Source: an uncultured Agathobacter sp.
GTDB taxonomy: Bacteria > Bacillota > Clostridia > Lachnospirales > Lachnospiraceae
Assembly (NCBI GenBank): GCA_934307695.1
Contig: CAKRCS010000002.1
Coordinates: forward strand, 186,001-250,000
Direction: 5' to 3'
DNA length: 64,000 nucleotides
The position numbers and the translations under genes were made by a program. Of the stretch, positions 1 to 64,000 are shown piece by piece (positions within the stretch are counted from its first letter, which is position 1; every line of letters begins with the position of its first letter). The notes under the pieces were generated by a model. It was not told where the DNA came from and ran no database searches. It saw nothing but the letters and a program-made list of their open reading frames with translations.

Positions 1-31
1 CATCAATAATTTTCTAAAAAAGTTATTGATG
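1..31. repeat. Inverted repeat at the window edge
   Basis: Perfect 9-bp arms, CATCAATAA and TTATTGATG, are separated by 13 nt. No T-run follows on the plus strand, so it is not a clear terminator for that strand. It may be a regulatory palindrome or the end of a feature that lies outside the window. Confidence 0.4.
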
Positions 32-90
32 AAGATTATCATAATTATATTCTCCGAGAGAAATGAAGTCAACAGATTCAGTTTTTCCAA

Positions 91-112
91 AATGTACATA
101 ATTTAGTACATT
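91..112. promoter_or_regulatory. Operator-like palindrome AATGTAC-N8-GTACATT
   Basis: Perfect 7-bp arms with an 8-nt spacer lie about 35 bp upstream of the -35 box of the lipoprotein promoter, centred near -80 from the expected transcription start. The placement suits a transcription-factor site. The factor is unknown. Confidence 0.4.
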
Positions 113-145
113 GTTCCCATATGGCACATTTTGTCTGATTCATTA

Positions 146-174
146 TTGACACCCTGATTTTTTTTCTATATACT
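146..174 (+). promoter_or_regulatory. Sigma-A type promoter of the lipoprotein gene
   Basis: TTGACA (146-151) and TATACT (169-174) are separated by exactly 17 bp. The predicted start near 181 leaves a leader of about 57 nt with an AAGGAAGG ribosome-binding site at 221-228. This is a near-consensus, probably strong promoter. Confidence 0.75.
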
Positions 175-237
175 AGCAAATAGCGTCTCAAAAAGAGACA
201 AATAATAATTTTTATCATTTAAGGAAGGAAAAAGAAT

Positions 238-1260
238 ATGAAAAAGAAAATTTTATCTGTTCTTCTTGCAGCTACTATGCTCGCATCAGTAGCTTCCCTC
301 GCTGGATGTGGTTCCTCTGCATCCACCACAAACAAATTAGGTATGGGTATTGTCGTAAAGGACTCTACTTCTACCGGCAATGCACAGATTGACGCAACTG
401 TTGCAGCCGTTGTTACCGATGCTGACGGCAAGATCGTATCCTGCTCTCTCGATGTAGCACAGACAAAGCTCAGCGATGAGGAAGGTACTCTTGGTGATGT
501 AGCAAGCGTTGATCTTCGTTCTAAGCAGGAAAAGGGTTCCGATTACGGAATGGTTGCTTACGGCGGAGCTATCGCTGAGTGGAACGAGCAGGCTGACTTC
601 TTTGCACAGCAGGTTGTAGGAAAGACCGCTGACGAAGTTGCTTCTCTTGCAACAAACGTTAACGAATCAGGACATACTGTTGCTGCTGACGAAGCTATCC
701 TTGCTGGATGTACTATGGACATCACTGCTTTCCAGGAAGCGATCGTAAAGGCTTGCAAGGATGAGTATGCAAAAGAGTTCTCTGCAAAGTCCTTCAAGTT
801 AGGTCTTGGCATTATCACTGAGGTTGATTCTTCTTCTGTTTCTGCAAGCGCAGATGCTGACGGTGCTGCTAACATGTACTCTCACTTTGCTGCTGTTGCA
901 GTTGATGAGAACGGCAAGATCCTTGCTGACCTTATCGATGCGATCCAGCCAAAGATTTCTTTCAACACCGCCGGTGAGGAGACCGCATTTGACTTTACCG
1001 ACACCAAGAAATACTTAAAAGAGAACTACAACATGGTTACCTACGGTGGATCTATTGGTGAGTGGTATGAAGAGACCACCGCATTCGAGAACTATATCGT
1101 AGGCAAGGATTCCGATGGCGTTACCGGAATCGCAACAACTGTAAACGAAGAAGGAAATGCAGTAGCAACTGACGCTGATGCTGATCTTGTTGCATCCTGC
1201 ACCATCGCTATCAACACCTTCCAGGAGGCTGTTGCAAAGGCGATCGCTAACGCAAAATAG
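238..1260 (+). CDS. Lipoprotein with two FMN_bind-like repeats, next to ApbE
   Basis: This is a 340-residue secreted lipoprotein. A signal peptide ends at lipobox LAGC, so Cys24 would be lipidated. The mature part is two copies of one domain, about residues 35-175 and 188-338. Each copy has a DADGKI/DENGKI strand, a VAYGGAIAEW/VTYGGSIGEW segment and an ending of the form (A/S)CT...FQEA. The layout resembles FMN_bind domains, which end in S/T-G-A-T and receive FMN on the Thr. Here the equivalent motifs read AGCT (156-159) and ASCT (319-322). The next gene encodes the flavin transferase ApbE, so a flavinylated extracytoplasmic redox carrier is plausible but not shown. A terminator directly follows the gene. 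Confidence 0.75.
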   Translation: MKKKILSVLLAATMLASVASLAGCGSSASTTNKLGMGIVVKDSTSTGNAQIDATVAAVVTDADGKIVSCSLDVAQTKLSDEEGTLGDVASVDLRSKQEKGSDYGMVAYGGAIAEWNEQADFFAQQVVGKTADEVASLATNVNESGHTVAADEAILAGCTMDITAFQEAIVKACKDEYAKEFSAKSFKLGLGIITEVDSSSVSASADADGAANMYSHFAAVAVDENGKILADLIDAIQPKISFNTAGEETAFDFTDTKKYLKENYNMVTYGGSIGEWYEETTAFENYIVGKDSDGVTGIATTVNEEGNAVATDADADLVASCTIAINTFQEAVAKAIANAK

Positions 1261-1280
1261 TTTTTCGTAACAAACATTCG

Positions 1281-1310
1281 GGGAGGACGCATACCGTCCT
1301 CCCATTTTTT
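1281..1310 (+). terminator. Terminator between the lipoprotein gene and apbE
   Basis: GGGAGGAC (1281-1288) pairs perfectly with GTCCTCCC (1296-1303) across a 7-nt loop, followed by A and six Ts. It starts 20 nt after the lipoprotein stop and ends 20 nt before the apbE start. No separate apbE promoter is obvious, so read-through would set a low apbE level. Confidence 0.8.
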
Positions 1311-1329
1311 GATTATTATGAGGTTATCT

Positions 1330-2397
1330 ATGACAGCAAAAAAGCATACGTTTTTACTTCTTATTCTATGTACTGCGCTCCTTTGCTGCGGTTGTCAGAA
1401 CAATTCCGCAGGAGCGGCGAACACAGATTCAACCAAACGGACTCAGATAATATTCGACTATTTTGATACGGCAACAACGGTTGTCGGGTACGATGAAGAT
1501 GAGGCACATTTTAACGAAGTGTGCAGCTATATTGAAAAAGAACTTGCCCGCTATGACAGCCTTTACGATAATTACAACTCACTTACCGATGTCACCAGCC
1601 TTTATGTCGTCAACCGCGATGCCGGCACAGCTCCGGTCGTTGTGGATGAGGATATGATCAGGCTTTTCAAGCTTGGAAAGGAAATCTACACCCTCACAAA
1701 CGGCAAGACTGATTTTGCGATGGGTGCGGTTTTCTCCATCTGGCACGACCACCGCGAGGAGGCAAGCCTTGATCCTTCCCTTGCGTCTGTTCCGACTATG
1801 GAGGAGCTTACGGAGGCATCCGGGCACTGCAACATTGATGACATCATCATCGACGAGGAGGCATCTACCATCTACTACGCAGATCCGCTGCTCAAGTGCG
1901 ACGTCGGCGCTTTTGCAAAGGGCTATGCCATTGAACGGATCGTGCAGGATCTGATTGCCATGGGTGTGGATCATTACTCCCTCAATGTCGGTGGAAATGT
2001 GCGTTCCATCGGGCTTAAACCGGATGGCAGCAAGTGGACTGTCGCGGTGCAGAACCCGGATCTTTCTTCCGAGGAGAGCTATTCCGAGGTCTTGTCCATC
2101 ACTGACCTTGCGCTCGCCACCAGCGGCTCCTACCAGCGTTTCTACTATGTAGGCGACAAGAAATACCATCACATCATCAACCCGGACACGCTGTTCCCGG
2201 AGGATGATTATCTGTCCGTCTCCGTCTTAAACACGGATGCCGGCATTGGGGATGCGCTCTCCACCGCGCTGTTTAACATGACGCTCGATGAGGGGCAGGC
2301 GCTTGTCTCCTCCCTCTCCGACACCGAAGCGATGTGGATTCTTGCAGACGGAAGCAAGGTCTACTCCGATGGGTTCGAGGCGTATATCAAGAAGTGA
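1330..2397 (+). CDS. apbE: FAD:protein FMN transferase (ApbE family), lipoprotein
   Basis: ApbE enzymes move FMN from FAD onto a Thr/Ser of extracytoplasmic proteins. The family core is clear: DYFDTATTVVGY near the start, DVGAFAKGYAIE in the middle, SLNVGGNVRSIG, HHIINPDT, and the C-terminal metal-site region DALSTALF. The first 22 residues are a hydrophobic signal ending in CCGC, so Cys22 is probably lipidated and the enzyme sits outside the membrane. The frame is open from TTG 1309, which lies in the terminator T-run, and ATG 1318. ATG 1330 is chosen because TGAGG (1319-1323) precedes it at good spacing and the signal peptide then has normal length (355 residues). Its substrate is probably the upstream lipoprotein. 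Confidence 0.9.
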   Translation: MTAKKHTFLLLILCTALLCCGCQNNSAGAANTDSTKRTQIIFDYFDTATTVVGYDEDEAHFNEVCSYIEKELARYDSLYDNYNSLTDVTSLYVVNRDAGTAPVVVDEDMIRLFKLGKEIYTLTNGKTDFAMGAVFSIWHDHREEASLDPSLASVPTMEELTEASGHCNIDDIIIDEEASTIYYADPLLKCDVGAFAKGYAIERIVQDLIAMGVDHYSLNVGGNVRSIGLKPDGSKWTVAVQNPDLSSEESYSEVLSITDLALATSGSYQRFYYVGDKKYHHIINPDTLFPEDDYLSVSVLNTDAGIGDALSTALFNMTLDEGQALVSSLSDTEAMWILADGSKVYSDGFEAYIKK

Positions 2398-2409
2398 TAT
2401 TATCCATTT

Positions 2410-2467
2410 AAAAATGCACTCGAAAAGCTTGGTACACTTTCCAGCTTCTCAAGTGCATTTGATTTTT
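2410..2467 (+). terminator. Terminator after apbE
   Basis: AATGCACT at 2413-2420 pairs with AGTGCATT at 2452-2459. The stem extends inward through AAAGCTTGG and CCAGCTTCT with a bulge, and a T-rich tract follows from 2458. Confidence 0.65.
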
Positions 2468-2507
2468 CTTTATTTGCCACATTTATGACTCATTGCTTTT
2501 CTATAAC

Positions 2508-2820
2508 GATTCAGGTGTCAAAAGGTGGTTTTACATTTTATGATTGGCAAATTGCCTAAAGCTGAACCTTGTTTTGCTCCGATGTCCGAAAATAAGAAAA
2601 TCTAAGTCTGCCTGAGTTAGGTTATATCAGAGGGACGTGTACGCCTTAAACGCCCCGTCCATGGGGCGTTAAGACTTTTGCTGCCGTCCATGGCAGCAAA
2701 ACACTATGCATTGACAGGCAGATTAAGATTTTCTAATTTTCTCCCAAAGTCGCAAAAAAGGTTCAGCTTTGTGCAATTTACCAGCTATTAAGTTTTGAAT
2801 CACCTTTTGACATCTGAATC
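2508..2820. repeat. Large imperfect inverted-repeat element enclosing two hairpins
   Basis: The left arm (2508-2614) and the reverse complement of the right arm (2715-2820) align over about 105 bp at roughly 75% identity by eye. Near-exact blocks lie at the outer ends (GATTCAGGTGTCAAAAGGTG against GATTCAGATGTCAAAAGGTG), in the middle (AAAGCTGAACCTT) and at the inner ends (AAAATCTAAGTCTGCCTG). Between the arms are two strong hairpins with the same six-base loop GTCCAT: stem 2645-2656/2663-2673 with one bulge, and a perfect 10-bp stem 2676-2685/2692-2701. The right arm overlaps the 3' end of the gene at 2723-3121. It looks like a non-autonomous mobile element (MITE-like) or a large structured RNA. 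No transposase or reverse transcriptase is nearby. Confidence 0.6.
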
Positions 2821-3121
2821 CTGTAACACAAAACTTTTTTAGTGCTAAATGTTTCCCTGACCGTTCCATATCATTCTCTGAATCCGTTATATAAAAACTA
2901 GTATTTTCTATATTTACCATAGAAATAAATTTAGCAATTTTGTCTCTTAAACAGTAAATCCATTCACTTCTATTCTTTGTTACAGAATTAACATAATGAA
3001 CTGCTTTGTTATTTTTTACAGAAAAGTACAGTGAAACCGCGCTTACTACAAGCGTCATTATTACCCCAACAGTAGTTAACGAATCTTTATTTTCTCCCAA
3101 AAAATATAATACTTTTTCCAT
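2723..3121 (-). CDS. Small membrane protein, probably 3'-altered by the inverted-repeat element
   Basis: The 132-residue product has one N-terminal membrane segment (about residues 15-34) and then a basic cytoplasmic part containing VTKNRSEWIYCLRDKI. Short one-pass membrane proteins with an N-R-x-E-W-I-x-x-L-R type segment occur in Firmicutes; I do not know a function. About the last 33 codons lie in the right arm of the inverted-repeat element, so the native C-terminus was probably replaced. A ribosome-binding site (AAGGAAAA) lies about 10 nt upstream of the ATG. It may be a truncated, decaying gene. Confidence 0.45.
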   Translation of the reverse strand: MEKVLYFLGENKDSLTTVGVIMTLVVSAVSLYFSVKNNKAVHYVNSVTKNRSEWIYCLRDKIAKFISMVNIENTSFYITDSENDMERSGKHLALKKFCVTGFRCQKVIQNLIAGKLHKAEPFLRLWEKIRKS

Positions 3122-3244
3122 CTCTACTTTTCCTTTTTATAGGTACTTTTTACACTACTAAAAATATCTGCCATCAATTCATTTAATAATCAAAACCAAT
3201 AAGGAAACGGCTATTTTCAAAAGAAATCTGTCCCTTCTCTATTA

Positions 3245-3481
3245 TTATAAATGTTGTTCTGCTAACTCATTTAACGCCATGCTATATTCTTCTTCGGTAT
3301 AGTCCTCAAGAATACTTTCCTTTGTAGCATGATACTCGCTGATCATCTTCTTGATTGCTTTGACATTCGCCTCCGCAACTGCTTTTTTCTCATATCGCTC
3401 CATCACTTCACACACTGCCTGAAGACCTCCCTCCTGATGTTGCATATAGTATCGCCAATAATTACTTTTGTCAATGTCCAA
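3245..3481 (-). pseudogene. C-terminal remnant resembling an Rpn/PD-(D/E)XK transposase-like protein
   Basis: The 78-residue frame contains AVCEVMERYEKKAVAEA, then KAIKKMISEY, then EDYTEEEYSMALNEL. This ordering is typical of the C-terminal tail of recombination-promoting nuclease (Rpn) family proteins common in Lachnospiraceae, which are usually about 250-330 residues. The nuclease core is absent. The start codon lies beside the terminator of the upstream gene and no good ribosome-binding site is seen. A degraded copy is the most likely reading; a small functional protein cannot be excluded. Confidence 0.5.
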
Positions 3482-3512
3482 AAAAGAAAGACAGATTTCC
3501 GAAGAAATCTGC
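3481..3512 (-). terminator. Terminator of the Fn3-domain secreted protein gene
   Basis: On the minus strand CAGATTTC (3512-3505) and GAAATCTG (3500-3493) form an 8-bp stem closed by a C(TTCG)G tetraloop, followed by TCTTTCTTTTTT. It starts 26 nt after the stop of the gene ending at 3538. Confidence 0.8.
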
Positions 3513-3537
3513 CTCTCTACATATCATCAAAATATTA

Positions 3538-4308
3538 TTAACGGAAATACAATTTTATATCAGAAAAACCTACTATTGTACATGCATTTTCTTCTACTTC
3601 AAATGTCAGTCGTTCCGTATGATCCAGATTGATGCTGATACTCTGTGGAAGGTCATCTAGTTTAACAACGATCGTATCCATCAATACTCCATCAGCATAA
3701 ACATTTACATCGAGATCTCCATCGTATGGATGATTATCTGCACCATCAACTTTTCCAACCTTAAATGTAACTTTAGAATACTTTCCCTCAATATTAAAGT
3801 CGGCTTTCTTTTCAACTCCAATTCCGTTTCGTCCCAAAGTAAATCCATTTAACCGCTTCTTACCACCCATCATGATAAAATTGCCATTGATATATGGTTC
3901 ATAATAAGAGCTATTGTATGGCTCATATAGATTGCCAAGATATACATACTTATTGATCTTGACCTTCTTTGGCACAGAATATTTTCCGTATCTTACAGAC
4001 TTGTTTACATTTTTGTAAGCGCGTACCTTAAACTGATAGGTTTTGTTTACCTTCAATTTTGAAATTGTAATATAGTTTTTGGTAGTGGATTTCGTTGTCC
4101 ACTTTCCGCCAGCTACCCTGTATGCAACCTCATAGCCCTTAGCGCCGTCAACCTCATCCCACACAAGCTGGGCAGATTTTTTCCCTACCTGCTTTGCAGA
4201 CATAATGCTTGTCTTTTCAACCGTTGCAGCCTGCACATTGACTGTATGAACCGGTATAGCCAGACAAAGAGTTAAAAGAAGCAGTACAACTTTCCTTAGT
4301 TTTTTCAT
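3538..4308 (-). CDS. Secreted protein with Fn3 domain and NPCBM-like domain
   Basis: This is a 256-residue exported protein. A basic start, hydrophobic stretch and AAT cleavage region cover about residues 1-30. Residues about 32-115 form a fibronectin type III domain (SAQLVWDEVDGAKGYEVAYR and TYQFKVRAYKNV). The C-terminal half (about 120-256) has GFTLGRNGIGV, VTFKVGKVDGA and LTFEVEENACTIVGFSDIKLYF, which resembles NPCBM/CBM51 carbohydrate-binding modules. No catalytic domain is present, so surface sugar binding is the likely role. Start 4308 is chosen because AGGAGG lies just upstream; an in-frame ATG at 4365 would bury the signal peptide. It is a single gene with its own terminator. Confidence 0.7.
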   Translation of the reverse strand: MKKLRKVVLLLLTLCLAIPVHTVNVQAATVEKTSIMSAKQVGKKSAQLVWDEVDGAKGYEVAYRVAGGKWTTKSTTKNYITISKLKVNKTYQFKVRAYKNVNKSVRYGKYSVPKKVKINKYVYLGNLYEPYNSSYYEPYINGNFIMMGGKKRLNGFTLGRNGIGVEKKADFNIEGKYSKVTFKVGKVDGADNHPYDGDLDVNVYADGVLMDTIVVKLDDLPQSISINLDHTERLTFEVEENACTIVGFSDIKLYFR

Positions 4309-4358
4309 AAAACTTTCCTCCTTTTGGTTTTTTCTAATTCTAGCATCATATTCTATTG

Positions 4359-4387
4359 TTGTCAATTTAAAACATCATTTTGATAAT
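4359..4387 (+). promoter_or_regulatory. Promoter of the XRE regulator gene
   Basis: TTGTCA (4359-4364) and GATAAT (4382-4387) are 17 bp apart. The predicted start near 4394 gives a leader of about 40 nt with GAGGTGA before the ATG at 4435. Confidence 0.6.
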
Positions 4388-4434
4388 GCAGTATTATATG
4401 CAATCACTTAGACTAATTCAGAAGAGGTGAACAC

Positions 4435-4719
4435 ATGATTGCAGATAGAATTAAGTTTTTAAGGGAAGAAAGTGGATATACGCAGGCAGAATTAGCCCGG
4501 AGATTAGGAATTACCCGTTCAAGTGTGAACGCTTGGGAAATGGGTATCTCCGTTCCATCGACGCAATATATCATCGACTTGGCTAAGATATTTTCCGTTT
4601 CCACTGACTATCTTTTAGAATTGGATGCCAGTGCCTCCATTCATCTCGACGGACTAACTCCGGAGGATATGCAGATCGTATACAGTCTGATAAACAATCT
4701 AAAAAAGAAAAACAAATAG
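4435..4719 (+). CDS. XRE-family transcriptional regulator
   Basis: The 94-residue protein is one Cro/CI-type helix-turn-helix domain (residues 3-58), with YTQAELARRLGITRSSVNAW as the recognition core and STDYLLEL ending the fold. A short C-terminal helix with SLINNLKKKNK follows. It should bind DNA as a dimer; the target is unknown. It has its own promoter and a shared terminator and faces carB, so it is a single-gene unit. The flanks carry gene remnants and a repeat element, which suggests an accessory locus. Confidence 0.85.
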   Translation: MIADRIKFLREESGYTQAELARRLGITRSSVNAWEMGISVPSTQYIIDLAKIFSVSTDYLLELDASASIHLDGLTPEDMQIVYSLINNLKKKNK

Positions 4720-4745
4720 CACTTGGTTTTGTCACTCCATAAAAT

Positions 4746-4778
4746 AATCCCCCTACCAATTAGTAGGGGGATTTTCTT
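4746..4778. terminator. Bidirectional terminator between the XRE gene and carB
   Basis: AATCCCCCTAC (4746-4756) and GTAGGGGGATT (4763-4773) form a perfect 11-bp stem with a 6-nt loop. T-rich sequence follows on the plus strand, and TTATTTT follows on the minus strand. It can serve both convergent genes. Confidence 0.85.
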
Positions 4779-4804
4779 ATTACATTCTCATATACATTTA
4801 ATGT

Positions 4805-7800
4805 TTAAATTTCTGTAATCTCAGCGTGGTACTCCTGCAGGGACTTCACCTCACTGTTTCCTCTCTTCCTGATGGAGACGATACCGTTTACGGTCGCCTT
4901 TGCAGCCGCCATCGTGGTCATGTACGGGATCTTCTTCTTGATCGCAGCCTTGCGTAGATAGCTGTCATCATCCTTCGACTCGCTTCCGGATGGTGTGTTG
5001 ATCACGATATCAACCTCCCCGTTTAGGATGACGTCCATCATGTTCGGTCTGCCCTCCTGCAGCTTCTTGATCTCCGTTGCCTTAATTCCGTTGTCAACCA
5101 GTAGCTTACAGGTATGCTTGGAGGCGATGATCTCAAAGCCGTTCTCAGCAAAGCCCTTCGCCACTTCCACAACCTCTGCCTTATCCTTGTTATTTACGGA
5201 GATCAGCACCTTGCCGGAAAGCGGAAGCTTTAGCTGTACGCCCTCCTGTGCCTTGTAGAATGCCTCTCCCCAATACTTGGAAAGACCAAGCACCTCACCG
5301 GTGGAGCGCATCTCCGGTCCGAGCAGCGGATCAACCTCCTGGAACATATTAAATGGGAATGCCGCTTCCTTCACTCCGTAATATGGAATATTCTTCTCCG
5401 TTAAAGCAGGAACCGGTGATTCTTTTCCGGTCAGCTCTGCCGTGACGATCTCGACTGCCAGCGGCACCATGCGGATATCGCATACCTTCGATACCAGCGG
5501 TACGGTACGGGATGCGCGCGGATTCGCCTCAAGCACAAATACCTTGCCATCCTCGATCGCGTACTGCATGTTCATAAGTCCTTTGACATGCATCTCTTCC
5601 GCGATGCGTCTTGTATATTCCTTGATGGTCTTTACATTTTCCTCTGAGATATGGCGGGACGGAATGATGCATGCCGAGTCTCCGGAATGCACGCCGGCAA
5701 GCTCGATATGCTCCATAACCGCCGGTACAAAGGCATGTGTTCCATCGCTGATTGCATCCGCTTCGCACTCGGTTGCATGATTTAAGAAACGGTCGATCAG
5801 GATCGGACGATCCGGTGTCACACCTACTGCTGCATTCATGTATCCGGTCATGGACTGTGCATCGTAGACAACCTCCATGCCGCGTCCTCCAAGAACATAG
5901 GATGGGCGCACCATCACCGGATAGCCGATCTTGTCTGCGATTGCAAGTGCTTCCTCCACATTCACTGCCATTCCGGACTCCGGCATCGGGATCTCAAGCT
6001 TATCCATCATCGCGCGGAACAGGTCCCGATCCTCCGCAAGATCAATAACAGACGGTGCGGTTCCTAAGATCTTGACACCGTTCTTCTCCAAATCTGCCGC
6101 AAGGTTAAGCGGTGTCTGTCCGCCAAACTGTGCGATCACACCGACCGGCTGCTCCTTCTCATAAATACTAAGCACATCCTCAAGCGTCAGCGGCTCAAAG
6201 TAGAGCTTGTCAGAGGTATCGTAATCCGTTGATACGGTCTCCGGGTTGCAGTTTACGATAATGGTCTCAAAGCCGAGCTTCTTTAACGCAAGTGCAGCAT
6301 GTACACAGCAGTAGTCAAACTCGATTCCCTGACCGATGCGGTTCGGTCCGCCGCCAAGGATCATAACCTTTGGCTTGCCGCTTGTAACGGTGCTGTGATC
6401 CGGCGCATTGTAAGTAGAGTAATAATATGCGCTGTCCTTGGTGCCGCTTACATGTACACCCTCCCATGCTTCCTTTATGCCGATCTGCTGGCGCTTTGCG
6501 CGGATTTCATCCTCGGATACCTGAAGGATCTGGCTTAAGTATTTATCGGAAAATCCGTCCTTCTTCGCCTGGATCAAACGTGCATCCTCCGGAATGCTTC
6601 CGGCGTGTGCCATAAGAGTCTCCTCTTCCTCTACAAGCTCCTTCATCTGCTCAAGGAAATAGTGCTTGATCTTGGTAATCTCAAACAGCTCGTCCGGCGT
6701 TGCACCCTTGCGGAGTGCTTCATAAATGATAAAGTAACGCTCGCTGGACGGATAAAGAAGCTTCTTTAACAATTCTTCCTTGGATAAGGAATCAAAATTC
6801 TTCGCATGTCCCAATCCGTAGCGTCCCGTCTCAAGGCTTCGGATTGCCTTTTGGAACGCTTCCTTGAAGTTCTTTCCGATACTCATGACCTCGCCGACCG
6901 CACGCATCTGGGTGCCGAGCTTATCTTCCACGCCCTTGAACTTTTCAAATGCCCAGCGGGCGAATTTTACGACCACATAGTCGCCATCCGGAACGTACTT
7001 ATCCAATGTGCCGTATTTTCCGCAAGGAATATCCGCAAGCGTCAGCCCACAGGCAAGCATTGCGGAAACCAGCGCGATCGGGAATCCCGTCGCCTTGGAT
7101 GCAAGTGCTGAGGAGCGGGAGGTACGCGGATTGATCTCAATGATGATGTCACGGTCGGTAACCGGATCATGCGCCCACTGTACGTTGGTTCCTCCAATGA
7201 CCTGAATTGCCTCTACGATGCGGTAGGATTTTTCCTGCAAACGCTTCTGCACTTCCTCTGAGATCGTAAGCATCGGTGCGGAGCAGAAGGAATCTCCGGT
7301 GTGTACGCCGAGCGGATCGATATTCTCGATAAAGCATACCGTGATCATGTTGTTATCCGCATCACGGACAACCTCAAGCTCCAGCTCCTCCCAGCCAAGG
7401 ATTGATTCCTCGACCAGAACCTGACCTACGAGACTTGCCTGCAAGCCTCTCGCACAGACTGTCTTTAATTCCTCCACGTTGTAGACAAGACCTCCGCCTG
7501 CGCCGCCCATCGTATATGCCGGGCGCAAAACAACCGGATAATGCAGGCGCTCTGCGATCTCCATCGCCTCCTCCACGGAGTAAGCGACCTCGCTTCTTGC
7601 CATCTCAATCCCAAGGCTCTCCATCGTATGCTTAAACTCAATACGATCCTCGCCACGCTCGATCGCATCGACCTGAACACCGATTACCTTTACATTGTAC
7701 TTGTCAAGTACGCCCTTCTTTGCAAGCTCAGAGCAAAGATTCAGTCCTGACTGTCCGCCCAGATTCGGAAGGAGTGCATCCGGTCTTTCCTTTGCAATGA

Positions 7801-8029
7801 TCTGCTCCAACCGGTCAACGTTTAATGGTTCTATGTAGGTTACATCCGCAGTCTCCGGATCGGTCATGATCGTTGCCGGATTGGAGTTTACGAGTACGAT
7901 CTCGTACCCAAGTCTGCGAAGTGCCTTACATGCCTGCGTGCCCGAATAGTCGAACTCACACGCCTGTCCAATGATGATCGGACCTGATCCGATTATCAGG
8001 ACTTTGTGAATGTCTTTTCTCTGTGCCAT
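4805..8029 (-). CDS. carB: Carbamoyl-phosphate synthase large subunit
   Basis: CarB makes carbamoyl phosphate from bicarbonate, ammonia and two ATP, for pyrimidine and arginine synthesis. At 1074 residues it has the normal length. The two homologous ATP-grasp halves are visible: the first starts KVLIIGSGPIIIGQACEFDYSG, the second KVMILGGGPNRIGQGIEFDY. Glycine-rich loops YTMGGAGGG and YVLGGRGMEV occur at the expected places, and the allosteric MGS-like domain ends the protein (NTPSGSESKDDDSYLRKAAI). The glutaminase subunit gene carA, usually adjacent, is not in this window. The gene lies 31 nt downstream of feoAB, so it may share that transcript. Confidence 0.97.
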   Translation of the reverse strand: MAQRKDIHKVLIIGSGPIIIGQACEFDYSGTQACKALRRLGYEIVLVNSNPATIMTDPETADVTYIEPLNVDRLEQIIAKERPDALLPNLGGQSGLNLCSELAKKGVLDKYNVKVIGVQVDAIERGEDRIEFKHTMESLGIEMARSEVAYSVEEAMEIAERLHYPVVLRPAYTMGGAGGGLVYNVEELKTVCARGLQASLVGQVLVEESILGWEELELEVVRDADNNMITVCFIENIDPLGVHTGDSFCSAPMLTISEEVQKRLQEKSYRIVEAIQVIGGTNVQWAHDPVTDRDIIIEINPRTSRSSALASKATGFPIALVSAMLACGLTLADIPCGKYGTLDKYVPDGDYVVVKFARWAFEKFKGVEDKLGTQMRAVGEVMSIGKNFKEAFQKAIRSLETGRYGLGHAKNFDSLSKEELLKKLLYPSSERYFIIYEALRKGATPDELFEITKIKHYFLEQMKELVEEEETLMAHAGSIPEDARLIQAKKDGFSDKYLSQILQVSEDEIRAKRQQIGIKEAWEGVHVSGTKDSAYYYSTYNAPDHSTVTSGKPKVMILGGGPNRIGQGIEFDYCCVHAALALKKLGFETIIVNCNPETVSTDYDTSDKLYFEPLTLEDVLSIYEKEQPVGVIAQFGGQTPLNLAADLEKNGVKILGTAPSVIDLAEDRDLFRAMMDKLEIPMPESGMAVNVEEALAIADKIGYPVMVRPSYVLGGRGMEVVYDAQSMTGYMNAAVGVTPDRPILIDRFLNHATECEADAISDGTHAFVPAVMEHIELAGVHSGDSACIIPSRHISEENVKTIKEYTRRIAEEMHVKGLMNMQYAIEDGKVFVLEANPRASRTVPLVSKVCDIRMVPLAVEIVTAELTGKESPVPALTEKNIPYYGVKEAAFPFNMFQEVDPLLGPEMRSTGEVLGLSKYWGEAFYKAQEGVQLKLPLSGKVLISVNNKDKAEVVEVAKGFAENGFEIIASKHTCKLLVDNGIKATEIKKLQEGRPNMMDVILNGEVDIVINTPSGSESKDDDSYLRKAAIKKKIPYMTTMAAAKATVNGIVSIRKRGNSEVKSLQEYHAEITEI

Positions 8030-8060
8030 CTCTTTTCCCCTTTGTCTGTTAATTTATTTG

Positions 8061-10406
8061 TTAAAACAGTGCTCCGGCAAGATATACGCCAAATGCCGCT
8101 ATCCATGCCACTACACACTGAAATACAACAATAAAAGCTGCCCACTTGCCGCCAAGCTCCCGCTTTACGGATGTGATTGCTGCAACACATGGCGTATACA
8201 AAAGGCAGAATGTCAAAAGTGCTGCTGCTGAGCGGGTGGTAAGCGCCGTCTGCAGAATTCCAATCGTTCCATACAGGACACTTAACGTTGACACAACACT
8301 CTCCTTCGCCATAAATCCGGTAATAAGTGCTGTCGATATTCTCCAGTCCCCAAATCCGAGCGGTGCAAAGACCGGTGCAATCCATCCTGCCACCGTTGCC
8401 AGCATACTCTCATTAATATCAGAAACCAGACGCATCCTGAAATCAAAACTCTGCAGGAACCATACAACGATCGTAGCAATATAAATAATGGTAAATGCTT
8501 TCTTCAAAAAATCCTTGGTTTTCTCCCACAGAAGCTGGAGGACATTTTTCACCCCCGGCAGACGGTAATTCGGCAATTCCATGACAAACGGAACTGCTTC
8601 TCCTTTAAAAGTAGTCTTCTTCGCAATCGTTGCAGTCAGAATGCTCACCAAAATTCCTCCGAAGTACAATACAATCATTACAAGAGCTGTATGCTTCGGG
8701 AAAAATGCCGCAGCAAAAAACGTATAGACCGGTATTTTTGCGGTACAGCTCATAAACGGAATCAGCATGACAGTCATCTTCCTGTCCCGCTCCGATGGCA
8801 GAGTACGTGTGGACATGATTGCCGGGACGGAACAGCCGAATCCCATCAGCATCGGAACGATACTTCTTCCGGAAAGTCCGATCTTCCGCATGGTCTTATC
8901 CATCACGAAGGCAATTCTTGCCATGTACCCACTATCCTCAAGCAATGACAGAAAGAAAAACAGTGTTATGATAAGCGGCAATGCCGTAAGCACTGTACCC
9001 ACACCATTGTAAACGCCATCGATAACCAGAGAGCGGATTACTTCATTTACGTTTGCTGCTGCAAAAGCCTTCTCTGTGATCTCTGTAAATGCAGCGATTC
9101 CCATCTCGACAAGTCTCTGAAGATTACCGCCGATCAGATTGAATGTCAGATAAAATACTACAGCCATAATTCCCACAAAGGACGGGATTGCTGTATATTT
9201 TCCGGTCAGGATCTTATCGATCTTTCTGCTGCGCTCATGCTCCTTGCTTTCTCTTGGCTTTACCACCGTTGTCGCAACAGCCTTCTCTATGTAATCAAAG
9301 CGCATATCTGCGATTGCTGCGGATCGGTCAAGCCCGCGTTCTTTTTCCATCTGCAAAACAATATGCTCAAGCATTTCCTGTTCATTTGTGTCTAACCGGA
9401 GAGCTTCAAGAATGTGCGTATCTCCCTCGATCAGCTTGGTTGCCGCGAATCGCACCGGAATATCCGCGCTCTTTGCATGATCCTCGATCAGATGCATGAC
9501 CGCATGGATTGCGCGGTGCACAGCTCCGTCATGATCCTCCGGGCTGCAGAAATCCTGTCTCATCGGCTTTTCCTGATACTTTGCAACATGGATCGCGTGA
9601 TCGATAAGTTCATGAATGCCTTCATTCTTTGCCGCAGATATCGGAACCACCGGTACTCCAAGGTACTGCTCCATCTCATTGACCAGCACAGAACCTCCGT
9701 TGCCCTGCATCTCATCCATCATATTAAGTGCAACGACCATCGGTATATCAAGCTCTAAGAGCTGAAGTGTCAGATAGAGATTACGCTCAATATTGGTTGC
9801 ATCCACAATATTGATAATCCCCTTCGGTTTCTCATTTAAGATAAACTGCCGCGATACGATCTCCTCATTGGTATAGGGAGACATTGAATAAATTCCCGGC
9901 AGATCCGTAACCTCCGTCTTTGGATGTTCTTTAATGGAACCGCTTTTTCGGTCAACCGTTACTCCAGGAAAATTGCCAACATGCTGATTGGCTCCGGTCA
10001 GCTGGTTAAAAAGCGTTGTTTTTCCACAGTTCTGGTTTCCTGCAAGGGCAAATGTAAGCATTGTTCCTTCCGGAAGCGCTTTTTCCGTCTTCTTATCATG
10101 GTAGATGCCACCCTCACCATAACCAGGATGAGGTTGATTCTGTATCTGCTTTTTAGCTTTAATCCCCGCAGGTCTTACCTCCTGCACCAGTTCTGCCTCA
10201 ATCTCCTGCGCATCCGCCAGGCGAAGGGTAAGCTCATATCCATGGATTCTTATTTCCATGGGATCTCCCATCGGTGCAAACTGGATCAAAGTCGCCTCTG
10301 CCCCCGGAATAACTCCCATATCCAAAAAATGCTGTCGAAGTGCGCCTTCCCCTCCTACTGAGAGAATTCGTGCGGTCTGTCCCTCTTTTAATTCCCGTAA
10401 TGTCAT
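8061..10406 (-). CDS. feoB: FeoA-FeoB fusion, ferrous iron transporter
   Basis: This 781-residue inner-membrane Fe(II) importer carries a FeoA SH3-like domain at its N-terminus (residues 1-75, LRQHFLDMGVIPG). A charged linker follows, then the FeoB G domain with G1 GNQNCGKT (123-130), the segment GNFPGVTVDR, DLPGIYS and a NMMDE G4-like motif. The membrane part has two Gate repeats, including MLIPFMSCTAKIPVYTFF with the conserved cysteine. No separate feoA or feoC is present. It starts 11 nt after an orphan response-regulator gene and is followed by carB after 31 nt, which suggests one operon. Confidence 0.95.
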   Translation of the reverse strand: MTLRELKEGQTARILSVGGEGALRQHFLDMGVIPGAEATLIQFAPMGDPMEIRIHGYELTLRLADAQEIEAELVQEVRPAGIKAKKQIQNQPHPGYGEGGIYHDKKTEKALPEGTMLTFALAGNQNCGKTTLFNQLTGANQHVGNFPGVTVDRKSGSIKEHPKTEVTDLPGIYSMSPYTNEEIVSRQFILNEKPKGIINIVDATNIERNLYLTLQLLELDIPMVVALNMMDEMQGNGGSVLVNEMEQYLGVPVVPISAAKNEGIHELIDHAIHVAKYQEKPMRQDFCSPEDHDGAVHRAIHAVMHLIEDHAKSADIPVRFAATKLIEGDTHILEALRLDTNEQEMLEHIVLQMEKERGLDRSAAIADMRFDYIEKAVATTVVKPRESKEHERSRKIDKILTGKYTAIPSFVGIMAVVFYLTFNLIGGNLQRLVEMGIAAFTEITEKAFAAANVNEVIRSLVIDGVYNGVGTVLTALPLIITLFFFLSLLEDSGYMARIAFVMDKTMRKIGLSGRSIVPMLMGFGCSVPAIMSTRTLPSERDRKMTVMLIPFMSCTAKIPVYTFFAAAFFPKHTALVMIVLYFGGILVSILTATIAKKTTFKGEAVPFVMELPNYRLPGVKNVLQLLWEKTKDFLKKAFTIIYIATIVVWFLQSFDFRMRLVSDINESMLATVAGWIAPVFAPLGFGDWRISTALITGFMAKESVVSTLSVLYGTIGILQTALTTRSAAALLTFCLLYTPCVAAITSVKRELGGKWAAFIVVFQCVVAWIAAFGVYLAGALF

Positions 10407-10417
10407 TTTCTCACCTT

Positions 10418-11098
10418 TTATCCTATTTCAAATTTGTACCCCATTCCCCAAATGGTTTTGATATAGTCACCCTTCTCCCCCATCTTGCTGCGCAGCTTCT
10501 TTACATGGGTGTCAATCGTTCTCGCATCCCCGAAATAATCATAATTCCACACAGCGTCCAATATACGTTCCCGCGACAATGCAATCCCCGCGTTCTCCAT
10601 AAAATAGTTCAAAAGCTCAAACTCCTTGTAGCTAAGCTCCACCGGCTTGCCGCCGATCGTAACCTGATGCGCGGACTTATCCAAAACGATCCCGCCCATT
10701 TCAAGAAGTGTCTCTTCCGATTCGCTCCTGCCCGTCCTGCGCAGGATTGCCTCCACGCGCGCTACAAGGATCTTCGGAGAAAACGGTTTTGCGATATACT
10801 CGTCCACCCCAAGGTCAAAGCCCATCAGCTCGTCACTCTCATCGCCCTTTGCGGTCAGCATGATGATCGGGACCTTAGAGTTCTCGCGCACCTCGCGCAC
10901 AACCTCCCAGCCGTTCATCTTCGGCATCATAACGTCAAGTATGATCAGGGCAACCTCTTTGTCTTTATAAAAAATGTCCAGTGCCTCCTCGCCATCTCCG
11001 GCTTCGAGTACGTCATAGTCTTTTCGGACGAGGAAATCCCGGACAAGCTTGCGCATACGGCTCTCGTCGTCCACCACCAGAATTTTTATCTTTGCCAT
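10418..11098 (-). CDS. OmpR/PhoB-type response regulator, no kinase nearby
   Basis: The 226-residue regulator has a receiver domain (residues 4-118) and a winged-helix DNA-binding domain (about 130-225). The acidic pair D10/D11, the phosphoacceptor Asp55 (LIILDVMMPK), Thr82 and Lys104 (AKPF) are all in place, so phosphorylation is expected. The DNA-binding part shows the usual SYKEFELLNYFMEN and RTIDTHVKKLRSKMG. No histidine kinase is encoded in the surrounding block. The gene is 11 nt upstream of feoAB and 13 nt downstream of a membrane-protein gene, so control of iron uptake is possible but only inferred from position. Confidence 0.9.
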   Translation of the reverse strand: MAKIKILVVDDESRMRKLVRDFLVRKDYDVLEAGDGEEALDIFYKDKEVALIILDVMMPKMNGWEVVREVRENSKVPIIMLTAKGDESDELMGFDLGVDEYIAKPFSPKILVARVEAILRRTGRSESEETLLEMGGIVLDKSAHQVTIGGKPVELSYKEFELLNYFMENAGIALSRERILDAVWNYDYFGDARTIDTHVKKLRSKMGEKGDYIKTIWGMGYKFEIG

Positions 11099-11111
11099 GT
11101 TCTCTCTCCCT

Positions 11112-11693
11112 CTATGGCTTCATTTGGTTCTGCAGGATCTGCTCACGCCGTAAGACATCCGCCTCGCGCTGCGACAGCTCCTGCTCCCACGCCTCGTATT
11201 TATCGATGATCTTCTGCTCGTAATTAAAAATATTGGTACTGTTACCGCTGATATAGGTGATCGCAAACATCCCGACCACGATCGCGGCAAGCACTGCACA
11301 CAGCGCCCCGGTGATATGGTAACGCTTGCGGTAGACCTGCGCACTGCCCGCTCTTTGCTGCAGCTTCTGCTGTCTGCGCGCGGCGCGCTGTTCCTCCTTT
11401 AACCGCCTTTCCTCGTCAAGCCCCTTATCCGGAACCGGGATTGGTACAATATCCTCTTTCTTAATATAGGGAATTGTCTCCAGATAGTTCTGCAGCTCCC
11501 GCAAAAATTCAATTCCTACCGCAGTCTCAAATATCTGCTGCTCCACCAGTCGATTGTATAGGGTAAAGATGACATCGGGATCATTCATTTTCGTCTGCGT
11601 TCGTATGTATGCAATTCCATCTAATTCCTTTTTAGCTTGTCTTGCCTCTTCTTCCGTCTCAAACGAAAAGCCGTCCACTCTATATCCTGCCAT
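11112..11693 (-). CDS. Conserved one-pass membrane protein of unknown function
   Basis: The 193-residue protein has an N-terminal alpha/beta part (FSFETEEEARQAKKELDGIAYI) that ends near residue 80. A basic Arg/Gln-rich helix (about 92-120), one membrane segment (about 127-149) and a C-terminal coiled-coil stretch (about 158-190) follow. I do not recognise a catalytic motif. It lies 2 nt after larB and 13 nt before the response-regulator gene, so all three are probably cotranscribed. Confidence 0.7.
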   Translation of the reverse strand: MAGYRVDGFSFETEEEARQAKKELDGIAYIRTQTKMNDPDVIFTLYNRLVEQQIFETAVGIEFLRELQNYLETIPYIKKEDIVPIPVPDKGLDEERRLKEEQRAARRQQKLQQRAGSAQVYRKRYHITGALCAVLAAIVVGMFAITYISGNSTNIFNYEQKIIDKYEAWEQELSQREADVLRREQILQNQMKP

Positions 11694-11695
11694 CT

Positions 11696-12448
11696 CTATT
11701 TCGTCCTTTTGTTGATCATGCTTGCCAGATAACCGGCACCATAACCGTTGTCAATATTTACAACACTCACGCCGCTCGCACAGGAGTTGAGCATGGATAA
11801 AAGTGCCGCCACCCCGTGAAAAGAAGCTCCGTATCCGACGCTCGTAGGCACTGCGATGACCGGGCAGTCGACCAGACCGCCTACCACACTTGCAAGTGCG
11901 CCCTCCATTCCTGCGATCGCGATCACGACATTTGCCTCCATCAGATACTCCGTGTTGGCAAGCAGCCGGTGTACGCCAGCCACACCGACATCATACAGCC
12001 GGAGCACCCGGTTGCCGAATGCCTCCGCCGTAAGCGCAGCCTCCTCCGCAACCTTATAATCACTTGTCCCGCCGGTAGTGATCACGATCGTTCCCTTGGT
12101 ATCTGCCTTTGGCATCTTTCCCACGATCCCGATCTCTGCGTCCTCATAATAAGTAAGCGGAAGCTCCTGCGGCAGCGCCTGCGCTTTCTCCTCTGACAGG
12201 CGGGTAATAAGGATTGGCTCCTGTCCCGCTGCGATCATCGTGCGCACGATCCCCGCGATCTGTCCTGCCGTCTTTCCAGCGCCAAAGATCACCTCCGCCT
12301 CGCCCTGTCTGAGCTGTCTTTGTGTATCCACCTTTGCATATCCGATATCCCGGAAGGGTTCCAGCTTGATCTGCGTGACCGCATGCTCGATGGAAACCGT
12401 TCCGTCTTTTACTTCATTTAAGATCTGTTCCAATTCACTCTTCGTCAT
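11696..12448 (-). CDS. larB: LarB, pyridinium-3,5-biscarboxylate mononucleotide synthase
   Basis: LarB carboxylates and hydrolyses nicotinate adenine dinucleotide, the first step toward the nickel-pincer nucleotide of lactate racemase. The AIR-carboxylase-like core is clear: [49 protein letters not shown] and [13 protein letters not shown]. Start ATG 12448 gives 250 residues, close to characterised LarB. The frame is open back to 12526, but that stretch is a dispersed intergenic repeat and the protein similarity begins at [16 protein letters not shown] lies slightly far upstream (about 13 nt). larE is 3 kb upstream on the same strand. Confidence 0.9.
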
Positions 12449-12479
12449 TTCTGTTGCTTTATTCCTTTCCGTCAAACGG

Positions 12480-12540
12480 AACCATGTGTCACCATGTGAC
12501 TCTTTGCGCGCCATGCACGCACACAAGTGCGGCTTCGGTG
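12480..12540. repeat. Partial copy of a dispersed intergenic repeat
   Basis: GTCACCATGTGACTCTTTGCGCGCC, quoted only as two parts (GTCACCATGTGAC and TCTTTGCGCGCC), is followed by an AAGTGCGGCTTC block. These match the order GTCAC..GTGAC, TCTTTGCGCGCC, GCAAGTGC..CTTC in the longer copy at 46479-46600. It fills most of the fbp-larB gap. Confidence 0.5.
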
Positions 12541-12546
12541 CTGCCC

Positions 12547-14505
12547 TTACTTATCGCGCTCTGCGATCTCTCCGGACTGGTAAGCCGCGATCAGCTCCTT
12601 GATGTCACGGATCCGCTGCCGCATCCGCTTGCCCTTATCGGTATCTCCGACCAGGATGCGCTTATCTGCATATTCCACCGCCTCACGCTTGGATACGATG
12701 TCGATCTCCTCACGGATGGCAGTCTCCGCAGACACAAACGGCTCATGTGCCGTGAGCGTCAGCCCGTAGGAATTATAGATCAGCGTGTAGCCTGCGATGC
12801 CGGTTCTGCTGCGGTATGCCTTGGAAAATCCGCCATCGATGACAATGACCTTTCCATCGCTCTTGACCGGGCTTTCCCCGCGCATCCGGTGTACCGGCAC
12901 ATGTCCGTTAATGATATGCACGCCGCTTCCTTCCAGCCCGAACTCCTTTAGGATCTTGTCAGCAATCTTCGGATCGTTGATCAGATTGTAATAAGCGTTC
13001 TTCGGCTCCACCTTCACGTCCTCATCATCCAGAAAATACCGCTCGAAGGTAGCCATTTTCGCACGTCCATACAGTGGGGAGTTCGGTGCCGTCCAAATGT
13101 ACCAGATCATATCTGCGCCCTTTTCCTTTTCCATGGGATCACTCGCAAAAAACGCCTTGCGCACATAGGATTCGAGCACGTCAAACAATGCCTTGCCGCT
13201 GTAATAATTTCCGTAAATATTAACGCTTGTAAACTCTCCGTCCTCGTTCATCGGGACGCAGCCGTGATAGAGCAGGTTGTCATTGTACACGCGGTATATA
13301 CTGCCCTTTTTGAGCAGAAGCTGTATGTGCCGCTGCAGCTTCTCACAGTGTAAGAACGACGAGCACAGCCGCTTCATCACATCCAGCTCCTCGCCCGTAA
13401 GCGCATATGGATTGTCCGGATCTACGGTTGGAAGCAGGGTGTCCTTCATCTCGTAGGTAACGCCGTCAATCTGTACCGTCTTCTTCTCATAATCGATCTT
13501 ATCCAATAGAAGACGGTTCTCCATGCCATATTCCGGCCATTTTAAGATCATCTGTCCCTCCAGCTTGAACCGGATGATTGCAATCGCCTTGTGCATCTTG
13601 CGGATCAGGTCGCTCTCCATGTTGTTCGTGCCGGATGGGATTACCTTAAACACAAAACGCTCGCATGGATCGTTGGCATACGCCTCCATCGCAAAGGTTG
13701 CAAGCGGAAGCATGTTGATGCCATAGCCCTCCTCAAGAAGATCGAGATTGCCATAGCGGATGCTGTTGCGGATAACGGTCGCAACACAGGTCATCTGTCC
13801 TGCTGCCGCACCCATCCAGATGATATCGTGATTACCCCACTGGATATCCACGGAATGATACTCGCAGAGCTTGTCCATGATCAGATGAGCACCCGCGCCG
13901 CGGTCATAAATATCTCCAAGGATATGCAGCCGGTCTACGACCAGCACCTGTATCAGCTCGGACAGCACGACGATAAATTCCTCCGCGCGCCCCAATTCCA
14001 CGATCGTATTGACGATTGCCTCGTAATACGCTTCTTTGTTGAGGATCTCCGGCTTCTCGGTGATCAGCTCCTCGATCACATAGGCATAATCCTTCGGCAG
14101 TGCCTTACGCACCTTGGATCTTGTGTATTTTGAGGATACGGTCTTGCACACTTCGATCAGACGGTACAGCGTGATCTTATACCAGTTCTCCATATCCTTC
14201 TCCTGCGATTTGACAAGCTCCATCTTCTCGCGCGGATAATAGATCAGCGTCGCGAGCGCGGACTTGTCGGCGGTGCCGAGCGTATGTCCGAATACGTCGT
14301 CGATCTTCTTACGCACAGCTCCGGAGCCATTGCGCAGCACATGGGAAAATGCCTCATACTCACCATGGATATCCGACAGGAAGTGTTCCGTCCCCTTCGG
14401 GAGATTTAAGATAGCCTGCAGATTGATGATCTCCGCAGATGCCCTGCTGATGGTAGGAAACAGCTCGGAGAGCTGCTCTAAATATCGTAGATGTTCGTTA
14501 TCCAA
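12547..14505 (-). CDS. fbp: Fructose-1,6-bisphosphatase class III
   Basis: This 652-residue enzyme hydrolyses fructose 1,6-bisphosphate to fructose 6-phosphate in gluconeogenesis. Class III enzymes belong to the metallophosphoesterase superfamily, and the metal motifs are present: [31 protein letters not shown], and a late [15 protein letters not shown] region. Length fits the class. The start codon is TTG at 14505, supported by GGAGG seven bases upstream; no better start exists. It lies between a CobL-like gene and larB on the same strand. Confidence 0.95.
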
Positions 14506-14575
14506 AATACTGCCTCCATAAATCGTTCTTATTTACATAAGGAGAACCGGAGAAGTAAGCTCCTCCGGTCCATTT

Positions 14576-15481
14576 CTATTCCCCAGCTTTTCCGGTGATC
14601 AGCCACGGGGCCGGCTGTGTATTGTAAGTGTTTTTGCTTGTCAGCTTCGATACGGTCACCTGAATGATCTCCGGATCATAAATACCGAGCTTCTTACAAA
14701 GCTCCGGCATGGAAGCCGCAACGACAAAATCAAGTGTATAAATGACAAACTCCATATTCGGATTCAGCTTAAGCAGACACTGCATCTCCTGCTCCATGCT
14801 GGCGGATGCAACAAGCATCGTGACATCCGGCACTGCAAGCCCCTGCATCGTATTCTCGTCCACATGGTCGATAATGGTAACGTTATTCAGTCCGAACTGC
14901 GTAACGTTGTCCTCTAACGTATTGCGGTCGTTGGCATTGTATTCCACCGCGATCACCTCGCCCTCACCGTCAAGGATCGCCGCCTCGACCGCGATCGACT
15001 CGCCGGAGATCACGCAGATGTTCTTGCCCTCGTTGATCTGCATCTTGGACAGGATGATGGAACGGATCTCCGATCCGACATAGCGTACCGATCCGTTGGC
15101 AAATGCACTGTTGTCCATTCCGAACTTGATGGTACTGCGCGCAGACGGATTTAAAATGAGCATTCCTGCGGATGCATTGATCCCGCGGTCGATCATATTG
15201 GAGACCTTGTCCCTCTTGATCTGTCCCTCCGGGTTGCTTCCCTCATTGTATACGACCGTACACTCTCCAAGTCCCGCGTTGTACATACGGTAAAAAATAT
15301 CCGGATGTCCCGCCTCGGTAAATACCAAAACACTCTGATGTGCCTCTACCGCCGGGATCAGGTTCTTGTTTTTTCTGGTAATGTCCAAAATCTTTACATG
15401 CTCTAAATCCACATCCGTGTTCTCGGAAAAATACTCCAGCCACGCAAGGACATGGGAATTGTTGAATAAATGATTTTCCAT
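14576..15481 (-). CDS. CobL/CbiET-like methyltransferase-related protein
   Basis: The 301-residue protein resembles the bifunctional precorrin-6Y methylase layout. About residues 45-110 look like a reduced tetrapyrrole-methylase (CbiE-like) segment with LVFTEAGHPDIFYRMYNAG. About residues 130-235 form a CbiT-like Rossmann domain (GSEIRSIILSKMQI, NICVISGESIAVEAAI, EVIAVEYNANDRNTLEDNV). The cofactor loop GESIAVEA departs from the usual G-x-G-x-G, so S-adenosylmethionine binding is uncertain. No cobalamin genes are near; it sits between larE and fbp. Function is unknown. AGGTG before the ATG supports the start. Confidence 0.6.
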   Translation of the reverse strand: MENHLFNNSHVLAWLEYFSENTDVDLEHVKILDITRKNKNLIPAVEAHQSVLVFTEAGHPDIFYRMYNAGLGECTVVYNEGSNPEGQIKRDKVSNMIDRGINASAGMLILNPSARSTIKFGMDNSAFANGSVRYVGSEIRSIILSKMQINEGKNICVISGESIAVEAAILDGEGEVIAVEYNANDRNTLEDNVTQFGLNNVTIIDHVDENTMQGLAVPDVTMLVASASMEQEMQCLLKLNPNMEFVIYTLDFVVAASMPELCKKLGIYDPEIIQVTVSKLTSKNTYNTQPAPWLITGKAGE

Positions 15482-15579
15482 AGCCGCACCTCGTCATCCG
15501 ATAGAATTAAGTTATCGTTATCATACCATATTTCATTTTGTTATGTATACGTTTTCATGCATATTTTTTCAGCAATTTT

Positions 15580-16413
15580 TCAGAAGCTGCTGCCGGATAC
15601 ATCCAAGGTCTCATTCATGCTGCCCATCCGGTATCCAAGCACATCCAGCGTCACATAGGAAAAGCCGTATTCCTTGAACTTCTTATAGACACTAAGCCTT
15701 GTCTTTTCCTCCATGAACTTCGGAAATTCCTCCGGGAGAAGCTCGATCCGCGCGACATCTCCGTGGATACGGACTCTTAGCTGGTGAAAGCCCATATCAA
15801 GCAGAAGCTGCTCCGCACGGTCAACCATTTTTAGCTTTTTCTCATTGATGAGATCCCCATAAGGAAATCTGCTGGACAGGCAGGCAAAGGACTGCTTGTT
15901 CCAGGTAGGGATATTGAGATACTGGGAAAGCTCCCGGATCTCCTGCTTGGTAAATCCGATGTGCCGGAGCGGGCTCTTGACGCCAAGCTCCGCTACTGCC
16001 TGTAATCCCGGTCTGTAATCCCCATTGTCATCCAGATTCGAGCCCTCCGCGATCTCATTGATGCCCTGCTCCTTTGCAAGTGCTCCGATCTTTTCAAAAA
16101 GCTCATGCTTACACAGATAGCACCGGTTCTTCGGGTTATGGGAAAAGCCCTCGATCTCAAGCTCCTCCGACTTGATGACAAAGTGCCTGATCCCCATCTT
16201 CTGGCAATATTCCTTTGCCTCTTTTAGCTCTCTCTCAGGAAATGAGCAGGAGGAAGCCGTAACCGCGATCGCGTGATCTCCAAGCGCCTCCTTCGCCGCA
16301 TACAATAAAAAGGTGGAATCCACGCCGCTTGAAAAGGCTACCGCCACACTTCCAAAGGATGCAAGATAATCCTTTAATCTGTCATATTTGTCTAATAATG
16401 CTTTGTCTATCAT
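15580..16413 (-). CDS. larE: LarE, ATP-dependent sacrificial sulfur transferase
   Basis: LarE adenylates the LarB product and donates its own cysteine sulfur to make the dithiolated nickel-pincer precursor. The 277-residue protein has the PP-loop SSGVDS (28-33), a CYLC motif (98-101), EGSNLDDNGDYRPG and ACLSSRFPYG. Cys178 in the last motif matches by context the sacrificial cysteine of the Lactobacillus enzyme (Cys176). A single cysteine there suggests the sacrificial rather than the Fe-S type. The ribosome-binding site (GGAT) is weak and rather distant. larC and larA are not in the window. Confidence 0.9.
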   Translation of the reverse strand: MIDKALLDKYDRLKDYLASFGSVAVAFSSGVDSTFLLYAAKEALGDHAIAVTASSCSFPERELKEAKEYCQKMGIRHFVIKSEELEIEGFSHNPKNRCYLCKHELFEKIGALAKEQGINEIAEGSNLDDNGDYRPGLQAVAELGVKSPLRHIGFTKQEIRELSQYLNIPTWNKQSFACLSSRFPYGDLINEKKLKMVDRAEQLLLDMGFHQLRVRIHGDVARIELLPEEFPKFMEEKTRLSVYKKFKEYGFSYVTLDVLGYRMGSMNETLDVSGSSF

Positions 16414-16487
16414 GTTTTTTAATTTAATCCTTCACTCCTTATGTTTTTCCAGTTCTTTCTCTTAGATTTGTCCACGTTGTTATGCTT

Positions 16488-17171
16488 CTATAATAATCCA
16501 TAAATCTGGTGCAGATCTGTAATTTCATAGTCCACATGATCGTCTGTTGTTTTTTCCACCCCCGCCGGATTGTACCAGCAGGTCCGTATTCCTGCGTTAT
16601 TTCCACCCCGGATGTCACTCGTCAAGGAATCTCCTACGATCAATACCGTTTTTTTGTCAACCGGTTCAATTTCTTTAAACACCTTATTAAAAAATTCTAC
16701 ATTTGGTTTTTCCACTCCGAGCTGGTCTGACAGGAAAATTCCATCCATATATTCGCCCAATCCGGAAAGACGCAGCTTCTTCATCTGTGCCGCGATTGTC
16801 CCGTTCGACACTACATACTGCTTTACCTTTCCATGAAGCTCCTCTATGATCGGTTTACATTCATCATGAAAGACAATGGTATCTCCAAGGCGGAGCTGAT
16901 ACTCCTCATTGAAGGCTTCCGCTACCGAAGTATCAAGCCCTTCCTGCCCGAAAAAGGTATGGAACCGCCCGATCAGTACCTGTGCTTTTGTGATCTCCCC
17001 GCGCTCCATTCTCTCCCAGTAGGAACGATTGATGGCAGAATACCGCGCCAGCATCTCATCGCTACACTCTCCTAAATGAAAATCCTGAAACAGACTCCTG
17101 ATGGCAGCTTTCTCGGCTGCCAGAAAGTCTAAAAGCGTTCCATCAATGTCCCATAGAATTGTCGTTATCAT
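16488..17171 (-). CDS. HAD-superfamily hydrolase, YjjG-like nucleotidase
   Basis: The 227-residue protein has the four HAD motifs: DIDGTLLDF with the catalytic Asp pair, VVSNGT, Lys in VEKPNVEFF, and GDSLTSDIRGG. The alpha-helical cap and overall pattern fit YjjG-type pyrimidine 5'-nucleotidases, but substrate cannot be fixed from sequence. Start 17171 is chosen because GGAGGAA lies 5-6 nt upstream; the earlier in-frame ATGs at 17192 and 17186 have no such site. It is 27 nt after the GIY-YIG gene. Confidence 0.85.
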   Translation of the reverse strand: MITTILWDIDGTLLDFLAAEKAAIRSLFQDFHLGECSDEMLARYSAINRSYWERMERGEITKAQVLIGRFHTFFGQEGLDTSVAEAFNEEYQLRLGDTIVFHDECKPIIEELHGKVKQYVVSNGTIAAQMKKLRLSGLGEYMDGIFLSDQLGVEKPNVEFFNKVFKEIEPVDKKTVLIVGDSLTSDIRGGNNAGIRTCWYNPAGVEKTTDDHVDYEITDLHQIYGLL

Positions 17172-17198
17172 AAATTCCTCCATCATATCCATTTAAAA

Positions 17199-17468
17199 TC
17201 ATCTGCTGCCCGATGCGATCAGTTTTTCCTTCTGTGCCTTCGACAGCTTTTTAATTTCTGCCTCACGCTTCATCGCCTCGCTTTTGCTGTCAAATGCTTC
17301 GCTGTGTACCAGCGCACACGGTCGCCGGCTTTTTGTGTATTTTGCGCCCTTATCGCTGTTGTTATGCTCCCACACTCTCCGCTCTACGTCCGTGGTATAG
17401 CCCGTGTACAAGGAGCCGTCCCTGCACCGGAGCACATAGCAATAATGAAGCTGCTTCTCTTCTGTCAT
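17199..17468 (-). CDS. GIY-YIG domain protein (UPF0213/YhbQ type)
   Basis: The 89-residue protein is a single GIY-YIG nuclease-fold domain: [23 protein letters not shown] carries the motif as YVL..LYTGYT, followed by H34 and the Glu-rich helix [15 protein letters not shown]. Small stand-alone proteins of this type are widespread; a DNA-repair nuclease role has been proposed for some. GGAG lies just before the ATG. It starts the block that runs into the HAD and larE genes. Confidence 0.85.
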
Positions 17469-17588
17469 TCTTTTCTCCGAAATGAAAGGGACACTTGCAT
17501 CGCCCCTGCCAGTGTCCTTATCTTAGTTGTTTAAATATTCACATGGTAAGATTACTTTGAGTACCTTTTTGAGTACCTTCTAAAATTC

Positions 17589-17624
17589 AAGCCGCTCAAA
17601 CGCCCTGTTTGAGCGGCTTTTTGA
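17589..17624. terminator. Hairpin terminator after tmRNA
   Basis: AAGCCGCTCAAAC (17589-17601) and GTTTGAGCGGCTT (17607-17619) form a perfect 13-bp stem with a 5-nt loop, starting 6 nt after the tmRNA 3' end. The T-run is stronger on the plus strand (TTTTT) than on the minus strand (GAATTTTA), but the position fits the minus-strand RNA. Confidence 0.7.
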
Positions 17625-17625
17625 G

Positions 17626-17963
17626 TGGACTAGACGGGAGTCGAACCCGTGTCCAAAAACCAATTCCCTGTCCTTCTACGAGTGTAGTTTATCATTTGAC
17701 ATTCCCTCCGCCGCACGGGGACAAACACCCTTGCGGTTTTAGTAGCTTCATGTTACGCCCACCGGCTCAAAGCTTTGCCGGTGTCGTTTCTCACAAAGTC
17801 GAAGCCTGGGTCCTAAGGTGTGAGTGCCCTAGGTCAGACTGCTGCAACTAGGCAGCGTATGCTAAATTTTCGTTAGCGTTTAATTTTAATTTGGCCATTT
17901 AACGCATTACCATACGACTCGCTTCTCCAGCTGCATGATCCCTGTCGAAACCATTACTAGCCC
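17626..17963 (-). ncRNA. ssrA: Transfer-messenger RNA
   Basis: This 338-nt gene makes tmRNA, which with SmpB frees stalled ribosomes and tags the unfinished protein. The 5' end GGGCTAG pairs with 3' CTAGTCC as a 7-bp acceptor stem with one G-U pair, followed by discriminator A. The T-arm region reads GGGTTCGACTCCC, and the 5' domain has GGTTTCGACAGGG. The tag frame (17895-17848) reads AKLKLNANENLAYAA, then TAG. CCA is not encoded. A small hairpin CCACC-TATC-GGTGG lies at 17979-17992, between smpB and the 5' end. Confidence 0.95.
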
Positions 17964-18003
17964 TTATATATCTGCACCACCTATCGGTGGACTGCATTTA
18001 AAA

Positions 18004-18471
18004 TTACCCAAGGTTGCGAACCTTGAAATCCCGCTCCGCCTCGCGCTTTATATCCTTCTTTGCGATATCGGCACGCTTGTCATAGAGCTTCTTGCCCCGT
18101 GCGAGCGCTACCTCGACCTTGACGAGGCTTCCCTTAAAGTATACCTCAACCGGGACGATCGTGTAACCCTTTTGTGCGATTTTTCCGATCATCTTCTGGA
18201 TCTCTTTCTTGTGCATCAGAAGCTTCTTCGGGCGCAGCGGATCTTTGTTAAAGATATTGCCCTTCTCGTATGGGCTGATGTGCATACCGTAAAGGATCAC
18301 TTCCCCATTCTCGATATGGATAAATGCCTCCTTGATACTGCCCTTTCCCATCCGAAGGCTCTTGACCTCTGTTCCGGCAAGTGCGATACCGGCTTCGTAG
18401 GTCTCCTCCAAAAAGTAGTCATGATAGACCTTTTTGTTGTTGGCAATCAGTTTTTTTGTTTCCTTTGCCAT
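18004..18471 (-). CDS. smpB: SsrA-binding protein SmpB
   Basis: SmpB binds the tRNA-like end of tmRNA and brings it to the stalled ribosome. The 155-residue protein shows the family blocks [52 protein letters not shown] and the basic tail [21 protein letters not shown] 18471 is preceded by GGAGG at 8 nt; an upstream in-frame ATG at 18558 is unsupported. It ends about 40 nt before the tmRNA 5' end, the usual arrangement. Confidence 0.95.
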
Positions 18472-18562
18472 TCCGGCATCCTCCTTCCCATCGGTTTGCC
18501 TGTATAGCATAGCCGATTCCACTGAAAAAATCAATAAACCGCTGGTTAATTTTCTCAAATTT

Positions 18563-19849
18563 TTATATCTGGCAGTTTTCTCTCTTTAGGATCTCAAACA
18601 TCTCTGCGATCCGGTAGTCGTAAGTGTGGTGCGCACATATCTTGCGGTATCCATTCTCTGCGATCGTGCGGCGCTCATCCTCATGCTCTAAATAATATCC
18701 GGCTTTTTTCAGGCAATCGTCAAAGCTCTCATAGACGGCCAGATCCCTGCCCGGCTCAAAAAGTGATGCGATCTCCGCCTGATAGTTGGTCAGAAGAAAG
18801 CCCTCACAGCCCATGATGTCAAACATCCGAAGTGGCAGTCCGGTGCGGATATTTCGCATCGTGACATTCAGGTTGATCCTGCTGTTGTAAAATACCTTCG
18901 GCATCTGCGTCCAGTAGTCCACGGTTCCCCGGTAATCGATCCCGGCGGCATCCGGCAATGATGCATCACTATATAACGCAACCGGAAAATGCCCGGACAG
19001 CAGTGTCAGCAGCTTCGTCCGCTCGATGTTGGCAAGCTTAAACCCAAGGTGTGTGACTGCAAACGCAAGCGGCAGCGAGGAAAAGGACTCCTTCGCTTTT
19101 TCAAAGGAAAGGCACGCTCCAAGCTTAAGTACGATATCATCCGTCAAAAGCTCCCCGATGACATCCTCCCCGTACACATCGGTCTGTGCGCGCAGTGCCG
19201 CGTCAAAATAGCCCTGCAGGTACGGTGTAAGCTCGCCCTTACATTTATCATATTCATTCTTCTTCGCATACATGCTCCCCACAAATGCGATCTCTGCACT
19301 ATATTTATGGGAGCTGCCCTCTGCATCCTGCATTTCTCCCGCGCTGCTTTCATTTGCAGTCTGCACCGCTCCTGTGCCGCTGCCATTCGCAGGCTGCGCC
19401 ATGTCCACACCGGATACGTTTGCAACACTTGATTTTCTCACGCGATCCATGCGGGCGACATTCGCCGCCAGCGGCAGATAGAACACCTTCGCGCCCAGCC
19501 GCTTGAACTCTGCATAATCCACGCGGTCAAACACAAAAATCCAGTTGCAGGCGTTGAACACGGAATTGTTATGCATCGTAAGCAGCCTGCTGTCACACAG
19601 CCATGAAATGTATGGCACGCCTGCTCGCTCGCAGGCATTGGAGAGGATTGTAAAGTAGTTGATCGAAAAGACAAAATCGAACGAATCCTCCCGCAGAAGC
19701 CGGACAACCTTTTCCTCAAATACGTTGTCCTCGTCCATGCTCTTATAGGCAAGGTCAAAGAATGTCAGCTCGATTCCGGCATTCTGCAGTGCCTCTTCCA
19801 CGTCTCTCTGATTATATGCTTTCCACCGGTATACCAGTGCTTTCTTCAT
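18563..19849 (-). CDS. DUF3880-type glycosyltransferase-like protein
   Basis: The 428-residue cytoplasmic protein has an N-terminal DUF3880-like half ([20 protein letters not shown], then SWLCDSRLL and [18 protein letters not shown]) and a C-terminal glycosyltransferase-1-like part ([38 protein letters not shown]). Such proteins resemble CgeB and flagellin or spore-coat glycosylation enzymes; the sugar and acceptor are unknown. Residues 138-182 form a low-complexity Gly/Ser/Ala insert with three imperfect ten-residue repeats. The ATG (GAGGGGG six bases upstream) lies 38 bp inside rnr, so translation is probably coupled. Confidence 0.7.
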
Positions 19850-21986
19850 CTGTATCCCCCTCTGCTGCGATTGAAAAATCAATCGTCCGCATCAGCCGGT
19901 CTGCCTGTTCTACCCGCACGCGGATGCGCTGTCCGAGCTTGTACCGCCGGTTGGTTGCCTGACCGACCAGCTCATAGGAATCCTCGTAATACTCATAGAA
20001 ATCATCCGTAAGCGAGGTGACACGCACAAGTCCTTCCACCGTGTTTGCCAGCTCCACGAAAAATCCCCATTCTGTCACGCCGGAGATCACACCGGAAAAT
20101 ACCTCCCCGATATGCCCCTCCATGTATTCAACCTTCTTCTGCTTGATGGTCTCACGCTCTGCCTCATCGGCACGCCGCTCCATCTCGCTGGTGTGCTTTG
20201 CCACCTCCGGAAGGATTGCCTCATAGTGTGTTCTGCGCGCCTCATTGAAACGCCCGCGCAGATTTTCCTTGATGATCCTGTGGATCTGCAGATCCGGATA
20301 ACGACGGATCGGCGAAGTAAAATGGCAATAATAGTTGGCAGCAAGCCCGAAGTGTCCCGAACAGATCGGCGAATAACGCGCCTGCTTCATGGAGCGCAGT
20401 GTCAGACGGCTGATCAGCCCCTCCTGATCGGTTCCCTCGATCTTTTCCAGCAGCTTCTGCAGCTCCTTCGGGTGTACCTCATCGCTTCCAATGTGAATGG
20501 AATATCCAAAGTTATTGATGAACGTGGAAAGCTTGTGGATCTTCTCACTGTCCGGCTTCTCATGTGTCCGGTACAAAAACGGTGCGTCCTGCCAGAAGTA
20601 ATCCTGTGCAACCGTCTCGTTGGCGATCAGCATAAAGTCCTCGATGATCTTCGTTGCGACATTGCGCTCGTAAGGCTTGATCGCAACAGGGACTCCCTGC
20701 TCATCCAGAACCACCTTCGTCTCCGGGAAATCAAAGTCGATCGCACCGCGCTTCATGCGCTTTTTCCGCAAAATAGTAGAAAGCGTCTCCATGCGCAAAA
20801 ACATCGGAACCAGCTCCTCATACTCTGCGATCGTTGCCGCGTCATGGTCTGCAAGGATCTTCTTCACGTTGGTGTAGGACATCCTTCGATCCACGCAGAT
20901 GACCGTCTCCGCAATCTCATGGTCAATGACCTCCCCCTTTGGATTTATGGTCATGATACAGCTTAGCGCCAGCCGGTTCTCCCCCGCATTCAAAGAGCAG
21001 ATACCATTGGAAAGTGCGTGTGGCAGCATCGGGATCACCCGGTCTACCAGATACACGGAAGTGCCGCGCTTTAACGCCTCCACATCCAGTGCGCTATGCT
21101 CCTGCACATAGTTCGTCACATCGGCAATGTGTACGCCAAGCACATAATTGTCGCCATCCATCGTGAGCGAAACCGCATCGTCAAGATCCTTGGCATCCTC
21201 CCCATCGATCGTCACCATCTGCCAGTCGCGCAGATCCTTGCGCCCCGCCATATCGGCGCTGCTCACCTCATGTGCGACGTTCTCCACCTGATGCATGATC
21301 TTCTCGGAGAACTCGACCGGAAGCCCATAAGCCCTTACGATGGACAAAATATCCACCCCCGGATCATTGATATGCCCTAGGATCTCAACCACCTTGCCCT
21401 CCGGGTTCTTGCCGTTGGCACCGTAGTTCGTGATCTCCACCACAACCTTATGTCCGCTTACCGCGCCCTTTGAGCGCTCCTGCGGGATAAAAATATCCTT
21501 GGCAAACTTCGTATTGTCCGGCACGCCAAAGCCAAAGGTCTTGCTCTGCTCATAGGTGCAGACCACCTGTTTCATGCCGCGCTCTACGATCTTTACGACC
21601 GCTCCCTCACGCCGTCTTCCGGTTGTTGCCGGAGAGACAATGACCTCGACCGTATCCATGTGCATCGCGCCGTTTACCTTGGTTTCCGGAATGAAAATGT
21701 CCTCGCTCTCATCCGGGATCGTGACAAAGCCAAAGCCCTTCGGGTGCGCTGTAAAAGTGCCGGTCAGACGCTTCTCCTCACCCTTGGTATACTTGCCCCG
21801 CTTGGACAATACGATCTTGCCCTCCTGCTGCAGCTCTAAAAGGATACGCTCCAGCTGCGGTCTGTCCTCATGCGTCACCGCGAGCATGATCGCAAGCTCT
21901 TTGATTTTCATCGGCACATAGACATCCGAGCAGATAAAATCATATACTTTTTTCTTTCTTACCTCATATTGTTCCAGTTCGCTCAT
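19812..21986 (-). CDS. rnr: Ribonuclease R
   Basis: RNase R is a processive 3'-5' exoribonuclease that degrades structured RNA and works with tmRNA-SmpB on non-stop messages. The 724-residue protein has an N-terminal winged helix, cold-shock domains (GTFTAHPKGFGFVTIPDE and a second near 140-220), the RNB catalytic domain with DGEDAKDLDDAVSLT holding the Mg-binding aspartates, and a C-terminal S1 domain (GEVFSGVISGVTEWGFFVEL). GGAGA supports the start. secG lies upstream, smpB and tmRNA downstream. Confidence 0.96.
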   Translation of the reverse strand: MSELEQYEVRKKKVYDFICSDVYVPMKIKELAIMLAVTHEDRPQLERILLELQQEGKIVLSKRGKYTKGEEKRLTGTFTAHPKGFGFVTIPDESEDIFIPETKVNGAMHMDTVEVIVSPATTGRRREGAVVKIVERGMKQVVCTYEQSKTFGFGVPDNTKFAKDIFIPQERSKGAVSGHKVVVEITNYGANGKNPEGKVVEILGHINDPGVDILSIVRAYGLPVEFSEKIMHQVENVAHEVSSADMAGRKDLRDWQMVTIDGEDAKDLDDAVSLTMDGDNYVLGVHIADVTNYVQEHSALDVEALKRGTSVYLVDRVIPMLPHALSNGICSLNAGENRLALSCIMTINPKGEVIDHEIAETVICVDRRMSYTNVKKILADHDAATIAEYEELVPMFLRMETLSTILRKKRMKRGAIDFDFPETKVVLDEQGVPVAIKPYERNVATKIIEDFMLIANETVAQDYFWQDAPFLYRTHEKPDSEKIHKLSTFINNFGYSIHIGSDEVHPKELQKLLEKIEGTDQEGLISRLTLRSMKQARYSPICSGHFGLAANYYCHFTSPIRRYPDLQIHRIIKENLRGRFNEARRTHYEAILPEVAKHTSEMERRADEAERETIKQKKVEYMEGHIGEVFSGVISGVTEWGFFVELANTVEGLVRVTSLTDDFYEYYEDSYELVGQATNRRYKLGQRIRVRVEQADRLMRTIDFSIAAEGDTDEESTGIPVESI

Positions 21987-22095
21987 ATCTTCTCCTATAA
22001 CCTAAGAAGCCATCGTGACATTTCACCTTAAATAGTCATCCTGCAGCTCTCCGTTCTCCTGTTTCACACATGGCACCAAGAGTCAATTCGCGCAG

Positions 22096-22128
22096 AAAAA
22101 AAGACTGCCGAGCGATCGACAGTCTTTT
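22096..22128 (-). terminator. Terminator after secG
   Basis: On the minus strand AAAAGACTG and CAGTCTTTT form a 9-bp stem (22120-22128 with 22099-22107) with extra internal CG pairs, followed by TTTTTTT. It starts 8 nt after the secG stop. rnr must be read by read-through or by its own promoter, which I could not identify. Confidence 0.75.
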
Positions 22129-22135
22129 GTGGATT

Positions 22136-22375
22136 CTACCAAATACCCATATTAAGCAGCACTGCTATTACCAAGAACAGGATAACGGCGATTCTGGTAA
22201 GCTTAACAAGAATTCCTTCCATTGAACGTCCCTTGTTCTTGCCCCAGTAAGTGTCTGCGGCACCACTGATTGCGCCAAGTCCTGCGGACTTGCCTTCCTG
22301 CATCAGGATAACTACTGTAATCACTACGCTGATAATAATAAAGATTATTGTTAAAATCGTCTTTAAAACTGCCAC
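22136..22375 (-). CDS. secG: Preprotein translocase subunit SecG
   Basis: SecG is the small accessory subunit of the SecYEG export channel. The 79-residue protein has two membrane segments (about 3-24 and 57-77) around the conserved loop MQEGKSAGLGAISGAADTYW. The start codon is GTG at 22375, supported by AGGAGG eight bases upstream. It heads the secG-rnr-smpB-ssrA neighbourhood that is conserved in many Firmicutes. Confidence 0.95.
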   Translation of the reverse strand: MAVLKTILTIIFIIISVVITVVILMQEGKSAGLGAISGAADTYWGKNKGRSMEGILVKLTRIAVILFLVIAVLLNMGIW

Positions 22376-22413
22376 GATTCACACCTCCTATTGTAAGCTC
22401 AATAACTTAAAAT

Positions 22414-22442
22414 AGTATAGCATATCCCAAATGTCATTTCAA
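22414..22442 (-). promoter_or_regulatory. Promoter of secG
   Basis: On the minus strand TTGAAA (22442-22437) and TATACT (22419-22414) are separated by 17 bp. The transcription start would be near 22407, about 32 nt before the GTG start of secG. Confidence 0.65.
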
Positions 22443-22453
22443 GCCCTTTTTCA

Positions 22454-22873
22454 TTATAACATTGAAGTACAGTTCGGGCATCTTGTTGCAGCCACCGCGA
22501 TCTTGGTCTTGCAATATGGACATTCCTTTTCGGTCGGTGCCGCCGGCTCCTCCTTCTTCTCAAAGCGTGCGCCTGCCGCATTGATCGCTTTGATGATGGA
22601 AAAGACGATAAACGCCATGATCAGGAAGTTGATAACCGCGGTAATGAAATTGCCGTAGGTCAGTGTCACCTCGCCGCCTCCAAGCGCCGGGATCGTCACT
22701 GCAAGCTGGTCAAAATTCATTCCTCCAAAGATTCCAAGGATCGGGTTGATGATATCATTGACTAATGAGTTGACAATACTCGTAAATGCACCGCCGATGA
22801 TAATACCGACTGCCATATCCATCACGTTGCCCCGGCTGATAAACTTCTTAAACTCCGCCATAAACTTCTTCAT
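22454..22873 (-). CDS. mscL: Large-conductance mechanosensitive channel with C-terminal zinc ribbon
   Basis: MscL opens under membrane tension to release solutes during osmotic downshock. Residues 1-100 are a normal MscL with the amphipathic start KKFMAEFKKFISRGNV, first membrane helix DMAVGIIIGGAFTSIVNSLV and second helix about 76-98. Instead of the usual short helical tail, residues 118-135 carry two CxxC pairs (C118, C121, C132, C135), a probable zinc ribbon on the cytoplasmic side. It stands between eno and secG as a separate small gene. Confidence 0.92.
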   Translation of the reverse strand: MKKFMAEFKKFISRGNVMDMAVGIIIGGAFTSIVNSLVNDIINPILGIFGGMNFDQLAVTIPALGGGEVTLTYGNFITAVINFLIMAFIVFSIIKAINAAGARFEKKEEPAAPTEKECPYCKTKIAVAATRCPNCTSML

Positions 22874-22935
22874 ACTGCTTTCTCCTTCGTATCGGATATA
22901 CCCTTTTTATCACACTTATAAATTATAGCGGAAGT

Positions 22936-24204
22936 TTACGATTTTGCAACGGTTTCTTCGATACGGAGCAGCTCATTGTACTTGGCGGTGCGCTCTGCCC
23001 TGCACGGTGCGCCGCACTTGATCCAGCCGGCATTGACCGCGACCGCAAGATTGGCGATAAAGCTGTCCTCCGTCTCCCCGGAGCGGTGGGAAATGACCGC
23101 CTTATACCCTGCCATCTGGCACATGGAAATCGCGTCCATCGCCTCGGTGAGCGTTCCGATCTGGTTGACCTTGACCAGCACCGCATTTGCCACCTTAAGA
23201 TCAATTCCGCAGCGGATGCGCTTCGTGTTCGTGACAAAAAGATCGTCCCCGACCAGCATCACCTTGTCTCCGAGCCGCCTGGTCAGCTCCTGCCAGCCTT
23301 CCCAGTCGTTCTCCTGCAGTCCGTCCTCAATGGAAACCAGCGGATAATTGTGTACCAGCTCCTCGTACAAGCCGATCATCTCCTCGGTACTTCGGCTGAC
23401 ACCCTCACCGGGGAACACATAGACATCCCTTGCCTCGTCGTACAGCTCGCTCGATGCGGCATCCATCGCAAAGACGACATCCTCACCAAGCCGGTAGCCC
23501 GCCTTGTCCACCGCCTTTGCAAGGTACGCAAACACCTCTCTCGCCGTCGTAAGATCCGGCGCGAAACCACCCTCGTCACCGACTGCGGTAGACATGTGAT
23601 CCTCCTCCAATATCTTCTTCAAAAAGTGATAGACCTCCGCTCCCATGCGCAGCGCATCACAGAAGCTGTCCGCCTTCGGCACGATCATGAACTCCTGAAA
23701 ATCCAGACGGTTTTTGGCGTGTACGCCGCCGTTGATCACATTCATCATCGGGCGTGGAAGGATCTTTGCGTTCATTCCTCCGATATAGCGGTATAACGGA
23801 AGCTGCATTGCCTCCGCCGCGCACTTGGCACATGCCAGTGATACGCCAAGCAGCGCGTTTGCGCCGAGATTTCCCTTGTTGTCGGTTCCGTCAAGCCCGA
23901 TCAGCCTGCGGTCGATTGCGACCTGATCAAGCACATTCATTCCGATGAGCTCATTCCGGATCCTGTTGTTGATGTGTTCGACGACCTTCTGCACGCCAAG
24001 TCCGAAATACTTTTTGTCCCCGTCGCGAAGCTCGATTGCCTCAAACTGCCCGGTGCTTGCGCCGGACGGGACAGATTCCCTTCCGGTATATTTCCTGCCG
24101 GTCGTTTCTGTTTCTGCGGTCACCTCCACCTCGACCGTCGGATTTCCTCTCGAATCCAAGATTTCTCTTCCGTGTATATCAATGATTTTCATACATAAAG
24201 ACAT
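22936..24204 (-). CDS. eno: Enolase
   Basis: Enolase converts 2-phosphoglycerate to phosphoenolpyruvate. The 422-residue protein has the N-terminal [18 protein letters not shown], the lid loop [13 protein letters not shown], metal and catalytic parts around [14 protein letters not shown] and VGDDLFVTN, and the signature region [19 protein letters not shown]. Start 24204 is supported by GGGAGGT six bases upstream; MKIIDI begins four codons later. That ribosome-binding site lies in the 3' arm of a hairpin that also looks like the purB terminator. Confidence 0.96.
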
Positions 24205-24251
24205 AAAAAGACCTCCCTTTGTTTTCAGTTAGAATAACCGGGGAGGTCTTT
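24205..24251 (-). promoter_or_regulatory. Terminator-like hairpin that contains the eno ribosome-binding site
   Basis: On the minus strand AAAGACCTCCC (24251-24241) pairs with GGGAGGTCTTT (24217-24207) as a perfect 11-bp stem across a 23-nt loop, and the T-run ends in the eno ATG. It begins 22 nt after the purB stop. The 3' arm holds the eno Shine-Dalgarno GGGAGGT. It could end the purB transcript, hide the eno site, or both. Confidence 0.6.
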
Positions 24252-24272
24252 CTTTATGCGTTTTTTATTCTT

Positions 24273-25724
24273 TTATACGTTGATTTCCGCTTTTACGCCA
24301 AGCTCGGCTTTGTTCGCAGCAAGAACCGGGGAAACGACATCACGCAGATATACTTCCACCTGACGCGGAGCACGTCCCACATAAAGCTCCGGCTTTAGTG
24401 TCTCCTCGATCTGTTCCTTGGTCAGACCGAAGGAAGCGTCTGCGGCGATCAGATCCACAAGGTTGTTGTCCTTGCCCTCTTCCTTTACCGTCTTGCCGGC
24501 TTCCATGGAAAGCTGGCGGATCTTCTCATGCAGCTCCTGACGGTTGCCGCCGTTCTTAACGGCATCCATCATGATGTTCTCCGTTGCCATGAACGGGATC
24601 TCGCTCATGAACTGCTTGCGGATTACCTTCGGGTAAACTACCAGTCCGTCCACGACGTTCAGGCACAGATCCAGGATTCCGTCGATTGCCAGGAAGCCCT
24701 CCGGAATGGAAAGGCGCTTGTTTGCAGAATCATCCAGTGTCCGCTCAAACCACTGTGTTGCGGATGTGATTGCCGGATTTAAGGCATCGATCATGACATA
24801 GCGTGAAAGGGATGCGATACGCTCGCTGCGCATCGGATTTCTCTTGTATGCCATTGCGGATGAACCGATCTGGTTCTTCTCAAACGGTTCCTCCACCTGC
24901 TTTAAGTGCTGTAACAGACGGATATCATTTGACATCTTGTGGGCGCTTGCTGCGATTCCCGCAAGCACGTTTGCCACGCGCGTGTCTACCTTTCTGGAAT
25001 AGGTCTGTCCGGATACCGGATAGCAGGCATCAAAGCCCATCTTCTTTGCGATCATCGGATCGATCTTGTCGATCGTCTCATTGTCTCCGTCAAACAGCTC
25101 CAAAAAGCTTGCCTGTGTTCCGGTCGTTCCCTTAGAACCAAGAAGCTTTAAGCTGCCTGCCACATACTCAAGATCCTCAAGATCCATCATAAACTCATTC
25201 AGCCACAGTGTCGCACGCTTTCCTACCGTGGTCGGCTGTGCCGGCTGGAAATGGGTAAACGCCAGTGTCGGAAGGTCCTTATACTTCTCTGCGAAAGCGG
25301 CAAGCTCCGCGATGACATTGACCAGCTTTTTGTGAACCAGCCTAAGTGCTTCGCGCATGACAATGATGTCCGTGTTGTCGCCTACATAGCAGGAGGTCGC
25401 TCCAAGGTGGATGATGCCTGCTGCCTTCGGGCACTGCTGTCCATAAGCATACACATGGCTCATGACATCATGGCGCACCAGCTTCTCGCGCTCCTTTGCA
25501 ACATCGTAATTGATGTCGTTCACATGTGCCTTCAGCTCGTCAACCATCTCCTGGGTGATGACCGGCTTGCCGTTCTCGGAAAGTCCAAGCTCCATCTCTG
25601 TCTCTGCAAGGGCGATCCAGAGCTTTCTCCAGGTGGAAAACTTCATATCCGCAGAAAAAATATACTGCATCTCCTTGCTGGCATAGCGCTCGGAAAGCGG
25701 ACTGCTGTAACAATCTGTACTCAT
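24273..25724 (-). CDS. purB: Adenylosuccinate lyase
   Basis: PurB removes fumarate from SAICAR and from adenylosuccinate in purine synthesis. The 483-residue protein belongs to the fumarase/aspartase superfamily; GSSAMAYKRNPMRSERI carries the mobile signature loop with the catalytic serine, and TSCYVGDNTDI and THFQPAQPTTVGKR are the other active-site regions. It follows purF by 15 nt and probably shares its message. A hairpin overlapping the eno start follows. Confidence 0.96.
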   Translation of the reverse strand: MSTDCYSSPLSERYASKEMQYIFSADMKFSTWRKLWIALAETEMELGLSENGKPVITQEMVDELKAHVNDINYDVAKEREKLVRHDVMSHVYAYGQQCPKAAGIIHLGATSCYVGDNTDIIVMREALRLVHKKLVNVIAELAAFAEKYKDLPTLAFTHFQPAQPTTVGKRATLWLNEFMMDLEDLEYVAGSLKLLGSKGTTGTQASFLELFDGDNETIDKIDPMIAKKMGFDACYPVSGQTYSRKVDTRVANVLAGIAASAHKMSNDIRLLQHLKQVEEPFEKNQIGSSAMAYKRNPMRSERIASLSRYVMIDALNPAITSATQWFERTLDDSANKRLSIPEGFLAIDGILDLCLNVVDGLVVYPKVIRKQFMSEIPFMATENIMMDAVKNGGNRQELHEKIRQLSMEAGKTVKEEGKDNNLVDLIAADASFGLTKEQIEETLKPELYVGRAPRQVEVYLRDVVSPVLAANKAELGVKAEINV

Positions 25725-25739
25725 TTTATTTTCTCCTTA

Positions 25740-27224
25740 TCAGCGATTGATGATGCGACGTTCGAGGTCGATTTCCTTGTCAAAATATTCGCCCCGGATG
25801 TCTTCTTTCGGTGGTTCCATTGGATAGTTGCCGTTAAAGCAGCCTTTGCAGATCGGCAGTCCGTCCACCATCTCCGGCAGACGTTCGATTGCGAGATACC
25901 CCAGAGAGTCTGCGCCGATGATCTTGCGTATCTCCTCTATGCTGCGGTTATACGCAATAAGCTGCTCTCTTGCAGGGATATCTGTGCCAAAATAGCACGG
26001 CCACAAAAATGGCGGGGAGCTGATGCGCACATGCACTTCCTTCGCGCCTGCGTCCCTTAACATTCTTACGATACGGTCAGAAGTGGTTCCCCGGACGATA
26101 GAGTCATCGATCATGATGACGCGCTTGCCGACAACCGCCTCCTTTAATACATTCAGCTTGATCTGCACGCTCGACTCACGGCTGGACTGCTTCGGCTTGA
26201 TGAAGGTTCTTCCCACATAGCCGTTCTTGACAAAGGCTGTTCCGTATGGGATGCCCGATTCCAGCGAATAGCCGAGTGCCGCCGCATTACCGGACTCCGG
26301 GACTCCCGTCACGATATCTGCCTCGACCGGCGAATCCATTGCAAGGAACCGCCCTGCCTTAATCCGGCTTGCATATACACTCTCCCCGTCAAAATGGCTG
26401 TCCGGTCTTGCAAAATAGATATACTCAAAAACACATCTTGCCTGCTGCTCCTTCGGGATTGCCATCGAACAATCTGATTCGATTCCATCCGGTGTGATCG
26501 CAACGACCTCCCCCGGAAGCACATCCCGTACAAAGGTTGCGCCTATGGTGTCAAGCGCACAGGTCTCTGAGGTCACGATATAGGCATTGTCGCGCTTGCC
26601 GATGCAAAGCGGCTTAAAGCCATACGGATCCCTTGCGGCGATCAGCTTTCTCGGACTTGCCACAACGAGCGCATACGCGCCCTTCAGCTTCATGCAGGCA
26701 CGCCGTACCGCTTCCTCCGCCGTCTTGGAATTTAGGCGTTCTCTCGCGATATGGTATGCGATGACCTCCGAGTCGATGGTCGTCTGGAAAATAGCGCCCG
26801 TGTACTCTAGCTCCCGTCTTAACTCATTGGCATTGATCAGATTACCGTTGTGCGCCATCGCAAGTGTTCCCTTTACATAGTTGAGCACCAATGGCTGCGC
26901 ATTCTCTCTTGTGGAAGATCCTGCGGTCGAATAACGGACATGTCCGACACCGATATCACCCTTCATACGCTCCAGATGCTCCGGCGTGAACACTTCGTTG
27001 ACCAGTCCCATGCCCTTGTGGGAGATCATGTTGCCCCGCGGTCCGTTGGTATCACTGACAGCGATGCCGCAGCTCTCCTGTCCACGGTGCTGCAACGCGA
27101 ACAACCCGTAGTAAATGGTGGACGCGACATCTCCTCCATCAAAATCATACATTCCGAATACGCCGCATTCCTCATGCAGCGCATCCTCATCTACAAAGCA
27201 ATCAAAAACTTCATCCTGTTTCAT
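25740..27224 (-). CDS. purF: Amidophosphoribosyltransferase
   Basis: PurF makes phosphoribosylamine from PRPP and glutamine, the committed step of purine synthesis. The product is 494 residues. A short propeptide (1-19) precedes Cys20 of CGVFGMY, the N-terminal nucleophile of the glutaminase domain after processing. LFALQHRGQESCGIAV and the PRPP-binding loop VIMIDDSIVRGTTSDRIV are intact, and late cysteines (PICKGCF) suggest an Fe-S cluster as in Bacillus PurF. ATG 27224 is preceded by AAAGGAG; the ATG at 27242 overlaps that site and is less likely. Confidence 0.95.
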   Translation of the reverse strand: MKQDEVFDCFVDEDALHEECGVFGMYDFDGGDVASTIYYGLFALQHRGQESCGIAVSDTNGPRGNMISHKGMGLVNEVFTPEHLERMKGDIGVGHVRYSTAGSSTRENAQPLVLNYVKGTLAMAHNGNLINANELRRELEYTGAIFQTTIDSEVIAYHIARERLNSKTAEEAVRRACMKLKGAYALVVASPRKLIAARDPYGFKPLCIGKRDNAYIVTSETCALDTIGATFVRDVLPGEVVAITPDGIESDCSMAIPKEQQARCVFEYIYFARPDSHFDGESVYASRIKAGRFLAMDSPVEADIVTGVPESGNAAALGYSLESGIPYGTAFVKNGYVGRTFIKPKQSSRESSVQIKLNVLKEAVVGKRVIMIDDSIVRGTTSDRIVRMLRDAGAKEVHVRISSPPFLWPCYFGTDIPAREQLIAYNRSIEEIRKIIGADSLGYLAIERLPEMVDGLPICKGCFNGNYPMEPPKEDIRGEYFDKEIDLERRIINR

Positions 27225-27286
27225 CTGTCTCTCCTTTGACATTTTTACGCACTTTTGTGCTAATCCCCTTAGTCAAAGAAAATCGG

Positions 27287-28162
27287 TTATCTTGTAAATT
27301 CTTTTCCGGTCAAAAGAGCGTATGCCTCTTTGTACTTGTCAACGGTCTTTGCGATAACATCATCCGGAAGCAGGTAATCGCTGTCAGGATTTGCCTTTAA
27401 CCAGTCTCTTACGAACTGCTTGTCGAAGGACGGCTGGCTCTGTCCCGGCTTATAGCCTTCTACCGGCCAGAAGCGTGAGCTGTCCGGAGTAAGCATCTCG
27501 TCTCCCAAAACGACGTTTCCATCCTCGTCCAGACCGAACTCAAACTTGGTATCGGCAATGATAATGCCCTTTGACAGCGCATATTCTGCGCACTTCTTGT
27601 AGAGTGCGATCGTGTAATCACGGATCTTCTCTGCATATTCCTGTCCCTTGCCCGGAAAATGCTTCTCAAGAACTTCCACGCTGCGCTCGAAAGAAATATT
27701 CTCGTCATGGTCGCCAAGGTCAGCCTTGGTACTCGGTGTGTAGATCGGTTCCGGGAGCTTGTCAGACTCTACAAGTTCCTCCGGAAGTTTAATTCCGCAT
27801 ACGGTGCCATTTTCCTTGTAGCTCGCCCAGCCGCTTCCTGTAATGTAGCCGCGCACGATGCACTCGATCGGGATCATGTTCAGCTTCTTGACCATCATGC
27901 TGTTACCGCAGAACTTCTCCTGGCGGAAAAACTCCGGCATATCCTGCGGATCAACGGAAATCATGTGGTTTGCTACAACATCCTGGGTAAAATCAAACCA
28001 GAACTTTGACATCTGTGTCAGGATTGCACCCTTGTCTGTCACTTTATTCTTTAAGATCACATCAAAGGCAGAGATACGGTCTGTCGCAACCATGATCAGG
28101 TTGTCCCCGTTATCATATACCTCTCTTACTTTTCCTTCTTTGAATGGCTTGTACTCTGTCAT
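27287..28162 (-). CDS. purC: SAICAR synthase
   Basis: PurC joins aspartate to CAIR with ATP to give SAICAR. The 291-residue protein shows GKVREVYDNGDNLIMVATDRISAFD, quoted as VREVYDNGDN and ATDRISAFD, then IPIECIVRGYITGSGWASY and IADTKFEFGLDEDG. An overlapping GTG at 28165 is an alternative start, one codon earlier; AAAGGAG suits either. It is 62 nt upstream of purF and follows an unrelated membrane-protein gene after 29 nt, so a promoter may lie inside that gene. Confidence 0.95.
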   Translation of the reverse strand: MTEYKPFKEGKVREVYDNGDNLIMVATDRISAFDVILKNKVTDKGAILTQMSKFWFDFTQDVVANHMISVDPQDMPEFFRQEKFCGNSMMVKKLNMIPIECIVRGYITGSGWASYKENGTVCGIKLPEELVESDKLPEPIYTPSTKADLGDHDENISFERSVEVLEKHFPGKGQEYAEKIRDYTIALYKKCAEYALSKGIIIADTKFEFGLDEDGNVVLGDEMLTPDSSRFWPVEGYKPGQSQPSFDKQFVRDWLKANPDSDYLLPDDVIAKTVDKYKEAYALLTGKEFTR

Positions 28163-28191
28163 CACCCTGTCTCCTTTGTCATGCTTTTTTA

Positions 28192-29826
28192 TTAAAATAC
28201 ATCGTTTAATGCATCTTCCAGTTCATAAAGTACGGTAGTATCGATATCGCCGATCAGATCGTTCCAGTCGCTCTCGTCCGCGTTTCCGATGTCGAAGCTA
28301 TCCTTTTCATCCACCTTGTCAAAATCAGCGGAATTCTTTGCGTATGCGCTGAGCTCAAAGCCGTCATAGCCAAAGAACTTCGTAACGGTAACGGTCACAC
28401 CTTTTCTCGAATGCTCGATATTGCCCTTGATCGTGCCAAGCTCCTCGATGCTGATGTTGTAATCACCGGACTTCTCATCGTAGGTTACCTTTGCCAGTGT
28501 CTGTCCGGCTGCCTTAAACTTGATTGTCTCCTCGGAGCCGCTCTTCTCGCCCTTCAGCTCAAAATAAGTGTCACCATCATAATTTACTTCCACATTCTGC
28601 ATACGGTAATCTCCACCTAAGAACAGAATCTCCAGATCATTGCCTTCAATCTCTGTGCGGATGCAGGCAAGCATATTCTTATAGGTGAAAAACTCGATCT
28701 CGATATCATCCATACGATCGATTTCTTTCTGCAGCTCGGACACATCGCTCTTAAAGCTGCTCCAGTCGGTCATGGACATCAGATCACCGCTCATCAGATC
28801 CCCCATGTAATCCATGTATGTATCGATGATGTTGTTGATGTTGTCCGGAGTGATTGTTGCAAGATATCCTTTACAGCTGCGTTCCTTGCCATCCACCTCG
28901 AATTTCTCGGAAGAGATCTTATCGAACTTGATTGCCTTTAATTCTGCTACGATCTCCTTCACATATTTGTCGGTCTCCGCGGTCGTCTTTTTGCCGGATG
29001 TAGCGGCAGCAAGCAGATCGTTTAACTGCTGGATCTCGTCGTCATCTGCCATATCGATCAGCATACCGTCATTGTCTGCCGTGTAATAATAGGTAAGCGC
29101 CTCATCCAAAATCTCCGGGCAGGCAAGCTGCACCTTTTCTTTGTCAAGCGTTATAAAAGCAGACAGATCGGAAACACCTGCGATATCCATATATGCAGCA
29201 AGCTGCTTTTCGTTCTTGTTGCTGCGGTACTCTGCCTTTAAGGACTCTCCCTCGTAAGTCACCTCACCGCCAAGCGTAAAGGTATTTCCGGAAAGAATGT
29301 CGATTATGTTAGTATCCTCTAAAATCTGCGGCTGCTCCTTAAAGGTGTTAATCGTTGCAAGTCCGACCTTTGCCTCTTTGCTTAAAAATGCACCGTTCTT
29401 TGCACTTACACCAACGGTCGTACCTATCACTGCGATTGCTGCGACCGCTGCGATTGCGATCTTAGCGCCCTTTCCCATTCCCTTCTTGGTTGGCAGCGGC
29501 GTGGTATCTACATTTCCGTAGATCGGTTGTCCGGTCATCGGATCGTAAGCGCTGACAGTTCTCTGTGCCGTAACCGGCTGTCCGGTCATCGGATCGAACT
29601 TCATCTCCGGTTCACTGCTCTGTGGCTGCACATTCTGCGGCTGGATCGGCTGTCCCGTCATTGGATCAAACTTCATCTCTGGTTCACTGCTCTGTGGCTG
29701 CTCGTTCTGCGGCTGGATCGGTTGTCCCGTCATCGGATCGAACTTTACCTCAGGCGCACTGCTCTGCGGCTGCTCATTCTGTGGCTGGATCGGCTGTCCC
29801 GTCATCGGGTCGAATTTCATTTCCAT
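28192..29826 (-). CDS. One-pass membrane protein with FDPMTGQP repeats
   Basis: The 544-residue protein has a Pro/Gln-rich N-terminus with motif FDPMTGQP repeated five times (first Phe of each copy near 5, 29, 53, 77, and a YDPMTGQP copy at 94). The first three copies are exact 24-residue units. A membrane segment follows (about 121-140). The C-terminal part of about 400 residues has no family I recognise, is rich in Asp/Glu/Lys, and should be outside the cell if the tail is cytoplasmic. ATG 29826 is preceded by GAGGAG. It follows a zinc-ribbon gene by 29 nt and probably shares its promoter. Confidence 0.65.
   Translation of the reverse strand: MEMKFDPMTGQPIQPQNEQPQSSAPEVKFDPMTGQPIQPQNEQPQSSEPEMKFDPMTGQPIQPQNVQPQSSEPEMKFDPMTGQPVTAQRTVSAYDPMTGQPIYGNVDTTPLPTKKGMGKGAKIAIAAVAAIAVIGTTVGVSAKNGAFLSKEAKVGLATINTFKEQPQILEDTNIIDILSGNTFTLGGEVTYEGESLKAEYRSNKNEKQLAAYMDIAGVSDLSAFITLDKEKVQLACPEILDEALTYYYTADNDGMLIDMADDDEIQQLNDLLAAATSGKKTTAETDKYVKEIVAELKAIKFDKISSEKFEVDGKERSCKGYLATITPDNINNIIDTYMDYMGDLMSGDLMSMTDWSSFKSDVSELQKEIDRMDDIEIEFFTYKNMLACIRTEIEGNDLEILFLGGDYRMQNVEVNYDGDTYFELKGEKSGSEETIKFKAAGQTLAKVTYDEKSGDYNISIEELGTIKGNIEHSRKGVTVTVTKFFGYDGFELSAYAKNSADFDKVDEKDSFDIGNADESDWNDLIGDIDTTVLYELEDALNDVF
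29602..29817. repeat. 72-bp tandem coding repeats (three units)
   Basis: Three near-identical 72-bp units encode the 24-residue FDPMTGQP-containing repeats, with shorter partial copies to about 29520. The units differ by only a few bases, which suggests recent expansion and possible copy-number change. Confidence 0.8.
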
Positions 29827-29855
29827 AATTAACTCCTCATTCTTTGTCGTATATT

Positions 29856-30266
29856 TTATTGATTTAACGGATTGCCGCATTTGCAGCAGAATTTGTAGTT
29901 TGCATCATTTGGTGCACCACACTTAGAGCAAAAAACGGTCGCCGCATTCGGTGTGGTATTTGCAGACTGCTGATTTCCCAATATCTGCTTTTCCTCCTCA
30001 TGAAGCTTCTCGATGTTGCGTCTCTGTTCCTCGATCAGATCATACTTGGACTGGATGGTATTTAGGACATCTTCGATGCCTTCCTTATAGTCAACTCCAC
30101 CCTTCCACTTTTCGTAGATAGACTTTCCCAGATTCTGCTCAAGCATACCGATCTCATTTTCGAGGCTCGTAATATGTGTTTTATATTTCGACTCCTCCAT
30201 GAAATTGCTTGTCTTCATATTGATTGTGGTAAGTCCCTTCGTCAATGACTCTTTTAAGCCTGCCAT
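29856..30266 (-). CDS. Coiled-coil protein with C-terminal zinc ribbon
   Basis: The 136-residue soluble protein has a long helical coiled-coil region (about 25-97, YKTHITSLENEIGMLEQNLG to EKLHEEEKQILG), a short Asn/Thr-rich linker and a zinc ribbon of two CxxC pairs (FCSKCGAPNDANYKFCCKCG). Function is unknown. A good promoter and GGAGG lie upstream. It is the first gene of a probable two-gene unit with the FDPMTGQP membrane protein. Confidence 0.7.
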   Translation of the reverse strand: MAGLKESLTKGLTTINMKTSNFMEESKYKTHITSLENEIGMLEQNLGKSIYEKWKGGVDYKEGIEDVLNTIQSKYDLIEEQRRNIEKLHEEEKQILGNQQSANTTPNAATVFCSKCGAPNDANYKFCCKCGNPLNQ

Positions 30267-30307
30267 TTTCTTTTCCTCCGTTAAGGTTTTTTGGTGTAAC
30301 CTTTTTT

Positions 30308-30336
30308 ACTATATCACATCATATGTTTGCTATCAA
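30308..30336 (-). promoter_or_regulatory. Promoter of the zinc-ribbon/FDPMTGQP unit
   Basis: On the minus strand TTGATA (30336-30331) and TATAGT (30313-30308) are 17 bp apart. The start near 30301 gives a leader of about 35 nt before the ATG at 30266. Confidence 0.6.
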
Positions 30337-30344
30337 GAAACGAT

Positions 30345-30384
30345 TCCATAGAAAAAAGTCCGGCATAAAACCGAACTTTTTCTA
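30345..30384 (-). terminator. Terminator of the zinc-ribbon propeller-like protein gene
   Basis: On the minus strand GAAAAAGTTCGG (30382-30371) pairs with CCGGACTTTTTTC (30363-30351) with one G-T pair and a 7-nt loop; the T-run forms the 3' side. It starts 18 nt after the stop at 30400. Confidence 0.7.
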
Positions 30385-30399
30385 TTTTACCTAATGCAA

Positions 30400-32106
30400 T
30401 TAGTTCTCATAAACGGTAACTAACTTCTTACCGATCGCATAGCAGGTATAATCTCCCCCATCCTCTGCAAAAGCCATTACGCCCTTGGTAGAAGAAGAAA
30501 CGGAATATACATCTCCATCAATGCTTACCTTCTTCTTGGATGAATCAGAAGTCTTTGCCTCGTAAAGCTCCTCATCTGCCACAAAATATACCTTACCATC
30601 CACATTGTTAAATGCAACGCTTTCAGCCTCATCGCTGATCGTAACTGCCTTCTTGCTGTTCTTGATGTAGTATAAGGTCTGCTCCGCGTAAGAGTACGCA
30701 TATACCTTCTTCAGATCCGTGCTTGCAACGACGTAGTAGACATCCTCCTCGTCGAACAAAAGCTCCGGCTCTAAATCCTCCTTGAACCTGCTTACCTTGT
30801 ATACCTTATTGTTGGACACATATACGACAGCAGATCCATCATCTGACATAAGTACACTGCTGACATCGGAGTCGATCTTGACCAGCTCGGTCGCCTTCTT
30901 GTTAACCCAGTACAATCTTCCGTCTGCACCGTAGACAACCTGGCCTTTGATGGTGTCATTTAAAAGTGCCACGGTGCTGTCTCCGATATAGCTTGCATAG
31001 CAGTTCTGCGGATAGATGACATTGTAGACCTCTGTCTTGGCAAGCTTTTCTTCATCCTTGCCCGGCTTGCAGAAATAGGTGTCGCCATCCTTTGTGAATA
31101 AGAACTCTGACAGATCGGAGTTTGCCAAAAAGCTGTATCCTACCTCGGGGGTCACCTTGGACTTGTCCTTGCCGTTGAAGTAGTAAAGGGTACGATCCTG
31201 ATCGATATAGTAAGCCTTCTTGCCATTGTCGCTGACAGCAACCGGTCTTGCATCGGATTTTGCGATCTTTTCCGGTGCCTTGGAATAGCCTGCAACATAG
31301 GTGTCAAACTCACCGTTGTCGTAGTCCTTCTCATAGGCAACACTCTGTCCGCTTGTGGAAATGGTCAGGTAGTCTCCGCTTACATCGGTATCGATCTTGC
31401 TGCTCTTTTTCTTGCTTACATTGTAGATATACAGTGTCTGGTGATAGTAATCGTCGTCCTCATTCTCAAGGTATGCAACATACGCGCCGTTTACACCAAC
31501 TAGGACGCTCGTTACATCCGATCCGATCTTCTCGGTTCCCAGCTTGTCATCTACCACATAGAGGTCACCGTCGTAATCGTTGTAAAGCGTAGCAGAAAGA
31601 TCTGAGCTTGTGTATACGCTGTATACCTCGTCAAACTCCTTGGTGTTGCCGTTTGCGTCGATAAAGTAGCCGCTTCCAACCGAGGTGGCAGACTTCTTAT
31701 CTACGGCTACCGCCTTGGAAGATCCGCCGGAGAATGCCGCGATCAGAATAATGACAACCACGATCACTGCTGCGAGGATGCAGGTCTTCTTTGTGCCAAA
31801 CTTCTTTACGGAATCCGCAATCTTAGATCCCGCATCCGTCTTTTGTGCCTGTGGCTGAGCCGGTGCAGGATTTGAATTGTCCTGCGCGGTGGTATTGTTT
31901 ACAGGCTGCGCATTGCTGCCTGCTGCTGTCTGGCTTTCTCCTGCATTGTTATCAGAGGCTGCATTCGCTTCGGCATTCTCCTGCGGCTGCTGCGCTGCCG
32001 GAGCGTTATCCTGCGCTGCCCCTGCTTCCGGTGCATTGTTTGTTCCGCACATCGGGCAGAAAATACTGCCCTCCGCTAACGGTGCTCCACAATTTTTACA
32101 AAACAT
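30400..32106 (-). CDS. Membrane-anchored protein with zinc ribbon and repetitive beta-rich domain
   Basis: The 568-residue protein starts with a zinc ribbon (C3, C6, C17, C20), then an Ala/Gln/Asn-rich linker (22-95), one membrane segment (about 109-126) and an outer domain of about 430 residues. That domain repeats a Y-x-h-[DN]-x-x-x-x-L-Y pattern (GDLYVVDDKLG, QTLYIYNVSKKK, RTLYYFNGKDKS, GRLYWVNKKATE, QTLYYIKNSKKA, GKVYFVADEELY), which suggests a beta-propeller like DUF5050/WD40-type sensors. No enzyme motif is seen. It lies 34 nt after gpmI and has its own terminator. Confidence 0.65.
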   Translation of the reverse strand: MFCKNCGAPLAEGSIFCPMCGTNNAPEAGAAQDNAPAAQQPQENAEANAASDNNAGESQTAAGSNAQPVNNTTAQDNSNPAPAQPQAQKTDAGSKIADSVKKFGTKKTCILAAVIVVVIILIAAFSGGSSKAVAVDKKSATSVGSGYFIDANGNTKEFDEVYSVYTSSDLSATLYNDYDGDLYVVDDKLGTEKIGSDVTSVLVGVNGAYVAYLENEDDDYYHQTLYIYNVSKKKSSKIDTDVSGDYLTISTSGQSVAYEKDYDNGEFDTYVAGYSKAPEKIAKSDARPVAVSDNGKKAYYIDQDRTLYYFNGKDKSKVTPEVGYSFLANSDLSEFLFTKDGDTYFCKPGKDEEKLAKTEVYNVIYPQNCYASYIGDSTVALLNDTIKGQVVYGADGRLYWVNKKATELVKIDSDVSSVLMSDDGSAVVYVSNNKVYKVSRFKEDLEPELLFDEEDVYYVVASTDLKKVYAYSYAEQTLYYIKNSKKAVTISDEAESVAFNNVDGKVYFVADEELYEAKTSDSSKKKVSIDGDVYSVSSSTKGVMAFAEDGGDYTCYAIGKKLVTVYEN

Positions 32107-32140
32107 TTTCTTAATCCCCTTTTCTTATGTGTTCTCGTCC

Positions 32141-33682
32141 TTATTTAACGATCAGTGATTTTCCGGTCATTTCCTTCGGCTGCTCGATTCCCATGATCTC
32201 AAGCAAGGTCGGTGCGATATCTGCAAGGCATCCGCCCTCACGCAGCTTCCAGGAAGGATCTGCATTTACCAGAATGAACGGAACCGGATTGGTCGTATGT
32301 GCGGTGTGTGGCTCGCCCGTCTCATAGTCGATCATCTTCTCTGCGTTTCCGTGGTCAGCGCAGATAAAGAGAACTCCTCCAACCTCTTTTACTGCCGCAA
32401 CTGCATCCCCTACAAGGCTGTCGATACGCTCTACTGCTGCAATGGCAGCCGGGATAACTCCGGTATGGCCTACCATATCCGGGTTTGCAAAGTTGATAAC
32501 GATCACATCATATTTGTCGGACTTGATCGCCTCTACCAGATCCATTCCAACCTCCGGGGCACTCATCTCCGGCTTTAAGTCGTAGGTTGCAACATCCTTC
32601 GGGGAGTTGACAAGCAGACGTGCCTCATCGATGTTCGGCTCCTCCACGCCACCGTTAAAGAAGAAGGTAACATGTGCATATTTCTCGGTCTCTGCCAGAC
32701 GAAGCTGTGTCTTGCCGTGCTTTGCAAGAACCTCGCCGAAGGTATTGACGATCTCTTCCTTTGCGAAAGCGATCTTCTTATTCGGGATCGTCTCGTCATA
32801 ATCCTTAAAGCATACATAGCAAAGCGGAATGAACGGACGCTCAAATCCGGTAAACTTGTCATCGCAGAATGCGCGGGTGATCTCTCTTGCACGGTCCGGA
32901 CGGAAGTTAAAGAAGATAACGGAATCGTTTTCCTTTACAACGGAAAGCGGCTTTCCTGCCTCATCCGTGATAACAGTAGGAAGAACGAACTCATCTGTCA
33001 CATTGGCAGCGTAAGAATCCTCCATTGCCTTTACTGCGCTTGTCGCCTGAACGCCCTCGCCCTTAGTCAGGGAATCGTAAGCCTTCTGGACACGATCCCA
33101 GTTGTTATCACGATCCATCGCATAGTAACGTCCGGAAAGGGATGCAATCTTGCCTACGCCAAGCTCAGCCATCTTGCTCTCAAGCTGCTCGATATACTCC
33201 TTGCCGGAAGCCGGAGGTGTATCACGTCCGTCTAAGAAAGCATGTACATATACCTTGGAGAGACCGTTCTTCTTTGCCATCTCAAGCAGTCCGTACAGAT
33301 GTGTGATGTGGCTGTGTACACCACCATCGGAAAGAAGTCCCCACAGATGAAGATCGGAGTCGTTCTTCTTGCAGTTTTCCATTGCCTCAAGCAGCACCTT
33401 GTTCTCAAAGAACGTGCCGTCTGCAATATCTTTGGTGATACGGGTAAGATCCTGATAAATAATGCGTCCTGCACCGATATTCATATGCCCTACCTCAGAG
33501 TTACCCATCTGTCCGTCCGGAAGACCGACAGCAAGACCTGATGCAGCACCCTTTACAAACGGGTACTCCTTCATCAATTTGTCCATGACCGGGGTGTTTG
33601 CCAATGCGATCGCATTGCCCTCTGTGCGGTCATTTAATCCATAGCCATCCAATACCATCAAAACAACTGGTTTCTTGCTCAT
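32141..33682 (-). CDS. gpmI: 2,3-bisphosphoglycerate-independent phosphoglycerate mutase
   Basis: GpmI interconverts 3- and 2-phosphoglycerate using two Mn ions and a serine phosphoenzyme. The 513-residue protein begins VVLMVLDGYGLN with the first metal Asp, and the phosphorylated serine lies in QMGNSEVGHMNIGAGR. HAFLDGRDTPP, SGRYYAMDRDNNWDR and FICADHGNAEKM are the other active-site blocks. Length is normal. It precedes the zinc-ribbon propeller-like gene and follows a CapA-like gene on the same strand. Confidence 0.97.
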   Translation of the reverse strand: MSKKPVVLMVLDGYGLNDRTEGNAIALANTPVMDKLMKEYPFVKGAASGLAVGLPDGQMGNSEVGHMNIGAGRIIYQDLTRITKDIADGTFFENKVLLEAMENCKKNDSDLHLWGLLSDGGVHSHITHLYGLLEMAKKNGLSKVYVHAFLDGRDTPPASGKEYIEQLESKMAELGVGKIASLSGRYYAMDRDNNWDRVQKAYDSLTKGEGVQATSAVKAMEDSYAANVTDEFVLPTVITDEAGKPLSVVKENDSVIFFNFRPDRAREITRAFCDDKFTGFERPFIPLCYVCFKDYDETIPNKKIAFAKEEIVNTFGEVLAKHGKTQLRLAETEKYAHVTFFFNGGVEEPNIDEARLLVNSPKDVATYDLKPEMSAPEVGMDLVEAIKSDKYDVIVINFANPDMVGHTGVIPAAIAAVERIDSLVGDAVAAVKEVGGVLFICADHGNAEKMIDYETGEPHTAHTTNPVPFILVNADPSWKLREGGCLADIAPTLLEIMGIEQPKEMTGKSLIVK

Positions 33683-33762
33683 ATTTTTATCCTCGCTTCC
33701 TGTAACGCCAATTTTCTGGCATTTTATTTTATATGAAACATGGTTTGAAACTACACCATATT

Positions 33763-35340
33763 CTATTTTACATTCCCGACAATGTCAATACTATTGCCCT
33801 CTAAATCCACGTCCCCGTGACGGCTTCGGTATTTCTGTCCGGATTGGTACAAAAGCGCGGGCAGCCCTTCCGTCTCCTGCCCTTCCCCGATATCGCACAG
33901 TGTGCCATCCTCCGAGATTCCGACACCGGAGGACAGATCCGCAATATACTTATAGAACTCCTCCTGCTGCTTTTGTCCGGTGAGCAGTGACACGGTAAAG
34001 TCTTTCTGTTCACAGGGCAGAAGGCTTACGTTCAAGGCACCATCCTTTTGGATCGTCAGGTGTGCGATCGACGTATAGAGCGCTCCATCCGAAAACCAGA
34101 AGTTTCCAAGGCTGTAAAGAACCGGCTTGCCGTCGATAAACGTGCCGCCCTGCAGCCGGTGCGCATGTCCGCCGATCACCACGTCCGCCCCCGCATCTGT
34201 ATACAATTCTGCCAGCGCGCGCTCGTCCGCATCCGGGTAGAGATTTCCCTCCGTCCCCCAGTGGACATACGCGATCACATAGTCACTGTTTGCCTTTGCC
34301 TCCCTGATCCGGCTTACAAACAGCTCCGGATTCAAGGTCTTAAGCACTCCTGCAGAGTCCTCCGTGGCTTCTTTCGTGTATCTGTGATAACGCTCGATCT
34401 GTGTCGCCGATACGATCGCGATCTTGCGCCCGTTTGCTACAAAATACGGGATCTTGGAAGCCTCCGCAAGATTCTTTCCCGCACCTACATACGAGATGTT
34501 TTCATCCTTTAATACCGCAAGTGTATCGAGAAGTGCGTCTTCACCATAATCCCATGTATGATTATTTGCAAGTGAGACAATATCGATTCCCATTTTTTTG
34601 TAATACCGAACGCGCAGCGGATCTGCCCGGAACACATAGCTTTTTTCCTCCAGAGCCGTCCCCCGGAGGCTTAGCGTAAATTCGTTGTTTGCCATCGCGA
34701 TATCCGCGGAGGACAATTCCTCTAAGATTTCCCCGGAGATACAGTTTTCCAGCATGCCACCGCGCTCGTCCAGCACCCGCATGGTGTCCCAGTTCTCATC
34801 AAAGTTGATATCCCCGATAAAATCCATCGTGATGGTATCCTCATCAGCACAGTCGATCCATCTTACATTTGAAAGCAGATACGATGCGTAGCCGGTATCC
34901 CTGCAATATTCCATCCACAGCGCATGGATCGAGTGCTCCGTAACCATATACCAAAGCTCTGCCGTTGCCTGCTCCACACCATCCGCAAGACTTTGAAGCG
35001 CTTCATCCCCATAAGTGTTCTGCACCCACAGCAGAAAGCTCTCATCCACCGCATAGCCTGCAAAAAAGTTCTGTGTTCCTGCTGCAAGGATCGCCTCTAT
35101 CTGCTCCTGCATATCGGCATGTGCCGGGATCTGCTGCTCTTTTTCATATAAAGTTGTCTCCTGTGGTTCTTCTGTAACCACATCCTCTGCTGTGCTGTCC
35201 TGTGTGTCAGGCAGGGCGGATTCCGAGAGCACTTCCGTGCCGGTAGTTTCCATTCCCTGCGCCCTGATCCACAAGCCTCCCGATACGAGAGCAGCCGCAA
35301 GAAGTGCACCTGTTATGCACCTGATCCTGATTTTTTTCAT
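33763..35340 (-). CDS. CapA-family (PGA_cap) metallophosphatase-like surface protein
   Basis: The 525-residue protein has an N-terminal membrane anchor (about 8-28), a Glu/Thr-rich and helical region up to about 190, and a CapA-type domain. Motifs of the calcineurin-like CapA fold are present: MDFIGDINFDENW, MANNEFTLS, SLANNHTWDYGEDALLDTL, AYVHWGTEGN, VVIGGHAHRLQG and YSLGNFWFSDG. CapA/PgsA proteins take part in poly-gamma-glutamate synthesis or export, but no pgsB/pgsC genes are near, so a general cell-wall phosphoesterase role is as likely. Confidence 0.85.
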   Translation of the reverse strand: MKKIRIRCITGALLAAALVSGGLWIRAQGMETTGTEVLSESALPDTQDSTAEDVVTEEPQETTLYEKEQQIPAHADMQEQIEAILAAGTQNFFAGYAVDESFLLWVQNTYGDEALQSLADGVEQATAELWYMVTEHSIHALWMEYCRDTGYASYLLSNVRWIDCADEDTITMDFIGDINFDENWDTMRVLDERGGMLENCISGEILEELSSADIAMANNEFTLSLRGTALEEKSYVFRADPLRVRYYKKMGIDIVSLANNHTWDYGEDALLDTLAVLKDENISYVGAGKNLAEASKIPYFVANGRKIAIVSATQIERYHRYTKEATEDSAGVLKTLNPELFVSRIREAKANSDYVIAYVHWGTEGNLYPDADERALAELYTDAGADVVIGGHAHRLQGGTFIDGKPVLYSLGNFWFSDGALYTSIAHLTIQKDGALNVSLLPCEQKDFTVSLLTGQKQQEEFYKYIADLSSGVGISEDGTLCDIGEGQETEGLPALLYQSGQKYRSRHGDVDLEGNSIDIVGNVK

Positions 35341-35458
35341 AGAAAACGCATCTCACAATAGTTTTTTTCATTTATATAAGAATGCACGTCCATTTATGCA
35401 TGACAAAATATCCCATTTATATACCTTATTATACATATTTTTACATAGATTGCACCAT

Positions 35459-35485
35459 TTTATAGGAAAAGAAATTTCCTATAAA
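35459..35485. repeat. Dispersed palindrome TTTATAGGAAA..TTTCCTATAAA, copy C
   Basis: Perfect 11-bp arms with a 5-nt AGAAA loop match copies at 46572-46600 and 54801-54829. It directly follows the T-run of the tpiA terminator on the minus strand. Confidence 0.7.
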
Positions 35486-35486
35486 G

Positions 35487-35536
35487 CGAAAAAAGACCAC
35501 TCCGCTTCGCTTATCTGCAAAACAGAATGGTCTTTT
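35487..35536 (-). terminator. Terminator after tpiA
   Basis: On the minus strand AAAAGACCA (35536-35528) pairs with TGGTCTTTT (35499-35491), with a partly paired interior and a run of Ts. It starts 34 nt after the tpiA stop. Confidence 0.65.
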
Positions 35537-35570
35537 CTATGTGATTGTATGTTTCTTAGGAAACAGCCTC

Positions 35571-36320
35571 TTACTTGTAGTTGACGATCTTGCCGAAGTC
35601 AGCCTTTAAGCTAGCTCCGCCAACCAGTCCGCCATCGATGTCAGCCTTAGCGAAAAGCTCTGCTGCATTTCCTGCGTTTACAGATCCGCCGTACTGGATA
35701 CGAACAGACTCTGCGGTTGCATCATCATACATCTCGCGGATGCAGTCACGGATCGCGCCGCAGACTTCCTGTGCCTGATCAGAGGTAGCGGTCTTTCCGG
35801 TTCCGATTGCCCAGATCGGCTCATAAGCGATCACAAGGTTCGCAACATCGCTTGCTGCTACGCCTGCAAGATCAGACTTGATCTGAAGACGGATCCAGTC
35901 AAGGGTAACACCCATCTCTCTCTGCTCAAGAGTCTCTCCACAGCAAAGGATCGGGGTAAGTCCGGCTTCGATTGCCTTCTTAACCTTCTTGTTTAAAAGA
36001 ACGTCATCCTCTTTGAAGTAATCACGTCTCTCGGAATGTCCGATTACAACGTACTTAACGCCTGCATCAACAAGCATCTCTGCGGAGATTTCTCCGGTGT
36101 AAGCACCCTTCTCCTCAAAGTACATATTCTCGGCGCCAACCTGTACGTTGGTTCCCTTAACAGCCTCTACAACCGGTACAATATCGATTGCAGGAACGCA
36201 GTATACAACGTCAACATCGTCAGATACTACGAGTGGCTTTAACTCTTCAACTAACTTTACAGCCTGGCTTGGAGTCATGTTCATCTTCCAGTTGCCGGCT
36301 ACGATTTTTCTTCTTGCCAT
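35571..36320 (-). CDS. tpiA: Triose-phosphate isomerase
   Basis: TpiA interconverts dihydroxyacetone phosphate and glyceraldehyde 3-phosphate. The 249-residue barrel has the first-strand Lys in AGNWKMN, the catalytic His in [11 protein letters not shown], the catalytic Glu in [11 protein letters not shown] and the phosphate-binding YGGSV. Start 36320 is supported by GGAGA; a six-codon longer in-frame start overlaps that site. It follows pgk by 18 nt and probably shares its message. Confidence 0.97.
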
Positions 36321-36338
36321 TTTCTTATCTCCTAACAA

Positions 36339-37562
36339 TTACTTATCATCTGCTGCTGCTACGCCCGGAAGAACCTTGCCCTCTAAGAACTCCAAGGAAG
36401 CTCCGCCACCGGTAGAGATATGGCTCATCTTGTCAGCAAGTCCCATCTGGTTTACTGCTGCTGCGGAATCACCACCACCGATAATGGTTGTAGCGTCTGC
36501 CTTTGCAAGTGCCTCAGCAACTGCAAGTGTTCCTGCTGCAAGAGTAGGATTCTCAAATACACCCATCGGTCCGTTCCATACAACGGTCTTTGCAGAAGCA
36601 ACTGCATCTGCGAAAAGCTCGCGGGTCTTTGGTCCGATATCGCATCCCTCGCGGTCTGCCGGAATGTTCTCAACATCAACGGTAGTAGTCTCAACCGGAG
36701 CATCGATCGGGCTTGGGAAATCAGCGATGGTAACAGCGTCAACCGGAAGAAGGAGCTTCTTGCCAAGCTTCTCTGCCTTAGCCATCATATCCTTGCAGTA
36801 ATCGATCTTGGTATCGTCTAACATAGACTTACCGATCTCGTATCCCTTTGCCTTTAAGAAGGTGTATGCCATACCACCACCGATGATGAGGGTATCAGCC
36901 TTCTCAAGAAGATTGTCGATAACAGCAAGCTTGTCTGCTACCTTTGCGCCGCCGAGGATTGCTACGAACGGACGAACCGGGTTCTCAACTGCGTTGCCAA
37001 GGAAATCGATCTCTTTCTGCATCAGGTATCCAACTACGTTCTCTCCGCCCTTTGCGGTGATGAACTTTGTTACACCCTCAACAGAAGCGTGTGCTCTGTG
37101 GGAAGAACCAAACGCGTCACATACATATACATCAGCAAGATCCGCAAGCTCCTTAGAGAACTGCTCGCCGTTCTTGGTCTCCTCTGCTCCACGGAAACGT
37201 GTATTCTGAAGAAGAACAACATCTCCTTCCTTCATAGCGTTTACTGCTGCGGTAGCTGCCTCTCCGGTTACGTTGTAATCGGAAACGAATGTTACCTCTT
37301 TGCCAAGCTTCTCAGAAAGTCTCTTTGCAACCGGTGCTAAAGACTCGCCCTCGTTTGGTCCATTCTTAACCTTTCCAAGGTGAGAGCAAAGGATAACCTT
37401 TCCACCGTCGTTCAACAGCTTCTGGATGGTAGGAAGTGCTGCAACGATACGGGTATCATCTGTGATCACGCCCTCTTTGAGCGGTACGTTAAAATCACAT
37501 CTTACCAGAACTCTTTTGCCCTTTACGTTGATATCATCAACGGACTTCTTGTTTAATGACAT
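36339..37562 (-). CDS. pgk: Phosphoglycerate kinase
   Basis: Pgk moves phosphate from 1,3-bisphosphoglycerate to ADP. The 407-residue product has [20 protein letters not shown], quoted as [11 protein letters not shown], then [49 protein letters not shown] and the nucleotide loop GGGDSAAAV. The in-frame extension to 37649 is not used because GGAGG lies eight bases before ATG 37562. A strong terminator separates it from gap upstream. Confidence 0.97.
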
Positions 37563-37647
37563 ATTCATGTCCTCCTTCATTATATTCTTCAAGTGGTGTT
37601 TCCGAAAGCTGCGCATCCCCCCGGAATTACCAGCTTTAAAGCGTATC

Positions 37648-37680
37648 AAAAAAGGCCCGGTCCATCCGGACCGGACCCTT
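37648..37680 (-). terminator. Terminator between gap and pgk
   Basis: On the minus strand GGTCCGGTCC (37677-37668) and GGACCGGGCC (37663-37654) form a 10-bp stem with one T-G pair and a GGAT loop, followed by TTTTTT. It lies about 40 nt after the gap stop, so pgk-tpiA depend on read-through or a weak promoter. Confidence 0.85.
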
Positions 37681-37718
37681 TCAAATGCTATTTACATTCT
37701 ATTTTGTTCTGAGACAGA

Positions 37719-38720
37719 TTAAGCTAACTCAGAGAAGTACTTGATTGTACGAACCATCTGAGAGGTGTAGCTGTTCTCGTTGTCATACCAAGAAACAACC
37801 TGTACAAGATTATCCTCGCCAACCATGGTCTGGGTTGCATCGAAGATTGAACCATAGGTGCTTCCTACGATATCAGAAGATACGATCTCATCCTCGTTGT
37901 ATCCGAAGGACTCGGTAGAAGCTGCCTTCATAGCTGCGTTGATCTCTTCCTTGGTTACAGACTTCTCAACAGTTGCTACAAGGATTGTGGTAGATCCGGT
38001 AGGGGTAGGAACACGCTGAGCAGATCCGATAAGCTTTCCTTTCAGCTCTGGGATAACAAGACCGATTGCCTTTGCAGCTCCGGTAGAGTTAGGAACGATA
38101 TTAACAGCACCTGCGCGGGATCTTCTTAAGTCACCCTTTCTCTGTGGTCCGTCAAGGATCATCTGATCTCCTGTGTAAGCATGTACGGTTGTCATGATAC
38201 CAGACTTGATTCCAGCAAGATCGTTAAGAGCCTTAGCCATTGGTGCTAAGCAGTTTGTTGTACAAGAAGCTGCAGAAATGATCTGATCGTCTGCGGTAAG
38301 TGTTGTGTGGTTTACATTGTAAACGATGGTCTTAAGATCGTTTCCTGCTGGTGCAGAAATAACAACCTTACGAGCTCCTGCATTGATATGAGCCTGAGCC
38401 TTCTCTTTGCTTGTATAGAATCCAGAGCACTCTAATACAACGTCTACTTTTAACTCACCCCATGGGCAATTATTTGCATCCGGGAAAGCGTAGATCTTAA
38501 TGGTCTGTCCATTAACAGTGATAGAATCCTCGCCAGCAGATACGGTATCTGCTAATGCGTACTTACCCTGAGATGAATCATACTTTAATAAGTGTGCAAG
38601 CATCTTTGGGCTTGTTAAATCGTTGATTGCTACTACTTCGTATCCCTCTGCTCCGAACATCTGTCTGAAAGCAAGACGACCGATACGGCCGAATCCGTTG
38701 ATAGCTACTCTTACTGCCAT
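37719..38720 (-). CDS. gap: Glyceraldehyde-3-phosphate dehydrogenase
   Basis: Gap oxidises glyceraldehyde 3-phosphate to 1,3-bisphosphoglycerate with NAD. The 333-residue protein has the Rossmann start [14 protein letters not shown], the catalytic Cys in [12 protein letters not shown], a [14 protein letters not shown] phosphate site and [13 protein letters not shown]. It has a good promoter and AGGAGG, and its own terminator, typical of a highly expressed single gene. Confidence 0.97.
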
Positions 38721-38754
38721 GTTTTAATTCCTCCTAGAATTGTAAATATATTAT

Positions 38755-38769
38755 GGGAACAGTATTCCC
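38755..38769 (-). promoter_or_regulatory. Hairpin at the 5' end of the gap message
   Basis: GGGAA and TTCCC form a 5-bp stem around a 5-nt loop within a few bases of the predicted transcription start (about 38774). A 5' hairpin of this kind often protects abundant messages from decay; this role is inferred. Confidence 0.35.
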
Positions 38770-38780
38770 AAGCTTTCTCT

Positions 38781-38809
38781 ATTTTACATAATAATCTCGG
38801 AAAGTTCAA
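38781..38809 (-). promoter_or_regulatory. Promoter of gap
   Basis: On the minus strand TTGAAC (38809-38804) and TAAAAT (38786-38781) are separated by 17 bp. The leader of about 54 nt contains a small hairpin and AGGAGG before the gap ATG. Confidence 0.65.
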
Positions 38810-38839
38810 GCCCTTTTTCTCAGATTGTTAATTTTTTCA

Positions 38840-39661
38840 CTAGGGCTGTATATTTTCTTCCAGATACTGTGTAATTCCGCCGCAAAGCTGCTTTGCAAGC
38901 TCCTCCAAAAAAGTCTCCGACTGCAGATTCCTGCGGTCCGATTTGTTCGTCAAAAAGCCTACCTCCACCAGTGCCGCCGGCATGGACGTATTGCGAAGCA
39001 CATAAAGGTCGGATTCCATCGTCTTTCTTATCGTTGTGATTGCGGAATCCTGAAGCTCATCATGCAGATTGGTTGCAAGCGTCTTACCTCCGGCCGCGCC
39101 CTTCTGATAGTGGACGGTAATTCCCTCGATTGAGGAATCTCCCGGATATGAATCCACATGAATGCTTATGTATGCGTCCGCACCTGCATTCTCCGCAGCC
39201 TCCACGCGCCGGTTCAGATAGACAAACGTATCGTCATCCCGGATCATCTCCACGTTAACGCCCGCGCTCTCCAGCTCGTCCCGAAGCAAAAGCGCCAGCT
39301 TAAGATTAATGTCCTTTTCCAACATTTCCCCATAAGCGCAGCCCTGATCCTTACCGCCGTGTCCCGCGTCTATGACAACCACCAGACCGTCCTTGCTGAC
39401 AGGTTCCGGCTCCACCTTCTGCGTCCCATCGGGTGTTTCCGTCACTTCTTCGGTCTGCGTCTCCTCTGCAAAAGTGCTATCCTGCTGCACCTCGGTGTCC
39501 ACATTGCCGTCCGTCATGGTCTCCCGGTCCCTGCTTCCTATAAAAATAAGAGCCGCCAGCACCGCCGCACACAGGACTGCGATCAGCACCCTCTTACGAA
39601 TCTGCTGCTGCCGCTGTCTTTTCCGCAGACTCTGTTTTTTCTTAAGACTTCTATTCGTCAT
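38840..39661 (-). CDS. N-acetylmuramoyl-L-alanine amidase (Amidase_3)
   Basis: The 273-residue enzyme cleaves the amide bond between MurNAc and the peptide stem of peptidoglycan. A basic N-terminus and membrane segment (about 25-43) anchor or export it, and a Thr/Glu-rich linker follows. The zinc amidase domain (about 92-270) has VVIDAGHGGKDQG with the first zinc His, the Glu in EMLEKDINLKLAL, the second His in ADAYISIHVDSYPG and the catalytic Glu in ALVEVGFLTN. ATG 39661 is the most likely start (GGGAGAG upstream, slightly far). Confidence 0.92.
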   Translation of the reverse strand: MTNRSLKKKQSLRKRQRQQQIRKRVLIAVLCAAVLAALIFIGSRDRETMTDGNVDTEVQQDSTFAEETQTEEVTETPDGTQKVEPEPVSKDGLVVVIDAGHGGKDQGCAYGEMLEKDINLKLALLLRDELESAGVNVEMIRDDDTFVYLNRRVEAAENAGADAYISIHVDSYPGDSSIEGITVHYQKGAAGGKTLATNLHDELQDSAITTIRKTMESDLYVLRNTSMPAALVEVGFLTNKSDRRNLQSETFLEELAKQLCGGITQYLEENIQP

Positions 39662-39684
39662 CGCATGTATACTCTCCCAACTTT

Positions 39685-39713
39685 TTATAACACACACCTA
39701 AGGGTGCATGCAA
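39685..39713 (-). promoter_or_regulatory. Promoter of the amidase gene
   Basis: On the minus strand TTGCAT (39713-39708) and TTATAA (39690-39685) are 17 bp apart, with a short inverted repeat (CACCCTTAGGTG) in the spacer. Confidence 0.45.
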
Positions 39714-39778
39714 TAAAAACAGCACATTTTGCAGGCGAAGTTCTTCCTTTTTTTACTTTATAAGGCTATAATGAACCA

Positions 39779-39900
39779 AAGAGTACTTTCTGCTGGCCAA
39801 GGATAAGGAATGGAATTCCGGGCAAATCCTGAGCACACGACGTTCCGCTGGTTGCCGGACAGCCAGACTCCTATAACCGATTTTTACAGAAGGGAGATTT
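39779..39900 (+). ncRNA. Structured leader of the hisK-like gene, possibly a degenerate cobalamin-type riboswitch
   Basis: A TATAAT box at 39767-39772 with a poor -35 puts transcription near 39779, giving a 125-nt leader. The order of blocks AGTACTTTC, ATAAGGAATGG, TCCGGGCAAATCC, TTCCGCTGG and GACAGCCAGACTCC resembles the core of cobalamin riboswitches (AAGGGAA, CCGGTGCAAATCC, CCCGC and AGCCAGGAGACC). Several consensus bases differ, so the class assignment is weak. It is followed by GAAGGGAG and the ATG, without a clear terminator. Confidence 0.3.
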
Positions 39901-39904
39901 TTAT

Positions 39905-40708
39905 ATGCTTTGGGATACTCACATGCACTGCCACTATTCCGGCGACAGTGATGCCTCTCCGGAGTCCATGATCCGGGCCGCCCTCGAAAAAGGACTTGAC
40001 GGCATCTGCTTTACGGATCATCTGGATCTGGATTACCGGGAAGAACTGGGATTGTTTTCGCTGGATTTTGACTCTTACCAGAAAGAGATCCGGCAGCTTA
40101 TCGACCGTTACGCCGACCGGCTTTCAATTCGCTGGGGCATCGAGCTCGGACTTCAGCCGCATGTCAAGGAGGAAAACCGCGCCATCACACAGTCCTATCC
40201 CTTTGATTTTGTCATCGGCTCGTCCCATTGCGTCGACTGCATGGATATCTATTACCCTGCATACTATGAGGGCAAGACGGAAAAGGAGGCTTACCGCCAC
40301 TACTTCGAGGCGGTTCTTTCCAATGTCCTCTCCGATGCGGATTACGATGTCTACGGACACCTTGACTATGTTGTTCGCTATGGGCCGAACAAAAATCAGT
40401 TCTACACTTACCGTTCCTACGCCGATATCATTGACGAGATCCTGCGCGAGCTGATTGCCCGCGGCAAGGGAATTGAGATCAACACTGCCGGATTTAAGTA
40501 TGGACTCGGTCACCCGAATCCGACCGAGGATATCCTGCGGCGTTACCGCAGTCTCGGCGGCGAGATCATCACGATCGGTGCCGACGGTCACAGACCGGAG
40601 CATGTCGCTTATGACTTTGCAAAGGTGCCTGCAATCCTGCGCGATGCGGGATTTACCTACTACACCGTTTTTACCCAGAGGGAGCCTGCATTTCTTCCGC
40701 TCCCTTAG
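39905..40708 (+). CDS. hisK: PHP-domain phosphatase, histidinol-phosphatase (HisK) family
   Basis: HisK-type enzymes hydrolyse histidinol phosphate in histidine synthesis; some relatives act on other phosphates. The 267-residue protein has all PHP metal motifs: DTHMHCHYSGDS, CFTDHLDLDY, GSSHCVD, VYGHLDYVVRYG and GADGHRPEHV. No other his gene is in the window, so its pathway cannot be confirmed. It is the only plus-strand gene for about 9 kb around and is preceded by a long structured leader. Confidence 0.85.
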   Translation: MLWDTHMHCHYSGDSDASPESMIRAALEKGLDGICFTDHLDLDYREELGLFSLDFDSYQKEIRQLIDRYADRLSIRWGIELGLQPHVKEENRAITQSYPFDFVIGSSHCVDCMDIYYPAYYEGKTEKEAYRHYFEAVLSNVLSDADYDVYGHLDYVVRYGPNKNQFYTYRSYADIIDEILRELIARGKGIEINTAGFKYGLGHPNPTEDILRRYRSLGGEIITIGADGHRPEHVAYDFAKVPAILRDAGFTYYTVFTQREPAFLPLP

Positions 40709-40723
40709 CAATTTCTATAAAGT

Positions 40724-40770
40724 AAAAAAAGACGTTTTCCTGCCTTTTGTTGCAGGAAAACGTCTTTTTT
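40724..40770. terminator. Bidirectional terminator between hisK and metI
   Basis: GACGTTTTCCTGC (40731-40743) and GCAGGAAAACGTC (40752-40764) form a perfect 13-bp stem extended by A/T runs of six or more on both sides. It touches the metI stop codon and serves both convergent genes. Confidence 0.92.
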
Positions 40771-41433
40771 CTAGTTATGTCTGCGGTCAAGCTTCTTGGA
40801 AAGCATCATACCGATTCCCTGAAGAATCTGAACCAGTACGACCAGTATAACGATCGTCACGATCATGATGTCCGTCTCATAGCGGTAATAACCGTAACGG
40901 ATTGCAATATCTCCAAGTCCGCCGCCGCCAACAACTCCTGCCATTGCAGAGTAGCCGAGGATTGTTCCGATTGCGATCGTCACACCAACAAGTAGTGAGG
41001 TTCTCGCTTCCGCGAGCAGTACCTTCCATATAATCGTAAAGGTTCCTGCTCCCATGCTCTGTGCAGCCTCGATCACGCCCTTGTCCACTTCCTTTAAGGA
41101 GGACTCCACCATGCGTCCGATAAACGGTGCCGCCGCGATCGTAAGCGGTACGATTGTCGCAACCGCGCCATAGCTCTGTCCGACGATCAGCTTGGTAAGC
41201 GGCATAACCAGAATGAGGAGGATCAAAAACGGGATGCTTCGGGTAAGGTTTACGATAAAGTCCAGAATCCGGTATACGACCGCATTCGGTCGGATTCCAT
41301 CCTTGTCGGTGACTGCGAGCACGATTCCCATCGGAAGCCCGATCAGATACCCGAAAAAGGTGGAAAGTAACGTCATATATAAAGTTGCTGCCGTTCCCTC
41401 TAACAGCATGTTTCTAATTGTTTCATCCAACAA
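40771..41433 (-). CDS. metI: Methionine-type ABC transporter permease
   Basis: MetI forms the membrane channel of the D/L-methionine importer. The 220-residue protein has five to six membrane segments, ILDFIVNLTRSIPFLILLI and the EAA loop EAAQSMGAGTFTIIWKVLL, then GYSAMAGVVGGGGLGDIAIRYGY, a MetI hallmark. It overlaps the end of metN by 11 bp, which points to coupled translation. It is the last gene of the double transporter operon. Confidence 0.93.
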   Translation of the reverse strand: MLDETIRNMLLEGTAATLYMTLLSTFFGYLIGLPMGIVLAVTDKDGIRPNAVVYRILDFIVNLTRSIPFLILLILVMPLTKLIVGQSYGAVATIVPLTIAAAPFIGRMVESSLKEVDKGVIEAAQSMGAGTFTIIWKVLLAEARTSLLVGVTIAIGTILGYSAMAGVVGGGGLGDIAIRYGYYRYETDIMIVTIVILVVLVQILQGIGMMLSKKLDRRHN

Positions 41434-42433
41434 TGGAATCCACCTCCTCTACTCCGAGATTTTTTTCTTTGAAGTATGCAATCATTCCATCCGCGATCTT
41501 TTCCTCCTCCGGAAGCTGTAGGATCATCTCGCCCTCCGCATTTCCATTGATTGTGCGCGTGTTGGCATAAAGAATGTTAAGCGGGGTATGGTATTCCAGG
41601 ATCACATTTCCGATCAGCGGCTCAAACGCCGTCTTTCCATCGAAGGTTACACGGATCATGCGCTTTCCGTTCATCTGTGTCACATACGCAAAGTCATTAA
41701 AGATCAGCTTCTTTGCCGCCTCTGTCTTTGGTGCGCGGAACAGCTCCTCCACCGATCCGATCTCCGCGATCCTGCCGTGGTCAAGCACCGCAACCTTGGT
41801 GCAGATCTCCTGGATGACCGCCATCTCATGCGTTATGACAACGATCGTGATGCCATATTTCTGATTGATCTCTTTTAACAGGGACAGAATCGACTTGGTC
41901 GTCTGCGGGTCGAGTGCGCTCGTTGCCTCATCGCAAAGCAGGATCTTTGGGCTGCTTGCAAGCACTCTTGCGATTGCAACACGCTGCTTCTGTCCGCCGG
42001 ACAGCTGCGAAGGGTATGCCTTTTCCTTGTCACTTAACCCGACAGTCTCCAAAAACTGCCGTGCGCGCTCTCTTGCTTCTTTCTTACGCACGCCCGCGAT
42101 CTCCAGCGGAAAGCATACATTGTCCAGCACATTTCTTTGCATGAGCAGATTGAAATGCTGGAAGATCATTCCAATCTCCTGCCGTTTTTTCCGCAGCTCC
42201 CACTCCTTTAGCTTCATAATGTCCTTGTCGTCGACAAAAATTTCGCCTTTGTCCGGCTTTTCAAGCAGATTCAGGCAGCGTACCAGCGTACTCTTTCCGG
42301 CTCCGGAAAGACCGATGATTCCAAAAATGTCTCCCTTTTCAATGGAAAAGCTGACATCTTTTACCGCGTCTACCGTGCCCTCGCTCGTCTGAAACGTCTT
42401 GCTGATATTTATCGCGCGAATGATTTCTTCCAT
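41423..42433 (-). CDS. metN: Methionine-type ABC transporter ATPase
   Basis: MetN powers methionine import. The 336-residue protein has Walker A GLSGAGKST, signature LSGGQKQRVAIARVLA, Walker B ILLCDEATSALD and the H-loop THEM. A C-terminal NIL domain (about 255-336) is present; it senses cytoplasmic methionine and blocks transport in characterised MetNI. The gene lies 135 nt after the fused binding-protein gene, with a hairpin in the gap. Confidence 0.94.
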   Translation of the reverse strand: MEEIIRAINISKTFQTSEGTVDAVKDVSFSIEKGDIFGIIGLSGAGKSTLVRCLNLLEKPDKGEIFVDDKDIMKLKEWELRKKRQEIGMIFQHFNLLMQRNVLDNVCFPLEIAGVRKKEARERARQFLETVGLSDKEKAYPSQLSGGQKQRVAIARVLASSPKILLCDEATSALDPQTTKSILSLLKEINQKYGITIVVITHEMAVIQEICTKVAVLDHGRIAEIGSVEELFRAPKTEAAKKLIFNDFAYVTQMNGKRMIRVTFDGKTAFEPLIGNVILEYHTPLNILYANTRTINGNAEGEMILQLPEEEKIADGMIAYFKEKNLGVEEVDSIVG

Positions 42434-42523
42434 GCGTATTCTCTCTTTCTAAATAATTAAAATCCCGTTGCGTAACGCGCACACTCACAAAAGTACCGTC
42501 CGTACCGCGCTTTCACAACGTGC

Positions 42524-42550
42524 AAAAGTGTGCGTTAGGCGCACACTTTT
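42524..42550. promoter_or_regulatory. Strong hairpin between the fused binding-protein gene and metN
   Basis: AAAAGTGTGCG (42524-42534) and CGCACACTTTT (42540-42550) form a perfect 11-bp stem with a 5-nt loop, 18 nt after the stop at 42569. The base sequence after the stem on the minus strand is not T-rich beyond four Ts, so it is a weak terminator or an RNA-stabilising hairpin that lowers metNI expression relative to the binding protein. Confidence 0.55.
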
Positions 42551-42568
42551 ACGTTCGGTATGGTTCGT

Positions 42569-44203
42569 TTAGTTGAATGGGATTACTGCTCCATCGTAGG
42601 TTTCATTGATATAGTTGGTAATCTCATCAGACTTTAAGGTCTCGACCAATGCCTGAATTGCTTCGCTATTCTCGTTGCCTTCCTTTACTGCGATGACATT
42701 TACATAAGTCTTTGCAGCTTCGGAATCGGATGTCTCATAAGCGATGGAATCCTTTGCTACGGAAAATCCTGCCTGAAGTGCATAGTTGCCATTCAATACA
42801 ACAAATGCGACCTCATCCTTTACTCTGGCTACCTGTGCAGCCTCAAGCTCCTGGATCTTGATATTCTTCGGATTACTCTCGATATCCTTTACGGTTGCGC
42901 TAAGTCCTGCGCCATCCTTTAAAGTAATGATTCCGTTATCCTGTAACAGAAGCAGCGCTCTTGCCTCGTTGGTGGTATCGTTTGGTACTGCGATGGTATC
43001 TCCATCTGCAAGATCATCCAGTGAGCTCTTTGTTCCCGGATAGATTCCGAATGGCTCGTAGTGGATGCCTCCTGCGTTTACTAAGTGTGTTCCCTTCTCC
43101 TCATTGAAGTTGTCAAGGTAAGGAATGTGCTGGAAATAGTTTGCGTCAAAATCGCCGCTCTCTACTACAAGGTTTGGCTGTACATAATCATCAAATACGG
43201 TTACTTCCAGATCCCAGCCCTTTGCTGCCAGAAGCGGAGCTGCCTGTTCAAGGATCTCAGCATGTGGAGTTGCGCTTGCTGCAACCTTGATGGTTCCCTT
43301 CGTCTCTACCTGCTGTGCATCATCTGCTGCTGTATCATCTGCTGTGCCTTCTACTACACCACCCTCTACTACGAGGCTGTCAATGTCAACAGAGCTTCCG
43401 TATACCGGCTCAAGGGTTGCCTTGTAATCTGCATGGAAGAACTGCTCATCTGCAAGTGCCTTGATCTCATCATTGATCCATGTCAATAAGGTTTCATTTC
43501 CTTTTGATACTGCCGGGGCAATGGTGTCCAGGTTACCGATGGATTCAATTCCTACGCTGAATCCGTCATTCTGTAATGCCCATGCAAGAACTTCGGTGTT
43601 ATCTGTGGAGAATGCATCTCCTCTTCCGTCTAACAGTGCGTTGTATGCCTCAGTATACTGGTCAAACTTAACCAGCTCGATATCCGGGTAGTTCTCTGAG
43701 AAATAAGTCTCTGCTGTGGTTCCCTTTGTAACGATCAGCTTCTTGCCGTTTAACTCATCCGCAGATGTGATCAGAGCGCTGTCCGGTGATACAACACCAA
43801 GTGCCACCTTCATGTAAGGAAGTGCGAAGTCAACGGATTCCGCTCTCTCTGCGGTTACGGTGAAGTTTGCAAGGATAATATCTACCTTGCCGGATTTTAA
43901 ATACTCAACGCGGTTTGCTGCGTCCGTAGATACATACTCTACTTCCACGCCCAGATCCTTTGCCAGTCTGTCGCCAAAATAAATATCGTATCCCTGATAA
44001 TCTCCATTCTCATCTACATAACCGAATGGATTTTTGTCGCTGAAAACGCCGATCTTGACCGTTCCGCTCTCTTTGATCTCGTCAAGGGTACGGTAAACAA
44101 CATTTCCATCGCCTGCATCGGAAGTCTTATCTGAGCCGCCACAGCCCACAAAAGCTCCCAATGCCAAAACAAGTGCCAGTAATAATGTCAGAATCTTTTT
44201 CAT
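42569..44203 (-). CDS. Fused dual substrate-binding lipoprotein: SBP family 3 domain plus MetQ/NlpA domain
   Basis: The 544-residue lipoprotein (lipid Cys21 in FVGCGG) has two different binding domains. Residues about 36-268 are an amino-acid type family 3 domain (GTVKIGVFSDKNPFGYVDEN, quoted as GTVKIGVFSDKNPFGY, then TAERAESVDFALPY with the ligand Arg120, and LIVTKGTTAETYF). A Val/Gly/Asp-rich linker spans about 271-302. Residues about 303-544 are a MetQ/NlpA domain (IKVAASATPHAEILEQAAP, VAVPNDTTNEARALLLL-type motif at 405-420, AQVARVKDEVAFVVLNGNYA). It overlaps the polar-amino-acid ATPase gene by 4 bp and precedes metN, so one protein may serve both importers. Each half matches the transporter on its side of the operon. 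Confidence 0.9.
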   Translation of the reverse strand: MKKILTLLLALVLALGAFVGCGGSDKTSDAGDGNVVYRTLDEIKESGTVKIGVFSDKNPFGYVDENGDYQGYDIYFGDRLAKDLGVEVEYVSTDAANRVEYLKSGKVDIILANFTVTAERAESVDFALPYMKVALGVVSPDSALITSADELNGKKLIVTKGTTAETYFSENYPDIELVKFDQYTEAYNALLDGRGDAFSTDNTEVLAWALQNDGFSVGIESIGNLDTIAPAVSKGNETLLTWINDEIKALADEQFFHADYKATLEPVYGSSVDIDSLVVEGGVVEGTADDTAADDAQQVETKGTIKVAASATPHAEILEQAAPLLAAKGWDLEVTVFDDYVQPNLVVESGDFDANYFQHIPYLDNFNEEKGTHLVNAGGIHYEPFGIYPGTKSSLDDLADGDTIAVPNDTTNEARALLLLQDNGIITLKDGAGLSATVKDIESNPKNIKIQELEAAQVARVKDEVAFVVLNGNYALQAGFSVAKDSIAYETSDSEAAKTYVNVIAVKEGNENSEAIQALVETLKSDEITNYINETYDGAVIPFN

Positions 44204-44964
44204 GCTTTTTCTCCTCCTCTTGCATAAATAAATGTATTCAAAAACCGTCTTGCACGATCGGTTTCTGGCTGTGTGAAAAATTTTTCCGGCGGAGCCGCTT
44301 CTACGATTTTTCCGCCATCTAAGAAAATGATCTTGTCTGCAACCGCTCTCGCGAATTGCATCTCATGTGTCACGATAAGCATCGTGTAACCCTCTGCCGC
44401 GAGTTCTACGACAACATCCAAAACCTCTCTGACCATCTCCGGGTCGAGTGCTGCCGTGATCTCATCCATAAGAAGGATCTCCGGTTTTAAGATGAGCGCC
44501 CGCACGATCGCGACACGCTGCTTCTGCCCGCCGGACAGTTGTCCGGGATATGCATCCTTTTTGTCCAAAAGCCCGACACGGTCAAGTAACTTTTCCGCTT
44601 CCTCGATTGCTTCTTTCTTTTGTCTGCCCTGCACCTTAACGGGGCCTAAAATAATATTGTCAAGCACACTCATGTGTGGAAACAGTTCGTAATTCTGGAA
44701 AACCATTCCGATCTTCTGTCTGACCCTGGGCCAGTTGGTTCTGCTTTGTGTGATCACTTCTCCATCTAAAAGTATCTGCCCGGACTGAATCTGCTCCAGC
44801 CCGTTCATACATCGAAGGAAGGTGCTTTTCCCGCATCCGGAGGGTCCGATCACCACGATCACCTCTCCCTTATGTAAGGAAAGGGAAACATCACTTAGCA
44901 CTTCTCCCTCGCCATAATTTTTACTGATATGCTTTGCTTCCAGTACAACCGGCTGTTCTGCCAT
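44200..44964 (-). CDS. Polar amino acid (cystine-like) ABC transporter ATPase
   Basis: The 254-residue ATPase belongs to the GlnQ/HisP/TcyN group: Walker A GPSGCGKST, Q-loop MVFQNYELFPHMSVLDNI, signature LSGGQKQRVAIVRAL, Walker B ILLMDEITAALD and H-loop THEMQFAR. The usual ARAL reads VRAL and the usual DEPTSALD reads DEITAALD, which are mild departures. It should pair with the two permeases upstream and the family 3 domain of the downstream lipoprotein, which it overlaps by four bases. Confidence 0.93.
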   Translation of the reverse strand: MAEQPVVLEAKHISKNYGEGEVLSDVSLSLHKGEVIVVIGPSGCGKSTFLRCMNGLEQIQSGQILLDGEVITQSRTNWPRVRQKIGMVFQNYELFPHMSVLDNIILGPVKVQGRQKKEAIEEAEKLLDRVGLLDKKDAYPGQLSGGQKQRVAIVRALILKPEILLMDEITAALDPEMVREVLDVVVELAAEGYTMLIVTHEMQFARAVADKIIFLDGGKIVEAAPPEKFFTQPETDRARRFLNTFIYARGGEKA

Positions 44965-45012
44965 ATCCTCACCTCATTTTCTTGGAAGTCGTTATTGTCT
45001 GTAATTTGCAGC

Positions 45013-45693
45013 CTAGGCTGCTTTCCATTTTTTCTCCAGATGCTTTGCTGCCAGCGAGATCGGCCAGCAGGTGAAAAAATATAGGAAGAAAATCGCTCCG
45101 TATATCCACAACGCTGCATCCGGAACCGTGTACCGGTTCGCCTCGATGATCTGCTGTGCAACCTTTAGCACCTCGACCACTCCGATCAGTGCAACCAGCG
45201 AAGTCGTTTTTATCATTCGTGTTGTCAGGTTGATTGCCAGCGGGATCAGTCTCGTCACGATCTGTGGGATAATGACGTATCTGTATACCTGCTTTTGCGT
45301 AAGCCCGACTGCTGCACCGCTCTCGTATTGATGCTTCGGGATGGAGATAAGTGCACCACGCACCAGATCTCCCATCTCTGCGGTTCCCCACAGTGTGAAC
45401 ACGATCACCGCGCTCAGCTCTCCGGATAGGTTCAGCCGGAATGATCTCGCCAGCCCGAAAAATACCAAAAACAGTAGCACAAGCTGTGGCATGATCCGGA
45501 CAAATTCCAGATAGATCTTTGTCAGTGCCTTTGTGACCGGGTTCTTAACGGTCATCAGCATTCCAAGCAGGATACCGAACATGATCGACAGTGCAACCGC
45601 GATCAGTGAGATCCGGATCGTAATCCATAGTCCGTATAGAAGTCTTGCGAAGTTGTTTCCCATGAACAGAACTCTAATTCCCAAATCCTGCAT
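45013..45693 (-). CDS. Polar amino acid ABC transporter permease
   Basis: The 226-residue HisM/GlnP-type permease has about five membrane segments (WITIRISLIAVALSIMFGILLG; IYLEFVRIMPQLVLLFLVFFGL) and a recognisable EAA loop (YESGAAVGLTQKQVYRYVIIP). It overlaps the companion permease gene by 20 bp and lies 48 nt before the ATPase gene. The two permeases probably form a heterodimer. Confidence 0.9.
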   Translation of the reverse strand: MQDLGIRVLFMGNNFARLLYGLWITIRISLIAVALSIMFGILLGMLMTVKNPVTKALTKIYLEFVRIMPQLVLLFLVFFGLARSFRLNLSGELSAVIVFTLWGTAEMGDLVRGALISIPKHQYESGAAVGLTQKQVYRYVIIPQIVTRLIPLAINLTTRMIKTTSLVALIGVVEVLKVAQQIIEANRYTVPDAALWIYGAIFFLYFFTCWPISLAAKHLEKKWKAA

Positions 45694-46333
45694 ACCGTAA
45701 CCTCCTCTCCAGTACCGTTGCCAGTATCGTAATCGGTAACAGTATGATCAGATATGCAGCCACCAGCATGAGCAGCGCTTCATCTGTCTTGTAGTAGAGA
45801 CCTATGAGATCCTTTGCCACATACATCAGATCTGCCAGCGCCACAACGCTGAATACGGATGTCTCTTTTATCAGGAACACCATGTTTGCACATAGTGCCG
45901 GGACTGATACGGACAATGCCTGCGGAAGAACCACATATCTTACGATCTGGCTTCTTCTCATTCCGAGTGCCAGTGCCGATTCCTCCTGTCCTTTGTCCAC
46001 CGCTTCAATCCCGCTTCGGAATGCCTCCGCCATGTAACTGCCTCCTAAGAAGCAGAGCCCGATGATCGCACAGCCCTTGGAGCTGATGCTGATGCCTGCT
46101 TTCGGTAATCCAAAGTATAACAAAAACAGTTGTACCAGAAGCGGTGTGTTGCGGGATAACTCGATGTATATGGCTGCGATCGTTTTTAGTACCGGTACTT
46201 TAAAATACTGAATACAGGCGATCAGAAGTCCTACCACCAGTGAAAGTGCGATTCCGATCAGACCAATGCTAAGTGTCAGCCCCGCCGCCTTGACGTATAG
46301 CGGTGTGTATTCAGCTATAAACTGCGTATCCAT
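45674..46333 (-). CDS. Polar amino acid ABC transporter permease
   Basis: The 219-residue permease is the first gene of the double transporter operon. It has the HisM/GlnP family signature IYIELSRNTPLLVQLFLLYFG and the EAA loop EESALALGMRRSQIVRYVVLP. AAAGGAAG precedes the ATG. The operon promoter and a probable LysR box lie upstream. Similarity of the set to cystine importers makes a sulfur amino acid a reasonable but unproved substrate. Confidence 0.92.
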   Translation of the reverse strand: MDTQFIAEYTPLYVKAAGLTLSIGLIGIALSLVVGLLIACIQYFKVPVLKTIAAIYIELSRNTPLLVQLFLLYFGLPKAGISISSKGCAIIGLCFLGGSYMAEAFRSGIEAVDKGQEESALALGMRRSQIVRYVVLPQALSVSVPALCANMVFLIKETSVFSVVALADLMYVAKDLIGLYYKTDEALLMLVAAYLIILLPITILATVLERRLRYAGFGN

Positions 46334-46404
46334 CTTGTCGCTTCCTTTCCGGTTGATCGAATCTTCCTTTTTCCTACTGCATCGGTAGGTTTTATTTTTC
46401 TCTC

Positions 46405-46433
46405 ATTATATGTATCCGGGCTGCTATTGTAAA
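46405..46433 (-). promoter_or_regulatory. Promoter of the double ABC transporter operon
   Basis: On the minus strand TTTACA (46433-46428) and TATAAT (46410-46405) are separated by 17 bp, with start near 46398. The leader of about 65 nt contains a small hairpin CCTAC..GTAGG (46389-46385 with 46377-46373). Confidence 0.7.
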
Positions 46434-46445
46434 ATTCTTAAACTT

Positions 46446-46459
46446 TATAGCTAGTTATA
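46446..46459. promoter_or_regulatory. Probable LysR-type regulator box
   Basis: TATAGCTAGTTATA is an imperfect palindrome centred about 55 bp upstream of the predicted start of the transporter operon. This is where LysR activators usually bind. A LysR gene lies immediately upstream on the same strand. Confidence 0.4.
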
Positions 46460-46478
46460 GTTTGTTTCTATAACGAAA

Positions 46479-46600
46479 CAAAGAGTCACTTTGTGACTCT
46501 TTGCGCGCCCGTGTGGGCACGCAAGTGCATCTTCAGCTCCACACGGGTCGCATCCCTGCGGAGCATTTTTGCTTTATAGGAAAAGGAATTTCCTATAAAG
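46479..46600. repeat. Dispersed intergenic repeat, longest copy (A)
   Basis: The copy contains, in order, a perfect hairpin CAAAGAGTCAC-TTT-GTGACTCTTTG, a hairpin GCGCGCCC-GTGT-GGGCACGC, CCCGTGTGG paired with CCACACGGG further on, a GCATCCCTGCGGAGC block, and the palindrome CTTTATAGGAAA-N5-TTTCCTATAAAG (46572-46600). Parts recur at 12480-12540, 35459-35485, 54773-54829 and 59902-59912. Confidence 0.7.
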
Positions 46601-46601
46601 C

Positions 46602-46637
46602 AAAAAAACTGCCAGCCACATCCCGTGACTGACAGCT
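46602..46637 (-). terminator. Terminator of the LysR regulator gene
   Basis: On the minus strand CTGTCAGTCAC (46635-46625) pairs with GTGGCTGGCAG (46619-46609) with two T-G pairs and a 5-nt loop, followed by seven Ts. The wobble pairs show that the minus strand is the transcribed one. Confidence 0.8.
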
Positions 46638-46639
46638 TT

Positions 46640-47551
46640 TTATTTTAATGCCTTGTCTTCGTATTTGGATAGCTCCTCGATGTACTTCTTTCCGAGAGAG
46701 CTTATCATGACACCCTTGCGGGAAAGATATCCGATCGTCATAGTCTCGTCCGAATGCAGGCGCACCGCACAGTAATCCGAACCGTTTAATTCTTCACAGA
46801 TGATACCGGAGCAAAGCGTGTAACCGTTTAGACCTACCATGAGATTTAACAGAGTGGCACGGTCGCTGGCGCGGATCAACTGCTTATAGTGGTAAGTGCT
46901 GAGCACCTCCTCCGCAAAATAGAAGGAATTGTTCTTCCCCTGGTCGAATGCCAGACACGGGTACTCCTCCAGTTCCTCCAGTGTGATTTCCTCCCGGTCT
47001 GCGAGCGGATGTCCTTTCCACATGTAGACGTAAATGTGGCAGTCGAGGATCGGGTGGAACACCAGCCCGTTTTCCGCAAACAGCTTGTTTAACACCTTCT
47101 GGTTAAATTCGTTGAGATAGAGGATTCCGATCTCACTCTTGAAATTCTTGACATTCTCGATAACCTCGTAGGTCTTCGTCTCATAAATCGCGAACTCGTA
47201 CTCATCAATTCCGAACTGTTTGACCATCTCCACAAACGCCTTTACCGCAAAGGTATAGTGTTGCGTTGACACACCGAATTTCTTTTTGATGCTGCCCTTA
47301 TCGATGTACTTTGTCTCGATCAGTCCGTATTGCTCTACGACCTGCCGCGCATAGCCGATAAACTCCTCTCCCTCGGTCGTGGTAAATACGCCCTTATTGT
47401 TACGGATGAATACCTCGATCCCGATCTCCTCCTCCAGCTCCTTGATTGCCGAGGAAAGGCTCGGCTGGGAGATAAACAGCTTTTTTGCAGCTTTATTCAT
47501 GGATTTGGATTCTGCTACCGTAATAATATATCGCAACTGTGTCAGTGTCAT
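46640..47551 (-). CDS. LysR-family regulator next to the double ABC transporter operon
   Basis: The 303-residue regulator has an N-terminal winged helix (MTLTQLRYIITVAESKSMNKAAKKLF, quoted as TLTQLRYIITVAE; SQPSLSSAIKELEEEIGIEVF) and a periplasmic-binding-like effector domain. It is the second gene after the rhodanese-TtcA fusion (23 nt gap) and lies directly upstream of the transporter operon. Control of sulfur amino acid uptake, as by CysB/YtlI/CmbR relatives, is inferred from position only. Confidence 0.85.
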   Translation of the reverse strand: MTLTQLRYIITVAESKSMNKAAKKLFISQPSLSSAIKELEEEIGIEVFIRNNKGVFTTTEGEEFIGYARQVVEQYGLIETKYIDKGSIKKKFGVSTQHYTFAVKAFVEMVKQFGIDEYEFAIYETKTYEVIENVKNFKSEIGILYLNEFNQKVLNKLFAENGLVFHPILDCHIYVYMWKGHPLADREEITLEELEEYPCLAFDQGKNNSFYFAEEVLSTYHYKQLIRASDRATLLNLMVGLNGYTLCSGIICEELNGSDYCAVRLHSDETMTIGYLSRKGVMISSLGKKYIEELSKYEDKALK

Positions 47552-47574
47552 AGCCCATTCCGCCCTTTTTCGTC

Positions 47575-48735
47575 TTAATTGGTTCTGCTGTCGTAATCAT
47601 CCAAAAACTGATAGGTCATATCATCCTTGTGATAGCCGATCACTGTTTTCAGATTGATGTTCTTTACGCTGTTGAAGATATTGATGTCGATCACATCGCT
47701 GACCTTACGGAACTGTGCGATCAGCTCCTTCATTTCATCACGCTTTGAGCCTCTGCCGCCACCGCAGGTCGCACAATTCTCGGTAAAACGGCAGGCACAC
47801 TGTATAAAATGCAGTCCGTTGTAATCGCGCCATGCCTTTATCGCATCTTCCTTGACTAAATACATCGGGCGGATCAGTTCCATCCCCTCAAAATGCTGGC
47901 TGTGCAGCTTCGGCATCATCGTTTCCACCTTGCCGCTATATAACATTCCCATCAGGATCGTCTCAATCACGTCATCGAAGTGATGTCCAAGCGCGATCTT
48001 ATTGCAGCCAAGCTCTTTTGCCTTTGCATAGAGATAGCCTCTGCGCATGCGCGCGCACAGATAGCATGGGTTATGGTCGATCGTTGCCACCGTGTCAAAA
48101 ATATCACTGTTGAATACCGTAAGTGGAATGCCAAGGAGCTTTGCATTGTCCTCTATGATCTTCCAGTTGTCCGCATTGTATCCCGGATTCATTACCAGAA
48201 AAACCGCCTCAAACGGCACTTTGCCGTGGCGCTGCAGCTCCTGGATCAGCTTTGCTAAAAGCATTGAATCCTTACCGCCGGATATGCACACTGCAACCTT
48301 GTCGCCCTCGTTGATCAGCTTATATTCATTCAGCGCGCGGGTAAACGGGCGCCACACGGTCTTTTTAAACTTCTTGATGATGCTGCGCTCGATCTCTGCT
48401 GTCTTTTCCCTGCGCGCCTCCTCGGACGCACTCTCCATATACCGGTTGAGCGTCAGCTTTAAATACGCACGGTATCCTCCGTCCACATTGACCGCATCGT
48501 AGCCGGCTTCCTCTAAGTCCTCCGTATAACCGCGGCTGCGCTCGCCGGTGTGGCACATCAGATAGATGGTCTTATCCTTTGGAATGCGATCCATATTTTC
48601 TTCAAACACATCCATCGGAATGCTGACCGCACCCGGAAATGTCCCACGCTCATATTGTTCCTGCGGACGGATATCGACCACGCAACAGGTGTCCTTATTT
48701 ATCTGTTCCAATTCTTCGATCGTAATGCTTTTCAT
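47575..48735 (-). CDS. Rhodanese fused to TtcA-like PP-loop ATPase
   Basis: The 386-residue protein joins a rhodanese domain (1-105; active-site Cys61 in MCHTGERSRG) to a TtcA/TilS-type tRNA-thiolation ATPase domain (about 120-380). The PP-loop is SGGKDSM, with CYLCARMRRG and the late CACRFTENCATCGGG cysteine groups that suggest an Fe-S cluster. A rhodanese could pass persulfide sulfur directly to the ATPase. The exact tRNA base is unknown. GAGAGG precedes the ATG and a good promoter lies upstream. Confidence 0.85.
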   Translation of the reverse strand: MKSITIEELEQINKDTCCVVDIRPQEQYERGTFPGAVSIPMDVFEENMDRIPKDKTIYLMCHTGERSRGYTEDLEEAGYDAVNVDGGYRAYLKLTLNRYMESASEEARREKTAEIERSIIKKFKKTVWRPFTRALNEYKLINEGDKVAVCISGGKDSMLLAKLIQELQRHGKVPFEAVFLVMNPGYNADNWKIIEDNAKLLGIPLTVFNSDIFDTVATIDHNPCYLCARMRRGYLYAKAKELGCNKIALGHHFDDVIETILMGMLYSGKVETMMPKLHSQHFEGMELIRPMYLVKEDAIKAWRDYNGLHFIQCACRFTENCATCGGGRGSKRDEMKELIAQFRKVSDVIDINIFNSVKNINLKTVIGYHKDDMTYQFLDDYDSRTN

Positions 48736-48771
48736 TTTTGTTCCGATACCTCTCTTTGGTTGTTCTAAGCG

Positions 48772-48800
48772 ATTATACTATGGAATGCGTGGTTTTTCAA
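48772..48800 (-). promoter_or_regulatory. Promoter of the rhodanese-TtcA/LysR unit
   Basis: On the minus strand TTGAAA (48800-48795) and TATAAT (48777-48772) are 17 bp apart, about 37 nt before the start codon at 48735. Confidence 0.7.
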
Positions 48801-48828
48801 GAAACTGCTGCCAGTCTGGGCAAACAGG

Positions 48829-48857
48829 TTGACTTTCTCTTTCCACCGATTTACATT
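48829..48857 (+). promoter_or_regulatory. Promoter of the YitT-like gene
   Basis: TTGACT (48829-48834) and TACATT (48852-48857) are separated by 17 bp. The start near 48864 gives a leader of about 55 nt with AAGGAG before ATG 48920. It is back to back with the minus-strand promoter at 48772-48800. Confidence 0.6.
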
Positions 48858-48919
48858 ATTATCAGATAGCCACAAAAATTATGTTGCTTAACCGCATTTT
48901 ATATAAGGAGATTTTTACT

Positions 48920-49765
48920 ATGCTTCAGAAAATAAAGAATTTTTCCATCATCACGATCAGCGTTGTCATCATGGCGATCGGTGTCTACTATTTTAAGTTC
49001 CCGAACAACTTCTGTTTTGGCGGTGTAACAGGCGCGGCAGTCGTTTTTGCAAAGCTTATCCCGGTATCTGCGAGCAGCTTTTCCTTCATCGTCAATATGG
49101 TGCTCTTAGTGCTCGGCTTTGCCTTCCTCGGAAAGGACTTTGCGCTCCGCACAACCTACGCGACGGTTCTTTTGTCCGCGCTGCTCCTGATCTTAGAAAA
49201 GTTTCATCCGCTGACACATCCACTCTCCAACGAGCCGATGCTTGAGCTTGTCTTTGCGATCGCACTCCCTGCGATTGCCTCCGCACTGCTCTTCTATGAG
49301 GGTTCCTCCAGCGGTGGAACTGATGTCATTGCAATGATTGTCAAAAAGTACACCCATGTCCAGGACATCGGGATTGCACTTTTCATTACCGACCTGATCA
49401 TGATCATCATCGCCTGCTTTGTCTTTGACATCAAGACCGCACTGTATTCCTTTGTTGGTCTGACGCTGAAATCCTTTTTGATTGATGCGATCATTGAAAG
49501 TATCATGCTGCGCAAATCTGTTATGATCACCTGCGAAGACAAGGATGCCATCTGCCGTTTCATCACGGAAAACTTAAATAAAAGCGCCACTATCGTCAAT
49601 GCGAAGGGCGCTTATACAAACGAAGACAAATATTTGATTTTTACAACACTTACCAGAAAGCAGGCCGCTGCTGTGCGCTCTTTTATCCATGAGAACCACC
49701 TGACGGCTTTCATCTCCATGTCCAGCACCAGCGAAGTTTTCGGCAAGGGATTTTCTTCTATCTAA
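48920..49765 (+). CDS. YitT-family membrane protein (DUF161/DUF2179)
   Basis: The 281-residue protein has five to six membrane segments in the N-terminal two thirds and a cytoplasmic DUF2179 ferredoxin-like domain at the end (KSVMITCEDKDAICRFITEN, quoted as VMITCEDKDAICRFI; YLIFTTLTRKQAAAVRSFI). The YitT hallmark GGVTGAAVVF and EGSSSGGTDVIAMIV are present. The function of the family is not known; transport is suspected. The start at ATG 48920 is supported by AAGGAG; an upstream in-frame ATG at 48881 lacks a site. Confidence 0.88.
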   Translation: MLQKIKNFSIITISVVIMAIGVYYFKFPNNFCFGGVTGAAVVFAKLIPVSASSFSFIVNMVLLVLGFAFLGKDFALRTTYATVLLSALLLILEKFHPLTHPLSNEPMLELVFAIALPAIASALLFYEGSSSGGTDVIAMIVKKYTHVQDIGIALFITDLIMIIIACFVFDIKTALYSFVGLTLKSFLIDAIIESIMLRKSVMITCEDKDAICRFITENLNKSATIVNAKGAYTNEDKYLIFTTLTRKQAAAVRSFIHENHLTAFISMSSTSEVFGKGFSSI

Positions 49766-49795
49766 CTAAGATGCTAGACTAACTAAGATGCTAGA
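49762..49795. repeat. Exact 17-bp tandem duplication over the yitT stop codon
   Basis: CTAACTAAGATGCTAGA occurs twice back to back (49762-49778 and 49779-49795). The first copy contains the TAA stop of the YitT-like gene. Confidence 0.85.
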
Positions 49796-49830
49796 GACGT
49801 CCAGCTCAAATCATCAATTTTCCATATTTT

Positions 49831-49873
49831 TCAAAAATTTGGTCTGGAGCCCTTATGGCTCCAGACCAAATTT
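49831..49873. terminator. Bidirectional terminator between the YitT-like gene and purL
   Basis: AAATTTGGTCTGGAGCC (49835-49851) and GGCTCCAGACCAAATTT (49857-49873) form a perfect 17-bp stem with a 5-nt loop. The minus-strand side ends in TTTTTG. The purL stop is 23 nt away. Confidence 0.85.
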
Positions 49874-49895
49874 GTACTACCTATTTTATAACCTG

Positions 49896-52800
49896 CTATT
49901 TGAAATATGCAACACCGCTCTCGAACAGCTTCATATCCTGCTCTCCGTAGATGTTGATCGCAACACTCTCGCCGCGGCGCTCAGAATGCGCCATCTTGCC
50001 GAGCACACGGCCATCCGGGCTGGTGATACCCTCGATTGCCATGTAGGAACCGTTGATGTTCCATTCCTCATCCATCGTCGGCTGTCCTGCCTCGTTGACA
50101 TACTGGGTAGCAACCTGTCCGTTTGCAAACAGCTTATCGAGCCATTCCTTCGGAGCAACAAAGCGTCCCTCGCCGTGTGATGCCGGATTGCAGTAGGTCT
50201 TGCCGAGCTCTGCGCCTGCAAGCCACGGGCTCTTGTTGGTGACAACCTTGGTGTATACCATCTTGCTGATGTGGCGGTTGATGGTGTTGTAGGTCAGCGT
50301 CGGTGAAGTCTCATCCTGCATACGGATCTCGCCATAAGGAACAAGACCGAGCTTGATAAGAGCCTGGAATCCGTTACAGATACCAAGTGCAAGACCATCG
50401 CGCTCATTAAGCAGACGGTTGACCGCCTCTGTCATCTTCGCATTGCGGAATGCGGTGGCGAAGAACTTTGCAGATCCCTCCGGTTCATCACCGGCAGAAA
50501 ATCCACCTGGGAACATGATCATCTGGGACTGATCGATCGCCTTTACAAATTCGTCAACGGAATCGCGGATATCCTCTGCGCTTAAGTTCTTAAATACCTT
50601 TACGATCGTGTCGGCACCAGCACGTTCAAACGCCTTTGCACTGTCGTACTCACAGTTGGTTCCCGGAAATACCGGAATGAATACGGTCGGCTTTGCGATC
50701 TTATTCTTGCAGACATAAACGCTCTTTGCGTCAAATACATCCGTCTTGACATCGGAGGTATCCTCATGGGATCTCGTATGGAATACGCCCTCCAGCTTCT
50801 TTGTCCATGCGGCGATCGCCTCATCGATCGGAAGCACCATATTGTCACACTCGATGGTCTGCGTATCGTTTACATATCCGACAACGCTCTCCACACCGCT
50901 TAATCCTGCGGCATCGAGGATCTCTCTTACAACGGCAAGCTTATCTGCCGGGATCTCCGCAACAATATTTCCAAAGCCCGGTGCAAATAACGTATCGCTG
51001 GTGACCTCCTCCTCGATGGTTACGCCGAGCTTATTTCCGAACGCCATCTTGGAAACTGCTGCCGCAAGTCCCTTTCCATCCAGCGCGTATGCGGAAACGA
51101 TCGCGCCCTTCTGGATCATCTCATGGATGGCATCATACAGCTTCATAACCTGTGCATAGACAGGAAGGTCATACTCGTTCTTCTCAATCTCAAATAAGAT
51201 CAACTGGTCTCCGGCGTTCTTAAACTCCGGTGTGATGATATCCTTCTCTTTTGCCACGTCAACGGCAAAGGAAACCAGTGTCGGCGGAACATCGATCTCA
51301 TTGAAGGTTCCGGACATGGAATCCTTTCCTCCGATGGATGGAAGCCCGAAGCCGATCTGTGCGTCGTAAGCGCCAAGCAGTGCTGCAAACGGCTGGCTCC
51401 AGCGTCTTGGGTTCTCGCTCATTCTGCGGAAATATTCCTGGAAGGTAAAACGAACCTTCTTAAAATCACCACCGGCAGTTACGATGCGGGAAAGTGACTC
51501 AAGCACCGCATAGATAGAACCGTGGTATGGGCTCCAGCTTGAAAGATACGGATCAAAGCCGTAAGCCATCATCGTTACGGTGTCACATTTGCCCTTCAAT
51601 ACCGGAAGCTTTGCGACCATGCTCTGTGTTTCGGTAAGCTGATACTTACCACCGTAAGGCATGTACACGCTGCCTGCACCGATAGAGCCGTCGAACATCT
51701 CAACAAGTCCCTTCTGGGAGCATACATTAAGATCTGAAAGCTCTGCAAGCCATGCGCCCTTCATATCGCCCTGCTCCACATACTTTGCAACCTCCGGTGT
51801 GTGGATTCCGGTCAGATAGTTTGCCTTTTCATCCGGCATCTCGACAACAACATCGGTCTCCTGATGTGCGCCGTTGGTATCCAAAAATGCACGGGAGATA
51901 TTGACGATCTCCTTGCCTCTCCATACAAGTACAAGTCTTGGCTCCTCGGTTACGACTGCGACCTCGGTTGCCTCTAAGTTCTCTTCCTTTGCATACGCCA
52001 TGAACTGTGCGACATCCTCCGGAGCAACAACAACCGCCATACGCTCCTGAGACTCGGAGATTGCAATCTCCGTTCCGTCAAGTCCTGCGTACTTCTTCGG
52101 AACCTTGTCAAGCTGTACAACAAGACCTGCTGCAAGTTCACCGATTGCTACGGATACACCGCCAGCACCAAAGTCGTTACACTTCTTGATGATGTGGGAA
52201 ACCTCCTCGCGGCGGAACAGTCTCTGCAATTTACGCTCGGTCGGTGCGTTACCCTTTTGTACCTCGGCACCGCACACAGAGGTAGACTTCGTATTGTGTG
52301 CCTTGGAAGAACCGGTCGCTCCACCGATTCCGTCACGTCCGGTACGTCCACCAAGAAGGATGATCTTGTCGCCCGGATCAGAGTTTAAACGCTGTACTGC
52401 GCGTCTTGGAGCTGCACCCATGACAGCACCGATCTCCATACGCTTTGCGACATAGTTCGGATGATATACTTCCTTTACATAGCCGGTTGCAAGTCCGATC
52501 TGGTTGCCGTAGGAGCTGTAACCGTGAGCAGCCTCACGCACCAGCTTCTTCTGCGGAAGCTTGCCCTCGATCGTCTCTGCGACCGGAACAGTCGGATCTG
52601 CGGCACCGGTAACACGCATTGCCTGATATACATAAGTACGTCCGGAAAGCGGATCACGGATTGCACCGCCAAGGCAGGTGGCAGCGCCACCAAACGGCTC
52701 GATCTCGGTCGGATGGTTGTGTGTCTCATTCTTAAAGTTCACAAGCCACTCCTCAACCTGTCCGTCCACTTCAACCGGGACAACGATGGAGCAGGCATTG

Positions 52801-53717
52801 ATCTCGTCGGACTCCTCCTGATCAGCAAGCTTGCCCTCTTTCTTTAAGCGCTTCATGCCAACAAGTGCAAGATCCATCAGGCATACAAACTTGTCGCTTC
52901 TTCCCTCGTACAGATTCTTGAAGGAATCCAGATAATCGTTGTAAGAATCCATCATCGGAGCCTTGTAGTAGCCCTCGTCGAAGGAAACATTTTTCAGCTC
53001 GGTCGAGAAGGTGGTGTGACGGCAATGGTCAGACCAGTAGGTATCAAGCACACGGATCTCCGTCATTGACGGGTTGCGCTTCTCCTCATTCTTAAAGTAG
53101 TTCTGGATATGTAAAAAGTCCTTAAATGTCATTGCAAGATTCAGGGAATCGTAAAATGCCTTTAACTCCTGCTCCGGCATCTCAGTAAATGCGGTCTGTC
53201 CGTCGGTGCCGTCAAAGATCACAACATCCTTTGGATCGTCAAACTCCTGTACCAAGGTCTCCGGCTTCTCAAGACCGATCTCGCGGGAATCCACCGGATT
53301 GATGCAATGCTTCTTGATTGCAGCAAACTGCTCATCGCTGATGCTGCCCGCGATCACATAGGTTGTAGCACTGCGGATGATCGGCTCCTCGTTCTCATTT
53401 AACAGCTTTACGCACTGCTCTGCGGAATCCGCTCTCTGGTCGAACTGTCCCGGCAGGAACTCTACGGTAAATACTCTTGCCCCATCAGCCTCAAAGGTTT
53501 CTTCATATATATAGTCTACCGGCGGCTCGGAAAAAACGGTAAGGAGCGCCTTCTTGTAAGTCTCCTCCGTAATGTTCTCAACATCATAGCGGATCAGGAC
53601 ACGGACAGCCTCGATGGTGTCAATGCCGAGATAATGCTTGATCTCATGCTTTAATTCCTTTGCCTTTACTGCAAAGTCCGGCTTCTTTTCAACGTATACA
53701 CGACGTACATTGCTCAT
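49896..53717 (-). CDS. purL: Phosphoribosylformylglycinamidine synthase, single-chain PurL/PurQ
   Basis: This enzyme converts FGAR and glutamine to FGAM in purine synthesis. The 1273-residue chain joins an N-terminal PurS-like region, the PurL synthetase core (DTYWSDHCRHTTF; FKNETHNHPTEIEPFGGAAT, quoted as NETHNHPTEIEPFGG; GRDGIGGATGSS) and a C-terminal class I glutaminase (about 1000-1273) with the nucleophile Cys in ALGICNGFQ and the His/Glu in SHGEGRFV. Length fits the long clostridial form. It is a single gene, 20 kb from the purC-F-B cluster, divergent from a LysR gene. Confidence 0.96.
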   Translation of the reverse strand: MSNVRRVYVEKKPDFAVKAKELKHEIKHYLGIDTIEAVRVLIRYDVENITEETYKKALLTVFSEPPVDYIYEETFEADGARVFTVEFLPGQFDQRADSAEQCVKLLNENEEPIIRSATTYVIAGSISDEQFAAIKKHCINPVDSREIGLEKPETLVQEFDDPKDVVIFDGTDGQTAFTEMPEQELKAFYDSLNLAMTFKDFLHIQNYFKNEEKRNPSMTEIRVLDTYWSDHCRHTTFSTELKNVSFDEGYYKAPMMDSYNDYLDSFKNLYEGRSDKFVCLMDLALVGMKRLKKEGKLADQEESDEINACSIVVPVEVDGQVEEWLVNFKNETHNHPTEIEPFGGAATCLGGAIRDPLSGRTYVYQAMRVTGAADPTVPVAETIEGKLPQKKLVREAAHGYSSYGNQIGLATGYVKEVYHPNYVAKRMEIGAVMGAAPRRAVQRLNSDPGDKIILLGGRTGRDGIGGATGSSKAHNTKSTSVCGAEVQKGNAPTERKLQRLFRREEVSHIIKKCNDFGAGGVSVAIGELAAGLVVQLDKVPKKYAGLDGTEIAISESQERMAVVVAPEDVAQFMAYAKEENLEATEVAVVTEEPRLVLVWRGKEIVNISRAFLDTNGAHQETDVVVEMPDEKANYLTGIHTPEVAKYVEQGDMKGAWLAELSDLNVCSQKGLVEMFDGSIGAGSVYMPYGGKYQLTETQSMVAKLPVLKGKCDTVTMMAYGFDPYLSSWSPYHGSIYAVLESLSRIVTAGGDFKKVRFTFQEYFRRMSENPRRWSQPFAALLGAYDAQIGFGLPSIGGKDSMSGTFNEIDVPPTLVSFAVDVAKEKDIITPEFKNAGDQLILFEIEKNEYDLPVYAQVMKLYDAIHEMIQKGAIVSAYALDGKGLAAAVSKMAFGNKLGVTIEEEVTSDTLFAPGFGNIVAEIPADKLAVVREILDAAGLSGVESVVGYVNDTQTIECDNMVLPIDEAIAAWTKKLEGVFHTRSHEDTSDVKTDVFDAKSVYVCKNKIAKPTVFIPVFPGTNCEYDSAKAFERAGADTIVKVFKNLSAEDIRDSVDEFVKAIDQSQMIMFPGGFSAGDEPEGSAKFFATAFRNAKMTEAVNRLLNERDGLALGICNGFQALIKLGLVPYGEIRMQDETSPTLTYNTINRHISKMVYTKVVTNKSPWLAGAELGKTYCNPASHGEGRFVAPKEWLDKLFANGQVATQYVNEAGQPTMDEEWNINGSYMAIEGITSPDGRVLGKMAHSERRGESVAINIYGEQDMKLFESGVAYFK

Positions 53718-53812
53718 TTCGTTTTCCTCCGTTACTTACGACTTGGAATCGGTTGATGTGTTTCTATATGTTAGTATACCATTGCCGGATAAATAAGCAT
53801 AATTAAATTTTA

Positions 53813-53841
53813 TTGACGCATTGATTAGTAAAACTTATAAT
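53813..53841 (+). promoter_or_regulatory. Promoter of the LysR gene at 53881
   Basis: TTGACG (53813-53818) and TATAAT (53836-53841) are separated by 17 bp, with the start near 53848. For purL on the opposite strand only a TATACT box near 53774-53779 with a poor -35 was seen. Confidence 0.65.
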
Positions 53842-53880
53842 AGAATTATTGGAAAATATGAAAGAAATGAGAGGTCAGAT

Positions 53881-54765
53881 ATGGACATCAATTACGAACT
53901 CTACAAGGTATTTTATTATGTTGCAACCTCGTTAAGCTTTTCCGATGCGAGCAAAAAGCTCTTCATCTCCCAGTCTGCGGTCAGCCAGTCGATAAAGACT
54001 CTTGAAAAAAAGCTCGGACAGCCGCTCTTTATCCGCAGCACAAAAAAGGTGCAGCTCACACCCGCTGGGCTTACACTCCTTAAGCATGTGGAGCCTGCGA
54101 TGAATCTGCTCGCACGCGGGGAGAGCCAGCTTCTCGATGCAAGCACGCTTGGCTTCGGGCAGCTTCATATCGGTGCAAGCGACACAATCTGCCGCTATTT
54201 TCTGGTTCCGTACCTGAAGGAGTTCCATCACAAATTCCCAAATGTCCCGATCAAGGTCACGAACGCGACCTCGATCCGCTGCGTTGAGCTATTGGATCAG
54301 CGAAAGGTCGATCTGATCGTCACCAACTTCCCGAATGCTTACTTAAACCATGACTACATCCAGAAGCCAGTCCTGCGCTTTACGGATGCCTTCATCGCAA
54401 GTCCGGACGCTTACCCATTCGTCGATCAGGAATTTTCCCTGCGCGACCTGCAGAAATACCCATTGATGACGCTCGACCGTAACAGCACCACCAGCGAGTT
54501 TTTGCACAATCTCTTTTTGCAGCACCAGTTGGATCTGATTCCGGAGATTGAGTTGAGCAGCAACGATCTGCTCATCGACCTTGCCCGCATTGGACTGGGA
54601 ATCGCATTCATCCCGGATTACTGCCTTGCGAGGGATTCAAGCGGACTATTCAAGCTTAAAATAAAAGACAAGCTGCCCTACCGGCAGCTTGTCGCCTCTG
54701 CGAATACCATGTTTCCGATCTCCGCCTCCACCGAAGCCTTTCTTGATCTGCTTCCGGAGATATAG
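53881..54765 (+). CDS. LysR-family transcriptional regulator, divergent from purL
   Basis: The 294-residue regulator has an N-terminal winged helix (YELYKVFYYVATSLSFSDAS; SQSAVSQSIKTLEKKLGQPL) and an effector-binding domain of periplasmic-binding type (LHIGASDTICRYFLVPYL). Start 53881 is supported by GAGG six bases upstream; the in-frame extension to 53821 overlaps the promoter. Effector and targets are unknown. The 163-bp divergent region with purL could hold its operator, but no clear LysR palindrome was found. Confidence 0.88.
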   Translation: MDINYELYKVFYYVATSLSFSDASKKLFISQSAVSQSIKTLEKKLGQPLFIRSTKKVQLTPAGLTLLKHVEPAMNLLARGESQLLDASTLGFGQLHIGASDTICRYFLVPYLKEFHHKFPNVPIKVTNATSIRCVELLDQRKVDLIVTNFPNAYLNHDYIQKPVLRFTDAFIASPDAYPFVDQEFSLRDLQKYPLMTLDRNSTTSEFLHNLFLQHQLDLIPEIELSSNDLLIDLARIGLGIAFIPDYCLARDSSGLFKLKIKDKLPYRQLVASANTMFPISASTEAFLDLLPEI

Positions 54766-54772
54766 GAATAAA

Positions 54773-54829
54773 GGGTTGCATCCCTGCGGGGGCATTTTTG
54801 CTTTATAGGAAAAGAAATTTCCTATAAAG
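54773..54829. repeat. Dispersed intergenic repeat, copy B
   Basis: GGGTTGCATCCCTGCGG followed by GCATTTTTG and CTTTATAGGAAA-N5-TTTCCTATAAAG (54801-54829) matches the 3' half of the copy at 46479-46600. It abuts the terminator of telA. Confidence 0.75.
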
Positions 54830-54830
54830 T

Positions 54831-54863
54831 AAAAAAGTCGGCTGCATAAACAGCCGGCTTTTT
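54831..54863. terminator. Bidirectional terminator between the LysR gene and telA
   Basis: GTCGGCTG (54837-54844) and CAGCCGGC (54851-54858) form an 8-bp stem with one T-G pair and a 6-nt loop. Ts follow on the plus strand and TTTTTT follows on the minus strand. Confidence 0.8.
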
Positions 54864-54869
54864 CTGTCC

Positions 54870-56024
54870 TTAGGAATCAGAACGTCTGGATGCCTCCAGC
54901 AGCTTCTGACGCATCTCGTCCTCAATCGCCTGCAGCTTCTCCTCTGCATCTGCCCTCTTAGCTCTGCCGTCCTGCTGGATCTTAAGCACCTCGTCAAGCG
55001 TGCTGATCAGTGTCTGGTTCGTGCTCTGTAACGTCTCGATATCCACGATGCCGCGCTCGGATTCCTTCGCGGTCTCAATGGATGCAGTCTTGAGCGTCTC
55101 TGCATTTTTCTTTAACAGTTCATTCGTCATATCCGAAACCTCACGCTGTGCGCGTGCAGCCTCCGTCGAATGGTTCAGCCCGATCGCGATGACCATCTGA
55201 CTCTTCCACAGCGGGATTGTGTTGGTCAGCGTAGACTGGATCTTGTCCGACATTTCGGTATCGTTGCTCTGGATCAGACGGATCTGCGGAGCCATCTGGA
55301 GAGAGATATTTCTGGTTAGCTCCAGATCGTAGATCTTCTTCTCAAAGCGGTTGATCATGCCTGCAAAATCCTTTGCCGCCTGTGTATCCTCCGGAAGCCC
55401 GCTCTCATCTGCCTTCTTTAAAAGTTCCGGCAGTTCAACGTCCTTCGCATGTGCGATCTTCTGTTTACCTGCAAGAATATACATGGACAATTCCTTAAAG
55501 TAATTCAAATTCAGCTCGTACATCTTGTCGAGTGTTGCCACATCCTTAAGCAGCGTGATCTGATGCTGCTCCAGCACCTGGCTGATCTTGTTGACATTGA
55601 CCTCTGCCTTGTCGTACTTTGCTTTCATATCGGCAAGCTTGTTGGAGCTCTTTTTAAAGAGACCTAAAAGTCCCTTTTTCTCCTCCTCGCTAAATGAACG
55701 AAGCTCTGCGACCACTCCGGTAAGCATCTCCCCGACTTCGCCGAGATCCTTTGTCCGCACATTCTCCATCGCCGCCTCTGAAAAATCAGCAATCTTCTTC
55801 TGGCAGCCTGCACCATACTGCAACACAAGCTGGGTGTTGGTCAGATCGATCTGCGCTGCAAAATCATCCACCTGCTTTTGTTCTTCCGGTGTCAGATGTA
55901 CTTCTGCGACCTCCGGCTTTTTCTCCTCGGCAACAACCTCCGGTACACTTTTTTCCTCCTCCGGTGTCACATCAAAGGTAAGTGTTGGTGCTTCCTTCAA
56001 TAACTCATCTAAATTCTGGCTCAT
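54870..56024 (-). CDS. telA: TelA/YaaN family protein (toxic anion resistance)
   Basis: The 384-residue soluble protein is largely helical and matches TelA: LVLQYGAGCQKKIADFSEAAMENV, quoted as YGAGCQKKIADFSEAA, and MVIAIGLNHSTEAARAQREVSDMTN, quoted as HSTEAARAQREVSDMTN. The family is linked to tellurite and other envelope stress; the mechanism is not established. It follows the XpaC gene by 17 nt, the same pair as xpaC-yaaN of Bacillus subtilis. Confidence 0.9.
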   Translation of the reverse strand: MSQNLDELLKEAPTLTFDVTPEEEKSVPEVVAEEKKPEVAEVHLTPEEQKQVDDFAAQIDLTNTQLVLQYGAGCQKKIADFSEAAMENVRTKDLGEVGEMLTGVVAELRSFSEEEKKGLLGLFKKSSNKLADMKAKYDKAEVNVNKISQVLEQHQITLLKDVATLDKMYELNLNYFKELSMYILAGKQKIAHAKDVELPELLKKADESGLPEDTQAAKDFAGMINRFEKKIYDLELTRNISLQMAPQIRLIQSNDTEMSDKIQSTLTNTIPLWKSQMVIAIGLNHSTEAARAQREVSDMTNELLKKNAETLKTASIETAKESERGIVDIETLQSTNQTLISTLDEVLKIQQDGRAKRADAEEKLQAIEDEMRQKLLEASRRSDS

Positions 56025-56041
56025 ATCCTTCCCCTTTACTT

Positions 56042-57412
56042 TTACTGTTTCTGTATTTTATCAAATGCGTGGTCGCCCGACAGTCCATCCTTTGCAAGCA
56101 TGGTCTGCAAAACCTTCGCATCCGTTGTCGCATCGAGTACCGATTCCTGATACATCTGGTTTAGAAGCTGTGCAAAAGATTCGTTGATCGTATCGATCGT
56201 CTTTTCCAGCTCATTCTTTGCCTGAAGGATCTCCTCATTCGGTGTCGGGATGCTGTCAAACTCCTCGTAAGCCTCCACCAGCTTAAGCGTGGTCGGCAGA
56301 TAGTAATCCATGAACTTCTGCATCTTCTCCATCTGCTTCGGATGCTCGCGCACACGCTGGAAAATCTCCTTTAACACCTGTTCAAGCGCGGAGAGTTTTT
56401 TCGATATGATCTCTCCCGGAATCCTGTCGTTCATCTGCCGGATGTGTCCGGTACACTCCTGCCCCTGATGGATCATCGCAGCAAGCGCCGGATTTTCCTT
56501 TTCCAGCTCCTCGCCCGGATCGTCAATTCCGCTTAGCTGTCTCCAGATTAGCTGCTCCTGTGTCAACGCACTGTCTGCTTTGCCATCTGCCTGTGCCACC
56601 GGTGCGGCCGCCTCATTGGTATTCCCCTGCTTTGCCGTAGCAGAAGCCGCTTTCGCCTCTGTGCCGAGTGCGGCACGTCTGCGCTCCACCTCCAGATACT
56701 CACGATACATCTGATCCGAAAGCATCAGACAGCTTTCCAGCCTGTCCAGATGTCCCTGCGGGAACATCCCGATGGAAAGCATATTCTTGACATCCTTGCG
56801 GACGTAGGCTTCGCTCTTTCCTGTCTGTAAAGCAAGCTCTGCGATATTTACATAGTCATGTCCATGCGCGATTGCAAGATAGCGCTCCGCCCTCGCTAAG
56901 CGTTTACGGTTGGACGCTCCCTTTGCAAGCATCCCGATGCTGCCGCCCATGAGGATCGCGATAATGACACTACCGATAAGACCGGCGAGCGGTGATAATA
57001 CTGCGACCGCAATGATCACAAAGATCAAAAGCCCAAGCGTGGTAAGACCTGTTCCAATCCCGCCGAATACGGTAAACAGCACGGATGAAATATCCCCTTT
57101 TCTGCGAAAGAGAACACGCGGAGCCTCGAAGCGGTACGGACGCGGATTTGTGCTCTGCTGCCTCTGCTCAAAGGTGACAGACCTTCCGTTTCTCTGGAAC
57201 GTCGTGCTTCTGGTTGTGTACTGCTGCCGTGTGCTCTGCGTATTCACAGAGTCCCTGACCTGCTTTGCCTGAAACTTTGCCTCATCCACCACACTGTTGA
57301 TCGTGTCGGAGAATACTTTTCCTAAATTTGAAAAATCACAGTTGCGGATGGATTCTTCCACTGCCTGCCGGATCTCATTTCCCATTTCATTCCAGTTCTG
57401 ACTGCTGCTCAT
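56042..57412 (-). CDS. xpaC: XpaC family membrane protein
   Basis: The 456-residue protein has a helical N-terminus, a Gln/Arg/Thr-rich stretch (about 60-95), two membrane segments (about 110-160) and a long helical C-terminal domain related to the 5-bromo-4-chloroindolyl phosphate hydrolysis (XpaC) family. Motifs include YVNIAELALQTGKSEAYVRKDVKNM, quoted as TGKSEAYVRKDVKNM, a small helix-turn-helix-like unit, and KMQKFMDYYLPTTLKLVEAY, the family core. Function is unknown despite the name. It is the first gene of the xpaC-telA unit. Confidence 0.85.
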   Translation of the reverse strand: MSSSQNWNEMGNEIRQAVEESIRNCDFSNLGKVFSDTINSVVDEAKFQAKQVRDSVNTQSTRQQYTTRSTTFQRNGRSVTFEQRQQSTNPRPYRFEAPRVLFRRKGDISSVLFTVFGGIGTGLTTLGLLIFVIIAVAVLSPLAGLIGSVIIAILMGGSIGMLAKGASNRKRLARAERYLAIAHGHDYVNIAELALQTGKSEAYVRKDVKNMLSIGMFPQGHLDRLESCLMLSDQMYREYLEVERRRAALGTEAKAASATAKQGNTNEAAAPVAQADGKADSALTQEQLIWRQLSGIDDPGEELEKENPALAAMIHQGQECTGHIRQMNDRIPGEIISKKLSALEQVLKEIFQRVREHPKQMEKMQKFMDYYLPTTLKLVEAYEEFDSIPTPNEEILQAKNELEKTIDTINESFAQLLNQMYQESVLDATTDAKVLQTMLAKDGLSGDHAFDKIQKQ

Positions 57413-57442
57413 ACATTACTCCATAAAACTTATTTCGTTCTC

Positions 57443-57471
57443 AGTATAATAGTTTTGCCCGCAAATTACAA
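57443..57471 (-). promoter_or_regulatory. Promoter of xpaC-telA
   Basis: On the minus strand TTGTAA (57471-57466) and TATACT (57448-57443) are 17 bp apart. The -35 overlaps the end of the upstream helicase gene. The leader is about 25 nt. Confidence 0.6.
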
Positions 57472-59895
57472 TGTTTGCTTGTCCCAAAATTGAAGTACCA
57501 GCTCCTCTATGTTCTGCGCCGAGCAGGTCTTACGGTCAGACCATTCCCTCGGATAGAGCAGATCGTAATCCCGCTGCAAAAAACGCTCGTCCAAAAGAAG
57601 TATCACGCCGCGGTCCTCCGAAGTCCGGATGACGCGCCCCGCAGCCTGAAGCACCTTGTTCATACCCGGATAACGGAATGCATAATCAAAGCCATTGCCA
57701 TTTCTCTCATCATAGTAATTCTTTAAAATGGCGCGCTCATTGCTGATCTGCGGCAGCCCCGTTCCGACAACGATTGCGCCGATCAGCTGGTCCTTTTTCA
57801 GGTCAATTCCTTCCCCGAAGATGCCGCCCATCACGCAGAACGCCACCAGCGTATCGGTGCTTTCTGCGGAAAACTCCTCCAGAAAGGCTTCCCGCTCCTG
57901 CTCCCGCATTCCGTTTTTCTGGGCGATCAGGCGGATATTTTCTGCCTGCTCCTTTCGCAAAAGCCCGGCAAGTGCCTCCTGCACCTGTTCCATCAGCTTA
58001 TAGGATGGAAAAAATGCCATGTAGTTTCCGCTCTTGCAACGGATCGTCCGGTAAATGTACTGCGCGATCCTGTCAAATTCCTCCGCACTTCTTCGCGTGT
58101 ACTTCGTACTCACATCCCTGCCAAACAACAGCAGACGCTGATCCTGCTCAAAGGTACTCTCCGCGTAGATCGCATAGTTATCCTCCTTTTCCGAAAGCAG
58201 GCTCTTGTAATAGCTGATCGGCAGCAGCGTTGCGGAGAAAAAGATCGTTGCATCTGCCTTGTCCAGACATCTCTGCAGATTCTTCGAGGGATCCACGCAA
58301 AAGAGCTTTAAATAGAACTGCCCCTCCGCGCCAAGCTCCGTGTAGATCACATAATGCTCATCCACAAGGTCGTAGATGTTCAAGAAATTTCTCACTGCAA
58401 AGTAGAAATCCAGCACGACATCCCTGCCGGCAATCTCGACCGGCTTTTGCAAAAAATCATCCAGATCGGTTGCCAGCCGCATGAGTGCGTACAAAAGCGG
58501 GCCAATATCGTCATAGATTTCATATCCATCGCATTCCCGCTTCATGTCAAGAAGTATCCGGTTGCACCGGTCAAGTCCCTTCGCGATCTTCTTATTATAA
58601 GGAGTGAGCAGCCGTTTCACCTGCAAAAAATCCTCCTTGCAGAGTCTGGCGCTGTACATCTCCCTGCTCCGCTCGACAAGATTGTGTGCCTCATCAATCA
58701 GAAAGAGATAATCGCCCCGTACACCCTCCTGAAAAAATCGTTTCAGATAGACATTCGGATCGAACACATAATTATAATCACAGATAATATCATCCGCCCA
58801 GGTGGCAACATCCAGACTCATCTCAAACGGGCACACCTGAAAGTTCTCCGCCTGCGCAAGGATCTCCTCCCTCGTAAAGCTGTCCGACTTTTGCAGCAGG
58901 TCATACACGGCATCGTTTACCCGGTCATAATGCCCCTTCGCATAAGGACAGTGCAGCGGATTACAGTCCATCTCCTCGCACATGCAAAGCTTCTCCTTCG
59001 CGGTCAGATGGATCATCTTTGCCTTGTAGCCGTGCTCCATCAAAAGAAGGAAGGTCTCCTTGGCAACGGTCGCCGTGATCGTCTTTGCCGTCAGGTAGAA
59101 GATGCGGTCTGCCAGCTCCTCCCCGACCGCCTTAACTGCCGGGAAAATCGTGGAGATCGTCTTGCCGACACCTGTTGGTGCCTGTATGAACAGGTTCTTT
59201 TTGCGTGCAATCGTCCGGTAGACATCCCCGACCAGCTTCTTCTGTCCCTTGCGGTACGGGAATGGAAATTGCAGCTCCTTTATGGATTCCTGCCGCACAA
59301 GCCGCCACTCATATTCAAAATCCGTCCATTTCTTATAGGAAGCGATCAGATTGTCAAACCAGAGCTTTAGCTCCTCATAAGAAATGATCTCACGGAATAT
59401 CTTACGATCCTCGTCATCAAGGTTGCAGTACGTCATCTGGATTCCGATACGATCCAGCAGATTCTCCATTGCAAAAATATACGCATAGCACATTGCCTGT
59501 GCCTTGTGCACATAGATTGGCTGCTCAAATGCGCTGACGTTGGCATACATGCCCTTGATCTCATCGATATAGGTCAGTTTTCCGTCCTCTGTCTCCTCGG
59601 TAAAGATTCCATCTGCCCTGCCCTCGACCACAAGTGCATACTTCTCCTCATCGATTGTCACAGAAAGCGGAACCTCCGCCATGTAGCTGCCACCCTGCTC
59701 AGACTGGATCTTTCGGTGAATGCGGCTGCCCTCCTGCATTGCCTCCGGGCTCTGCAGCTTTCCGTGCCGGTTGTCAATATCCCCCTCTCGGAAAATAAAC
59801 TCTACAAGGTTACGCACCGAAGTATGAAATTCCCGCTTCTTTGTATCGTCCAATTCCTGTCCTCTTCTCTCGCTCTGCTTTGCTTTTCCGCACAA
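57466..59895 (-). CDS. Fe-S DNA helicase (DinG/XPD family) with N-terminal RecB-type nuclease domain
   Basis: The protein has up to 809 residues. Residues about 55-140 carry a PD-(D/E)XK domain: His60, EGRAD (91-95), DEIK (111-114) and QxxxY (133-137), the full RecB-family set. The helicase follows: Walker A APTGVGKT (239-246), a cysteine group C304/C306, C311, C316 and C355 (VCPFEMS) typical of an XPD Fe-S domain, DEAH 401-404, and late motifs including QAAGRVIR. It should unwind DNA 5'-3' and possibly cut it. The start is unsure: TTG 59895 (AGGAAAA upstream) or TTG 59853 (AGAGGACAGGAA upstream), since family proteins begin near SVRNLVEF. Confidence 0.85.
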   Translation of the reverse strand: MCGKAKQSERRGQELDDTKKREFHTSVRNLVEFIFREGDIDNRHGKLQSPEAMQEGSRIHRKIQSEQGGSYMAEVPLSVTIDEEKYALVVEGRADGIFTEETEDGKLTYIDEIKGMYANVSAFEQPIYVHKAQAMCYAYIFAMENLLDRIGIQMTYCNLDDEDRKIFREIISYEELKLWFDNLIASYKKWTDFEYEWRLVRQESIKELQFPFPYRKGQKKLVGDVYRTIARKKNLFIQAPTGVGKTISTIFPAVKAVGEELADRIFYLTAKTITATVAKETFLLLMEHGYKAKMIHLTAKEKLCMCEEMDCNPLHCPYAKGHYDRVNDAVYDLLQKSDSFTREEILAQAENFQVCPFEMSLDVATWADDIICDYNYVFDPNVYLKRFFQEGVRGDYLFLIDEAHNLVERSREMYSARLCKEDFLQVKRLLTPYNKKIAKGLDRCNRILLDMKRECDGYEIYDDIGPLLYALMRLATDLDDFLQKPVEIAGRDVVLDFYFAVRNFLNIYDLVDEHYVIYTELGAEGQFYLKLFCVDPSKNLQRCLDKADATIFFSATLLPISYYKSLLSEKEDNYAIYAESTFEQDQRLLLFGRDVSTKYTRRSAEEFDRIAQYIYRTIRCKSGNYMAFFPSYKLMEQVQEALAGLLRKEQAENIRLIAQKNGMREQEREAFLEEFSAESTDTLVAFCVMGGIFGEGIDLKKDQLIGAIVVGTGLPQISNERAILKNYYDERNGNGFDYAFRYPGMNKVLQAAGRVIRTSEDRGVILLLDERFLQRDYDLLYPREWSDRKTCSAQNIEELVLQFWDKQTL

Positions 59896-59901
59896 CAGAA
59901 T

Positions 59902-59950
59902 TTTCCTATAAAATAAAAAAATTGCCCTGCTCCCATAAGGAGCAAGGCAT
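59902..59950 (-). terminator. Terminator of the HPr-like gene, with half of the dispersed palindrome
   Basis: On the minus strand TGCC-T-TGCTCC (59949-59939) pairs with GGAGCA-G-GGCA (59933-59923) with a T-G pair and a 5-nt loop, followed by ATTTTTTTATTTT. The sequence after it (TTTCCTATAAAA on the plus strand, 59902-59913) is one arm of the dispersed TATAGGAAA palindrome. Confidence 0.8.
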
Positions 59951-59973
59951 CCCTTTCGCCTGATACTATTGTA

Positions 59974-60207
59974 TTATGCAGCAGCAAATTTAGCAATAAT
60001 ATTCTCAAAGTTCTCATTCCATCCATTATAGCGGACACGAAGGCTCTTTTTCAAGCCAAAGCCCAGCATACCGAGGATGGATTTCGCGTCAACAACCGCG
60101 CGGTTCCCATATACATCAATATCAAAATCACATGCCTCTGCAGCATTTACGAAATCCCGTATATCCTGCATTTCATCAAAGATAACAACTTTCTCCTTCT
60201 CATGCAT
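59974..60207 (-). CDS. HPr-like protein lacking the phosphorylatable histidine (Crh-like)
   Basis: The 77-residue protein aligns with HPr of the phosphotransferase system: VYGNRAVVDAKSILGMLGFG corresponds to the region around the regulatory serine, and Ser43 matches HPr Ser46. The HPr segment with His15 (GIHARPA) is replaced by acidic FDEMQDIRDF, so it cannot carry phosphate for sugar import. That resembles Crh, a catabolite co-repressor that lacks His15 but keeps Ser46. ATG 60207 is chosen over GTG 60216, which overlaps the GGAG site. A promoter and a consensus cre site lie upstream. Confidence 0.8.
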   Translation of the reverse strand: MHEKEKVVIFDEMQDIRDFVNAAEACDFDIDVYGNRAVVDAKSILGMLGFGLKKSLRVRYNGWNENFENIIAKFAAA

Positions 60208-60269
60208 ATCAATCACACTCCTTCTTGTGGTCTAATTGCCTGCACCTATCAGGTTTCTAAGTTGATGCG

Positions 60270-60298
60270 ATTATGACACGATTTCTTTTTAATGTCAA
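60270..60298 (-). promoter_or_regulatory. Promoter of the HPr-like gene
   Basis: On the minus strand TTGACA (60298-60293) and CATAAT (60275-60270) are separated by 17 bp. The predicted start near 60263 leaves a leader of about 55 nt with AAGGAG. Confidence 0.75.
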
Positions 60299-60360
60299 AA
60301 AAAGTCGTTAGGTACTATAGTCACAGTTTGTTAGTCAGATTATCCAAAAATGCATGTTTA

Positions 60361-60374
60361 TGCAAACGTTTTCA
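60361..60374. promoter_or_regulatory. Consensus cre (CcpA) site
   Basis: On the minus strand the 14-mer TGAAAACGTTTGCA fits the catabolite-responsive element consensus TGWAANCGNTNWCA closely. Its centre is about 105 bp upstream of the predicted start of the HPr-like gene, and it lies 103 bp after the stop of the gene at 60477. An upstream position would suit activation more than repression. Confidence 0.55.
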
Positions 60375-60476
60375 AACAAATCTCCACATACTTTTTCGCT
60401 AATTTTCGTTTTGTTGTGATATTTGTGCAAAATGCCCTTTGAGCAAACAAGTTGCGCAAGCATTTTGCAAAAAATT

Positions 60477-60749
60477 TCAACTGTAATAAAGATCCATCAC
60501 CGGCCGTATCTCTTTGTTTAACTGTGCATCTGTATACACGCACCGCATGACCGCCTGTCGGATCTGTCGTTCAAAGACAGTGCCTTCGCACTTCGTCAGA
60601 ACCTCCCGCAGGGTAAGCTGTACAAGCTGTGTCTCGTTTGTCTTTGGATCTTTCACAAGCCCCTCATATACCTTGTAATTGTAGTTCTTGCTAACCACGT
60701 CATAGTTCGTCAGGGCATATGCTTTCCATTCCTTGTATGACATTGCCAT
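60477..60749 (-). CDS. Small conserved-looking protein of unknown function
   Basis: The 90-residue protein has no family I recognise. It is soluble, with aromatic and charged residues (SYKEWKAYALTNYDVVSKNY) and a predicted alpha/beta mix ending QLNKEIRPVMDLYY. AGAGG lies about 11 nt before the ATG; a second ATG two codons later is possible. It follows the esterase gene by 71 nt. Confidence 0.5.
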   Translation of the reverse strand: MAMSYKEWKAYALTNYDVVSKNYNYKVYEGLVKDPKTNETQLVQLTLREVLTKCEGTVFERQIRQAVMRCVYTDAQLNKEIRPVMDLYYS

Positions 60750-60820
60750 TTCGGCTATACCTCTTCTTACTTCATCCGGTAATTCTTCGGATACTCTTAT
60801 CCATTCAATACCTTATAAAA

Positions 60821-62383
60821 CTAATTAAAAATGCGTCCCTGTCTGCTTCCATAAGCGACTGCCCCATCCGCTTTGTCGGTGCGGAAAGGTGCCATTGGCA
60901 GGTGATTGCTGCCAAATACGGCCACCTTGCGGTAATTCGTCCAGCAATATCTTGCACATACCGGCTTTGGCACTTCTGCCGCCGAAAGAACGATCTTATT
61001 TCCATCCGCGTATGCCTTTGCCTGATAATAGTGTCTGTCCGCTCCTGCAAGCTCAAATCCAAGATCGTCCTCACTCTCAAACACGATACCATCCTCAGCA
61101 TGGTCAAACTCCGTGACAAGCCGGTCATCCTCGATATGGTAGTCGCGGTAGATCGGTCCAAACGCCTCTTTCTCTTTGATTTTCCTGTATACGCTGTAAA
61201 GTGCCTGCAGGGCAAGCCGTTCTCCGACCGGCTTCTTGTCAAGTGGATGGATGTTGCGATCCTCGCCAAGCTCCAATGTCACTGCGATTCCCGTATTCCT
61301 TACGGTCTGGAATACACGCATCTGCGCCTCGCGTAAAAACGCCCAGTTCTGGTAATCATCCTCGCCCTCATTGCGGAATACCGGAAGCTGCACGATAAGG
61401 AATGGAAGCGTATCGTCCTTCCAGTCCTTTCTCCACTGCCGGATCAAAGCAGTAAGGAGCGTATCGTAGATACGCGGTTTGTGGTCGTCCTCCTCCGCCT
61501 GATAATAGAGAAAGCCTGCCAGTGTATACGGCATCACTCTCTGTAACATCGTCTCATACAGACCGCACGGTCTCGTAAAGTTGCGCGGTCCCATCGGTCC
61601 CGGATACTGGTTCTCTCCAAATAGCGCAATTGCCTCATCCCAGTTTGCATCCGGATTCGTCTTATAATACTCACCCACCTGCCTGTCAAATCTCGCTTGA
61701 TACTCCACATAAGCCTGATATTCCTTCAGGTAAGTCTCCTCGTCCTGTCCATCGGTTGCCTTGTCGTACTCCTCCAGATAAGAAGAAAGTGACTTATACT
61801 CCTCTAAAGCCTTTCTACCCATCCAGCAGGACGCACTCGTACCGCCCCAGTTACAGCCGATGATTCCGACGGTGACTCCAAGCTCCTTTGCAATGCGCTC
61901 TGCAAAGAAATATCCTACTGCTGACCACTTTGCACAAGCCTCCGGCGTAAAAAGCTCCCATGTGCTTGTCCGCTCAGCCTCTGCAAGCTCCTCTCCGAGC
62001 CATGCGACCTTCGGTGTGTAATAGAAACGTACGCTGCCTGGTGTGGCATTCTTTACGATCTGCCCGCCGCCCTTGCAGTTCTGCAGCTCAAACTCCATGT
62101 TGGACTGTCCTCCGGCAAGCCACACCTCGCCGATCATAACCTCCTCAAAGGTTATACAATCCTTCCCGGAAGTGATCTCAAGCCGGTACGGTCCGCCCGC
62201 CTCCTGCGGTGGAAGCTCGGCATACCACCTGCCATCGGCAACGTCCTGCTCCACACATACCTCTTGCTCTTGTCCGTGCAGCCGGATACTTACGGAAGGA
62301 GCATCACTGCCGCCCCATACAGCGATTCTCTTATTGCGCTGTAACACCATATAATCACTAAAAATAGCGGCTGTTGTTAACAT
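60821..62383 (-). CDS. Sialate O-acetylesterase-like SGNH hydrolase
   Basis: The 520-residue protein removes acetyl groups from sugars; related enzymes act on sialic acid or on plant polysaccharides. An N-terminal beta domain (1-80) precedes the SGNH core with catalytic Ser94 in GGQSNMEFEL, GCNWGGTSASCW for the oxyanion region, and the His in NIHPLDKKPVGERLA. No signal peptide is seen, so it probably acts inside the cell on imported sugars. Its start overlaps the end of the EAL-domain gene by 7 bp. Confidence 0.85.
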   Translation of the reverse strand: MLTTAAIFSDYMVLQRNKRIAVWGGSDAPSVSIRLHGQEQEVCVEQDVADGRWYAELPPQEAGGPYRLEITSGKDCITFEEVMIGEVWLAGGQSNMEFELQNCKGGGQIVKNATPGSVRFYYTPKVAWLGEELAEAERTSTWELFTPEACAKWSAVGYFFAERIAKELGVTVGIIGCNWGGTSASCWMGRKALEEYKSLSSYLEEYDKATDGQDEETYLKEYQAYVEYQARFDRQVGEYYKTNPDANWDEAIALFGENQYPGPMGPRNFTRPCGLYETMLQRVMPYTLAGFLYYQAEEDDHKPRIYDTLLTALIRQWRKDWKDDTLPFLIVQLPVFRNEGEDDYQNWAFLREAQMRVFQTVRNTGIAVTLELGEDRNIHPLDKKPVGERLALQALYSVYRKIKEKEAFGPIYRDYHIEDDRLVTEFDHAEDGIVFESEDDLGFELAGADRHYYQAKAYADGNKIVLSAAEVPKPVCARYCWTNYRKVAVFGSNHLPMAPFRTDKADGAVAYGSRQGRIFN

Positions 62384-64000
62384 TTCTCTTTCCCTGCCCT
62401 TAATTCTTCGTTCCTGATATATTCTTCAAACTGTCCAACCGTCAGCGGCTTTGAATAGTAATAGCCCTGTATGTAATCACCGCCCAGTGAAGAAATACGC
62501 TCCACCTGTGCCTCGGTCTCAACGCCCTCTGCAACGGTCTTTAACTGCATCATCTTCGCAAGCTGCATGGAAAATTCCAATACACTCTTGTCGGACTTCG
62601 GATCGTCATTGCGGATCAGGCTCATGTCAAGCTTCATGACATCAAGATCCAGATCACTTAACGCGGTCATGGATGAATAACCGGTTCCGAAATCATCCAG
62701 CTCCACAACAAATCCGTTCTCATGAAACTTGCGGATCGTCTCACTGATCCGCTGCGGATTGTCGGAATATGCGGACTCCGTAACTTCAACGTGGAAGTTC
62801 TCATGTGCCACCCCATACTTATCCAGAAGCTTGATGACTTTTTCGGCAAGAAGCTCGTCCTCAAAATCCCTGCGGGATACATTGACGGACACCGGAACGA
62901 TGCGCAATCCCTGCTCCTCCCAGCTCTTAAGTGTCTTGCACACCTCTTCCCATACATAATAGTCTAACTTGCAGATAAAGCCGTTCTGCTCAAACAGAGG
63001 GATAAATACGCCCGGATTCATAAAGCCAAGCTCCGGATGTATCCACCGGATCAAGGCCTCCGCCCCATTGGTGCGGTTGCTGTGCAGATCAAACTTCGGC
63101 TGATAATATACAACAAACTGGTGCTCTGCCAAAGCCTGCTGCGCATTCTCCGCAACCTGACGCTGTACGAGCAGCTCTTTTCTTAGCACATCGTCATATT
63201 CTGACAGAAACACCTCGTAATTGTTCTTGATCTTTTGTATTGCAAGCAGCGCCCGGTCATACATTCCCTGCGGGCGCAAAGAAGTTTTTCGTCTGATGTG
63301 GTACAGACCGTGTTTTACAACGACATTCTGTACCGGGAAATCCAGTCCCATATCCGGCAGCTTCGTGATCTCGTAGATCTTCGGGAGTGTTGTTTTGAGA
63401 ACAAGTGCAGCAAACTTATCCCCCTCGATTCTTCCCTGAAAAATGATTCCATCAAATGGCTTTTTACCGGTTGCAAGACGCTTGATGACCTCATCGCCCA
63501 TCTCAAATCCGTATTTCTCATTGATTATCTTAAGTCCCTGAATGTCACACGCCCACATAACGTAGTCTTCGTTCGGGTAATCCTTCAGATGCTGCTCAAC
63601 CTTTCGGAAGAAGAAGTCCTTCTCATACAGTCCCGTAAGAGAGTCCTTCTCCATCGTTGTGAGCATGGTTGTGGACTCGCGCAGGCGGATGATACTTTTG
63701 ACACGGTTCAAAACAATATCCGCATTGTACGGCTTGACAAGAAAATCCGATGCTCCAAGGTCAAAGCAGTTCACCTCGATCACATTGACACTCGCCTGAT
63801 CATCGATATTGATTTCCGTCGTCACAATGATCGGGATGCTGCTGTACTGACGGATGCGTTTCATCTGCCGGATCAGCTCATAGCCGTCCATACAAGGCAT
63901 CTGAAGCTCGGTCAGAACCACCGCAATATCCACATAAGACTCATCTAAGATCTTTAATGCTTCCTGTCCGTTCGCCGCCTGAAGTACCTCATACTGTGCA
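62377..64000 (-). CDS. Receiver-GGDEF-EAL regulatory protein, 5' end outside the window
   Basis: The frame runs off the right edge, so the N-terminus is missing; at least 541 residues are visible. The receiver domain has TELQMPCMDGYEL, where the usual phosphoacceptor Asp is Glu, but keeps the Lys in FLVKPYN. The GGDEF-like domain reads EGDKF instead of GGDEF, so cyclase activity is unlikely. The EAL domain keeps EALIRW, ELDDFGTGYSSM, AEGVET and QGYYYSKPL, so c-di-GMP hydrolysis is likely. The stop overlaps the next gene's start by 7 bp. Confidence 0.88.
   Translation of the reverse strand, partial: AQYEVLQAANGQEALKILDESYVDIAVVLTELQMPCMDGYELIRQMKRIRQYSSIPIIVTTEINIDDQASVNVIEVNCFDLGASDFLVKPYNADIVLNRVKSIIRLRESTTMLTTMEKDSLTGLYEKDFFFRKVEQHLKDYPNEDYVMWACDIQGLKIINEKYGFEMGDEVIKRLATGKKPFDGIIFQGRIEGDKFAALVLKTTLPKIYEITKLPDMGLDFPVQNVVVKHGLYHIRRKTSLRPQGMYDRALLAIQKIKNNYEVFLSEYDDVLRKELLVQRQVAENAQQALAEHQFVVYYQPKFDLHSNRTNGAEALIRWIHPELGFMNPGVFIPLFEQNGFICKLDYYVWEEVCKTLKSWEEQGLRIVPVSVNVSRRDFEDELLAEKVIKLLDKYGVAHENFHVEVTESAYSDNPQRISETIRKFHENGFVVELDDFGTGYSSMTALSDLDLDVMKLDMSLIRNDDPKSDKSVLEFSMQLAKMMQLKTVAEGVETEAQVERISSLGGDYIQGYYYSKPLTVGQFEEYIRNEELRAGKEKC

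Follow-up and report, generated by a model that had tools for sequence, protein, structure and literature searches.

A lipoprotein with a cysteine-receptor-like domain and a MetQ domain that probably serves two ABC importers

Background

Can a single receptor serve two ABC importers of different kinds? Substrate-binding proteins are thought to be dedicated to one importer, or to be several per importer. A gene in an uncultured Agathobacter sp. (Lachnospiraceae) raises the question because it encodes two unlike binding domains and lies between the genes of two importers. The window analysed is a stretch of 64,000 nucleotides (contig CAKRCS010000002.1, positions 186,001 to 250,000). A sequence-only reading of it had described a lipoprotein bridging a polar amino-acid importer and a MetNI importer, with cystine and methionine as possible ligands. 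The analysis presented here favours, with good though incomplete confidence, a substrate-binding lipoprotein of hetero-tandem type whose cysteine half and methionine half supply two ABC importers.

Results

The fused gene and its operon

The gene is a single open frame without interruption (Table 1). Pfam places SBP_bac_3 at residues 49-253 (E 3.3e-28, 98.5 bits against a cut-off of 26.4) and Lipoprotein_9 at residues 305-542 (292.2 bits against a cut-off of 27), the latter spanning profile positions 1-234 of 236 and therefore representing a full-length domain. These bounds agree roughly with the domains proposed earlier (36-268 and 303-544), and the structure prediction that had been suggested as a check gives two folded domains joined by a low-confidence linker, with a relative placement of the domains that is not fixed by the model (pTM 0.49). 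C21, where the signal peptide ends, is the sole cysteine in the entire protein and hence the only candidate for a lipid anchor, in line with the single anchor described earlier. It precedes the family 3 half, and the MetQ half has no lipid anchor of its own. A lipobox-like motif stands ahead of the first domain in 36 of the 38 fetched fusions, the two others being cut at the 5' end (L015) or having a signal peptide without cysteine (L001).

Table 1. Features of the locus, in window positions and in transcription order
Feature	Position	Strand	Evidence
LysR-type regulator upstream of operon, candidate regulator	46640..47551	-	HTH_1 + LysR_substrate; relatives near metNIQ or fusion in some loci
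Promoter-like site before P1	46405..46433	-	TTTACA-17-TATAAT; consensus match 11/12
P1, polar amino-acid ABC permease 1, 219 aa	45674..46333	-	BPD_transp_1 E 9.9e-23; HEQRo_perm_3TM above cut-off
P2, polar amino-acid ABC permease 2, 226 aa; overlaps P1	45013..45693	-	BPD_transp_1 E 9.3e-14; HEQRo_perm_3TM above cut-off
A1, GlnQ-like ATPase, 254 aa	44200..44964	-	ABC_tran E 1e-39; best NCBIfam model GlnQ 298.3 bits, below cut-off 379
Fused double substrate-binding lipoprotein, 544 aa	42569..44203	-	One open frame; SBP_bac_3 + Lipoprotein_9; model with two folded domains, low-confidence linker
Signal peptide and lipid-anchor cysteine C21 (residues 1-21)	44141..44203	-	Only cysteine; lipobox-like motif in most fetched fusions
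Family 3 (cysteine-receptor-like) domain, residues 36-284	43352..44098	-	54% identity to 1xt8; T115, R120, D201 kept 38/38
Flexible acidic linker, residues 285-301	43301..43351	-	pLDDT <50 at 287-297; 13-57 residues in 38 fusions
MetQ domain, residues 302-544	42572..43300	-	Lipoprotein_9 E 2.9e-87; methionine-pocket positions conserved
MetN ATPase with NIL domain, 336 aa	41423..42433	-	ABC_tran + NIL; best NCBIfam model MetN 350.6 bits, below equivalog cut-off 499.7
MetI permease, 220 aa	40771..41433	-	NCBIfam MetI 216.4 bits, above cut-off 212

The gene order confirms the placement of the fusion between a polar amino-acid importer (two permeases and an ATPase) and MetNI, whose family membership is seen in a MetN with ABC_tran and NIL domains accompanied by MetI. 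Adjacent genes of the operon overlap three times (20, 4 and 11 bases), and a search of the minus strand from P1 to MetI found no terminator-like site. Both observations fit a single operon, and the six genes from P1 to MetI are presumably transcribed together. Promoter-like sites are no commoner in the sequence than in shuffles, and the one at 46433-46405 is a consensus match only. Rfam, searched at the gathering threshold, gave no hits apart from a tmRNA and a TwoAYGGAY RNA, each distant from the operon.

Ligands of the two halves

The solved receptor most similar to the family 3 half is 1xt8, the cysteine-binding protein CjaA of Campylobacter (136 of 253 aligned residues identical; 279 bits). 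The gonococcal L-cysteine receptor 2yjp is next (267 bits), and the following family 3 entry reaches 131 bits. None of the NCBIfam amino-acid receptor models attains its cut-off; the lysine/arginine/ornithine model scores 125.2 bits (cut-off 256.35) and the cystine model 99.2 bits (cut-off 312). The closeness to solved L-cysteine receptors suggests that this half takes cysteine and not cystine. Its residues T115, R120 and D201 are the same in every fusion row. The cysteine assignment is made by similarity, and counterparts of Tyr51 and Lys182, two of the docking residues reported for FliY, are not among the evidence for it.

The methionine-contact residues of the MetQ half were taken from N. 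meningitidis MetQ (PMC6739813) and placed on the fusion by spacing and the E. coli row. All seven positions carry the expected residue in the studied protein. Across 39 fusion rows Y340, H359, Y362, R415 and N471 are invariant, as is N502 in the 37 rows that reach it, and F357 is F in 31. The NCBIfam MetQ models stay below their cut-offs (PRK11063 189.8 bits against 374, TIGR00363 180.9 against 228.85). The ligand pockets look intact in both halves, and one domain is most likely for cysteine and the other for methionine. Of the two ligands first suggested, methionine is retained with its pocket positions, and cystine gives way to cysteine.

Partner importers and receptor copies in relatives

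The partner importer of each half was assigned from solo relatives, because these adjoin P1-P2-A1 (family 3) or MetNI (MetQ). P1, P2 and A1 lie within 4.5 kb of 36 of 38 solo family 3 genes, and MetN and MetI are near 55 of 72 solo MetQ genes, with no MetNI near the other 17. One gene in the solo MetQ count, L032, could be a truncated fusion, since a contig end marks its start and MetN-MetI-P1-P2-A1 follow it. L047 and L127 represent one gene fetched twice. These neighbourhoods uphold the earlier pairing of the family 3 half with the upstream set and of the MetQ half with the downstream set. As for conservation of the operon, both importer sets are complete in 28 of the 38 fetched fusion loci, and 2 more are cut in P1 by a contig end.

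No separate family 3 homologue was found in any of the 38 fusion genomes (E 1e-30), and no separate MetQ in 33 of them (E 1e-12). These counts come from relatives of the source genome, and the lack of another copy is a weak negative because the carrier records are largely MAGs of unstated completeness. MetI was found in all 38 genomes and P1 in 36 (E 1e-50), the contigs ending at that place in both misses. The five genomes with a solo MetQ (G005, G006, G011, G016 and G253) are the five in which the fusion locus shows only P1-P2-A1, which indicates that the MetQ half of the fusion is not always needed by MetNI. In genome G215 the fusion accompanies MetNI, and a different contig bears an orphan P1-P2-A1 that lacks a family 3 gene.

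Occurrence and origins

A database search with the fusion scored 7999 matches. All 120 that were listed contain SBP_bac_3 together with Lipoprotein_9, at an identity of 81-100% (99-100% in 30 cases). The alignment covers 94% of the query in three of the listed matches and the whole query in the rest. Fusions are present in at least 20 of 397 genomes sampled from the family of one carrier, and in 9 of 150, at least 6 of 392 and 3 of 398 genomes of other samples; the samples overlap and include the centre genome G010. At the threshold of 1e-150 used for the 397 and 392 genomes, a fusion would be missed when a long linker breaks its match in two, as happens in G001. One sampling took the best 80 of at least 586 matches. 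PDB entry 4ib2, of the MetQ type and from Ruminococcus gnavus, is 80% identical and might be a piece of a fusion; a literature search for a paper on 4ib2 found none.

A single origin of all fusions is rejected by the AU test on the family 3 half (p 3.9e-9; 6.1e-42 in a larger set) and on the MetQ half (p 7.4e-5, where the free quick tree was not the best tree). In the family 3 tree a 100/100 branch separates the studied fusion, L001, L002 and L012 from the other fusions, and on this branch at least two origins are firmly indicated. Three are likely; the third rests on L014 and L132, whose MetQ half shows only 47% identity, with L014 outside the large MetQ clade (95/86), though on a long branch. 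Leaving out the type of the studied protein, the one-origin test gives p 0.011 for a group chosen after the tree was seen. The seven fusions of the studied protein's type can share one origin: a family 3 tree that constrains them to one group is not rejected (p 0.20), and the MetQ tree with this constraint is better than the free one (p 0.72). Splitting of fusions can account for some of the solo genes inside fusion clades, for instance L044, L100 and L103, which makes the number of origins approximate. The MetQ trees used in the origin tests left out L118, L130 and L094 (long branches) and L071 (cut), and the family 3 trees L015 (too short).

Discussion

Comparison with known systems

The nearest known systems are the tandem domains of GlnPQ and the lipoprotein AdcA. 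The fusion resembles GlnPQ in having two tandem substrate-binding domains with different ligands and a flexible linker, and the solved tandem 6h30 is among its fold matches. The two domains of Lactococcus lactis GlnPQ bind independently and are both attached to the transmembrane part of one importer (PMC8025302). In contrast, the studied protein is a free lipoprotein built from two receptor families, apparently for two importers, and Pfam finds no permease domain in its 544 amino acids. AdcA works with a single importer, AdcBC, and is built of parts similar to ZnuA and ZinT; Pfam reports neither type of domain in the fusion. Like the fusion, this Gram-positive zinc protein is a single lipoprotein whose two domains take part in uptake, but both of them act in the uptake of zinc (PMC7858048).

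The second half shares the fold and pocket of MetQ and accompanies a MetN with NIL domain and a MetI, as in MetQ-MetNI systems, although MetQ is normally a separate lipoprotein and is here tethered via another domain. In N. meningitidis MetNI is fully stimulated only when MetQ bears its lipid (PMC8416018). The L-cysteine receptors 1xt8 and 2yjp (NGO2014) have the same fold as the first half and 54-55% identity over the domain but are single-domain receptors. No description of a family 3/MetQ fusion was found in the titles and abstract beginnings of the best literature matches, in a coverage mostly without subscription papers, and in a survey of solute-binding proteins (PMC9602780) the words fused, fusion and tandem do not occur, nor do two SBP or more than one.

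Function of the fusion

In the favoured explanation, the lipid anchor at C21 would hold the cysteine-receptor domain, followed by the flexible linker and the MetQ methionine-receptor domain. The first domain would catch L-cysteine and dock on P1-P2-A1, and the second would catch methionine and dock on MetNI, the linker letting both act independently. Each molecule has one of each domain, and one operon would thereby supply the two receptors in a fixed 1:1 ratio.

A more ambitious version, in which the lipoprotein ties the two importers and balances cysteine and methionine uptake because docking on one lowers its availability to the other, and which was invented more than once and perhaps at least three times in gut Bacillota, is speculative and rather doubtful. 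Still less probable is a physical link with both domains docked at once, making the two uptakes mechanically coupled or competing. With a single anchor and 13-57 linker residues (measured motif to motif), the protein could in principle span adjacent importers, and the two gene sets stand together in 30 of 38 loci when the two cut ones are included. However, the linker is free to differ in both length and sequence, which speaks against a fixed assembly, and the domains of GlnPQ act independently (PMC8025302). The two operons are also apart in G215, though the proteins are not thereby separated. Of the earlier proposal, the shared double receptor is well supported by the genomes of relatives, whereas for bridging and coordinated uptake in the physical sense the sequence shows a tether on one anchor.

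About equally unlikely is a fusion with a single working half, the other having persisted by chance as a passenger since the genes fused. The solo MetQ beside the fusion in five genomes and the variation of F357, in whose place 8 of the 39 fusions have M, V or S, would suit a passenger. Against it are the pocket positions of both halves, conserved across divergent fusions including those five, the more than one origin, and the lack of any other detected receptor copy in most carriers. That both halves feed one importer and broaden its substrate range is very improbable: tandem domains on a single importer are the known pattern, as in GlnPQ (PMC8025302), but solo members of the two families sit with different importers, and MetI and P1 are found throughout the fusion genomes apart from the two contig-end misses of P1. 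A sequencing or assembly artefact that deleted a stop codon between two genes can practically be dismissed, since, although L052 has unfused genes in the same order as the studied operon, the fusion recurs on many separate contigs, in several gene orders and lineages, and is thus not the local error that had been considered.

Conclusions

If the favoured explanation of a receptor serving two importers is true, its unlike domains, repeatedly fused, would link the uptake of both sulfur amino acids in anaerobic gut bacteria in a manner that is new. The fusion would also be a natural test of how tethering of receptors affects ABC import.

Results

The predicted operon of the window runs from two polar amino-acid permease genes (P1, P2) and their GlnQ-like ATPase gene (A1) through the gene of a 544-residue lipoprotein to MetN and MetI. 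The lipoprotein is encoded in a single open frame with SBP_bac_3 at residues 49-253 (the family 3 half) and Lipoprotein_9 at 305-542 (the MetQ half; both Pfam) and has C21 as its sole cysteine, which agrees with the sequence-only reading of two binding domains on one lipid anchor. An AlphaFold model (44-sequence alignment, mean pLDDT 84.6), a check proposed with that reading, has two folded domains joined by a low-confidence stretch at residues 287-297, and at a pTM of 0.49 it leaves their mutual placement unfixed. Foldseek matches the MetQ half to the MetQ-type structure 4ib2 (80% identical) and the family 3 half to the cysteine receptors 1xt8 and 2yjp (54-55% identical).

Coordinates of features in the window and in two fetched loci
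Feature	Location	Strand	Remarks
TwoAYGGAY RNA	2581-2748	-	well above gathering score
tmRNA	17623-17963	-	well above gathering score
P1-P2-A1-fusion-MetN-MetI	46333 to 40771	-	
Fusion gene	42569-44203	-	
LysR-type gene	46640-47551	-	upstream of the operon
Rhodanese domain + TtcA-like PP-loop domain	47575-48735	-	one 386-aa protein adjoining the LysR-type gene; NCBIfam TtcA model below cut-off
Fusion of L001	L001, 6004-7740	+	
Orphan P1-P2-A1 of genome G215	L149, 3697-5782	-	no receptor gene beside it

The same two domains were found in all 120 proteins listed of 7999 scored, at 81-100% identity to the window fusion, and relatives are Lachnospiraceae wherever the source names one. The divergent fusion L132 as query gave both domains in 119 of the 120 proteins listed (of 2670). 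So many proteins contradict a local error, and the fusion is not a sequencing artefact. The odd one among the L132 matches, metagenome protein P0138 (781 aa), carries a tandem of three MetQ domains that are nearly the same; it may be genuine or have arisen in assembly.

Only a minority of sampled genomes carry the fusion. Even sampling of the family of Lachnospiraceae bacterium XBB2008 (G010, locus L010), the sampling centre, gave 20 genomes of 397 with a full or contig-cut fusion; the figures were 6 of 392 for its order and 3 of 398 for its phylum, with overlap between the samples and G010 in each. The family sample gave 21 rows, one of which (G363) has the family 3 half only.

The family 3 half had been assigned to P1-P2-A1 and the MetQ half to MetNI, and unfused (solo) relatives bear this out. 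Counted on the same strand within 4.5 kb for all solo genes of the fetched loci, a non-random sample, as relatedness to the fusion had guided which loci were fetched, P1, P2 and A1 are near 36 of 38 solo family 3 genes (the exceptions, L096 and L109, are near contig ends) and MetN and MetI near 55 of 72 solo MetQ genes, being absent near 17; genes of the opposite importer are also nearby in 3/38 and 7/72 cases. Both complete importer sets lie beside the fusion in 28 of 38 loci, in two orders. An unfused order P1-P2-A1-S3-MetQ-MetN-MetI, where S3 is a solo family 3 gene, was found in L052 and, as far as the contig end, in L057.

Gene orders over the 38 fetched fusion loci
Order	Loci
fusion-MetN-MetI-P1-P2-A1	21/38
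P1-P2-A1-fusion-MetN-MetI (window order)	7/38
fusion-P1-P2-A1	5/38
fusion-MetN-MetI-P1-P2-A1 cut in P1 by contig end	2/38
fusion-MetN-MetI	1/38
MetN-MetI-fusion, at contig end	1/38
fusion alone at contig end (G371)	1/38

As expected from a contig break, MetN-MetI-P1-P2-A1 opens another contig (L150) in G371. MetN beside the fusion has no NIL domain in seven of ten tested (L002, L003, L012, L081, L082, L136, L137), the ten being picked largely for shortness, and a loss of methionine feedback is possible in those seven loci; the window MetN has NIL.

The search for separate receptors covered G363 and the 38 genomes with a fusion (39 in all). No separate family 3 match was found in the 38 at E 1e-30 and solo MetQ was found in five at E 1e-12 (G005, G006, G011, G016, G253), counts on which it bears that the carriers are largely MAGs of unstated completeness. 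MetI is present in all 38, in single copy except in G015, which also contains another fusion fragment, cut short. Solo MetQ and the fusion-P1-P2-A1 order occur in exactly the same five genomes; solo MetQ adjoins the only MetI found in G005, G006 and G253, and the two are on different contigs in G011 and G016. For 5/5 versus 0/33 simple arithmetic gives a chance of 1 in 501,942 assuming independent genomes, an assumption broken by the sister loci L005 and L006 in the tree. The mirror case is G215, whose fusion has MetNI alone beside it and whose P1-P2-A1, without a family 3 gene, is on another contig; no candidate receptor other than the fusion was found for either importer in that genome. G363 has a solo family 3 gene with 90% identity to the corresponding half of the window fusion and gave no match to MetQ or MetI.

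Methionine contacts described for Neisseria meningitidis MetQ include R156, N213, N238 (E. coli N229), Y81, F98, H100 and Y103 (PMC6739813), which map to R415, N471, N502, Y340, F357, H359 and Y362 in the window, those other than N238 being placed by spacing and the aligned E. coli MetQ (L094). N473 was rejected as counterpart of N213, being T in E. coli; N471 is N there and in all rows. Five contact positions are invariant in 39 fusion rows, N502 is N in all 37 reaching that far, and the F357 position has F 31, M 4, V 2 and S 2, none of the eight non-F rows coming from the five solo-MetQ genomes. In the family 3 half, 13 of 15 checked pocket-region positions are identical to 1xt8, the two differences being F180/Y and T200/H. 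All 38 fusion rows and all 38 solo rows keep T115, R120 and D201. The docking of FliY reported in PMC7170509 was modelled on 2yjp and involves residues including Thr109 and Arg114, the spacing of which equals that of T115 and R120. FliY is outside the alignment; in our reading D201 is the putative counterpart of its Asp192, and Tyr51 and Lys182 remain unplaced. Of the ligands first suggested, methionine is retained as a prediction from conserved pocket positions and cystine is not, the nearest solved relatives of the family 3 half being cysteine receptors.

In the 59-row tree of the family 3 half, the window fusion, L001, L002 and L012 group with solo genes and are set apart from the remaining fusions by a branch with 100/100 support. 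A single clade of all fusions was rejected for this half (p 3.9e-9; with 76 rows p 6.1e-42) and on the MetQ tree (108 rows, p 7.4e-5), as was, for the MetQ half, one clade of window type plus main type with L014 and L132 left outside (p 1.5e-5). Both halves allow the seven window-type fusions to be held together. The MetQ halves of L014 and L132 pair with support 100 and are 47% identical to the window's. The gene order of L143 is its own, and its family 3 half falls next to that of unfused L052. At least two fusion events are the simplest reading; there were probably three, with some later splitting, and L143 may be a fourth. Linkers vary in sequence and are 13-57 residues long (median 24). 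The MetQ half of a fusion and a solo MetQ of the same genome (L045, L047) hardly differ, which points to a recent duplication or splitting.

LysR relatives of at least 60% identity on the same strand were found in 12 of 80 loci of one fetched set, all with solo MetQ and six also with MetNI, and relatives of 43-75% identity in 7 of 38 fusion loci. Six loci (L030, L034, L036-L039) have solo MetQ with a LysR gene and no MetNI within 4.5 kb. In Streptococcus pneumoniae the LysR-type CmbR and CmhR are described as controlling cysteine and methionine genes including tcyB and metQ (PMC5131005). The window LysR is a candidate regulator of the fusion operon.

Discussion

The fusion of known parts is real and repeated, and apparently functional. 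The window fusion is best read, with good though not full confidence, as a single lipoprotein with predicted receptors for cysteine and methionine; this confidence is slightly reduced by the L001 exception and the unplaced FliY residues. The L001 fusion has a signal peptide without a lipid-anchor cysteine and may therefore be secreted or held otherwise.

One lipid anchor would carry two receptors in a 1:1 ratio, and each half would dock on its own importer. Attachment to the membrane is known to be important for MetQ. The lipid of N. meningitidis MetQ is described as required for maximal stimulation of MetNI (PMC8416018); that MetQ has its own lipid, whereas the MetQ half of the fusion would borrow the anchor of the family 3 half. 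According to PMC8025302 the tandem domains of GlnPQ bind independently and transport is slower with longer linkers, so by analogy independent binding with shared positioning would be expected in the fusion.

The component domains and tandem substrate-binding proteins are known, and this pairing is apparently new as a variant of such tandems. It raises the interesting question of competition of two importers for the same receptor.
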